A stretch of DNA of 36,892 nucleotides from a virus, in the IMG/VR virus record IMGVR_UViG_3300048925_000282, positions 1 to 36,892 of that record; one strand, 5' to 3'. This document shows, in pieces, positions 1-36,892 of the stretch. Below the pieces are notes generated by a model. The model did not search any database and was not told the DNA's origin. It saw only the letters and a list, made by a program, of their open reading frames with translations. The number at the start of each line of letters is the position of its first letter. Positions within the stretch are counted from its first letter, which is position 1. The translations under genes and the position numbers were made by a program.

Positions 1-77
1 CGAGTGGTTTAAGGCAACGGTCTTGAAAACCGTCGACTGTAACAGGTCCATGAGTTCGAATCCCATCGCCTCCGCCA
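1..77 (+). tRNA. tRNA-Ser(UGA), 5' end cut by window edge
   Basis: Most of a class II serine tRNA is visible. The anticodon stem ACGGT (17-21)/ACCGT (29-33) encloses the loop CTTGAAA, with anticodon TGA at 24-26. A long variable region follows, then a T-arm containing GTTCGAATCC, the 3' acceptor strand, and CCA at 75-77. About a dozen 5' bases lie outside the window. Serine tRNAs are frequent phage integration targets. Because the gene points right, an element integrated in its 3' end would extend to the right, where the prophage genes lie. Confidence 0.95.
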
Positions 78-85
78 TCTTTATA

Positions 86-120
86 CGACAAAGCCCTGAT
101 TATTCAGGGCTTTGTCGTTT
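86..120 (+). terminator. Intrinsic terminator of tRNA-Ser
   Basis: A perfect 14-bp stem (86-99 with 104-117) closes a TTAT loop and is followed by TTT. It starts 9 bases after the tRNA CCA end, so it is the natural terminator of the tRNA transcript. Confidence 0.85.
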
Positions 121-153
121 CTGGCGGTCGAGTTTTTTGTGGACTTTTCCAAG

Positions 154-189
154 GCGTTACAAAACTTTTGCAACGCGTTACAAAACTTT
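154..189. repeat. 15-bp direct repeat GCGTTACAAAACTTT, two copies
   Basis: GCGTTACAAAACTTT occurs at 154-168 and again at 175-189, a 21-bp period (two helical turns). A weaker relative (GTTAAAACACT) lies near 213. Helically phased short direct repeats close to a tRNA 3' end resemble integrase arm-type sites. They could equally be operator sites for the small gene at 276. The repeat is seen directly; the role is inferred. Confidence 0.55.
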
Positions 190-275
190 CCTCTTTTCGG
201 CGTCCTGCCAATCGTTAAAACACTCTTCATGTAACACGGTGCTACGCTCATTCCTTGGCTGCCAAGGAGATCAAA

Positions 276-485
276 ATGCCCAACTCTGACCTGCTCCCTT
301 CTCTGCTCTTCAAGATCAACGAAAACCAGCTCGCCCTCGAAGCCGCCATCATGGAGTTGTCCAACTGGGTCGAGCAGCGCGGATCGGCAGATGTCGCCGA
401 GAACGTACGCGGCGCACTCTGGACGATCGACAAGAACGAGGAGTTCATCAAGATGACCTTGGCCGTTTTGATGGCGCCCGAGTGA
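276..485 (+). CDS. Small hypothetical protein (69 aa)
   Basis: I chose the ATG at 276 because AAGGAG (264-269) sits six bases upstream. An in-frame TTG at 255 has no such site. The product begins MPNSDLLPSLLFKINENQ, has no signal peptide or membrane segment, and looks like an acidic, mostly helical soluble protein. I do not recognise a characterised family. It lies alone between the tRNA-Ser and a leftward permease gene, on the tRNA strand. The position and small size suit an accessory gene near a prophage end, but this is inference. Confidence 0.6.
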   Translation: MPNSDLLPSLLFKINENQLALEAAIMELSNWVEQRGSADVAENVRGALWTIDKNEEFIKMTLAVLMAPE

Positions 486-491
486 CCGCTA

Positions 492-507
492 TCGGCCAAA
501 AGCGGCC
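492..507. repeat. 16-bp element, left copy (inverted relative to 3669-3684)
   Basis: TCGGCCAAAAGCGGCC here is the exact reverse complement of the sequence at 3669-3684. Each copy also contains a small internal inverted repeat (GGCC...GGCC). The two copies bracket the three-gene metabolic module. The left copy sits just after the small gene ending at 485. It may be a dispersed palindromic element or part of terminators. Confidence 0.6.
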
Positions 508-573
508 CGTCAGATCCTGCTGGAGTCATCCCTTAGATGCCGGTGAGCAACTGTGGAGTTCTAGTCACACTTC

Positions 574-1506
574 TCAATCGAAATTACACAATTCCACATT
601 GGCCTTTGCTAAATGCTGCTCGCGTGCTGAAAACCATGCTGCCCACAAATAGCGTCCACCGTCTAAAACAAGCAACCCAACCGCAGTCCAGATTGGCACA
701 TATGTCAGCCACTGTTCAGGATTGATCCGCTCACCCAGGATCAACGCTACTGCGACCATCAATATCGGTTCAACGTAACCCAGTAAACCGAACAGGCTGA
801 ACGGTAGATGCTTTCCTGCAACGGTGTAGGACATGAATGCCGCCGAACTGATGATTGCCAACAGCGCAAGCAATAGATACAAATTGGGCACCTGAGTGAA
901 CGCCCCCGGCGTCGACCTGACTCCCATCGCAAAATAGGCGGCAACCGGTAGCGTAAGCATAATGTCAAACCAGAGGCCGCCGAGGCTCGCGGTAGAGAGC
1001 TTACGCCGCAACATGAAATACAGTGGAAAACCGAAGGCAACCAAAAGCGTAGACCACGATATTTTCCCAACCTGATAAAGCTCATTGAGCGCGCCTAGCC
1101 CAGCGCAAAGAGCGGCAAATTTTTGGATTGGTGTCAGCTGGTCACCGTAAGCAACTTTGCCAAGCAGGAGCATTACGAGAGGCAGCAGGAAATAGCCAAG
1201 TGAGACATCGAGGCCATGCCCGTTGAGCGGTGCCCACATGAATAGCCATTGCTGTGTACCCAGCAGAGCGCTGCTCAAGCAAAGTCCGATGAGCAACCGT
1301 GGCCTCTGCCTAAGGCGTTGCCAGACGGTCTTCACTTGGCACCATGCTCCGCTAATTATTAAAAAAGCGGTGATACAAGGCAGCATCAGCAGCATGCGCC
1401 AGCCAAAAATTTCCACTGCAGTGAGTGGGGAAAGCAAGGTTGCGTAGTAGTAAAGGATGGCGAAAAGGCAGGATGACGTGATAGACAGAGCGACGCCTTT
1501 GAACAA
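574..1506 (-). CDS. EamA/RarD-type drug/metabolite permease
   Basis: A 310-residue, very hydrophobic protein with about ten predicted membrane segments, the usual length and layout of the DMT superfamily (two EamA repeats). The N-terminal MFKGVALSITSSCLFAILYY and the pattern of charged loops resemble RarD-like permeases. Such proteins export or import small metabolites at the inner membrane; the substrate cannot be told from sequence. The start is TTG at 1506 with GGAGG a few bases upstream. It is the last gene of a leftward set after quinone oxidoreductase and LysR, 38 bases behind the LysR gene, so it is probably co-transcribed with them. Confidence 0.85.
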   Translation of the reverse strand: MFKGVALSITSSCLFAILYYYATLLSPLTAVEIFGWRMLLMLPCITAFLIISGAWCQVKTVWQRLRQRPRLLIGLCLSSALLGTQQWLFMWAPLNGHGLDVSLGYFLLPLVMLLLGKVAYGDQLTPIQKFAALCAGLGALNELYQVGKISWSTLLVAFGFPLYFMLRRKLSTASLGGLWFDIMLTLPVAAYFAMGVRSTPGAFTQVPNLYLLLALLAIISSAAFMSYTVAGKHLPFSLFGLLGYVEPILMVAVALILGERINPEQWLTYVPIWTAVGLLVLDGGRYLWAAWFSAREQHLAKANVELCNFD

Positions 1507-1544
1507 GGGGCCTCCATTTCTTTAAAGTAAGAATTATCCGACGG

Positions 1545-2471
1545 CTAAATTGCCCATGGGGGCGCGGGAATAAATTTTGATTCCATCCATTGTTTGAAGG
1601 CCGTTACTACGGCGCTGGGAAACTTGGATGAGGGTCTGACCAGATAAACCCCTCCGGCGGTGTCCAGCTGCCAGTCCGGGAGAACATGAAGCAACTTTCC
1701 GGCCGCAATGTCATGACGCATCAACCATTCGCCAGCACCCAATATTCCTGAATCAGCGCAAGCCGCGGCGAGTAATGATTCGCTGTCGTTGGCCGTCAGG
1801 TTTCCTTTTGGCAAGACGGTCTGGAATTCGCTGCCGCGATAAAGTTTCCACTGCGGAAAAGACGCAAGACCACTGAAGCGAAGACAATTGTGCTCGATCA
1901 GGTCGTGTGGGGTTTCGGGCATGCCGTACTTTTCGATATACGCCGGCGAAGCACAAAGAATCCGGCGATGGTCACTAAGTTGCATTGCTATTAGTCGGTT
2001 GTCTTCCAGTTCTCCGATCCGGATCGCAACGTCAAACCCTTCGTCAATGATGTCGACCAGACGTTCGCTATAGTCTGCGAGAATCGAGACGTGCGGATGA
2101 TCCCTGAGAAACTCCGGCAACATGGGGCCAAGCCATCGCCGTCCCATAGCTGCCGGCAGAGCAAGTCGCAAAGTACCTCGAACTTCGTTAGCACCTTCCG
2201 CCGCCTGCTGCTGAGCTGCATCCATCAGGTCTATGGCCGCGCGCAGACGCTCTTCAAGCTTGGAGCCCACTTGCGTAATTCGGACTTGTCGTGTGGAGCG
2301 CTCGACGAGACGAACTCCCAGGCGTTTTTCCATCGCGGCCAGTCGTTTCGAAACGATGGTAGGGTGTCGCTGCAGAAGCCTGCCTGCAGCGACAAAGGAG
2401 CCTTGCGAGGCAACGGCCAGAAACGCAGCGATTTCGTCACTGTGCTGATTATTCAGAACGTCAAGATTCAT
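1545..2471 (-). CDS. LysR-family transcriptional regulator
   Basis: 308 residues, typical LTTR length. The N-terminal winged helix-turn-helix spans about residues 11-70 (EIAAFLAVASQGSFVAAGR, then a recognition helix with VSKRLAAMEKRLGVRLVERS). The rest is a substrate-binding-like effector domain. Its ATG overlaps the stop of the upstream quinone oxidoreductase (ATGA, four bases shared). It is therefore translationally coupled to an enzyme gene on the same strand, rather than divergent from its target as in most LysR pairs. It probably regulates the promoter in front of the oxidoreductase, where a perfect inverted repeat lies at 3525-3549. Confidence 0.93.
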   Translation of the reverse strand: MNLDVLNNQHSDEIAAFLAVASQGSFVAAGRLLQRHPTIVSKRLAAMEKRLGVRLVERSTRQVRITQVGSKLEERLRAAIDLMDAAQQQAAEGANEVRGTLRLALPAAMGRRWLGPMLPEFLRDHPHVSILADYSERLVDIIDEGFDVAIRIGELEDNRLIAMQLSDHRRILCASPAYIEKYGMPETPHDLIEHNCLRFSGLASFPQWKLYRGSEFQTVLPKGNLTANDSESLLAAACADSGILGAGEWLMRHDIAAGKLLHVLPDWQLDTAGGVYLVRPSSKFPSAVVTAFKQWMESKFIPAPPWAI

Positions 2472-3442
2472 GGTTTTAGAATGATAGCTCCTGAGGACTG
2501 CCCCGACTCCAACGCTGTGTGCGCCAGCGATGCATCTTTCAAAGCGTAGCTGGCCCAGATACGAGGTTTGATAATCCCCGACCCTACAGCTGCCAACACG
2601 TCCTGTGCCCGCTCTTGATATTCAGCCGCGCTGGCGGTGTGCGCTGCCAGAGATGGACGCGTCAGGAACAGCGAACCTTTAGCGTTGAGCGTTGCCAACT
2701 CAACAGCCGAGGGTGCACCTGACGATGCCCCAAACGATACCATCAGTCCACGTGGGCGTAGGCTATCCAAAGACGCCTCGAAGGAAGCACGTCCGATTGG
2801 GTCATAGACCACATCGACCTTTCGGCCTTGGGTAATACGACTGACCTCGGATGCCAGGTTGTTGGCGTCGAACACCAGTACCTCATCACAACCCGATGTC
2901 AGTGCTTTTTCAACACTGGCTTGTTTCGAAACTACACCGATCACTGTCGCCCCGAGGTGTTTGGCCCAGGGCACCATGATCTCTCCCAATCCTCCCGCAA
3001 CACCATAAATCAGGACAGTTGTGCCGTGGGTTACTGGATAGGTGGTTTTTAGCAGGTACTGCGCTGTAATGCCTTTAAACATGACAGCGGCAGCATCATC
3101 GAAGGACAAGATTTCGGGTATCTTCACCAGCCGCTCTGCTGGATAAAGTCGGGCGGACGCGTATGATCCTATAGGTCCGGTGGCATAAGCGACACGATCA
3201 CCAGCCTGAACGTTACTAACACCTTCACCAATGATGACGACCCGTCCGGCTCCCTCTAATCCGAGAACGGATGGCAGCGCAACAGGCGTTACGCCCTTTC
3301 GTTGAGTCACGTCGAGGAAGTTGACCCCAATGGCCTCCTGTTCAATCCAAACCTCACCTGGCCCTGGCAATTGCTCATTCACCGGTTCCAGTTTCAGAAC
3401 CTCAGGCGCGCCGAATTGGTTAAACCGTATAGCGGATATCAT
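2468..3442 (-). CDS. NAD(P)H:quinone oxidoreductase, zinc-free MDR family
   Basis: A 324-residue medium-chain reductase. It has the GroES-like N-terminal half with the quinone reductase signature NFLDVTQRKG near residue 41, then a Rossmann nucleotide-binding loop GVAGGLG at about 147-153. The structural and catalytic zinc ligands of alcohol dehydrogenases are absent, as expected for the QOR group. These enzymes reduce quinones or enones with NADPH in the cytoplasm. I chose the ATG at 3442 because GGAG lies nine bases upstream. The ATG at 3448 would be only three bases from it, and a GTG at 3457 overlaps it. It is the first gene of the leftward qor-lysR-eamA set. Confidence 0.9.
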   Translation of the reverse strand: MISAIRFNQFGAPEVLKLEPVNEQLPGPGEVWIEQEAIGVNFLDVTQRKGVTPVALPSVLGLEGAGRVVIIGEGVSNVQAGDRVAYATGPIGSYASARLYPAERLVKIPEILSFDDAAAVMFKGITAQYLLKTTYPVTHGTTVLIYGVAGGLGEIMVPWAKHLGATVIGVVSKQASVEKALTSGCDEVLVFDANNLASEVSRITQGRKVDVVYDPIGRASFEASLDSLRPRGLMVSFGASSGAPSAVELATLNAKGSLFLTRPSLAAHTASAAEYQERAQDVLAAVGSGIIKPRIWASYALKDASLAHTALESGQSSGAIILKP

Positions 3443-3524
3443 GGTCATTTTCTCCACTGTCAGAAGCTGTTTCCAAACCGATGCCGCCAGTGTGAGAACT
3501 TACCTTCAGATGAACAAGATGGGC

Positions 3525-3549
3525 TTAATGCAGAACATTCATGCATTAA
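3525..3549. promoter_or_regulatory. Perfect 8-bp inverted repeat, candidate LysR operator
   Basis: TTAATGCA (3525-3532) and TGCATTAA (3542-3549) form a perfect inverted repeat with a 9-base spacer. It contains the T-N11-A arrangement (T3529, A3541) typical of LysR-type sites. It lies about 83-107 bases upstream of the oxidoreductase start, in the only sizeable gap before that gene. The palindrome is seen directly; binding by the LysR product is inferred. Apart from this site and the repeat at 3669-3684, the gap 3443-3731 shows no gene I can support. Confidence 0.5.
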
Positions 3550-3668
3550 TTGCAGCAATAGCATCGTCAAACCATCTGCAGCGCAAGACGATGGAGGAGG
3601 AACAGTGCTGAAAGGAAGAAAAGTAGCTGCAACTTGTGCGCAACGAGTCAATTCAATCGCTCAGGAAC

Positions 3669-3684
3669 GGCCGCTTTTGGCCGA
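3669..3684. repeat. 16-bp element, right copy (inverted relative to 492-507)
   Basis: GGCCGCTTTTGGCCGA here is the exact reverse complement of 492-507. With that copy it flanks the oxidoreductase-LysR-permease block (574-3442) in opposite orientations. No transposase gene lies between the copies, so this is not an intact insertion sequence. Confidence 0.6.
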
Positions 3685-3731
3685 AAGGCGCCGCTCCAGT
3701 ACTCCGAATCAGACGGCAGCGCCCCGTGCCG

Positions 3732-3970
3732 TTAAATCTCCCCAACAGCCTGCACTTCGATTTTAGTAATTCCTTCCAGGCTGGCCTGCTCCAGGATCTC
3801 TTCAGCAGTCGAATCGGCTGTCGGCATGATCAAGCTGTTCTCGCCATCTCCAAAATGTAGCTCAAGCAGATGCATGGCGGCATCGTGAACGGCGAGTTCA
3901 GATTGGTTCAGCTCAATCTCATGTGTACGGGCTCGCCGTTGAACAGATAGTGGATCGTGTAGTTGCGCAT
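3732..3970 (-). pseudogene. Small hypothetical gene broken by a frameshift
   Basis: A good start (ATG at 3970, with GAGGGC upstream) opens MRNYTIHYLFNGEPVH and then runs into TGA at 3910-3908. The adjacent frame carries a sensible protein from about 3923 onward (HEIELNQSELAVHDAAMHLL...) to a stop at 3732. Removing two bases, or adding one, in the ACACA run at 3922-3926 joins the halves into one protein of about 79 residues with consistent character. The downstream half has no start of its own with a ribosome site. It could be a real mutation, a sequencing error, or recoding; no classical slippery heptamer is seen. Function unknown. Confidence 0.55.
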
Positions 3971-4005
3971 GAATTGCCCTCGATGAGTGGATACCTACAA
4001 TCAAC

Positions 4006-4021
4006 CTGACTTTTTAGTCAG
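4006..4021. promoter_or_regulatory. Palindrome CTGACT-TTTT-AGTCAG between divergent genes
   Basis: A perfect 6-bp inverted repeat with a 4-base spacer, in the region between the leftward frameshifted gene and the rightward SOS pair. It fits the minimal CTG-N10-CAG of LexA sites but lacks the CTGT...ACAG core, so it is at best a weak LexA site. It may be an operator of another repressor. A T-run follows on the plus strand, but no rightward gene lies upstream that would need a terminator. Confidence 0.3.
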
Positions 4022-4092
4022 TTTTTAGCTCAGCCAGACGACTGACACGCAACTCGTCGCCTCACCCTCGCCCACCTGTCGCGCCTCGATTA

Positions 4093-4108
4093 CTGTACAT
4101 GCATACAG
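4093..4108 (+). promoter_or_regulatory. LexA (SOS) box
   Basis: CTGTACATGCATACAG matches the gammaproteobacterial LexA consensus CTGT-N8-ACAG perfectly at all eight core positions, with an alternating pyrimidine-purine centre. It lies 23 bases before the ATG at 4132 of a rightward gene followed by an SRAP-type gene. Its job is presumably to repress that pair until DNA damage. Confidence 0.85.
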
Positions 4109-4131
4109 CACTTGTACAGCGAACCCGCTCC

Positions 4132-4854
4132 ATGAATTTCGACCAAGCCAAATCTCTTCGGCTCCAGCGATGGCGCACGACCCTCGACGATCAGGACTTC
4201 CGAATGCAAAACCCTGAGGGTCACAGGGAAACTCTTCATGAAATGGCTGCGGCGCTGCGCGCTGAGGGGCTGATCGACCAGCTTGCGCAGTTCGACATGA
4301 ACGAAATGGCAGACGCAGCCTACTGGCACGCCGTCGAGGAACTGCAGAACTCGCCAGGCCACTACCGCTGTGCGTCGACCTATGACGTCGTGCATATCGA
4401 TAACGGGGAGTTGCTGGGCACGATCAGCCGCACGATCTTCTACTTTGCAACCACCGAGCGCAGCGCATCATCATCCTATGACGGCAAGGTTTATTCGGGC
4501 CCAGAAGGGATACACCTGAATCTGGGGATTTCCCGGAATGTCGGCACAATCACAGGGCTGATTCTGGAGATGCACGGGCGGCGGTACCAGTTGATCGAGA
4601 CGCAACGGATGATCCGCGGTGTTTGCCACGATCCCCTCGATGACCCGGACACGTACCGAGCGCTGATTGATGCGGCTCAGATTGCACAGGAAGATCGGGA
4701 TCTGCACGCCTTTGAAAAGGTGCGTCCTCACATCGAGTCGGCCGTCTTTTGCATGTGTCCGATCTGCCTGGATCGCTTTGGGGTACGTGACGAATGTTCG
4801 ACCTGCGCCGGAAAAGGATTTGTGACGAAGACGCCACCAGCGGGTCTACGCTGA
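4132..4854 (+). CDS. LexA-controlled unknown with C-terminal zinc-ribbon-like motif
   Basis: I chose the ATG at 4132. An in-frame ATG at 4099 lies inside the LexA box and would put the operator within the coding region. The product has 240 residues, no signal peptide and no membrane segment. The first ~200 residues match no family I know. The C-terminus has Cys209-P-I-Cys212 and Cys222-S-T-Cys225 followed by AGKG, a pattern like the CxxCxGxG repeats of DnaJ-type zinc ribbons. It probably binds one zinc ion and perhaps DNA or protein. It precedes the SRAP gene by 22 bases, so the two are likely co-expressed upon DNA damage. Confidence 0.8.
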   Translation: MNFDQAKSLRLQRWRTTLDDQDFRMQNPEGHRETLHEMAAALRAEGLIDQLAQFDMNEMADAAYWHAVEELQNSPGHYRCASTYDVVHIDNGELLGTISRTIFYFATTERSASSSYDGKVYSGPEGIHLNLGISRNVGTITGLILEMHGRRYQLIETQRMIRGVCHDPLDDPDTYRALIDAAQIAQEDRDLHAFEKVRPHIESAVFCMCPICLDRFGVRDECSTCAGKGFVTKTPPAGLR

Positions 4855-4876
4855 AAGCTCACGCGAGGATCTGGCA

Positions 4877-5557
4877 ATGTGCGGACGGCTCACCCAGTAC
4901 AGCGGCATTCACGATTTCGTGGCGGTGCTCAGCATGCCCAACGCCCTGGTCAACTCGACCGGCGAGCAACCGCTCGAGCGCTACAACGCCGCGCCGACCG
5001 CGCAGCTCGCCCTCTTCCACCAGGAAGGACAATTCCTGCACGCCGACATGGTTCGCTGGGGATGGCGCCCACACTGGGCGAAGGATCGCGCCGCGCCGAT
5101 CAACGCTCGAGTGGAGAAAGTCGCCCACGGCCCGTTCTTCCGCGCCATCTGGCCGCACCGGGCGATCATCGCCATCAACAGCTGGTTCGAATGGGTCGAC
5201 GAAGGTGGGCCGAAGAAGCAGCCCTATCTGATCCGGCACCGGGACGGCTCGCCGATTCTGTGTGCTGCCATCGGCCAATACCCGAACAAGGAACATGGCC
5301 CCGGCGAGAATGATGGCTTCGTGATCATCACAGCCGACAGCGCCGGGGGCATGGTAGATATCCATGACCGGCGGCCGGTGGCGTTGTCACCGGAGCTGGC
5401 TCGGGAATGGCTGGACCCGGCCACGCCGAAAGAGCGCGCCGAGCAAATGGTGCTTCACCAGGGTGAGCCGACAGAGGTGTTCGAGTGGTACAAGGTTGAC
5501 CGGGCCGTAGGAAACGTCCGGAATCAAGGCCCCGACCTGATCAAGCCGATCGAATGA
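4877..5557 (+). CDS. SRAP (YedK/HMCES-type) DNA-protein crosslink protein
   Basis: 226 residues beginning MCGRLTQ. The catalytic Cys2, exposed after Met removal, crosslinks to abasic sites in single-stranded DNA in this family. Other conserved positions are present: Asn76 in NAR, Glu105 in SWFEW, and His163 in DIHDRRPVAL. GAGG lies upstream at suitable spacing. The LexA box and preceding zinc-ribbon gene make this an SOS-induced pair. SRAP proteins shield abasic sites in ssDNA from error-prone cleavage. Several are carried by phages, where they may also protect phage DNA. The stop is one base from the convergent gene's stop. Confidence 0.93.
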   Translation: MCGRLTQYSGIHDFVAVLSMPNALVNSTGEQPLERYNAAPTAQLALFHQEGQFLHADMVRWGWRPHWAKDRAAPINARVEKVAHGPFFRAIWPHRAIIAINSWFEWVDEGGPKKQPYLIRHRDGSPILCAAIGQYPNKEHGPGENDGFVIITADSAGGMVDIHDRRPVALSPELAREWLDPATPKERAEQMVLHQGEPTEVFEWYKVDRAVGNVRNQGPDLIKPIE

Positions 5558-5558
5558 T

Positions 5559-5810
5559 TCAAACATGCGTCAGCGTTTTCAGGCGCTCGACCAGGGCGGC
5601 TTCGAAAATGATGTACAGCCTTTCAGCATCTCCGGAACGCAACGCCCCACCGGTTTCCAGCCCCAGCACGAAGCCATCCGCCCGCGCGCCCGCCTTGACC
5701 GCGATGATCATCGAATCAGCCCGGACAATCTGCGCCAGAAGCCGATCCGCCTCCCGCTGCATCTTTTCGCTCAGCACTACACCTTCCACGTCAGCCACCT
5801 TTACCTTCAC
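5559..5810 (-). CDS. Hypothetical protein coupled to a tiny membrane ORF (83 aa)
   Basis: I place the start at GTG 5810, which overlaps the stop of the 29-codon membrane ORF upstream (GTGA, four bases), giving MKVKVADVEGVVLSEKMQRE. Longer in-frame starts would read through the other ORF. The protein is soluble, alpha/beta in feel, with a helix around residues 10-30, and matches no family known to me. It converges with the SRAP gene with one base between stops and no terminator hairpin between them. Confidence 0.6.
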   Translation of the reverse strand: MKVKVADVEGVVLSEKMQREADRLLAQIVRADSMIIAVKAGARADGFVLGLETGGALRSGDAERLYIIFEAALVERLKTLTHV

Positions 5811-5896
5811 CGTGACATCCAATACATCAACGCAACCACAACCGTGACCCACACAAGGGTTATCAAAAAAGAAAGCCCAAAGAGCCGCTTGTCCAT
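5807..5896 (-). CDS. Tiny single-pass membrane protein (29 aa)
   Basis: ATG at 5896 with GAGG six bases upstream opens MDKRLFGLSF, then a run of about 20 hydrophobic residues (LITLVWVTVVVALMYWM), ending SR-stop. A charged start, one membrane helix and a basic end make a credible inner-membrane peptide. Its stop overlaps the GTG of the following gene (GTGA), a standard coupling arrangement. Function unknown; small phage or toxin-like membrane peptides look similar. Confidence 0.55.
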   Translation of the reverse strand: MDKRLFGLSFLITLVWVTVVVALMYWMSR

Positions 5897-5954
5897 GCAT
5901 TCCTCGAAAGCAGTTGAACCAGAATGATGGTTCACAGTTAACCACCCTGCAAGG

Positions 5955-6071
5955 ATGCCTCTAAGTCAGCAATTCTGGAAACTATGGGAAGGTTTTTTTG
6001 CAAGAGTGCGGGCGCCGGATGGTGATGATGAACCAATTGACGACCATGGGAATCGAAAGTCTTCAGCGTGA
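5955..6071 (+). CDS. Possible small protein (38 aa)
   Basis: ATG at 5955 opens MPLSQQFWKLWEGFFARVRA, followed by an acidic tail, and stops at 6071. The amphipathic, aromatic-rich N-terminus looks protein-like. The purine-rich AAGG abuts the ATG directly, too close for normal initiation, so this is weak. Otherwise the stretch 5897-6182 shows nothing I can support. Confidence 0.25.
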   Translation: MPLSQQFWKLWEGFFARVRAPDGDDEPIDDHGNRKSSA

Positions 6072-6182
6072 GGTATTGTGTCAAGTCGTCGGCGTGGGGA
6101 TTTGCCAGAGCGATTTTGCGCTATATTCGTTCGATTTTTATTAATAGCAGATCGGGCCGTATTTAATACAGCTCAAGGATGA

Positions 6183-6545
6183 GTGACTTTGAGAGCTTTT
6201 GCGATACCTCTAATCCTGTTCTGCCTCTGCGCCCAGGCAGATGAGCTACCAATTGATGGCCCAATGTTTGATGAGGCCCAGTACTCCATAGTTCGCAACA
6301 GCGCGGATGGTTCAGTGAGGACCGTCATCATTAGGCGGGTGGGGCCCTACTTCACTACCTTTATCAAGCAACAATATGACTGCAGCAGATTACAATATCG
6401 TTACCTTGGAACAGGCAGAACTGCCGAAAAGATCGCCGAAGAGCCGGCGGATACTCCATGGTTCACTGTTCGTCAGGGCGACTGGCATGAATTCGTTAGG
6501 GATCGAACCTGTCTGACAAATGCAGAGGTATCAGCGTCCCAGTGA
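6183..6545 (+). CDS. Secreted hypothetical protein
   Basis: 120 residues from GTG 6183; a TTG at 6189 has better spacing from AAGGA at 6175-6179 and is equally possible. The N-terminus has a short signal peptide (LRAFAIPLILFCLCAQA, cleavage before DELP), so the protein is probably periplasmic. Two cysteines in the mature part (in YDCSRL and RTCLTN) could form a disulfide. No family recognised. It converges with the prophage Rz gene 19 bases away, so it is either the last cargo gene or the first gene outside the phage morphogenesis block. Confidence 0.65.
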   Translation: MTLRAFAIPLILFCLCAQADELPIDGPMFDEAQYSIVRNSADGSVRTVIIRRVGPYFTTFIKQQYDCSRLQYRYLGTGRTAEKIAEEPADTPWFTVRQGDWHEFVRDRTCLTNAEVSASQ

Positions 6546-6564
6546 CTTCCAATCAGCCGCGAGC

Positions 6565-7074
6565 CTAGTTATCTCTCAGCGATGAATAAGATTGCTCGCA
6601 GGTCATTCCGCGGGCATGGCTTTGATCAGCAAACTCTGCCAAAGCGCCCGCTCGCTGATCAGCGCGCTTGAGCACGTCGGCAAGCACCATGACGGCGGCG
6701 CTTGCTGCTGAGCTTGCGGCGGAAGTGCAGGAATGGCTGGTGCTTTGACTTGCTGCAATCCGAGTGGCGAGTCTGTCAGCTGTGAGCTGCAGGCGGATAC
6801 GAGCAGTGCGCTCAGAAGCAGCATCAGCGGTGATTTCATCGATCTTGCGTTGGCCATCTTGGATTGCCTTCCCAATTGAATGTTGATAGGCCTGCTCCTT
6901 GGCACGCGCTGCGGCTTCATTTGAAGCCCGCGCTTTGGCGTCCAGTGCGTCGCGTTCGCTCCACCTGCTCTCCCATTCGGAGTTCTTCACCGATAGTCCG
7001 TGCTGATACGCACCAATCAGTGCGCCGCTTATCAGCATCAGCGCGCCAAGGACTTTCCACGCGGAGGAGATCAC
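6565..7074 (-). CDS. Rz-like i-spanin (DUF2514 type)
   Basis: 169 residues with one N-terminal membrane anchor (about residues 5-22), followed by a long, charged, coiled-coil periplasmic part. This is the shape of inner-membrane spanin subunits. The GTG start at 7074 overlaps the endolysin stop (GTGA). A lipoprotein gene (Rz1) is embedded in another frame, as in lambda. Rz and Rz1 span the periplasm and fuse the inner and outer membranes in the last step of lysis. It is the last gene of the leftward late operon. Confidence 0.88.
   Translation of the reverse strand: MISSAWKVLGALMLISGALIGAYQHGLSVKNSEWESRWSERDALDAKARASNEAAARAKEQAYQHSIGKAIQDGQRKIDEITADAASERTARIRLQLTADRLATRIAASQSTSHSCTSAASSAASAAVMVLADVLKRADQRAGALAEFADQSHARGMTCEQSYSSLRDN
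6603..6857 (-). CDS. Rz1-like o-spanin lipoprotein, nested in Rz
   Basis: Lies entirely inside the Rz gene in a different frame. From ATG 6857 (AAGG nine bases upstream) it reads MANARSMKSPLMLLLSALLV followed by the lipobox Cys (SAC-SS). The mature part is proline- and glutamine-rich (APAIPALPPQAQQQAPP), the hallmark of Rz1. A later ATG at 6839 would also keep the signal peptide. The product should be an outer-membrane lipoprotein pairing with Rz. At 84 residues it is close to typical Rz1 length or slightly longer. Confidence 0.85.
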   Translation of the reverse strand: MANARSMKSPLMLLLSALLVSACSSQLTDSPLGLQQVKAPAIPALPPQAQQQAPPSWCLPTCSSALISERALWQSLLIKAMPAE

Positions 7075-7619
7075 GCCAGCACCTTCAGCGCTTTTGCGTA
7101 GAGCGTCGCGCGCTCAGCGGCTCCGTTCGGGACCCGCCCCCGCCGGCCGGTGTTGATGATGCTGCCGATGTTCGCGTTATCGCCGGCATCAGCCAGGGTG
7201 TTCAAGCCATTGGTTCCCCAGAACCAGGCCGCCGACATCGCGGCATGCTGCGGCAGCTCGAGCAGTTCCGGGTGGCTGATCAGGTCCAGGCCCAAGGCTT
7301 CGCCACACGCGGCGTAGTTCGCCCGGCCGGTGACCTGGATCAGCCCGCGGCCGCGGTACTTGAAGCCGTCGCCGGCGACGGTATTGCCCAGGTCTTTGCG
7401 CCCCTCATAACCGCGCTGGGCGGCGGTCGGCCCCCAGATCTCGCGCACATAGACCATCTGGCCGGATTCGTGACCAATCTGGGCGATGAACGCCGCAACG
7501 CGCTTGTTGCCGACAATCTGGTACCGCTGCATCGCCGTGTTCAGGGCGGGTACAAAAACGCCGGCTTTGGCGCCGGCGTTCGGGAGGATCTGCAGCAGCT
7601 GCTGCTGAGTGATGGGCAT
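7071..7619 (-). CDS. Endolysin, glycoside hydrolase family 19
   Basis: 182 residues covering a GH19 (chitinase-like) muramidase domain. Candidate catalytic glutamates are Glu51 in IGHESG and Glu60 in YVREIW. The substrate-cleft signature YRGRGLIQVTGRANY follows, with a late AAWFWGTNGLN block. There is no signal peptide, so release needs the holin. Phage GH19 enzymes cleave peptidoglycan glycan strands. Rz/Rz1 follow with a 4-base overlap. A terminator hairpin stands in front of its ribosome site. Confidence 0.93.
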   Translation of the reverse strand: MPITQQQLLQILPNAGAKAGVFVPALNTAMQRYQIVGNKRVAAFIAQIGHESGQMVYVREIWGPTAAQRGYEGRKDLGNTVAGDGFKYRGRGLIQVTGRANYAACGEALGLDLISHPELLELPQHAAMSAAWFWGTNGLNTLADAGDNANIGSIINTGRRGRVPNGAAERATLYAKALKVLA

Positions 7620-7634
7620 GGGTGTTCTCCAGGC

Positions 7635-7659
7635 AAAAAAAATCCCGCTCGTCGGCGGG
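7635..7659 (-). terminator. Hairpin terminator before endolysin gene
   Basis: Read leftward, CCCGC-cgacga-GCGGG is followed by A and a run of eight T. It lies between the fibre-assembly-type gene and the endolysin, inside the late operon, so late transcription must read through it. Confidence 0.7.
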
Positions 7660-7679
7660 TGTTCGGCTTCGTGCTTGTA

Positions 7680-8396
7680 TCAGACTTCTTCGTTGGCTCG
7701 CGCCATGGGCGACGCTTCGATATCCGGGATGGCCGGTTCTCCTGGCCACGCCGGCTGGGTTGGCCATGCGGCCTGGCTGGTGACCTTGCCCAGCCCAAAC
7801 TTGTAGGCTTTCCAGGCTTTCAAGCTGACCAGCAGCGCGGCCTGCTCGGCTTCATCAGCCTCTGTTGCCTCGCCCGCGTCGATGCCATAACCCAGCGTGT
7901 CGACGCGATCCTGAATACGCAGGATCTGCGCGTTGGCCGACGCGTTTTTGCTGGCCAGAACAGCCTTGATCTGCGTGAGCTGCGCCGCGGCAGCGGTCGC
8001 CGCCTTCATCTGTGCCGTGACCAGCTGGCTCCAGTCAATGGCGCCAACGACCTGCTGAAACTCCGGCATAGCACGCGATGCAGCCGGCTCCCCTTCCAAC
8101 GGAAGCGGCGCCGGAAACTGCACTGCGCCATCCGGAACATTCAGCAGCGGTACCGGAAAAGCCTGCTCCGGGCTGTAATTCGCGGGAATTGGCAGCAGCA
8201 GCGTGACCACCAGTTGCCCATCCACGCGCTCAACGTCGGCGTCGAACCATGGGGAGTTGATCGCCTGGCGCGGCAGTGTGTCGCCCTGGTCCACTTGCGA
8301 AAAATCAAAAGCCTGGCCATTCACGGTCAGCACGTCACCGGCAACCACCACAGCCAGCGACTCATCGTTTCGAACAGACGTCAGTTTAATGATCAT
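7680..8396 (-). CDS. Phage tail-fibre-associated protein (assembly/chaperone-like)
   Basis: I chose ATG 8396 (MIIKLTSVRNDESLAVVVAG), which overlaps the upstream fibre stop by one base (TGATG); the open frame beyond it only copies the neighbour out of frame. 238 residues. The N-terminal part is beta-rich, the middle helical (about 125-205, alanine-rich), and the tail has proline/tryptophan repeats (AWPTQPAWPGEPAIP). Its place right after fibre genes and before lysis suggests a fibre assembly or fibre-tip protein, but I see no decisive motif. Confidence 0.6.
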   Translation of the reverse strand: MIIKLTSVRNDESLAVVVAGDVLTVNGQAFDFSQVDQGDTLPRQAINSPWFDADVERVDGQLVVTLLLPIPANYSPEQAFPVPLLNVPDGAVQFPAPLPLEGEPAASRAMPEFQQVVGAIDWSQLVTAQMKAATAAAAQLTQIKAVLASKNASANAQILRIQDRVDTLGYGIDAGEATEADEAEQAALLVSLKAWKAYKFGLGKVTSQAAWPTQPAWPGEPAIPDIEASPMARANEEV

Positions 8397-8992
8397 CAGA
8401 ACCACCTCCCGATGGCCAAACAGTTCAGGATAATGGTGACCGAAGTGCTGGTCGGCGAAATGATGAAAATAGCCCCGAACTGGAGGGTTGTCGGGTCGGA
8501 AGCGACAGTGTTCCAGCACAAGCCCGAAGAGCTCTGCACCACAACCTCAGTCGTCGGCAGCCCGACAAATGTTGCGGCGAATGCGCCAGGGTTCACCATG
8601 GTGCTGTAGAACACGGAGCCGGCCGGACTGCCGATCGCCACCCCACCGAGCGAAACGCGCTTGTAGCAAATTTGCGTGCCGTCGGCGTAGCGGATGTAGG
8701 AGCCAGCAGCGTTGGTGCCGGACTCCATGACCGCGCCGGTGGCAACGCCCCCGGACTGCGAAACGGCGCCAACCATTCCAGCACCGAAAAGCTTCTGAGC
8801 AGTGCCGGTGGAGTTTCCTGTGCCGCCCAGGGCGACTGGCAGTGCAGCCGGCAGGGCCTGAGGCGAACCGGTGGCCCCGAACGCGGCATAGAGTTCGTCG
8901 ATATTCGACTGAGTCTTGGTGAAGGCGCTGCGCGGCGTATCGCCGCCCGCCCCTGTAGGCACAGTGCCAAGGTTGATCGTCTGTTTGGACAT
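8396..8992 (-). CDS. Tail fibre protein
   Basis: 198 residues. It starts MSKQTINLGTVPTGAGGDTP, a common N-terminus of Pseudomonas phage fibre genes, with an SNIDELYAAFG segment that usually precedes repetitive shaft sequence. A glycine-rich middle follows, then a C-terminal tip containing YIRYADGTQICYKR, typical of receptor-binding fibre ends. GGAG lies six bases before ATG 8992. It likely contacts the host surface. Confidence 0.78.
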   Translation of the reverse strand: MSKQTINLGTVPTGAGGDTPRSAFTKTQSNIDELYAAFGATGSPQALPAALPVALGGTGNSTGTAQKLFGAGMVGAVSQSGGVATGAVMESGTNAAGSYIRYADGTQICYKRVSLGGVAIGSPAGSVFYSTMVNPGAFAATFVGLPTTEVVVQSSSGLCWNTVASDPTTLQFGAIFIISPTSTSVTIILNCLAIGRWF

Positions 8993-9004
8993 TCAAGTCT
9001 CCAG

Positions 9005-9028
9005 AAAAAAGCCCCCGCATTGGAGGGC
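9005..9028 (-). terminator. Hairpin terminator before tail fibre gene
   Basis: Read leftward, GCCCTC-caatgc-GGGGGC (one G-U pair) is followed by six T and then CTGGAG, the ribosome site of the fibre gene. Same layout as the other late-operon hairpins. Confidence 0.65.
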
Positions 9029-9046
9029 CCTGAAAAAGTCAGTGCA

Positions 9047-9931
9047 TCACTGATATGGAAAAGGAAGCCCAGCTGTGCGGATCACCAGGGCGGTAGGCCT
9101 GAGATCTGGAATGTTCCTGAAGGCATTGCCGGCCGGCACGCTCCCATCACCCGCCGCGGATGTTGTGCCAATGGTTGTTGCCCCAGCAGCCCCAAACATG
9201 AAGGTTATTCCACCGTTTCTTCCGTAGACCCCCTCTGCAACCGACACCGTATAACCTGGTGAGGCGCTGCCGTTCAGGCATATCGCTGCGCGCGACCAGG
9301 GCAAATGCGCGGCGTACTCTTCGCCGCCCAGAGCGATGTCGACTCTGCTGTCCAGTGCTGGTGAGTAGCCCGGCGCTACCATGCCGCGACGTTGCACGTT
9401 GTATCCACCCGCATAGGTATAGGGGTACCAGGCGCTTTGATTACCGCCGTTGGGCGCAGGCTTGCCAGGCGCGCTCACCGCGGCGATGACATTCAAGGGA
9501 GGCTGGAGGGAATTGAAACTGATCCTTCCATCCTCCAGAAAGGTCTTCAAGTAAGGACTCCCGGCGATGTTGTTGGCCATCAGGTCAAAGCAGTAGTACC
9601 TGGTGTTTTCATCTGCGTTCATATAGATGAACGTCATGCTGTTGCCAGTGCGAGAAACGCCATTCAGGCAACCGGACCCGGTAATGAACACAATCGGTGA
9701 TTGAGCATTCGTCACCGTGAACCCATAGGCCGGGTCGCCACGCGGTGGAGTCCCCGCTTCAGGCGCCCAGTTCGCGCCATTGCTAGGATCGAGTTGAGCG
9801 GATCTCAGGAAATACCGCGCCCAGTTTTCGAGGTACGCCAAATTTCCGCTCTTCACCAAGCCGTAACAGATTTTTGTGGTGTCAAAGAGAAGTTCTCCGT
9901 TCTCCTTGGTCACAACTAGTCGAGCTGCCAT
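9047..9931 (-). CDS. Phage tail-tip/fibre-type structural protein
   Basis: 294 residues from ATG 9931 (MAARLVVTKENGELLFDTTK), overlapping the preceding stop by one base. Glycine-, asparagine- and tyrosine-rich, with no membrane segment. The composition and position (two genes after J) fit a receptor-contact or tip decoration protein of the kind found downstream of J in Pseudomonas siphophages. No catalytic motif is visible. An open frame extends upstream but lacks support. Confidence 0.65.
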   Translation of the reverse strand: MAARLVVTKENGELLFDTTKICYGLVKSGNLAYLENWARYFLRSAQLDPSNGANWAPEAGTPPRGDPAYGFTVTNAQSPIVFITGSGCLNGVSRTGNSMTFIYMNADENTRYYCFDLMANNIAGSPYLKTFLEDGRISFNSLQPPLNVIAAVSAPGKPAPNGGNQSAWYPYTYAGGYNVQRRGMVAPGYSPALDSRVDIALGGEEYAAHLPWSRAAICLNGSASPGYTVSVAEGVYGRNGGITFMFGAAGATTIGTTSAAGDGSVPAGNAFRNIPDLRPTALVIRTAGLPFPYQ

Positions 9932-10233
9932 CAGTAATATCCGTAATAAATCTGAGAGTTGGCAGAGAAGTAGCCCCAACCGTTCGTGTTGTAGGAGTAG
10001 GCCCAGGAAAGGGTCGTGCCGGACAGCGAGACACCTGGCTGCTTCCCCTTCTCACGCTGCAGGTCTACCAGCGGCACAACGATGTAAAACATGGTCTTGC
10101 CCGCCGGCGGCGATGGAATCGCGACAGAGCCATTGACCCCACCGGTCACCACGCTGCCAACCATCTGGCTTATTTTCATCGTCATATCCACCAGCACGAC
10201 GCCGGCGGAGGTTTTCAGGGTCAGACCGGTCAT
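9931..10233 (-). CDS. Small phage tail-associated protein
   Basis: 100 residues, beginning one base after the J stop and overlapping the next start, so it is translated as part of the J-fibre block. Beta-rich sequence with an aromatic C-terminus (ANSQIYYGYY). No family signature known to me. Location suggests a tail-tip component or partner of the following 294-residue protein. Confidence 0.62.
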   Translation of the reverse strand: MTGLTLKTSAGVVLVDMTMKISQMVGSVVTGGVNGSVAIPSPPAGKTMFYIVVPLVDLQREKGKQPGVSLSGTTLSWAYSYNTNGWGYFSANSQIYYGYY

Positions 10234-10234
10234 G

Positions 10235-13200
10235 TCAGAGGCTCATATCGATGCCCACCACGCCATTGGGGTGATAGAACTTGATGGATGTGTTGCTGAT
10301 CTGGAGGCGACCGGCACCATTGCTTCCGTTCATCTCCCAGGCGCCCGTGCGCGGCAACATCCAACCCTGAGTGGCAGGGATGTAGTCCAGCGACTGAAGC
10401 GCACCACCGATCTTCGCGTTGGTGATGCCGCCATCCTCGATGAAAGCCGATTTCATGAACACCTGCCCGCCCTGCACCGCAAACGGAACCGACACAGCGC
10501 CGCCGGCAATCGAATTGACGATCGCAAAGCGGTCGGCCGCGACCAGGAACTGGCTCTGCAAGCCGGCGCCGGTGTTCTCGATGCCCAGGCCAATGCCAGC
10601 GGCGACATACTGCCCGCCCGCCGTGATCTGCATCTTCACCGACCACATGGTCGAGGCCTTGCCGTCCAGCGTGGCGACGGCCTGGCTGGTGGTCTGCACC
10701 GCGGCACTCGTTTGATTGACATCCGCCTGAACGGAGTCGATTCGCTTGGCCGTGGCAATGCCGTCCTCAAACCGCGCTGACTGCTCGGACCACACCCCGG
10801 CGTAGACCTGATCTGAACCCGCGTACCCGCCTGTGTCGCCCGCCAGCGCGGGATTGACCTGCACGTATACGCCGTCGAGCTTGATAGCTTGTGCGGTCAG
10901 TTGGTCGCCTTGATGCTCGATATCCAGCGTGTTTTTCGAGACCTGCGCGGCCAGCGCGTTTGCCTCCTGGATCGCCTGACCGATGTCCTCCCAGTAGGTG
11001 ACATTCGGTGGCGGCGTGTTGGTTGGCACAGCCTGCAAAGCCAGGTACAGGCGCCGCCCAACGCGCACCGTCTCCCCTTTCAGGTAGGTCGACGACGGGT
11101 TGTACTCCTGCGCATCGGCGATGTTGTCGATCTGCTCCTGGAGCCCGGGAATCTTGTCGATCTCGTCGAGGATGTCCTGGCCGAGTTCCGTGCGCCCGAT
11201 TTCGCCGGCGATCATTTCAAGAATATCGGCAGCATTCGAGCTCGATTGCCCTTGCACGCCGATGCCGATCGGATACCACGGCCCGATGTTGCCGATCTTG
11301 TCGACGAGCCGGCCCCAGAAGTAGAACGTCACGCCAGCTTTCAGCCCGAGCATGGAGAAATCGTTTTGCGGGTATGCCAGGTCGGTCAGCTTGGTGGCGG
11401 CCGCCAGACTGGTGGTCGGGCCGTACCAGATTTCCGTGCGCTGGCTGTCCTCGGCGCCAGCCGGAAATCCCCACTTCAGGTAAATGCCGAACAGCAGCGG
11501 CGTTGCCGTCAGGAAGCTGAGCGCCGGCGGCAGGCCCTGCTTGCCTTTCAGGGGGGTCAGGATCGAATTGCGCCACTGCGAGGTGATGTCGAATGCACTC
11601 ACCGCCCGCACGCGCGCCACGTAGTCGCCGGCGTAGATGCCGACCACGTCCACGTTGGTCATGCCGGTGCGCTGGACCTTGATCCAGTTGCCGCTGTCCT
11701 TGCGCCACTCCACGTCATAGCCGACCGCGCCATCCACGGCGGGCCAGCTGATGGTCATCGTGGCTACGGCCAGGCCCTGCACCACCGACGATGTCGATGC
11801 GAGCGTCACGCTGACCGGCGCCGGAACGACGGTGATCGGGATTACGCTGATTGGCCGCTCCTCGAGGCGCGCGCCGGTGTCGATGCTGGCGAACTTGCTC
11901 GGCTCGAACTGCAGCGCGCTGATCTCGTAGTCGCCCTCGGTTGTGCGCCTAGTGCGCAGCACGCGATACAGCGGGATTGCCAGGTCGTCCGCATCGAGCG
12001 CCCACTGCAATTGCGCCGTAGGTGGCTCACTGTAGGCAACGGTGACTGTCACGGCCCGGCCACTCACGCTCTGCACCGTGCGGCCTTCCGCCCGGCCGCC
12101 CGGCAGGTTGATGATCAGCCGATCACCGGCCTTGGCCCGGGTGTCCCGGTCGAGCGTGACCACGCGGCCAGCCGCCGCCGAGATGCGCCCGCCAACCTCC
12201 CGCCCGGCCAGCAGCGAGTCAGCCACTGGAATGATGTGGCCGGGCAACGGAATCACGCCCTCCATGCCGGTCTTGAAAGACACGGTGCGGTCCTGGTTGT
12301 TGCTGAGGATCGCCCATTTGCCGCGGCGTTGGGCCTCTGAGGCGCGTGTGCAGGCAATGGCGCTCAGCTCGGTCGGCCGATCGCCGTAGCGGCGCTGCAG
12401 GTCCAGGTCGGCAAACGGAATGACGTCGGTGTCGTAGTTGTTCGCCGGATTGTCGTAGCTCACCAGCGCCCGGGTGTAACGGGTCTTCGCGGAGGCACTG
12501 CCGTACGAAAACTTGCCATCGATGACGTTGGCCCGGGTGAACACGTAGTCGAAGTCCTGCGCGCGCGGCATGTCGGCCTGCATCACCAGCTGCCCCTGCG
12601 CCCAGTACGTCATGCCCCGGTAAATCGCCGAGATATCACGCAGCAGTGACCAGGCATCGGTCTTGCCTTGCAGGTTCATGTCGCAGAGGAAGCGCGGTTC
12701 GGTGCCGCCCAGGCCGTTCGGCACCAGCTGGTCGCAATACTGGGCGATCCGGTACAACTCCCACTTGTCGACCATGAACGGTTTGATGCGTTTGCCCAGG
12801 CCGAAACGCTCCTCGGTGCAGATACCGTAGGTGATCCACGCCGGATTGTTGGTCCAGGCCGACTTCATGCTGCCGTCCCACGTCCCGGTGTAGACGCGCG
12901 TGACCGGATCGTAGTTGCTCGGCACCATCCAGCGCCGCGCTTTGCACTTCACGGTCACGGCCGGAATGTTGGTGAATTGCTCAGCGTCGAACTCGATGTA
13001 GAGCAGAGCGGTGTTCGGGTAGCGCAGCTTGGCGTCGATCACCTCCGTGTAACCGGCGATCAGCATGGTGTCGGCGACCTTGTTGCTGTTCTGGTTGGGC
13101 GTCAGGCGGCGCACGCGAATCTGCCAGCCAGTGGTGGCCGTCGGTAGATCGATGCGGCGCGACCGTTCATAGCGCGTGGTGGTCTTGCCATCGACGGCGT

Positions 13201-13690
13201 CCACCAGCATCTGCTGATACGCGCCGCCGTCGGTGGCCACGTCGATGGCGTACTCGATGCGGTAGCCGCCCACATTGCCCTGGTCGTCCGCACGTTGCAG
13301 CGCTGGCCAGGCGAAGCGCATGCGCACGGCGGAAAGCTGGGTGTTGGTGATCGAGCGTACCCACGGCGAATCGCTGCGCAGTTCGATGTTGAGCGACGTC
13401 TCGTTCTCCACGGAGGGAATGCCCGGGATATATGTCTGATCCACCGAGCCAGGGCGCCAATCCCATTTCACGTTCGGGAAGTTGTAGTTGCCGCTGGCAT
13501 CGCGGATCGGCGTGTTGTCCAGGTAGATGTTGTAGTCGGTCGGGACTTCGTCGAACTCACCCTCACCCACGGCGATCAGCAGCTTTGCCAGGTTGGTCGA
13601 GCGCAGGCTGTCGCCGGCTTCGACCGGCGACTTCGGCTTGCTGCTGCCGCCCTTCTCGCCGCTGATCTCGATCTGTTGCGCTGCGCCCAT
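10235..13690 (-). CDS. J: Tip attachment / host specificity protein J
   Basis: 1151 residues, the size and position of lambda gpJ. The N-terminal ~600 residues carry the conserved J tail-tip domains (for example SDSPWVRSITNTQ, TYGICTEERFGLG, LRDISAIYRGMTYW). A fibronectin type III-like segment follows at roughly 640-725, with a second similar one after it. Near 870-1000 are coiled-coil and repeat stretches. The C-terminus carries a DUF1983-like domain (MWSVKMQITAGGQYVAAGIG) that mediates host contact. It forms the distal tail tip and decides adsorption. GGAGG precedes the ATG, with a terminator hairpin just upstream of that. Confidence 0.93.
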   Translation of the reverse strand: MGAAQQIEISGEKGGSSKPKSPVEAGDSLRSTNLAKLLIAVGEGEFDEVPTDYNIYLDNTPIRDASGNYNFPNVKWDWRPGSVDQTYIPGIPSVENETSLNIELRSDSPWVRSITNTQLSAVRMRFAWPALQRADDQGNVGGYRIEYAIDVATDGGAYQQMLVDAVDGKTTTRYERSRRIDLPTATTGWQIRVRRLTPNQNSNKVADTMLIAGYTEVIDAKLRYPNTALLYIEFDAEQFTNIPAVTVKCKARRWMVPSNYDPVTRVYTGTWDGSMKSAWTNNPAWITYGICTEERFGLGKRIKPFMVDKWELYRIAQYCDQLVPNGLGGTEPRFLCDMNLQGKTDAWSLLRDISAIYRGMTYWAQGQLVMQADMPRAQDFDYVFTRANVIDGKFSYGSASAKTRYTRALVSYDNPANNYDTDVIPFADLDLQRRYGDRPTELSAIACTRASEAQRRGKWAILSNNQDRTVSFKTGMEGVIPLPGHIIPVADSLLAGREVGGRISAAAGRVVTLDRDTRAKAGDRLIINLPGGRAEGRTVQSVSGRAVTVTVAYSEPPTAQLQWALDADDLAIPLYRVLRTRRTTEGDYEISALQFEPSKFASIDTGARLEERPISVIPITVVPAPVSVTLASTSSVVQGLAVATMTISWPAVDGAVGYDVEWRKDSGNWIKVQRTGMTNVDVVGIYAGDYVARVRAVSAFDITSQWRNSILTPLKGKQGLPPALSFLTATPLLFGIYLKWGFPAGAEDSQRTEIWYGPTTSLAAATKLTDLAYPQNDFSMLGLKAGVTFYFWGRLVDKIGNIGPWYPIGIGVQGQSSSNAADILEMIAGEIGRTELGQDILDEIDKIPGLQEQIDNIADAQEYNPSSTYLKGETVRVGRRLYLALQAVPTNTPPPNVTYWEDIGQAIQEANALAAQVSKNTLDIEHQGDQLTAQAIKLDGVYVQVNPALAGDTGGYAGSDQVYAGVWSEQSARFEDGIATAKRIDSVQADVNQTSAAVQTTSQAVATLDGKASTMWSVKMQITAGGQYVAAGIGLGIENTGAGLQSQFLVAADRFAIVNSIAGGAVSVPFAVQGGQVFMKSAFIEDGGITNAKIGGALQSLDYIPATQGWMLPRTGAWEMNGSNGAGRLQISNTSIKFYHPNGVVGIDMSL

Positions 13691-13706
13691 GCTTTCCTCC
13701 AGGCAT

Positions 13707-13725
13707 AAAAAACCCGTCTCACGGG
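13707..13725 (-). terminator. Hairpin terminator before J
   Basis: Read leftward, CCCGT-gag-ACGGG is followed by six T and ATGCCTGGAGG, the ribosome site of J. Short but typical GC stem plus U-tract. Confidence 0.6.
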
Positions 13726-13748
13726 CGGTTGGTGTGTGGCAGTCCTGC

Positions 13749-14345
13749 TTACACTTTGTCTTCAGCCCGGATCGAGGCCGAGATGATCATCCCGCCCCAC
13801 CGGCGCTCGCCGATGCAGATCGGTACCGGGTTGCCACTGGCCGTGGTGTTCTTGGCGCTGCCGAAGGCATAGGACGGTGCGTTTTCGGGGGATGAGCTTT
13901 GCTTCAGGCCTGAGGCTTGGGGGCTAAGCATCTGCACAACACCGCCCGCGATCAAAGCGACGCCTACTGGAAAAAGCGCTTGAAAACCAGGTAGAGGGAT
14001 GAAAGAAGCCGCAACCAGCACCGCGCCAACGATGGTCTGCAAAACGCCAGCGCGCTTGCTGCCGGCAATCACTGGAACAATTCGAATTTCCTGAGTTCCG
14101 CCGAGAGCGAAATCCCTTTCAGGAGAATTCTTGCGATTCCGAAAAATCGCAAAACGTAAACCACGGCGTTCCAGATCTCGTATTGCCGCTTCAAATCCAT
14201 GAATGGTGCATTTTAGAGCCTTGAACGCCTCGCCTACTGACTTGCTCCCGAGTTGGCGATAATGCACTCGCCCGAAAAGCCCAATGAGCGGCCCGGACAG
14301 TACAATGGTGGTCATATTCTGATCAGCGGCCGTAGGGATGGGCAT
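13749..14345 (-). CDS. I: Tail assembly protein I-like
   Basis: 198 residues from ATG 14345 (GGAG six bases upstream), preferred to an in-frame start at 14357. The N-terminal half is a ubiquitin-like segment (TTIVLSGPLIGLFGRVHYRQ...). A hydrophobic double segment lies in the middle (GAVLVAASFIPLPGFQALF...), and a flexible C-terminus follows. This matches lambda gpI-type tail assembly proteins, which act with J, K and L during tip assembly and are not always in the virion. It lies between the K homologue (with a lipoprotein gene inserted) and J. Confidence 0.87.
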   Translation of the reverse strand: MPIPTAADQNMTTIVLSGPLIGLFGRVHYRQLGSKSVGEAFKALKCTIHGFEAAIRDLERRGLRFAIFRNRKNSPERDFALGGTQEIRIVPVIAGSKRAGVLQTIVGAVLVAASFIPLPGFQALFPVGVALIAGGVVQMLSPQASGLKQSSSPENAPSYAFGSAKNTTASGNPVPICIGERRWGGMIISASIRAEDKV

Positions 14346-14362
14346 ACTTTTCTCCACGCATT

Positions 14363-14383
14363 AAAAAACCGCCCGGAGGCGGT
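14363..14383 (-). terminator. Hairpin terminator between lipoprotein gene and I
   Basis: Read leftward, ACCGCC-tccg-GGCGGT is followed by T-rich sequence, then GTGGAG, the ribosome site of I. It isolates the lipoprotein gene from I for polymerase that is not antiterminated. Confidence 0.7.
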
Positions 14384-14398
14384 CTTGGAATATTCATT

Positions 14399-14746
14399 TC
14401 ACAAGCAGTTATTGATGGCCTCTTTGAGGCCTCCCCTGCCCAATTGTTGCCAGGCCATCCGCTGATACAGTTTCACAGCGGATCCCCCGTTGGCTTTCTT
14501 GATGTCCAAGACATCATCGGTTTGGCCATTCATGTCATTGCCGGCAACAAGCCTGTAACCGGTTGATGTCTCGCTCATAACGGCGCTTGACCGGTAGTCT
14601 TGCCACGATGGATAGACGCAGAGGGCATACGCCTTCGGGTCCTTTTTCGTGTTAGCCGATAACTCTGGTGCGCCTCTCAGAAGGTCAGAAGGGGTGGTGC
14701 ACCCCGCCAACAAAGCTATCGCCAACGCTCCTACAAACAATTTCAT
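14399..14746 (-). CDS. Small lipoprotein, candidate superinfection-exclusion factor
   Basis: 115 residues from ATG 14746 (GGAG eight bases upstream). MKLFVGALAIALLAG followed by Cys16 is a clear lipoprotein signal and lipobox; Thr-Thr after the Cys argues for outer-membrane sorting. The mature part contains two more cysteines (ALCVYPSW, INNCL). It sits between tail genes K and I and is not a lambda tail component. Phages T5 (Llp) and N15/phi80 (Cor) make small envelope proteins, of which Llp is a lipoprotein, that block their own receptor. A similar role here is inference from type and position only. Confidence 0.8.
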   Translation of the reverse strand: MKLFVGALAIALLAGCTTPSDLLRGAPELSANTKKDPKAYALCVYPSWQDYRSSAVMSETSTGYRLVAGNDMNGQTDDVLDIKKANGGSAVKLYQRMAWQQLGRGGLKEAINNCL

Positions 14747-14778
14747 GCAGGTCACTCCTGTGGAAATGCCACACGATA

Positions 14779-15534
14779 TCACCGGGCGTCCTTGTGGCGC
14801 AGCACCAGGCGCGTCCGCTCGAGCCATGGCCCGCCGAACACGATGACCTCCGACGGCCGGCCGTAGAGGTGATGCAACAGAAAAGGCCCAGGCCCGAACG
14901 TATCCGCGTCCTCACCTGGCAAGCCAGGATCGGCGCCGAGGAAGACGCCGGCATGATTTGGGCAAACCGTCCGCCCTACTTCCATCACGATCAAGTCGCC
15001 GCGCTGCGGCTGGTCGACGCGGTAAAAGCCGGCGCCCTCGTAGTTCGCCTCATACAAGCTGGCGTTGTCCTTGCTCTCCCACCAGCCGTCGGTGCGCTTG
15101 AAGGCTTCGAATTCCAGCCCCCATTCGCGCTTGTACCAGTCGGCGCAAACCTGCCAGCAGTCCCAGGCGCCGTGCACGAATGGCCGCTTCAGCAGCGGCA
15201 CTTCGCCGGCAGGCGTGACCGTGCGCAAGTCGCCCTCCGGCCAGCTCAGGATGTGCCATGGCAGCGCGGTGACCTCGCACATGGCCAAATCGCGCGGCGA
15301 AGGCCGGCTGGTGGCGTCCGGATGCGAATGAACCACGCCGATCACTTCGCCGATGTCTTCTGCCGCGGCGTACTCCTCCGGGTCGATACAAAATTCCTCG
15401 TTCGGCTCGGTGGAGACGTTGCGGCACGGCAAGTACTGCTGCCTGCGGCCCACGGCCAGCAGCAGGCCGCAGCACTCTTTCGGATACTCGGCTGCCGCGT
15501 GGGCCTGGATCGCGCTCAAGATGTGCTTGCGCAT
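14779..15534 (-). CDS. K: Tail tip peptidase K (JAB/MPN plus NlpC/P60)
   Basis: 251 residues from ATG 15534 (AAGGAG six bases upstream). The N-terminal half is a JAB/MPN metallopeptidase with Glu in YPKECCGLLL and the HSHPDATSRPSPRD zinc motif. The C-terminal half is an NlpC/P60 cysteine peptidase with the nucleophile in HGAWDCWQVCADWY and a downstream His in NHAGVFLG. Both match lambda gpK. It probably processes tail-tip proteins or cuts peptidoglycan crosslinks during DNA entry. It follows L after two bases. Confidence 0.93.
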   Translation of the reverse strand: MRKHILSAIQAHAAAEYPKECCGLLLAVGRRQQYLPCRNVSTEPNEEFCIDPEEYAAAEDIGEVIGVVHSHPDATSRPSPRDLAMCEVTALPWHILSWPEGDLRTVTPAGEVPLLKRPFVHGAWDCWQVCADWYKREWGLEFEAFKRTDGWWESKDNASLYEANYEGAGFYRVDQPQRGDLIVMEVGRTVCPNHAGVFLGADPGLPGEDADTFGPGPFLLHHLYGRPSEVIVFGGPWLERTRLVLRHKDAR

Positions 15535-15536
15535 GG

Positions 15537-16286
15537 TCAGCTCCTTGCAATCAGGGATACGGCCGGGAAGCCACCGAATGGCAGCGGGTTCCCATCGCCG
15601 AAGCGCGGGATGCATCCCTTGCCCAGCGTGGCGTCGCACTCATCCAGCTCCGGGTTGTCGGTGACGACGCCATCCTTGGTCACGTACGGCCCGGTGTAAC
15701 CGCAGTTCGGCCCGCGATAGCCGCCGGTGAGGCACCAGTGGCACAGCGTTGTGGCCTGCCGGCCGATGGACTCGCCGCCGACGTCGCCCGGGCTGGCCAG
15801 CTCCCAGCTCACGTTCTCGCCGTCCTCGTTCGTCTTCTGGTCGATGTACCAGACCTCGATCGTCTCCTGGGTCGGGTCGGCCGTGGGGTTGCCGCCCGGG
15901 AAGTTGTCTGCGTCGAGGTAGGTGCCCAGCGTGTGCCGCATCGTCAGCTTGAACTCGAGCAGATCCTCGAATGCCAGGCACAGCGCCGTGATGCGCCCAT
16001 TGACGTTACCGACCGACAGCGTTGGTCGAACCGCTGTACCGTCGCCGTTCGCCTCTATGCCGTCGATCTGCATCGGCCAGGCGCTGTACTCGTTGCCCTG
16101 CCAGTAAATCGCTTTCGCCGGCAGCTGGTCCGCGTCGTCGCCGGCGGCGATCAACTCGGCAGCCGTGTGCGGTATCGCGTGCCCGTGGAAGCGCAGAACA
16201 TCCGCGCCGTAGTCCGTGCCGTCCAATTCAAAGAGCAGCACTTCGCTGCCAGGCTCAAGCACCTGGATGTCACTGATCAGCGGCAT
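15537..16286 (-). CDS. L: Minor tail protein L, iron-sulfur type
   Basis: 249 residues, same size and order (M-L-K) as in lambda. The C-terminal third has cysteines 182, 185, 195, 217 and 225. Lambda gpL binds a 4Fe-4S cluster with four C-terminal cysteines, and four of the five here can supply the equivalent ligands (inference by family). The N-terminal domain joins the tail-tip hub below M. Confidence 0.92.
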   Translation of the reverse strand: MPLISDIQVLEPGSEVLLFELDGTDYGADVLRFHGHAIPHTAAELIAAGDDADQLPAKAIYWQGNEYSAWPMQIDGIEANGDGTAVRPTLSVGNVNGRITALCLAFEDLLEFKLTMRHTLGTYLDADNFPGGNPTADPTQETIEVWYIDQKTNEDGENVSWELASPGDVGGESIGRQATTLCHWCLTGGYRGPNCGYTGPYVTKDGVVTDNPELDECDATLGKGCIPRFGDGNPLPFGGFPAVSLIARS

Positions 16287-16295
16287 GATTGCCCC

Positions 16296-16634
16296 TTATG
16301 GTTGGAATGCCCGCTCAAAAGTGGCAGTGAGTTTGAAGACCCCGCCGCCCATTGGTGTGGGAGCGGGATTTTTGCAGGTGAACAGCCCGAGTTCGCCGAG
16401 CGGCGTTGTCCAGAGAAACGCCTTTGCCCCGGCGTGCCGGTCGAAGAACGCCATGATCTGCTGCACCTTGGCCTTCTGGACGACGCAGGTGATCGGGTAG
16501 GAGTCCTCTTTGTTGTTCGGACCGTCGCCGACGTTCTGCGCGTAGCCGTTGCCGAACTTCGAGGTGCGCACCCGATAGTTGATATCGGGTGTTTCCCCGC
16601 GCCCGGTCGGCCAGGTGAATTTCTCGATGGCCAT
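16296..16634 (-). CDS. M: Minor tail protein M
   Basis: 112 residues, matching lambda gpM in length and order. Conserved features include TFERAFQP at the C-terminus and the YRVRTSKFGNGYAQ motif near the start. It forms a ring between the tube and the tip complex. The ATG overlaps the tape-measure stop by one base (TGATG). Confidence 0.9.
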   Translation of the reverse strand: MAIEKFTWPTGRGETPDINYRVRTSKFGNGYAQNVGDGPNNKEDSYPITCVVQKAKVQQIMAFFDRHAGAKAFLWTTPLGELGLFTCKNPAPTPMGGGVFKLTATFERAFQP

Positions 16635-19600
16635 CAGCCCCTCCCATTTGTCAGGCGCCAGATCGAACCGCCCGGCTGCAACGCTCTGGCGATCGCGGTT
16701 TCCGCTTCGGTTTTGGCAGCCTGCTGGATGCTCTTGCCAAGCTGGCTGGTTGTCTCTTGCGAAACACCCGCCCCGTCGCTCCCCGATGTCTGCACCGAGA
16801 CCGCCACCGGAAAGATGTACGTGTTGCCCCCACCACCAGACATTGCGGCCAGTGCAGGCCCACCACCGGTGGTCAGTGGCGTGACGCTACCGCCGTTGGC
16901 ACCAGTCATCAGGAACGATCGGCCGCCCTCGTTGTAGAGCTCCGGCCCCAGTTCGTTGACTTCGTACAGAGAGTTCGGCGCGACAGGTCCACCAGCCGCC
17001 CGGTATCCAGAAAAATCGATACTGGTATAGCCAGCCTGCGATGCACCGAGATCCGACGACACGGCACCGGCAGATCCGGCGGCCAGTCCGTTCCCGCCGC
17101 CACCTCCGAAGTACGAACCTGCCGCTGATGCGGCAATACCGAACAGCGCGCTGAGCCCTTGTGATGTTGCCTGTCGGGTAGCGATCTTCGCCATATCCGC
17201 CAACACCGACTTGGTGAAGTCAGAAAATGAGAATTTGCCATTGATGGCGAAACTGGCTACAGCGTCCTCTGCCGAACTGAACGCATTGGTGAGCAGGCTT
17301 TTCGTCTGCCCCGCGGCGTTCTGCGCTGACTCGAGATAGTTCTGCCACGCCGACGAGGCTCCGGCACTCCAGTCGCCCTGGGCTGCTGTCATCTCGTCGT
17401 AGTTGGCTTGAACCGTATCGTGCAGATCCTGCTGAGTGGCCTTCAGTGCCGCAAGCTTCTGCGTGTACTCGTCGAGGCTCATGCCGCGCGAGCCATCGCC
17501 GTACTGGTTCGCCAGATCCAGCTTCTGCTGATTGAAGCGATCGTCGATGCCGTTCTGCTGGCTCATCAGATCGCGCTGACGATCTCCCAGACCGATGCCC
17601 GCCGCCGCACGCTGGCCCTGCTCGCGCAGAGTTTTGACTTGTTGCTGCAGCGCGCTGCTGTAGGTATTGACGGCCTCGGTCTGCTTCTTCAGCCGACCTT
17701 CTTCGTTCTTCGCCAGCACGCTCAGTTCGGTGTCAGCGTCCTGCTGCACCTTGACCATGGCGGCCCGGGCGTCGGCGATTTTCTGGTCAAGCTGGATGCG
17801 CTGCGCGGCCGATGTGCCGGCTTTGCTCTTCGCCGCTTCCAGTGCGGCGATCTCAGCCTCATACGCGGCAGTGACCTCGTCGCGCTCGTTGCCGATCATG
17901 GCCTCGCGCGCTTGAAGATAATCCGCCTGCGAGATCAGCCCAGCCTTTTGAGAAGCCTCCAGATCCTTCTGAGCATTTTTGTGCTCGGCGAGCACAACAC
18001 TGAGCGCATTTTTCGAGTCATTGAAACCAGATAGATCGACGCTGCCCGCGGCTGCTTTTGGATCCTTTTTCTGCTCGTCGATTGCCTTGCGCAGCTTGTC
18101 GTAGGCGCCACCAGAGAACTTTTGGCCGTCGAAGAACACACCGTCCAGCAATGGGGATTTCTGACCGGTCTTTTCGGCGTCCTGATAAAGCGTCGTGAAC
18201 TGATCGTTGAGCTTCTTGTAGGCCGCTTCGCGCTTTGCGAGTGGGTTCAGGTTGTCCATCTGCTCGTCCAGTTCCTTCTGGACAGCGATCAATTCCTTGT
18301 TCGCCCGAGTCGCTTCGCCAGTCGCGGCGGTGTTGCTCTCGCTCGCTGATAAGCGTGCCTTCAGTCCTGCAAGCTTGGCCTCCAGTGCCGGAGTTGAGTC
18401 GTCATTCTCCCCGTCATCCAGCCCCAGCGAAGAGTTCAGCCAACTGAGCCCATTGGATAGTGCACCGGCAACACCACCACCCTTTCGGGTATCCAGCACA
18501 CGCTGGGTGATTTCGATCTGCTTGGCCAGGTCGGGAAAAATCTCAGACCGGACTTCAGCATAGGCACCCTTGATGGCCACTTTCACCCGATCCCAGTCAC
18601 GCTCGATATCGGACAGGGATTCGCGGTAGTTCTTCAGACGCTCCAAGGCCGACTGATTGAGATCTTCACTCAGGACGTCCAGTGCTCGCTGATGGTCTCC
18701 CTGATCATCAATCGCCTTGATCGTCTGGTACTGCTCGTAGCTAAGCAGCCCATACTGGTCGCTGATCTTCTCGGCGGCTTCTGTGGCGGTGTCACCGGCA
18801 TTCGCGAGCGATTTGGCGATGTCTCCAGCGCCCTTTCCTGTCACCTCACCAATAGCTGCGGCGGCCTGAGCCAGGTTCTGCATCTGGACGCCGCTGGTAG
18901 CAGCGCCGGAAGCCAGTGCAATCACAGCCTCGCGAGCGCCTGCGAAGTTCTCAGTGATCGCCCCAGCGGATTCAGCCATAACCTTGAGGCTGGCAATGCT
19001 CTGCCCGGCATCGTTCGATCCGCCGTTGATGGCGACGTTGAACTCGCGGGCCTGCTTCTGTGCGTCGAAGTAGGCATAGCCCAGCGCGCCGAGGACACCG
19101 GCCAGCAAGCCGGCGGGAATCAGCGCCGCTGCCAGACTCTTGGCGGAAGCGCCTGCTCCGGCGCCGAGCTGTGCAACCGCCCGCGCGCCGCTGCCCCAAT
19201 CCCCAGACTGCAGGGCATTCGTCAGTTGCATCACGTTTTCTTGAGCCTGACGGGTGCCAAGCTTCAGCTTGTCGAATGCAGTTTCTGTCGCGATCAGACC
19301 GTCTCGGTCTTTGCCGATCTTCGCCAGCGCTTCCCCGTAACGGTTCGCGTCGATCTGGCCGGCCTTGTACAGTTCGTTGAGCGCTTTCTCCTGCGCCTCC
19401 AGCTTTGCCAACTTCGCAGTGACCGGATCGATGCCGTTGACTGTGCGCTTCAACGCTTCGATCTGACGGTTTTCAGCGTCGATCAGCCGCTGCTTCTGCG
19501 CCGTCTCCTTTGCCTCGGCTTTCTCGATCTTGTCGTAGGCCTTGGCGAGCCGATCCTGATAAGCCTCCTGCTGCTCAATGGTGACAAGACCGCCCTTGCG

Positions 19601-19963
19601 GGCACGCTCCAGCAAGCCTTCAGCCTGGATCAGTTGCTCCATGCTGCCGATGTTGCCGGACATCGCCTTGTCGAGCTGGCTGATGATCGCGATTTCACTG
19701 GCTGCACTGGCACCGGCCTTGCGACTTGCATCGACTTGGCGCTCTTTGGCGCCCGTGGCTTTGTCGATTCCCTGAGCAGCCTCGTTCTCAGCCTGGCTGA
19801 TTTTCTTGCCGGTGTTGGCCAGGTCCTCGCCCGACTTGCCGAGATCATCAATCGCCTTTTCGGCATCAACTGCCGAGTCGACCAACTTGTCGAGATCGTC
19901 AGCCGCCTTGGATGCAGACGAGGAGTTCACCTCGATGCCGAGGGACGCGAAGGTGGTGCTCAT
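16634..19963 (-). CDS. H: Tail tape measure protein H
   Basis: 1109 residues, the longest gene after J, mostly alpha-helical and coiled coil, rich in Ala, Gln, Lys and Glu. A hydrophobic stretch (LIPAGLLAGVLGALGYAYF) lies near residue 290. The C-terminal region (about 880-960: SAWQNYLESAQNAAGQTKSL, then FSFSDFTKSVLADMAKIATR) is the lambda-type tape measure C-terminal domain, followed by glycine-rich sequence. Length sets tail length, and the helices may form a channel on DNA ejection. The start overlaps the end of the T frame by four bases (ATGA). Confidence 0.94.
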   Translation of the reverse strand: MSTTFASLGIEVNSSSASKAADDLDKLVDSAVDAEKAIDDLGKSGEDLANTGKKISQAENEAAQGIDKATGAKERQVDASRKAGASAASEIAIISQLDKAMSGNIGSMEQLIQAEGLLERARKGGLVTIEQQEAYQDRLAKAYDKIEKAEAKETAQKQRLIDAENRQIEALKRTVNGIDPVTAKLAKLEAQEKALNELYKAGQIDANRYGEALAKIGKDRDGLIATETAFDKLKLGTRQAQENVMQLTNALQSGDWGSGARAVAQLGAGAGASAKSLAAALIPAGLLAGVLGALGYAYFDAQKQAREFNVAINGGSNDAGQSIASLKVMAESAGAITENFAGAREAVIALASGAATSGVQMQNLAQAAAAIGEVTGKGAGDIAKSLANAGDTATEAAEKISDQYGLLSYEQYQTIKAIDDQGDHQRALDVLSEDLNQSALERLKNYRESLSDIERDWDRVKVAIKGAYAEVRSEIFPDLAKQIEITQRVLDTRKGGGVAGALSNGLSWLNSSLGLDDGENDDSTPALEAKLAGLKARLSASESNTAATGEATRANKELIAVQKELDEQMDNLNPLAKREAAYKKLNDQFTTLYQDAEKTGQKSPLLDGVFFDGQKFSGGAYDKLRKAIDEQKKDPKAAAGSVDLSGFNDSKNALSVVLAEHKNAQKDLEASQKAGLISQADYLQAREAMIGNERDEVTAAYEAEIAALEAAKSKAGTSAAQRIQLDQKIADARAAMVKVQQDADTELSVLAKNEEGRLKKQTEAVNTYSSALQQQVKTLREQGQRAAAGIGLGDRQRDLMSQQNGIDDRFNQQKLDLANQYGDGSRGMSLDEYTQKLAALKATQQDLHDTVQANYDEMTAAQGDWSAGASSAWQNYLESAQNAAGQTKSLLTNAFSSAEDAVASFAINGKFSFSDFTKSVLADMAKIATRQATSQGLSALFGIAASAAGSYFGGGGGNGLAAGSAGAVSSDLGASQAGYTSIDFSGYRAAGGPVAPNSLYEVNELGPELYNEGGRSFLMTGANGGSVTPLTTGGGPALAAMSGGGGNTYIFPVAVSVQTSGSDGAGVSQETTSQLGKSIQQAAKTEAETAIARALQPGGSIWRLTNGRG

Positions 19964-20657
19964 TTACTGTCCTTCTGTTCCGCCATCACCCGCAGGGCTT
20001 CGGCTTCCATGACGCGGATATCTGGAAAGACGCCGACGACCTCCGACCGGGTAAGCCCGAGGAAGCCGGCGACAGGGCGAATTGACGTGTAATCGAGTCC
20101 GGTAGCGCCGCACGCGCCTATACGCCACTGGGTGCCCATGGCCTCGAAGACTTTGAAGGCTTGCCAGACATCAGGCCAGACCTCGCAGACTTCGTCAGGT
20201 ATGTCGCGAAGGGAAAGGCCGAAAGCCGCCAGCGATTCGGCAGACGGCCCCGGCTCGTACAGCTTGCGGGAGACGCTTAGGAGTTTCCCAAGCGGGCATT
20301 ACTGAAGGCTTCGGAATAAGCGGCAAGCACCGCGCCCGGAGTGGCGGCGATGGAGCTGACCAGAATGCGCAGGTTTTCGTCGGTGAACTCTTCGGCGATA
20401 TCCCAGCCGACAACGATCGCCTTCAACTGCTCGACCTGCAGATCAATCAGCAAAGCAGTGAACTGCTCAATGCCGGCCTCTTCCGCTTTCTCCTTGAGCG
20501 CCTTGTGCCGCTCGCCCCACTCCGCGTAGAGCCCCGCCAGTTCAGTGCGATCGCGATATTTGAATTCGAACTCAACGCTGACCGGGTCACCACCAACCGT
20601 TGGCAGCATGACGACGTGGTTGAAGGTTGGATTCTGGGCGAGTGTGAACTTTGCCAT
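19960..20657 (-). CDS. GT: Tail assembly chaperone G-T fusion by -1 frameshift
   Basis: Slippage at 20289-20283 moves ribosomes to the -1 frame, which stays open from 20283 to TGA at 19962-19960. This adds about 107 residues to the first 125 of G, for about 232 in all. The T part (LLSVSRKLYEPGPSAESLAA..., then VWPDVWQAFKVFEAMGTQW, GATGLDY, and an IRVMEAEALRVM end) resembles the DUF1799 family. That family is found in the same place in other siphophages. The T frame has no good start of its own after the G stop. The fusion should recruit the tube protein to the tape measure. Join: 20657-20283 then 20283-19960. Confidence 0.87.
20277..20657 (-). CDS. G: Tail assembly chaperone G
   Basis: 126 residues (MAKFTLAQNPTFNHVVMLP...), the length and position of lambda gpG-type chaperones, between tail tube and tape measure. 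It ends ...LGNS-stop with the slippery heptamer G-GGA-AAC two codons before the stop. The unshifted product coats the tape measure during tail assembly and is absent from virions in known systems. Confidence 0.88.
   Translation of the reverse strand: MAKFTLAQNPTFNHVVMLPTVGGDPVSVEFEFKYRDRTELAGLYAEWGERHKALKEKAEEAGIEQFTALLIDLQVEQLKAIVVGWDIAEEFTDENLRILVSSIAATPGAVLAAYSEAFSNARLGNS
20283..20289 (-). promoter_or_regulatory. Programmed -1 frameshift site GGGAAAC
   Basis: On the minus strand the zero-frame codons TTG-GGA-AAC give the X-XXY-YYZ heptamer G-GGA-AAC, two codons before the G stop (TAA, 20279-20277). Lambda uses G-GGA-AAG at the same point. The downstream -1 frame remains open for over 100 codons with phage-protein content, which supports use of the site. 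Confidence 0.88.
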
Positions 20658-20666
20658 GTGCCTTCC

Positions 20667-21323
20667 TTACGCCGAGGCGCTGTAACGGGTTGGGCGGCCG
20701 GTCAGCGCGATGCTGATAACGCGGGTCATCAGGTTGTTGCGCGACATGGTCGGGGTCGAAGTGATCGAAACGTAGCCGTTGTAGATGATGCGGCTACCGC
20801 CCGGCAGGTTCAGGCGCAGAACGCGGGCCTGTTTGTCGTCGTCCGCGGCCTCGCAGACATCGACATAGGGTTGCGACGGATCGTCGGCGACCGTGATGGT
20901 CAGCGTGATTGGGTTCTTGGTGGTCGGCATCTGGCGGTCATCATCGTCAGCCAGGAAGCCGAACGTCAGAAACTGCTGGTCGCCACCACTCGATCCGAGT
21001 TCGGTGATTTTCGAGATCTCGGTGAAGGTGGTCACCTCGCGAGCGGTACCAGCGCCCGAACCGGCCGGATATTGCTGAATGTTCGTGGTGTTAACGCCAT
21101 CGAGCGCAAAGGTGCCGCTGGCAATCTCGCCGACTTGCACCGCGCGGCCGTCCAGGCGGGTCCAGCCAGAGCTGAGAGCGATGATGTCGCCCTCGGCCAG
21201 TCCGTGCGCTGCTGCGGTGGCCACTGCCGGATTGGCATTGGTCAGGGCGGTGAATGGGATTGCAGCGCCATAGGCAGAAGCAATTTCGAACGTCGCGCCG
21301 TTGGGCATTTGAATGCCGGCCAT
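20667..21323 (-). CDS. Major tail tube protein (V-like)
   Basis: 218 residues, beta-rich, glycine/threonine-rich, no membrane segment. It lies directly upstream of G, where siphophages keep the major tail tube gene. The sequence (MAGIQMPNGATFEIASAYGA... GGSRIIYNGYVSITSTPTMS) fits tube protein families. A C-terminal Ig-like domain, as in lambda V, is not present. Polymerised rings form the tail tube. Confidence 0.85.
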   Translation of the reverse strand: MAGIQMPNGATFEIASAYGAAIPFTALTNANPAVATAAAHGLAEGDIIALSSGWTRLDGRAVQVGEIASGTFALDGVNTTNIQQYPAGSGAGTAREVTTFTEISKITELGSSGGDQQFLTFGFLADDDDRQMPTTKNPITLTITVADDPSQPYVDVCEAADDDKQARVLRLNLPGGSRIIYNGYVSITSTPTMSRNNLMTRVISIALTGRPTRYSASA

Positions 21324-21349
21324 GGGGTTTTCCTCTCTTCAGAAATGAC

Positions 21350-21370
21350 AAAACCCGCTCAATGGCGGGT
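21350..21370 (-). terminator. Hairpin before tail tube gene, weak U-tract
   Basis: Read leftward, ACCCGC-cattga-GCGGGT is followed by TTTG. A second GC-rich small hairpin (GCCC/GGGC) lies just to its right, near 21381-21391. Weaker than the other late-operon terminators because the T-run is short. Confidence 0.45.
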
Positions 21371-21393
21371 TCTGGGTTTGCCCAATGGGCGGG

Positions 21394-21810
21394 TTAGTTG
21401 GTGTCGGCGCGGTACGCAAACGAAACCGGAACGGTGTAGGTCGTGTCGTCTGGGATACCTGGCCCTTGATCAACCGGTGTCATGGTCACCACGGTCAGTG
21501 CGCCCTTCGTGTTTCGCTCGTACAGCGGGAACAGTGCGGCGATCTGGTCGGCCAGCGCGCCGGCGGCACCGCGGTACTTGCCGGACGGCGTCACGATGCT
21601 GACCTGGAACACGCCGGTGTACAGCTTGTGGTCTCCGGCAAGCGTGCTGCTCGCTGTATCACCTGGCAACGTGAACGCCTTCAGGTATGTAGCACCCTCC
21701 ACGGGCGTGTATGCCTCGTTCTCCACCACAACCTTGAGCGGTGTCGGCAAGGCCTTCGCCCAGGCGATCAACTTGGCCTCATAGATCGAGGCAATATTGT
21801 TGTGGCTCAT
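21394..21810 (-). CDS. Tail terminator-like protein (DUF4128 type)
   Basis: 138 residues. Begins MSHNNIASIYEAKLIAWAKA and ends in a beta-strand-rich part (YTVPVSFAYRADTN), the fold pattern of gpU-type tail terminators. Its ATG overlaps the preceding stop by four bases (ATGA). Sits just before the tube gene, where terminators normally lie. It caps the tail tube and joins it to the head. Confidence 0.82.
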   Translation of the reverse strand: MSHNNIASIYEAKLIAWAKALPTPLKVVVENEAYTPVEGATYLKAFTLPGDTASSTLAGDHKLYTGVFQVSIVTPSGKYRGAAGALADQIAALFPLYERNTKGALTVVTMTPVDQGPGIPDDTTYTVPVSFAYRADTN

Positions 21811-22460
21811 ACCTGATTGTTCCTGATGGCTTCGTCGACGATCTGCTGGAATCGCGCGAGCGTGATGCGCACCATGCCGCCCGGTGCCTGCTTGGAATGG
21901 CCGTACTCGAGCGGTACCGCATATGGCAGGTTGTTCACGATGTACGCCGTTTGCCCGATGGTCAGCTGCTCGACCTGAAGCCTGAGCTTTGCCAGCGTGA
22001 CGCCGCCGGCCGGATCGACCTGATCAAGCTCACCTTCAGCCGGCGTACCAATCGAGAATTGCCAGTTACCGCGGAATCGGCCGCCGACGTAATCCTTGCC
22101 AGCAACCAGTCCATTCACGTTGAAGTTTTGGTCGCGCTCGGTTTTTGTCAGCGGCTTCGCATACTTCACGCCGCGTTTGAGCTTGCCGGCCTTGGTGAAG
22201 TTGTTCTCATCGAGATTGATGAGGGTATTGCGCACAGCGACCTTGAAATCGTAGTCATCGGCGGCGCGGTTGTTGGTTGCGCGATGCGCCACGTTCGCGG
22301 CCCAGATCTCGGGGTTGCCCACCGGCGACATCCGAATAACGCTGCTGCCGATCTCGATCACGATTTCGCGGAAGGTGGCGTCGAGCCCGGCCTGGGCCTG
22401 CTCGGCGAACTGGCGGATGTTCTCGGCGAAACTGCCGTTCAGGCCTGAGTATTTGCTCAT
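21807..22460 (-). CDS. Neck / minor tail protein (HK97 gp10- or Z-like)
   Basis: 217 residues starting MSKYSGLNGSFAENIRQFAE. Contains the VIRMSPVGNPEIWAANVAHR stretch with a variable basic middle and the YAVPLEYGHSKQAPGGMVR motif near the C-terminus. That motif is typical of gp10/Z-type neck proteins (LExGxSxQAPxGM). It completes the tail end that binds the head. Overlaps both neighbours by four bases. Confidence 0.87.
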   Translation of the reverse strand: MSKYSGLNGSFAENIRQFAEQAQAGLDATFREIVIEIGSSVIRMSPVGNPEIWAANVAHRATNNRAADDYDFKVAVRNTLINLDENNFTKAGKLKRGVKYAKPLTKTERDQNFNVNGLVAGKDYVGGRFRGNWQFSIGTPAEGELDQVDPAGGVTLAKLRLQVEQLTIGQTAYIVNNLPYAVPLEYGHSKQAPGGMVRITLARFQQIVDEAIRNNQV

Positions 22461-22825
22461 GACCGCACCTGCAGCTCATACAAGATCGGCGTACCGGCCG
22501 GATTGACCTCTTTCAGCGGCGGCACGATGGACCAGGTGCGGCCCTGAATGATCACTTTGTTAAGCAGGTCCGGCACCCACTCCAGCCCCTGCGCGGCGAT
22601 CTTCAGCTTCTTGTCGCCCTGCTTGATGAGGCTGTTGTTCTGGAATTCCTGACCGGTGAAGTCGAGCAAGATGCCTTGGGCGGTCTGTTCCGTGACGGTG
22701 CCCGGGCCCGCCGACCCGGTCTCTGGGTCGTACTCGCCGACAGTCGTCGCGCGGATAATCACGGGCTGGCCGAACTCTCTGATCATGTCCTGAGCCATAA
22801 CGGCCATTTCGTCGAAGAAGGCCAT
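22457..22825 (-). CDS. Head-tail joining / head closure protein
   Basis: 122 residues. The size, beta-rich content (PVIIRATTVGEYDPETG...) and position between the adaptor and the gp10-like protein fit head-closure proteins (SPP1 gp16 / lambda FII type), which plug the portal after packaging. The identification is by gene order and fold pattern rather than by a diagnostic motif. Confidence 0.75.
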   Translation of the reverse strand: MAFFDEMAVMAQDMIREFGQPVIIRATTVGEYDPETGSAGPGTVTEQTAQGILLDFTGQEFQNNSLIKQGDKKLKIAAQGLEWVPDLLNKVIIQGRTWSIVPPLKEVNPAGTPILYELQVRS

Positions 22826-22841
22826 GGCGGCTCCTGCTCAG

Positions 22842-23345
22842 CTATGCGCGGACGGCGAACAAGCCCCGCTTCTGTAAGTAATCGGCAAACTGCGTTGCGC
22901 TCGGTCGGTCCGGCGCTGCTGGCAACAGGCGCCCGCTGGTGTTCGGGATCGTTGCGTACTCGCGTGTCACCGCGCCTTCGACACGTTCCAGCGTTACCGC
23001 GCCTTTGCGTTTCTCGATCGGGTCGACGTCGTCGGTGTGGATCTCGGCAGCCAGCGCCATTTGGCCGTACTGGATCCGCGCTGGCAGGTAGTTGTCTGGC
23101 TTGATCTCGCGATCCAACTCGACGCCCCGGCGCGGCCAGGACAGGGCCTGCTCACTGTTGGTCTTCCGTCCTTTCCACGTCATGCCATCCATCGCCAGTG
23201 CGGCACGACGCAGCAGTGCTTCCTGTGCTGGCACTTCCGCAGGGATGACCACGCCGAACTTCACGGCGTACATGGCCAGATCCTCGGCAGATGCGTAGCT
23301 TTCGGCGTCAGGCTTGCCGGTACCGTCCTCGATGATGAGAGTCAT
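22842..23345 (-). CDS. Head-tail adaptor (DnaT-like domain annotation family)
   Basis: 167 residues, starting MTLIIEDGTGKPDAESYASA, a motif shared by many siphophage head-tail connector proteins; a helical core follows (AQEALLRRAALAMDGMTWKG). Databases often label this family DnaT-like ssDNA-binding. The position next to the capsid genes favours the connector role that binds the portal. ATG 23345 lies 55 bases after the coiled-coil gene. Confidence 0.8.
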   Translation of the reverse strand: MTLIIEDGTGKPDAESYASAEDLAMYAVKFGVVIPAEVPAQEALLRRAALAMDGMTWKGRKTNSEQALSWPRRGVELDREIKPDNYLPARIQYGQMALAAEIHTDDVDPIEKRKGAVTLERVEGAVTREYATIPNTSGRLLPAAPDRPSATQFADYLQKRGLFAVRA

Positions 23346-23400
23346 GAATCAGCTCGCTTTGTGAGTTGGGCCGGGCGCCGTTGGATTGGCACCCGGATTA

Positions 23401-23991
23401 TTACGCCTTCGGAAGCTCAGAGACCGCCTTTTCCAGCGACTCAACCGAAGCATTCGCCCGGTACGGCACATTGGCGGCGTCGAGTTGCGCTTTGAGGTTC
23501 GCGATCTTCTCGGCACTGTCGACCGGTTCCGCTGCCGCCTTCAGGCGTTCGACTTCAGCGCGGAGAGATTCAACCTCGCCAGCCAAATTGTCGCGCTTAC
23601 CCGTAAGGGTTTCGAAACCCTCATGAATGGCTTTCAGTGCACCGAACAGGCGGATTGGCAGTTCGCCGGCGCCCGGGTGTTCCAGATCTGATTGCCCCTC
23701 GACGGCGTCGATCAGTCGCAGAATGCCGTCGCGCTCAGCTCGCAGTGCGGCGTTGTCCTGTTCAAGACCGGCAAGGGCCTCAGCATTACTCGAATCAGCC
23801 GGCTGGCTGATCAAAGGCTGTAATACCGAAACCTCGACGCCCTGCGCCTCATAGGCAGCAACCACCTTCGGCCAGTCGCCAATCACGACCGCATGGGTCA
23901 CACCCGACTCTGGCCGATCAAAGTGCGCCGGATTGCGGTACCGCTTTTCCGGATCGAAGTCCGAATTCTGAGTAGAGTAAACCAGTTCCAT
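23401..23991 (-). CDS. Coiled-coil phage protein with C-terminal HeH-like segment
   Basis: 196 residues from ATG 23991, chosen because GGAG lies six bases upstream; an in-frame ATG at 24012 has no such site. The first ~60 residues are compact (MELVYSTQNSDFDPEKRYRN). Then there is a long heptad-rich helix (about 75-165). The end (LKAQLDAANVPYRANAS...LEKAVSE) resembles a small HeH/SAP-type helix-extension-helix motif that binds nucleic acid or proteins in phages. Located between major capsid and connector; perhaps a head decoration or completion protein. Function not established. Confidence 0.7.
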   Translation of the reverse strand: MELVYSTQNSDFDPEKRYRNPAHFDRPESGVTHAVVIGDWPKVVAAYEAQGVEVSVLQPLISQPADSSNAEALAGLEQDNAALRAERDGILRLIDAVEGQSDLEHPGAGELPIRLFGALKAIHEGFETLTGKRDNLAGEVESLRAEVERLKAAAEPVDSAEKIANLKAQLDAANVPYRANASVESLEKAVSELPKA

Positions 23992-24036
23992 AAAAGTCTC
24001 CGTAGCGGCCATCGCTGGCCGCTGTCAGGGTCGGTA

Positions 24037-24999
24037 TCAGCCGCCGGCTGGTGGCGTGGTGGTCAGGGTGATCAGCACGCCAGCAGTCACCTTGTTGCTG
24101 TTGGAATGCTTGACCCAGTTCGCAGCCGAACCGACGGCGGCAAGCGTTGGGTTCGCGCCGCCAGCGGCTTCCTTCCAGCTGTAGCCGAGAACGTCGATGT
24201 TGACGGTGCCTTCAGCGCGGTAGCCGATACCCAGGTTCTCCTCATCGTTCACCGCGTACGAACGGAAGCCGGGCGCCTGCGACTCGGTGATCACCACAGC
24301 GTTTGGCAGTAGGCCGAAGATCACATCTGCGGGCGCGGTGTCGGTAACCAGCACAGGCTTGCCGAGAGTGCCTGGCAGTCCGCCGTAGATGACGACACCG
24401 GCTTCTTCGTAGACCTTGTTCGCGATCGCCTCGTCGACGATGTCGAAGTAAGCACTGGAGTGCATGACCCACAGCGCGATACGACCGAACTTGTCGCCGA
24501 ATTTGCGCATGCCGCGGGTCAGGGTTTTCTTGCCGTCAGTCTCGATATTGGCCGAAACCACCATGTCAGCGTTGGAGCTGATCGAAGCGCGCAGTGCGGC
24601 AGTGGCGTACTGGATGAAACCTTCCAGGGTGGCGTCAGCAACGTCGGCGCCGATGATCTGGGAGAACTCGTCGACCGGACGACCGCGGCGCTTGAACGCC
24701 TCTTCGGTGGTCTGGTACGGACCATACTTCCACGGTGCCTTGACGCCAACGGCTTCGCCCGCGCCGATCTTCTTCGCGGTCACCTTGCCGGTGGAGTTGA
24801 CGTCGCGATGCTCCAGCGAACCGCCGATCTTGTAGAACGAGCGCTTGCGGAAGTCGCCTTCGATCAGCTCGTTGTCGAGCACGATCGCGCCGTTGGACGA
24901 TGCGTTGAATACGTCGAGGTTGTCCTGGACACGCTCCAGGTATGCGGTTTGCGCCTCATCGTTGTAGATGATCAGATCGCTGTTCACAGTCGTTGCCAT
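24037..24999 (-). CDS. Major capsid protein
   Basis: 320 residues, directly after the scaffold gene. It begins MATTVNSDLIIYNDEAQTAY and contains long E-loop-like and P-domain-like stretches (GVKAPWKYGPYQTTEEAFKR, ALWVMHSSAYFDIVDEAI, IGYRAEGTVNIDVLGYSW). The WVMHS...VYGGLPGTLGKPVLVTDTAP order is typical of HK97-fold coat proteins that are made with a separate scaffold. Builds the procapsid shell. A perfect hairpin (24004-24023) without a T-run lies after the stop. Confidence 0.88.
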   Translation of the reverse strand: MATTVNSDLIIYNDEAQTAYLERVQDNLDVFNASSNGAIVLDNELIEGDFRKRSFYKIGGSLEHRDVNSTGKVTAKKIGAGEAVGVKAPWKYGPYQTTEEAFKRRGRPVDEFSQIIGADVADATLEGFIQYATAALRASISSNADMVVSANIETDGKKTLTRGMRKFGDKFGRIALWVMHSSAYFDIVDEAIANKVYEEAGVVIYGGLPGTLGKPVLVTDTAPADVIFGLLPNAVVITESQAPGFRSYAVNDEENLGIGYRAEGTVNIDVLGYSWKEAAGGANPTLAAVGSAANWVKHSNSNKVTAGVLITLTTTPPAGG

Positions 25000-25011
25000 G
25001 GGTGAATCCCC

Positions 25012-25740
25012 TTACTTGGGCAATTGCAGATATGCGGTTTGGCCGTGCTTGCGCTGGTAGTCGCGCTTTTGCTCGGCAGTCATTTCGGAGCGCTTGAATG
25101 CAGCCTGGCCGCCACCCCCGCCCGGGGCTTGTGTCCCTGAAGCCCTTGGCCACAGATGAGGTGCGCTTTCGCGCAAGGATTCCGCCCATTCGAGCGGAGT
25201 CAGAGGGGTCTTGCCGTCTTTACCGAGGATGATCTGGCCGGATTCATCAACGGCGACCGCTTCACCCTCTTCGTTCAGCGAGAACACGCCTTTGGCGCGC
25301 AGGATGATGTCGTCGGTTGCTTCAGGCAGCGCGCCGGCTTTGAGTGCCGCACCGCGCACCGAGTCGCCCAGGACTTTGCCCTGGAACTTGGCGGCGAATG
25401 CTTCGGCCTTCTCGGCGCGCGCTGTGACAGTCTTCAACTGCTTGTCGTAGTCGCCACGCAGGCGCTCGGTGCGACGATTGAACACCTCGTCCACCTTACC
25501 CTCGGTCAGCAGCTTGGTTTCCTCGTCTTGGCCGGCCCGGCTGAGCAAGCCTTTGACGGCGTCGATGTCGATGCCTTCGAACTGTGTTTCGAACTGGGTC
25601 AGCTTGCCGGTGGTTTCCTTCAGCTTGCCCAGCAATTCGGAGTTCTTGGTTTTCAGACCAGATACGGAGGCCTCAACGGCAGTCGCGATAGCGGCCTTGA
25701 TTGCCGGATTGTCCAGGTCGATTTCGTTTTCTTCTGCCAC
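25012..25740 (-). CDS. Head scaffolding protein
   Basis: 242 residues, highly charged and helical: an acidic N-terminus (MAEENEIDLDNPAIKAAIAT), coiled coil at about 25-125, and a basic C-terminal end after a glycine linker (GGGGGQAAFKRSEMTAEQKR). Basic helical tails bind coat protein in known scaffolds. Ends 12 bases before the capsid ATG. It assembles inside the procapsid and leaves before packaging. Confidence 0.85.
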   Translation of the reverse strand: MAEENEIDLDNPAIKAAIATAVEASVSGLKTKNSELLGKLKETTGKLTQFETQFEGIDIDAVKGLLSRAGQDEETKLLTEGKVDEVFNRRTERLRGDYDKQLKTVTARAEKAEAFAAKFQGKVLGDSVRGAALKAGALPEATDDIILRAKGVFSLNEEGEAVAVDESGQIILGKDGKTPLTPLEWAESLRESAPHLWPRASGTQAPGGGGGQAAFKRSEMTAEQKRDYQRKHGQTAYLQLPK

Positions 25741-25783
25741 GTTGATGCCCCCCTCGGGTATGTGTTGCCCGCTTTGCAGGCAT

Positions 25784-25804
25784 AAAAAAACCCGCCGAGG
25801 CGGG
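25784..25804 (-). terminator. Hairpin terminator before scaffold gene
   Basis: Read leftward, CCCGCC/GGCGGG with a tiny loop is followed by seven T and ATGCCTGC. The arrangement matches the hairpins in front of J, I and the fibre gene. Confidence 0.68.
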
Positions 25805-25825
25805 CTGTGAAGCGATCTTCGGCGG

Positions 25826-26089
25826 TCAGAGCCCCAGATCCACTTGCATGGTCAGCTCCAACCGTTCGGATTCGCTCATTTGGTTTACTTCCAGCGCTCT
25901 GGCCATAGGCGTACCCGAAGCAGCGATGTTCCTACTGATTTTGTCGTTGTATCCGAGGGATTTTTCCAGCTCCCTGTAAAAGTCACTGTTCCCCAGGAGA
26001 CTCTTGAGCTTATCGAGATGCCCGGTAACGGACTGGCTATCTGCATGAGCATTCGCCGCAGCTTTGTAGATAGAACTGATCGTATCCAT
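25826..26089 (-). CDS. Small hypothetical phage protein (87 aa)
   Basis: ATG 26089 with GGAAG upstream. An 87-residue, mainly helical soluble protein (MDTISSIYKAAANAHADSQS...) without recognised motifs. Lies between the MuF-like head gene and the scaffold and is followed by a terminator hairpin. Possibly a minor head or accessory gene. Confidence 0.65.
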   Translation of the reverse strand: MDTISSIYKAAANAHADSQSVTGHLDKLKSLLGNSDFYRELEKSLGYNDKISRNIAASGTPMARALEVNQMSESERLELTMQVDLGL

Positions 26090-26115
26090 GCGTTACTTCC
26101 GTTGAGAAAGTAGTG

Positions 26116-27204
26116 TTATACCAACCCTGCTCTCTCAAATGCCAACGGCTCTAAACCCTTCATCTGCGCTAAAGTCAGCGGAGCAAAATTGCGATCAAGC
26201 TGCAGCTCGGCGAAGCGCTCGACACTCAAGCCGCCTTCTCGGAATAGCTTTGCCCGCACCGGCCCCATAGCCACGTTCTGAAACGACGCGGGCTGTTGTT
26301 GAAGCCAGTGGTAATAGTCGAGGCCCGCACTAACCTGCCCTGTTCCATCTGCGCCCACCGAAGCCCGGGTAGCGCCCTTGGCGAACATCTCGCTGAGCTT
26401 GGTCAGCAGGACAAACGTAGTGCGGCAGTTCGGGTGAAACGGAGGCCTCGGCCCGGAGTCGACCGGAAACCGTCGCTTATCCATCGACCGACACTGCTGG
26501 CTGGTCTTGCTGTCCAGCGTGGCGACCATCTCAACCTCGGACACGATGTCCGTGTTGGCCTTGGCCACCTCCATTCGCGCCTGTGACGACACATGCTGAA
26601 TCGCTGTGTGCACCACCGTGCTGGCATTGCGGTTAGTGGTGGCGAGAATGCCGTCCTTGTAGCCGGCCGACTTCGTACCGCGGATGTTGCGGATGATCTG
26701 GAAGTTCGTCTGTCCTTCGAAGAAGCCCTGCCGGATCGTGCCGGTGACGCGCTCGCGCTCGGCACTGGTCCAGCCGTTGATGAACGACTTCAGCAGCCTG
26801 CCGCCGCCGGTGCCGCGCACACTGAGGGGGTTGGTCAGCACCGCGGTGCGAATGGCCGCTGCCGTCGGCGCAACCACATCCAACGAGACACCCACCGGCG
26901 CAGACCGGGCCAGGCTCGACGCTTCAAACTCAGCCTCGTAGTTGGCGATGTCGATCAGGTCGAGGTTCAGTTGCACGCTGTAGCGGTCGAAGATGCCCAG
27001 CAGAAGACTGTCGACCTCTTTCAGTAGAGCCTCCAGCCGCTTCACGTTGTATTCGGTCACATCCGACTGGGTGAGCCGGTCGCGGATCGAGTGGTCGATC
27101 TCCTTGAGGAACGGAGTGAACTTGCCAACCTCGCCGGCCTTCAGCTTTTCGAGGAAGACCGCGTGCCGAATCGTGGCGTCATGGATTGCTTGGTTTGCCG
27201 CCAT
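26116..27204 (-). CDS. Head morphogenesis / minor head protein (MuF, SPP1 gp7-like)
   Basis: 362 residues. Long N-terminal helical domain, then the MuF domain with the zinc-like signature: Cys in QQCRSMDKRRFPVD followed by PPFHPNCRTTFV (residues roughly 240-270). It starts inside the end of the portal gene (26-base overlap). MuF proteins bind portal and stay in the head; some are ejected with DNA. Confidence 0.9.
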   Translation of the reverse strand: MAANQAIHDATIRHAVFLEKLKAGEVGKFTPFLKEIDHSIRDRLTQSDVTEYNVKRLEALLKEVDSLLLGIFDRYSVQLNLDLIDIANYEAEFEASSLARSAPVGVSLDVVAPTAAAIRTAVLTNPLSVRGTGGGRLLKSFINGWTSAERERVTGTIRQGFFEGQTNFQIIRNIRGTKSAGYKDGILATTNRNASTVVHTAIQHVSSQARMEVAKANTDIVSEVEMVATLDSKTSQQCRSMDKRRFPVDSGPRPPFHPNCRTTFVLLTKLSEMFAKGATRASVGADGTGQVSAGLDYYHWLQQQPASFQNVAMGPVRAKLFREGGLSVERFAELQLDRNFAPLTLAQMKGLEPLAFERAGLV

Positions 27205-28597
27205 CTAATTTGTCCTCGTCATCCAGGCCCAGGCCGTCGCTCTGCTCTGCCAGCTCGCCATCGATCTGCTGGTCTGTGCGCTCAGGCGCAATCAAGCCCA
27301 ACTTGCGCAGGTACGCCCGAAGATCCGCTTTGGCGAATCCACCGTTCTGCCAGAGGCCGACCAGTGCGGTGATCATTTGCGGATCAGCCGTCAGTTCCAC
27401 GAACTCTTGGTTGATCTGATAGGTAACCTTCGCGTCATCGACTCCCATGTAGGTGCAGCACCACATGATTGCGCGGGTGTAAGCCTCGCTGACGTTCGCT
27501 ACGCAGCCGGCAAGAACAGACGTCGATGCAGACTGATCGCTACGGGCTTCGGTCGCCGTCTTGGACGAGAGAGAAGCCACCACCATTCGGGCGCCAAGTT
27601 CGATCATCATCTGGTTCTTGTCGGCCATGGCCTCCTTCACCAGCGTGTTCGGCAGTGGCTGGGCATACCCGAAGGCGCCGCCAACAGGCAGCATCATCGG
27701 TGCGCGAGAACCAACATAAACGCCGTTCTTCTCCATCCAGTCGCGCCATTGTTCGTCCAGGCCGGAAATCCATGGCTGGGCCTGGCCGCACCAGAAGACA
27801 CTGTCTTCGTAGTCTGCACTGTTTCGGTAGTGGCCCAGGTTGATCATGGCGATGTCGTATAGAGGCGACTCATCGATACTCGGATCGTTGTTCTGCGCGC
27901 CGACAAAGGTGAATGGGATCTCCTTCAGGCGGCCGGCGGCGCCGGTGGGCTTGAACTCCTGAACAACGGCTAACGGCCCGCCACCTTTCGGCCCGGACCG
28001 GCGCCAAACGCGGCAGACAAAGCCATCATCCTCAAGAGCCAATTCCCGGTATTGCTCTACCACCTTGAAACCGAAGCCGTCTTCGATCTCCGGCGACTCG
28101 CGCAGCACCACCAAGGTCAGTACGCAGTGACCGTTCACCATGCCTGTACGCCAGTTGATGATGTCTTCTGCACAGTACGACAGGATCACCGAGTGCCCAC
28201 CGGTGCCGGGGTCTTGGTGATAGTCGACGTACAGACCATGCCGCCCAGCCTCAAGCACCTTTTCGAGCGTGCCCTGCGAGTGCTGGTAGATGCTCACACC
28301 GGAGCCGTTGGCATTGTCCTGCAGGTACTCCATCTTCTTGGCGACTGTCAGCGTCGGGTCTTTGTGAAACGCCAAACCGAGCAAGCCATTGCGCGTGTGA
28401 CCGGTGGCGTTCTTGAAGACCGCCCGTTCGCGATAGGCCTTGTTTCGGTCAACGTTCTCCGGCGACTTGTCGTGACCGTTGATGTACGGCAGTCGGTCAA
28501 CAACCCTGTGCTGACCGGCGCAAACGTCGCGCACAGTTGCCCAGCGATCCAGCGCTTCGATGTAGTCCGCCCGCTTGAAGGAGACGTCGTTGCTCAT
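27179..28597 (-). CDS. Portal protein (DUF4055 family)
   Basis: 472 residues starting MSNDVSFKRADYIEALDRWA. The central wing/stem region has portal-like motifs (FKNATGHTRNGLLGLAFHKD, HYRNSADYEDSVFWCGQAQP), and the C-terminal end is acidic. Recognised as the DUF4055 portal type common in Pseudomonas siphophages. It forms the dodecameric entry of the head, binds terminase, and starts four bases inside the end of the large terminase (ATGA). Confidence 0.93.
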   Translation of the reverse strand: MSNDVSFKRADYIEALDRWATVRDVCAGQHRVVDRLPYINGHDKSPENVDRNKAYRERAVFKNATGHTRNGLLGLAFHKDPTLTVAKKMEYLQDNANGSGVSIYQHSQGTLEKVLEAGRHGLYVDYHQDPGTGGHSVILSYCAEDIINWRTGMVNGHCVLTLVVLRESPEIEDGFGFKVVEQYRELALEDDGFVCRVWRRSGPKGGGPLAVVQEFKPTGAAGRLKEIPFTFVGAQNNDPSIDESPLYDIAMINLGHYRNSADYEDSVFWCGQAQPWISGLDEQWRDWMEKNGVYVGSRAPMMLPVGGAFGYAQPLPNTLVKEAMADKNQMMIELGARMVVASLSSKTATEARSDQSASTSVLAGCVANVSEAYTRAIMWCCTYMGVDDAKVTYQINQEFVELTADPQMITALVGLWQNGGFAKADLRAYLRKLGLIAPERTDQQIDGELAEQSDGLGLDDEDKLDGGKPSNP

Positions 28598-29895
28598 CGG
28601 GCGTATCCCATTTTGATAGCGGTGACCGGTTTGATGATCGGGTACTCGCGGTGAATGAAGTAACCGCCGCCGTCGTTGGCGTGGTCGTTGCCTTGGCTCT
28701 TGTCCGGCTCGCCGTTGGGCGCCCAGATTTGCTGTTCCAGGCCGTCGGCGTAGGTCGGGCAGGTAAACGGGTTCACCAGGTAGCGCCGCTCGCCCTGCGC
28801 GTTGCAGAACATGGCGTTCATGGCGTTGATCCGATCCTTCACCGGTGGGTTGGCCGCCGGCGCGATGACTGTAAAGCCCGCCTGCTTGAGCATGGCGATA
28901 TCGGTGAGGCTGGCATTCACCGACTTGCGCGAATCACCGGAGGCGTCCGGGTAGATCCGGATCTCGCGAGTCTTTCTGTAGTCATTGCCGGAGTGTTCCC
29001 AGTACCGCTCTTTGATGCGGCGGATCATGTCCGGCGTGTCGTAGCCATCCATCAACTCGTCCACGGCGCGCGGCAGGCCCTGGTCACGCTTGACGTGCGT
29101 GATCGCCGCCATCTTACCGACGTTGAAGTCCATCCCTATGAACAACGGCTCGCCAGGCTGGACCGTGTCGAAGCACTGGTTCAGCTTGCGGTCGTAGGCA
29201 TGGTAGATCGACCCGGACGTCAGGTTGACGAACTGGCCATTCAAATACGCACGGATCAGCTGCTCGGGGTACGACTCCATCAGCGAGGCGATGTAGTCAT
29301 CAGGCAGGTTTAGCTCGTTGTCGAAGGTACTGGCCTGGATCAGCCCATACATTTCCTTCAGCGCCGGCTTGTCGCGCAGCTGCTTCACGAACTGGAGAAA
29401 GACGAACTTGAAGCCTTCCGGCGTTGTGGTCACGTCTACGCCGTTCTTCAGCCCGGGAATGTTGTAACGCATCCGGGCAATAATCTTGCGCCAGGCTTGC
29501 TGCGCCTTGATCGACGTCAGCACATCCAGCTCATCGACCAGAGCGCGACCGATCTTGAAGCCGACGATGGTTTGCGGCTTCTCCATCGACCGGCAGATCA
29601 CAGTGCCGCGATACTGCCGGCCGCTGTAGATGTGAACCTCATGGTTCGCCTGGTTGATCTTGGTCTTCAGCCCCCAGTCGTAGGCCACCTCCTCCATCGT
29701 GGGATAGAAGATGTCGCGGATCTGGGGGTAAGTCGGAGCGAAGTAACCGGCGTTGACGCCCGGCCACTCCATGAAATGCTTGCTGAGCGCTGAGCATCCG
29801 ACCCAGGTCTTCCCAGAGCCGAAGCCAGCAACGAAAGCGCGAAACTTGTGGGGCAACAGGAGGAACTGCGACTGCGGAACGTTAAGGCTCGGCAT
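28594..29895 (-). CDS. terL: Terminase large subunit
   Basis: 433 residues from ATG 29895, chosen because AGGA lies at a suitable distance and an in-frame start at 29910 is less well placed. Walker A is GFGSGKT at residues 24-30. Walker B is hydrophobic-Asp121-Glu122 (IGRALVDELD). The C-terminal nuclease begins with the acidic strand FIGMDFNVGKM and continues to an Asp in YPDASGDSRKS. It cuts and pumps DNA into the head through the portal. The start overlaps the small subunit by 14 bases. Confidence 0.95.
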   Translation of the reverse strand: MPSLNVPQSQFLLLPHKFRAFVAGFGSGKTWVGCSALSKHFMEWPGVNAGYFAPTYPQIRDIFYPTMEEVAYDWGLKTKINQANHEVHIYSGRQYRGTVICRSMEKPQTIVGFKIGRALVDELDVLTSIKAQQAWRKIIARMRYNIPGLKNGVDVTTTPEGFKFVFLQFVKQLRDKPALKEMYGLIQASTFDNELNLPDDYIASLMESYPEQLIRAYLNGQFVNLTSGSIYHAYDRKLNQCFDTVQPGEPLFIGMDFNVGKMAAITHVKRDQGLPRAVDELMDGYDTPDMIRRIKERYWEHSGNDYRKTREIRIYPDASGDSRKSVNASLTDIAMLKQAGFTVIAPAANPPVKDRINAMNAMFCNAQGERRYLVNPFTCPTYADGLEQQIWAPNGEPDKSQGNDHANDGGGYFIHREYPIIKPVTAIKMGYAR

Positions 29896-30343
29896 TCGGC
29901 TTCCTCGCATCCACTACGTCTACCTGAATGCGCGTCGGGATTGCCGGTTCGTCGTCAGGCTCATCCTTCCGGTGCCGATTGACGTAGACGTCGCCGACTT
30001 CCTTCGCGGCCTGCTCCAGGATCTGCATGGCCAGACCGATGTTCTTCATCGACTCGGCCCTCTCGACGAACCGGTTCATGGCGCGTAGGCGGTAGGCACG
30101 GTTGGCGATCGGGATCTCGGCGGTTTCTTCGCGGAAGCGCTTGCGGGCATCTTCAAACATCGTAACCCAGCGCTTTGCCAGGCCTTTCCCTGATGTCTTT
30201 GTTGGGTCGTGTGTCTCCACCTGCTGGCGAGTCACCGATATCCCGTATTCCTTTTGGACTGCTTCAGCAACCTGTGAAGGCGTGTCGAAGCACGCCAAGG
30301 CCTGAACGATAAAGGCCTTCACGTCGTTTTGAAGGGCTGCCAT
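29882..30343 (-). CDS. terS: Terminase small subunit (DUF2280)
   Basis: 153 residues starting MAALQNDVKAFIVQALACFD. The N-terminal helix-turn-helix-like segment (TPSQVAEAVQKEYGISVTRQ) binds DNA; the helical oligomerisation region follows. Family DUF2280, found just before large terminases in Pseudomonas phages. It recognises the phage packaging site. First gene of the packaging block. Confidence 0.88.
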   Translation of the reverse strand: MAALQNDVKAFIVQALACFDTPSQVAEAVQKEYGISVTRQQVETHDPTKTSGKGLAKRWVTMFEDARKRFREETAEIPIANRAYRLRAMNRFVERAESMKNIGLAMQILEQAAKEVGDVYVNRHRKDEPDDEPAIPTRIQVDVVDARKPNAEP

Positions 30344-30374
30344 AGATTTTCATCCGTCCAGAGCCTGTCTAGAA

Positions 30375-30998
30375 TCAGGCCGACTTGAGCAGACAGGTTC
30401 CGCAGGCCCTCGAAATGTTCAATTTCCCCACCTCAGCAGGATTGTTTGCAGCGTCCACCAGCGCTTGAACTGCTGGGTTCGCACCGTAGCGACGGACCAC
30501 GCCGACGAACTCTTCAACGTCGTGCCCGCGCATCTCGAGCTTGGGCAAGCCGTCCTGAGTGAAAGCTGGTTGACCGTACTTATCGGTCGCTTGGGCGATG
30601 TGATACAGCTCGTGTTCGACCAAGGCGCAGAAGTCCGCGTCGCTGCACTGGGCGCAGTAGTCGGCAGCCAGGGTGATGATGTAGGCCGGCACGTCGCCGA
30701 ACCAATCCAGCATCTGCTGCTCCATACGAGCCTTCTGCCAACCGCCAGCTCGGAACGCAACCTGTTCAGCTTGACCAACCACCGTCCGCCCCTTCTTCGT
30801 GAAGGCAGCAGATGCCCACATCACACGAATGTCCGCATCGATCAGATGGGCATGGTCTGCGTTGTGGATGCTGCCTGTGTCAGCGAGGATTTCGGCCTGG
30901 AGCCATTCCCACACGTCAGTTGCAGGGATCAGGCGAATACCGATGCTGGACAGCTCAGACAGGTCGAGCAGTGATGCAGGAGGCATTGGTCTGTCCAT
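30375..30998 (-). CDS. Phage metallopeptidase (HExxH)
   Basis: 207 residues; the HELYH zinc motif is at about 129-133, followed 30-35 residues later by MRGHDVEEFVGVVRRYG, as in the putative phage metallopeptidase family. Three cysteines precede the motif (YCAQCSDADFC). No signal peptide, so it acts in the cytoplasm. The substrate is unknown. It lies between the holins and terminase in many Pseudomonas prophages. AAGGTGAG stands before ATG 30998. Confidence 0.85.
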   Translation of the reverse strand: MDRPMPPASLLDLSELSSIGIRLIPATDVWEWLQAEILADTGSIHNADHAHLIDADIRVMWASAAFTKKGRTVVGQAEQVAFRAGGWQKARMEQQMLDWFGDVPAYIITLAADYCAQCSDADFCALVEHELYHIAQATDKYGQPAFTQDGLPKLEMRGHDVEEFVGVVRRYGANPAVQALVDAANNPAEVGKLNISRACGTCLLKSA

Positions 30999-31070
30999 GA
31001 CTCACCTTGAACTTGAAATGCTGGCCGGTTGCCGTTATTGATGGCCGCAACCCAATAGAAGGAACTCAGT

Positions 31071-31292
31071 ATGGATATCGTGTACATCGTTCAGCGGAAG
31101 CCGCAGGTCAGAGGTGTGGTGCAAGGGAAGCGACAAGGTCAGCCACTTGATCCGCTGCCCCTGCCTGCTTACTGCTTCAAGGCGGTCGACACCAGGACGG
31201 GTGATTACCTTGGCGAATTCGATACCGAAGCCGATGCTCAAGCCCTATGCGATCACCTGAATGCTCAACTGCCACAAAATCAGATTCAATGA
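31071..31292 (+). CDS. Small hypothetical protein, opposite strand to late operon
   Basis: 73 residues from ATG 31071 with AAGGAA ahead. It reads MDIVYIVQRKPQVRGVVQGK..., then a basic middle and DFDTEADAQALCDHLNAQ-like end (a compact helical tail). The good ribosome site favours it over the leftward shadow frame 31035-31241. It is inserted between the metallopeptidase and holin genes and opposes late transcription. Function unknown. Confidence 0.62.
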   Translation: MDIVYIVQRKPQVRGVVQGKRQGQPLDPLPLPAYCFKAVDTRTGDYLGEFDTEADAQALCDHLNAQLPQNQIQ

Positions 31293-31337
31293 GAAGTGTC
31301 GCGACACAATTTGCTCATTCGCGAACCGTGTCGCGAC

Positions 31338-31685
31338 TTACTTTCCTCGACGCTCAATCCCGCCCGGCGCCTTCTCACACCGCATGCAGTGCTCACAGTT
31401 CAGCGTTCGGCAAAGCCACGCTTTCACCCGCTGCCACCAGATGACCATGAAGATGTGGCGCATGCCGGCCAGCGCCAGCGAGACGTGCAGGGTTATACCG
31501 GCAGTGGTGGGACCGATGATGAAAATGTTCTGGTTGCGGCTCATCACCACAAACCCGCTGATGGCGATCGCCGAATAGATCAGCTTGCCGAGGATGCCGT
31601 CCCGCACTCGGCCGCTCAGAACACACCAGGTCGCCCACAAGGCAATCAAGCCGCAGGCGATGGAGTTGATCAGTTCAAGATTCAT
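31338..31685 (-). CDS. Small three-helix membrane protein, holin-like
   Basis: 115 residues with three predicted membrane segments (about 3-23, 33-51, 56-80), then a basic tail with a Cys cluster (CRTLNCEHCMRCEK). Its ATG overlaps the stop of the upstream holin candidate by four bases. The pair could be holin and antiholin, or two holins. The cysteine-rich tail is unusual for holins. Confidence 0.7.
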   Translation of the reverse strand: MNLELINSIACGLIALWATWCVLSGRVRDGILGKLIYSAIAISGFVVMSRNQNIFIIGPTTAGITLHVSLALAGMRHIFMVIWWQRVKAWLCRTLNCEHCMRCEKAPGGIERRGK

Positions 31686-32017
31686 GGGTTGCCTCCCCCG
31701 AACCGCTGGCGAATGAGCGCCCAGAGGTCAGCGGCTTTGATGGCCCGGTTGATGGCCGCGAGCAACGATCCGCCGAAAGTACCAAGCAGGAACCCGATGC
31801 CGGCTACGATCTTCGGCTCGGTCACACCGAGGTAGGTGCTGACCATGCTCGTCAGGTACAGAGAGCAGGCAATGCCGGTTACCAGGAAGATCATCCAAGC
31901 ACGCCAGTCGGCCAGATCGTCTTTGTGCCACCAACTCGCGACGACAGCGCCGACCAATCCTGCGATCAGCAATTCAAACCTGTCGATTCTGTCGAGCAAG
32001 CGCTGCAATAACTCCAT
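31682..32017 (-). CDS. Holin candidate
   Basis: 111 residues from ATG 32017 (GGAG eight bases upstream), preferred to earlier in-frame positions that run through a terminator hairpin. Amphipathic N-terminus (MELLQRLLDRIDRFELLIAG), three membrane segments, and a short basic end: the class I holin layout. It would make the holes that release the GH19 endolysin, whose gene lies 24 kb away at the far end of the operon. Confidence 0.75.
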   Translation of the reverse strand: MELLQRLLDRIDRFELLIAGLVGAVVASWWHKDDLADWRAWMIFLVTGIACSLYLTSMVSTYLGVTEPKIVAGIGFLLGTFGGSLLAAINRAIKAADLWALIRQRFGGGNP

Positions 32018-32101
32018 GCTCTCGACTCCGTGGGTGCATGTAAATAGGTCGGCCCCGCTGCACTCCCGGCTCGGAGCAATGGGTGTGGGGAGCCGAAAAC
32101 G

Positions 32102-32126
32102 AAAAAGCCCCTGCGAATGCAGAGGC
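32102..32126 (-). terminator. Hairpin terminator upstream of holin genes
   Basis: Read leftward, GCCTCTGC-attc-GCAGGGGC (one G-U) is followed by five T. It stands about 85 bases before the holin start, so holin expression needs read-through or a promoter after it. Confidence 0.7.
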
Positions 32127-32350
32127 CCTGAATAGGTGCGCACGTCTTTCCGCGCTGTCCGCCAAAGGCCTTCTTAGCGTCGACGCCCCTTTGCATCGAT
32201 CTCGCTGATCCAGTCTCGCGCCACCCTGCGAGCAGATGGTGAGCTCGGAGTGCGCGGGCTGCCGGTGTTGATTCCGTACGTCGCACTATCCGGCTATCGA
32301 CGTCCAGGCCTTCCTGAGGGCTGTCCTGGCTATAGGTAAATTTAAGGCAT
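32127..32350 (-). other. Intergenic stretch with a possible gene remnant
   Basis: No complete gene is supportable here. On the minus strand, one frame from about 32297 to 32178 reads SATYGINTGSPRTPSSPSAR then RVARDWISEIDAKGRRR and a TAA. It lacks an ATG and follows a TAG. The tail looks protein-like, so this may be the end of a decayed gene. Nothing else stands out between the two flanking terminators. Confidence 0.3.
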
Positions 32351-32378
32351 AAAAAAACCCGCACTGGGCGGGGCTTTT
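32351..32378 (-). terminator. Hairpin terminator, mainly leftward
   Basis: Read leftward, CCCGC-ccagt-GCGGG is followed by seven T. On the plus strand the same stem is followed by CTTTT, so weak two-way action is possible. It separates the holin region from the rightward membrane-protein gene. Confidence 0.75.
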
Positions 32379-32397
32379 AGAATTTCTGGGTTCCAGA

Positions 32398-32452
32398 TGA
32401 TCCTTTCGCTTAATCTTGCCGACTCTCACATCAGGCAGTTACGAAAGGATCA
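32398..32452 (+). promoter_or_regulatory. 11-bp inverted repeat covering a ribosome binding site
   Basis: TGATCCTTTCG (32398-32408) pairs perfectly with CGAAAGGATCA (32442-32452), with 33 bases between. The right arm contains AAAGGA, the ribosome site of the gene starting at 32457. If transcribed together, the arms would mask translation initiation. No clear promoter was seen, so whether the left arm is in the transcript is unknown. Confidence 0.5.
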
Positions 32453-32456
32453 CTAG

Positions 32457-32786
32457 ATGCCAAACGATACCCTAACAACGATCATCACAACCACAGTCGT
32501 TACGATCATCGCTACAGTCATCGCCAACCAACTAAGCAAGTCCGTCGCGATAGAGCGGATCAGCCAGTTGATGGGAAACATCATCGCGAACATCGCAAAG
32601 TTCATGGCCAAGTTCGGCGTTAGTTTAGGCTTCATTTTTTGGACCATTTGGACGTGGTTTTCATTCGCCGCAAGCAACAAGCCCATCGATCGCATTGAAG
32701 TCTTGGAGCTTGTCTATTTTTCGGGGCTCGGATTCTGGTTCATTCAAGACCTGATTCGAGACCTCACCAGCAAGAAAACTACTTGA
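32457..32786 (+). CDS. Membrane protein of unknown function (109 aa)
   Basis: ATG 32457, AAAGGA seven bases upstream. The N-terminal segment (TTIITTTVVTIIATVIANQL) and a second one near 54-72 (FGVSLGFIFWTIWTWFSF) span the membrane; a third weak one is near 88-102. The charged middle has a helical, oligomerisation-like look. Transcribed against the late operon between terminators, like a phage moron; superinfection exclusion or lysogenic conversion are possible roles (inference). Confidence 0.7.
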   Translation: MPNDTLTTIITTTVVTIIATVIANQLSKSVAIERISQLMGNIIANIAKFMAKFGVSLGFIFWTIWTWFSFAASNKPIDRIEVLELVYFSGLGFWFIQDLIRDLTSKKTT

Positions 32787-32863
32787 ACGGACAATCGAAA
32801 ACACTCCTGGAGGGTAGTATCGTACTTTTTCGTACGCCGGCTAATGAAGTTACATGCTGGCGG

Positions 32864-33628
32864 TTATCTGCCGAGAGCGGGCCTCCAAAGTGGAGTGACT
32901 TTGAGCGGCCCAATCTTTTGATAACTCATTTCAGTCAGCGTCTTAACGTCGCGGATTGAGAACGTATGCCCAACCTCGCCGTTCAGCAATTTAGACGTGA
33001 GCGCCTTGTCTCCGTAGAAGCCGAGGATGACCTCATCCTTGGTGCACCAGTAATACGTCTCAAGCTCAGCATTCTTCGCGCCGTAGGCAGAAACCATCCA
33101 GCACAAAATGAAGACAATTAGCGTTAGCACGGGACACAATCTAGCGATACGCCAAAACTTCTGATCTCTAGTTTCCACCGGCCTTTCGTCATGTGGAAGC
33201 TCGTTACCCAAATCCGGAGGGGTTGGCGGGCTTTTAATTAATAAAAAGACCACTGAAACGGCGGCAACACAAACAAAAAAGATCTTCCAGCCAGCGCCGT
33301 TAACCAAAGTAATCAGCAAAAGAGCGAACAAACCGATGATGTGCAACGCCGCATATGCTCGATGGACGCCCTTCAGCCATAAAAACCTCATAGAAAGAGC
33401 TACCACTGCGGCCATCGGTATCACCGACGGATACGCCTTGAGAATCACATCGGAGAAACCAAACGACCCCAACTGCAGAAAATCAACTGGCGCATTGAAA
33501 TATCCCAATCTCCCGATTTCGTACAGTGCAAGGACCCCATAGGAGAATGGCCCCAGCACTGCAACCAGTGAGACTAAAGTGGTGAATACTGAAACCTCGA
33601 ATTTTTTCGCGCTCACAAAAAAGCCCAA
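32864..33628 (-). CDS. Multi-pass membrane protein of unknown function
   Basis: About 250 residues. The longest frame starts at TTG 33628 inside a terminator stem; GTG 33616 (VSAKKFEVSVFTTL) is more plausible. Five or six membrane segments, a hydrophilic loop at about 135-165 (SPPTPPDLGNELPHDERPVE), and a soluble C-terminus with a YYWCTKDEVILGFYGDKAL stretch. No family with known function. It converges with the 109-residue membrane gene and lies after the likely late promoter. Base composition looks A+T-richer than nearby phage genes, suggesting a separate origin. Confidence 0.7.
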   Translation of the reverse strand: MGFFVSAKKFEVSVFTTLVSLVAVLGPFSYGVLALYEIGRLGYFNAPVDFLQLGSFGFSDVILKAYPSVIPMAAVVALSMRFLWLKGVHRAYAALHIIGLFALLLITLVNGAGWKIFFVCVAAVSVVFLLIKSPPTPPDLGNELPHDERPVETRDQKFWRIARLCPVLTLIVFILCWMVSAYGAKNAELETYYWCTKDEVILGFYGDKALTSKLLNGEVGHTFSIRDVKTLTEMSYQKIGPLKVTPLWRPALGR

Positions 33629-33645
33629 CTTAGGCGGTTGGGCTT
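33617..33645 (-). terminator. Strong hairpin terminator, tR'-like position
   Basis: Read leftward, a 9-bp perfect stem (AAGCCCAAC/GTTGGGCTT) with a 7-base loop is followed by TTTTTT. It lies some 40 bases downstream of the candidate late promoter at 33688-33717 and right in front of the multi-pass membrane gene. Confidence 0.82.
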
Positions 33646-33687
33646 TAGCTCACTCCTCAACACGCGCAGGAATGACAGGATGAGTGA

Positions 33688-33717
33688 ATAATGCGACATG
33701 GCGACATGACATTGCAA
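33688..33717 (-). promoter_or_regulatory. Candidate late promoter (PR'-like)
   Basis: Read leftward, TTGCAA (33717-33712) and CATTAT (33693-33688) with an 18-base spacer, each 4/6 to the sigma-70 consensus. Inside the spacer is a tandem GCGACATG repeat (33693-33708). It lies just after the Q-position gene and before a strong terminator, as PR' and tR' do in lambda. The hexamer matches are modest, so this is a prediction. Confidence 0.4.
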
Positions 33718-33735
33718 GCCTTTTTGAGGCCTTTT

Positions 33736-34416
33736 TTATGCCGCCTCGCTTTCCAGCACACCGACTGCTTCAAGCATGTGTTGCGCCTCGACCAGAGCCT
33801 CGTTCACAAGCGACTCCAAACCCTCCTTGATGGCCTTGTTCCAGCGCTGGTAAGTGCGCTCTGTAAGCCCTTGAGAATCCCAGTTCGTCATGTCGTAGTT
33901 CGAGTTGGCCAAGACGATCATCTCGCCGGGCTTGTCCTCTGCTAACGCGCGCGCATGCTTGTTGGCCCGGGCGACGTCAGCATCTGCCGCAGCGTTGCGC
34001 CAGTCCCACTGCCCTTTCTCTTTGTTCTCCCGATGCTTCGGCGCCTTAATCTGGGCTACCGCTCGCTGAATGCCTTTCACCTGCTGCGGCACTGCCCAGA
34101 CCAAGACGGCCTGCTGAGTGAAACGCTGGGGTGCCGGAGTCTTCACCACGGCGACCAGCCGGCCAATGGAATCGATCTTGCGCCCACGGTGCGTGCTGTA
34201 CTTCGCCACCAAGGCGTTCCAATGCCGCGGGGCGAGCTGGGCGTGCAGGAGCTTGTGCACGATGCAGTCGGCCAGCAGCGCGGCATCCTTCCCGGATATC
34301 TCCCCCTTGAGCTTGCTCGCCTGCACCCGGGGCTCGACGTTGCATCCGCCGGAACTGTTGATCGTCTCGGCGGCCAAGGCCCGGACTACTGCTGATATCA
34401 CGTTATGGTAATTCAT
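33736..34416 (-). CDS. Phage protein in the position of late antiterminator Q
   Basis: 226 residues (MNYHNVISAVVRALAAETIN...). Features: a helical N-terminal domain, a stretch YSTHRGRKIDSIGRLVAVV, and a C-terminal helix-turn-helix-like part (LTERTYQRWNKAIKEGLESL). Conserved in Pseudomonas lambda-like prophages in this place, just after NinG. The order NinB-NinG-[this]-late genes is where lambda has Q. The many terminators in the late operon require such a factor. No sequence motif proves the function. ATG overlaps the NinG stop by four bases. Confidence 0.6.
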   Translation of the reverse strand: MNYHNVISAVVRALAAETINSSGGCNVEPRVQASKLKGEISGKDAALLADCIVHKLLHAQLAPRHWNALVAKYSTHRGRKIDSIGRLVAVVKTPAPQRFTQQAVLVWAVPQQVKGIQRAVAQIKAPKHRENKEKGQWDWRNAAADADVARANKHARALAEDKPGEMIVLANSNYDMTNWDSQGLTERTYQRWNKAIKEGLESLVNEALVEAQHMLEAVGVLESEAA

Positions 34417-35057
34417 GCTGCCTGCCCCTTTTTCAGTTCACGGGTCTTGGCCCGGTATTCAGCGGTGATGGCTTTCAGTTGCTCGATGGTTTCTTTGCGT
34501 GGTGCATGGTCGGCCTCCAGGGCTTCGACAGCCTCCAGGCCGATGCGGGCGATCAGCCCGGTGCGGAATGCCTGAGCAACGGTTTCGCCTTTGCGGGCGT
34601 ACTTGGACGAACCGGCATTGCAGCTTTTGCACTGCAACCAGATGTTGTTCGGCACCAGTCGCAACTCCGGCCGGGCCCCCTTGCCGAGAAAGTGACCGGC
34701 ATCGAACGCCCCGCCAGTCTTCCAACCCTGCGCCGCCAGAATCGATTCCTGCGATTCGCCGCAACTGATGCAGCCGCTGCCGATACTGAGCTCGTAGTTG
34801 CGCCGGTAGTCGCGCACAGCCTTCTCGGCATCCTTGAGGTGATCGGCGCGACTCTTCAGGGCCTCTTTGCGGACCTTGATCTCGCGACGCTCGATGCTCT
34901 CCAGCGACTTACGCTTCTTCTCCTGTTTGCCACGCGCGATGACAACGGCGCAGTCCGGCGAGCACCAAGATTGAAAGCTCACCTTCGGGACGAATGAGGC
35001 CCTGCAGGTTTTGACTGAGCACTTTTTCGGGCGCGGCGGCTTCCGTTCAATCGTCAT
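34413..35057 (-). CDS. ninG: NinG/Rap recombination nuclease
   Basis: 214 residues. An N-terminal Cys cluster (CSVKTCRASFVPKVSFQSWC) is followed by a long basic helix. The zinc/HNH-like C-terminal part (CISCGES, then FDAGHFLGKGARPELRLVP and WLQCKSCN) matches NinG. NinG cuts branched DNA (Holliday and D-loop structures) in phage recombination. Four-base overlaps with both neighbours show one operon. Confidence 0.93.
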   Translation of the reverse strand: MTIERKPPRPKKCSVKTCRASFVPKVSFQSWCSPDCAVVIARGKQEKKRKSLESIERREIKVRKEALKSRADHLKDAEKAVRDYRRNYELSIGSGCISCGESQESILAAQGWKTGGAFDAGHFLGKGARPELRLVPNNIWLQCKSCNAGSSKYARKGETVAQAFRTGLIARIGLEAVEALEADHAPRKETIEQLKAITAEYRAKTRELKKGQAA

Positions 35058-35524
35058 GCGGCCTCCTGGCTCAGCAGATCATCGAAGTACACGCCCTGCT
35101 GCGCGAAGCGCGCGACGATGCGATCGGTGTAGGCGATGCCCTGGGCCCGGTTGAACAGGCTGGTCACCGGGAATCCGTCCGGGCCAAAGAGCTTGCACTC
35201 CCCCATCAGGGCGAGCTTCGTCTCGTATGGCAGGTGGCGCATCACCCGGTACCACTCAGCCTGAAACCCGGCGTCCTCGTTCAGCAGGATCTGCACGCCG
35301 ATGTGCAGCTTGCAGTAGCACCTAGCGTCGGCCGGGTCGCCAATCTGGGTCATCTCCGCGATGCGCTTGTACATCGCGAACCAGAGACGGTTCTGGTCGA
35401 GCGTGCGGTCTTTGCCCGGGCGCAGGCTCACCACCACGAACTTCTTGTCGCGGAACATAGTGCTGAGCCGCGTGATGGCTTCGGAGAGCTTGGCCTGGCA
35501 GTTCACGGAGATCTTGTCAGTCAT
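35054..35524 (-). CDS. ninB: NinB recombination protein
   Basis: 156 residues. Includes RTLDQNRLWFAMYKRIAEMT and a C-terminal block with ALMGECKLFGPDGFPVTSLF, matching NinB. NinB binds single-stranded DNA and helps RecFOR-type loading in lambda. The pair NinB-NinG keeps the lambda order. Confidence 0.88.
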   Translation of the reverse strand: MTDKISVNCQAKLSEAITRLSTMFRDKKFVVVSLRPGKDRTLDQNRLWFAMYKRIAEMTQIGDPADARCYCKLHIGVQILLNEDAGFQAEWYRVMRHLPYETKLALMGECKLFGPDGFPVTSLFNRAQGIAYTDRIVARFAQQGVYFDDLLSQEAA

Positions 35525-35744
35525 GGACGGCCACCTCGCGCGGCAAACCTTCGATCAACTCAGCAAGCTGCTGTGTCAGCCGATCGTTCTCGGCCAGCAG
35601 TTCCAGTGCAACCTCCTCTACCGTCCTCTCGCCGAGAAATTCATGCAGGGCCTCCAGGTTTTCTGTCCATTCTTTGCCGCCAGCCCGGTACGCGCCAACT
35701 TCTGCCCAGAGCAGCTTCTGAAGTATTTTTTTGTCGATGATCAT
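35517..35744 (-). CDS. Small hypothetical early-region protein (75 aa)
   Basis: Helical, acidic protein (MIIDKKILQKLLWAEVGAYR..., ending LIEGLPREVAVHD). Overlaps NinB by eight bases and the upstream gene by four. No known family; position corresponds to the small ren/nin genes of lambda. Confidence 0.65.
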   Translation of the reverse strand: MIIDKKILQKLLWAEVGAYRAGGKEWTENLEALHEFLGERTVEEVALELLAENDRLTQQLAELIEGLPREVAVHD

Positions 35745-36538
35745 TGAGCCGCGCTCCCTGCTTTCAATTGTTCGGCCTGTCGGATCAGCAGCGCCCGGCG
35801 ATCCGCCAGTTCGTTGGCTGCCAAAATCCGCAGTTCTGTTTTTTCCTCAGCCGAAGCTCTGCGCATGGCCAGCATCGAATCCTTGACCTCGGCGAGCTTG
35901 GCGCGGAGCTTTGGCGAAGGCCGTGCGACCTCCCCAGAGATCAAAGCAACAACGGCCCGGCCGTCTTCCGTGACTGGTGCGACACTGAGGTCGGCCAAGT
36001 ACTGCTGAGCGCGCTCCTGTGGGATTCGCTGCATTTGCGCGGCTTTGGTGATCGCCTGTGTGCGGCGGTTGGCGTCGAAGCCGACAGACACATGCCAGTT
36101 CACTTCTTTGCTGTCCTCCCGAGCCTGCCCCACCAGACGCTCGTAAGCGCTGTTGAACGCCATGCGCGCACCAACCTTGTCGCCGGCGTCGAGGACAGGT
36201 TTCGCCGCAGCCAGTGCGAGCTGGATTTCGTCGGTTAGCACTACGGTTTCGAATTCATCGTTGGTGGTCATGGCGATCGCCCATGCTTCGTCCTTGCCCG
36301 GACGGCCATCAGCTGCCTGCACTCGCTGAAGGATGTCGGCCATCGCCAGCTTGCCCTTCACCTCGAAGCGGCAGGCCTTCAGAGCGGCTTTCACGGCTGG
36401 CACGGAATAGGCGCAGAGGTCTTCGGCCATCATCGCCGCGGTACCTGGGTTCATTTCCTGACCCATGGCCTCGGCGGTAGCGCAGATCGCTGCAGCGAGC
36501 CCGGCAACCTGCTGGTCGTTCATTTCAGAGGTATTCAT
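35741..36538 (-). CDS. Replication-module protein, position of lambda P
   Basis: 265 residues. The N-terminal domain (about 10-90) has helical features of phage replication accessory families (MAEDLCAYSVPAVKAALKAC, GKLAMADILQRV, then GRPGKDEAWAIA). No Walker motifs, so it is not a DnaC-type ATPase. The C-terminal helices are basic. It follows the O-like gene with a 14-base overlap. A helicase-loading or replication accessory role is inferred from order. Confidence 0.65.
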   Translation of the reverse strand: MNTSEMNDQQVAGLAAAICATAEAMGQEMNPGTAAMMAEDLCAYSVPAVKAALKACRFEVKGKLAMADILQRVQAADGRPGKDEAWAIAMTTNDEFETVVLTDEIQLALAAAKPVLDAGDKVGARMAFNSAYERLVGQAREDSKEVNWHVSVGFDANRRTQAITKAAQMQRIPQERAQQYLADLSVAPVTEDGRAVVALISGEVARPSPKLRAKLAEVKDSMLAMRRASAEEKTELRILAANELADRRALLIRQAEQLKAGSAAQ

Positions 36539-36892
36539 TGCGCTCTCCCGCTTGGCGTTTGGCCAAGACCATTTGCGCGGCCTGTTCGGCGGCGGAGACG
36601 TTCGCCTCAGTACGCTCCATCTGGCGGGCAGTCGTCCCGTTGATGCGCTGACCAGTCACCCACTGGGTGTGGTAGCTCTCGGCGTTGGCCAGCAGCTCGT
36701 TCAGGCTGTGGCACTTGCGGAGGACCGCGGCATCGCTGGTTTTCAGGTAGTGCGCGGCGACGTGATGAGCGACATCGGCTCCGAGGCGGTCGACCAATTG
36801 GCCGAGCTGACCACCGACCTTGGCGTTCCAGACCGGCCAGGTGCTGTAGCGCTTGCGGTAGGCCATCGCGTAATTCGCCCACACCTTGAAGG
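36525..36892 (-). CDS. Replication initiator O-like, C-terminal part (runs off window)
   Basis: The frame is open to the window edge; only the last ~120 residues are seen (FKVWANYAMAYRKRYSTWPV...). The WANYAMAYRKRYSTWPVWNA and VAAHYLKTSDAAVLRKCHSL stretches resemble the C-terminal domain of Pseudomonas phage replication proteins that begin with a helix-turn-helix domain. The DNA-binding part and origin should lie outside. The GTG at 36884 is not the true start. Confidence 0.65.
   Translation of the reverse strand, partial: FKVWANYAMAYRKRYSTWPVWNAKVGGQLGQLVDRLGADVAHHVAAHYLKTSDAAVLRKCHSLNELLANAESYHTQWVTGQRINGTTARQMERTEANVSAAEQAAQMVLAKRQAGERNEYL

Follow-up and report, generated by a model that had tools for sequence, protein, structure and literature searches.

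Does the hairpin that encloses the start of a small cargo gene in a lambdoid phage hold that gene in check, and which DNA strand would supply the structured RNA? In lysogens, the cargo genes of temperate phages are frequently expressed, and their dose has to be controlled. The window analysed here, a stretch of 36,892 nucleotides corresponding to positions 1 to 36,892 of IMG/VR virus record IMGVR_UViG_3300048925_000282, is of lambdoid type and has most of its genes on the minus strand, including those for NinB, NinG, two holins and a metallopeptidase. Its relatives in homology searches come from Pseudomonas. Between the NinG side and the holins lies a plus-strand gene for a 109-aa protein, preceded by a leader hairpin.

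The gene and its inverted repeat

The gene (32457..32786, plus strand) starts with ATG at 32457, has the Shine-Dalgarno (SD) sequence AAAGGA at 32444-32449 and encodes a membrane-type protein predicted to be all-helical. The initial annotation assigned it to no known family, which holds for Pfam, where no family matches the window protein at E up to 0.1, but not for PHROG, where all seven tested family members match phrog_26906, a group of unknown function. The other matches were too weak to assign a function: the defence candidate PDC-M72B of PADLOC (E 0.0011, 17 bits; found for two of the seven family members at E up to 0.5), three NCBIfam rows far under cut-off and an OPG140 chain (E 0.11). 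Since the structural model is of low confidence (pLDDT 67.5, pTM 0.35), it was too weak for a fold search.

Upstream of the gene, TGATCCTTTCG (32398..32408, plus strand) and CGAAAGGATCA (32442..32452, plus strand), which are 33 nt apart, are complementary at 11 of 11 positions, and the right arm contains AAAGGA, confirming the perfect 11-bp inverted repeat that had drawn attention to the locus. The window has three perfect 11-bp repeats with spacers of 3-60, against 0.58 expected per shuffled window, a number reached in none of 60 shuffles; the other two lie at 89-114 and 2365-2394 and also have short spacers. Taken alone, the 11-bp repeat is close to chance and not rare by itself. It is nevertheless significant, because the leaders of six other Pseudomonas phages or prophages share the hairpin. 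The plus strand of the window leader folds at -29.4 kcal/mol (z -3.4), equalled in 1 of 200 shuffles. The whole element (32392..32461) covers the ribosome site and the start codon and folds on both strands, the minus strand being favoured as the structured RNA. Its apical loop, TCTCAC on the plus strand (32424..32429) and GUGAGA on the minus strand, is near-invariant, being identical in six of seven leaders and TCTCAT in the seventh, L024.

The cargo cassette and its distribution

The closest relative of the window protein (78%) is encoded by Pseudomonas sp. MIACH (L001), and the same sequence is present in IMG/VR (L002). A more distant relative (37%) is found in phage Cruim01 (L004), with near copies in six IMG/VR contigs. 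The gene family occurs in 5 of 398 genomes of the genus to which the L001 genome belongs, which added sequences L023 to L026; in a second search, of 383 genomes that were largely the same, seven matched, namely the four known and three weak ones. Viral contigs queried with L024 and L026 gave no new members, phages queried with L023 and L026 none except Cruim01, and plasmids queried with the window protein no match. In two distant matches, L043 and L044, the leader is absent by eye. Seven leaders were thus compared, forming clade 1 (window, L001, L023 and L024) and clade 2 (L004, L025 and L026).

In viral contigs, the pattern TAAYCTNGNNGACTCTCACA was found in eight stretches, of which seven precede this gene family and one (L007) lies beside an unrelated frame; given this near confinement, we rejected the idea of a general regulator motif. 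A longer pattern, with up to two mismatches, gave six matches in 5 of the 398 genus genomes, four before the gene family and two (L033, L038) unrelated to it, compared with three matches for reversed-pattern controls; the pattern missed the L026 genome, which has the gene. No partner for the loop was found elsewhere in the window, where TGTGAGAG occurs only once, at the loop itself.

Leader hairpin and gene together make up a cassette of ~480 bp (32373..32854) that is absent, by blastn, from the related prophage L052. In this relative, the flanks match window positions 32122-32372 (84.6%) and 32855-33693 (83.5%) with 50 nt between them, and the cassette is a removable unit missing from a related prophage, as expected of a moron. 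Adjoining the empty site in L052 is a relative of the 254-aa protein encoded at window 32864-33628 (minus strand), which has no Pfam, PHROG, NCBIfam or PADLOC match at E up to 0.1. The left flank matches in 238 of the 398 genomes, in many of them over a short terminator-like piece only; among 30 loci fetched, one (L067, the phage of L001) has the gene next to the flank and 29 have other content. These matches (L046-L075) stop at query positions 198-258, beyond which different genes follow, and the site from window 32373 onward, next to the Proteo-phage-1 RNA, appears to be a hot spot at which cargo changes.

The Proteo-phage-1 RNA itself (RF03044, 78.8 bits) lies at 32257-32335 on the minus strand and is followed by a terminator-like site (32129-32104) before the holins. 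In the window and L001 it lies on the gene's left side, but in L026 and L024 on the right, with the L024 match only just over threshold; L023 and L025 have no match. Judging from these arrangements, the hairpin element travels with the gene. Lambdoid phages have their late promoter and its terminator in the place held here by the Proteo-phage-1 RNA, which may be a late leader RNA. Two further features of the window were noted: the product of 30375-30998 (minus strand) matches phrog_513, labelled transposase, and a Pfam putative phage metallopeptidase (E 5.4e-43), so that the transposase label looks wrong; and a tRNA match cut by the window edge (1-74, plus strand; 32.8 bits, with no ARAGORN call) is possibly the prophage attachment site.

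Conservation and covariation in the leader

Across the seven leaders, an inner block, TANYCT...[AG]CTCTCA, is conserved at a near-constant distance from the ATG. Identity is 0.39 in the left outer arm, 0.72 in the left inner arm, 0.95 in the loop and 0.48 in the right inner arm; since the left inner arm (0.72) exceeds its right partner (0.48), its conservation goes beyond what pairing demands. On the plus strand all seven leaders form a hairpin enclosing the ribosome site and the start codon, those of L024 and L004 being weaker. When outer left arms were swapped between lineages, 17 of the 21 lineage pairs favoured the native arms on each strand, with one tie and three pairs that did not; the tie is a difference rounding to 0.0, and counting it as positive gives 18 of 21. 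The exceptions involve L024 with clade 2, plus close relatives within one clade. For L024, they amount on the plus strand to -8.0 with L004 and -1.1 with L025, and on the minus strand to -6.5 with L004, -3.4 with L025 and -0.2 with L026. The remainder of the L024 leader pairs better with the arms of L004 and L025 than with its own arm, a preference that may reflect recombination. The seven leaders are not independent, as the arms of the window, L001 and L023 are common by descent and those of L025 and L026 partly so; the weight is therefore carried by swaps between unlike arms.

Shuffling the left arm gave, on the plus strand, p of 0.001-0.013 in five of the seven leaders (window 0.003, L001 0.001, L023 0.013, L025 0.01, L026 0.001) and no significant arm signal in L004 (0.19) and L024 (0.42). 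The minus-strand values are 0.001 for the window, L001 and L026, 0.003 for L023, 0.005 for L025, 0.18 for L004 and 0.21 for L024. With dinucleotide shuffles on the plus strand, valid for six leaders with L024 left out, five reach p 0.016 or less (window 0.001, L001 0.0005, L023 0.016, L025 0.001, L026 0.0035), L004 being at 0.061. Furthermore, two gap-free double substitutions retain a pair, A32395-T32454 of the window becoming G-C in L001 and a C-G pair of L025 becoming T-A in L026; a third pair change, T-A to C-G in the SD stem between the window and L001, includes a one-base deletion. RNAalifold found no pairs on the MAFFT alignment (A4), in which the arms of the two clades are, by eye, one base out of register, and for this reason the arm-swap and shuffle tests were used instead of a covariance model. 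Synonymous sites close to the gene start are under no clear constraint in a codon constraint test. Overall, these comparisons make it very probable that the structured initiation region is real. The earlier proposal of a purposeful structure over the ribosome site accordingly stands in so far as the same hairpin recurs in homologues with different arms, but its transcript from the left arm onward is the less favoured reading, a start to the right of 32408 being tentatively preferred.

Antisense and self-masking readings of the hairpin

A hairpin with covarying arms suggests that reading of the gene is prevented, either by a small opposing RNA or by the hairpin alone. The reading that we tentatively prefer, at slightly less than even chances, is control of the leader like that of the IS10 RNA-IN/RNA-OUT pair, with a putative antisense RNA from the minus strand. 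A weak plus-strand promoter with its -10 element in the left inner arm would start an mRNA with (A)CUCUCACA at the loop. As this start, at ~32422, falls in the loop, the left arm would lie outside the mRNA, leaving the opposite strand as the main source of the hairpin. An RNA transcribed from the minus strand, with its 5' end near the start codon, would fold into the hairpin with UGUGAGAG exposed in its loop, seed on the 5' end of the mRNA and zip along it, covering the ribosome site and the ATG. The gene would thus be kept low in the lysogen and be further shut when minus-strand phage transcription crosses it. Under such control, the double role of the loop as seed and as mRNA 5' end would account for its conservation, and the arms would covary because each has to match only the other. 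The main alternative, possible but less likely, is a self-masking mRNA, in which both arms are transcribed and a protein, an RNA, temperature or processing opens the leader, perhaps at the CUCUCACA loop; arm covariation is equally expected from it.

The two readings differ in where the mRNA starts. The candidate -10 element, TAATCT (32411..32416, plus strand; start ~32422), belongs to TANYCT, present in all seven leaders, and has no convincing -35. A sigma-70 consensus scan of both strands around the element in the window, L025 and L004 passed no site. When both strands were scored with matrices up to 60 nt from the loop and positions were combined over both clades, TANYCT, at offset -13, was the best -10 hexamer common to the two (2.94), ahead of an overlapping plus-strand hexamer (1.31) and the best one on the minus strand (1.19). 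Requiring a -35 leaves it at the top of 140 positions, by a small margin (1.73 versus 1.29). To the left of the left arm, where a self-masking mRNA would have to begin, no shared promoter scores above the TANYCT site.

On the minus strand, TTGTGA, 15 nt and TATCGT (32464..32490) form a candidate antisense promoter with a start near the ATG, and a terminator-like hairpin with a T run (32352..32372, minus strand) would end an antisense RNA of ~105 nt. The best of 170 shared minus-strand positions starts at the ATG (5.19), followed by one at ATG+17 (4.89). As the best score per 230 random window bases has a mean of 4.6 (sd 1.7, 95th percentile 7.6), the ATG promoter sites do not stand out. Against synonymous shuffles, the ATG promoter has p 0.125 in the window, 0.125 to 0.38 in clade 1, and 0.009 (L004), 0.009 (L025) and 0.071 in clade 2; in L004 and L025, a different minus-strand site starting near -28 scores higher (9.15 versus 7.23). 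Terminator-like sequence follows the gene, by eye, in L001 and L023, and none was seen after it in the window.

Accessibility of the ribosome site speaks to both readings. When the leader includes the left arm, pairing takes up nearly all of the SD window in five leaders, as self-masking predicts (unpaired 0.02 in the window, 0.03 in L001, 0.10 in L023, 0.13 in L026 and 0.17 in L025), but open to 0.50 in L004 and 0.32 in L024. In an mRNA starting at the loop, the ribosome site is freer in all seven (rising from 0.02 to 0.59 in the window), a tendency expected from any removal of an arm. Self-masking is also consistent with the plus-strand fold of L001 (z -7.2), but would leave the excess conservation of the left inner arm over its partner unaccounted for.

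Energy differences between the strands do not settle which of them acts as RNA. The minus-strand energy is lower in all seven leaders (in L024 by 0.1), or in six of seven with slightly different ends, an advantage that is partly base composition. Against shuffles, the strand difference stands out in the window (0.047) and L025 (0.031) alone, and is weak in L004 (0.14), neutral in L023 (0.29), L024 (0.54) and L026 (0.48), and opposite, toward plus, in L001 (0.94). The minus-strand hairpin has z of -3.25 to -5.14 in the window, L001, L023, L025 and L026, and of only -1.28 in L024 and -1.44 in L004. A.C oppositions, which are G-U pairs on the minus strand only, number 27 versus 13 G.T, although 6 of the 27 are one A.C at the loop common to the leaders. 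Moreover, a U-tract directly follows the minus hairpin, by eye, in L004, L025 and L026, and is lacking in L024. This asymmetry and the U-tracts indicate the opposite strand and thus argue against self-masking.

The same U-tracts could mean that the minus-strand hairpin is a mere terminator of the phage operon, its overlap with the gene start being incidental, and a terminator scan of L004 and L025 indeed placed a site on the 3' side of the hairpin in L004, with none there in L025. We consider this improbable, since clade 1 (window, L001, L023) has a separate terminator some 20 to 25 nt past the minus hairpin, L024 being without it, since the loop and TANYCT are conserved and since the element stays at the ATG, though the cassette lies on either side of the Proteo-phage-1 RNA. 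The clade 1 terminator belongs to the phage backbone, outside the cassette, because related loci without the gene also have it. Translational coupling through a leader peptide crossing the hairpin is very unlikely: a frame of 19 codons (32397-32456, plus strand), whose TAG abuts the ATG, is shared by eye, with LxDSHIRQ, by the window and L024, but in L001, and by eye in L023, the start codon there opens a frame that continues into the gene without a stop, and L004 has no start codon by eye. Least credible of all is a DNA operator for a dimeric repressor, for although the repeat is perfect in the window, its arms are not conserved in sequence (left outer identity 0.39), and elsewhere in the window the arm has a single near copy, with one mismatch.

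Collectively, the conserved -10 element, the conservation of the left inner arm, the G-U asymmetry and the U-tracts favour the antisense reading in the sequences compared, and the weak promoters, the undecided strand test and arms of L004 and L024 that are no better than shuffles count against it. With somewhat less confidence still, we propose that a transposon-style cis-antisense circuit, the promoter of its target nested in an RNA-OUT-like hairpin, may have evolved or been captured as dose control for a mobile cargo gene; in such a circuit, the loop would be kept while the stem is rewritten. If this is true, an RNA-pair element travelling with its gene would explain safe entry into new phages, and others could be searched for by their signature, in which a short block is conserved and the stem is free-running.

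The element has no counterpart in Rfam 15, where no family covers the hairpin RNA and the RNA-OUT covariance model gave no row either at gathering scores or at E up to 1. The more permissive search, of window 32300-32520, left five minus-strand rows that do not reach gathering scores, namely a cut Proteo-phage-1 match, two leader families, a microRNA and an sRNA. No description of this leader element or of Proteo-phage-1 was found in the accessible parts of open-access papers. In self-masked leaders and type I toxin mRNAs, the ribosome site is paired in the full-length leader, as it is here; typical type I toxins are shorter than 109 aa. Further parallels are offered by phage P22, in which, according to PMC12197685, sas RNA acts on sieB, a superinfection-exclusion gene, and sar RNA on ant, both on translation, with lengths of 105 and 68/69 nt; sas RNA is also described in PMC7067206. 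The candidate RNA considered here would likewise be a short phage antisense RNA acting on translation of a phage gene. The window protein shows no SieB homology, no Pfam family matching it at E up to 0.1, and there is no sign here of two alternative protein starts. In IS10/Tn10, as described in PMC5006887, the antisense RNA-OUT is 69 nt long and complementary, over its first 35 nt, to the translation initiation region, and mutations in the RNA-IN promoter also destabilise RNA-OUT. The present locus resembles it in having a leader of ~35 nt, a hairpin of ~70 nt and a candidate promoter that lies within the hairpin's 3' arm, and differs from it in that the RNAs are here predicted from sequence and that the gene under putative control encodes a cargo membrane protein here and a transposase there.
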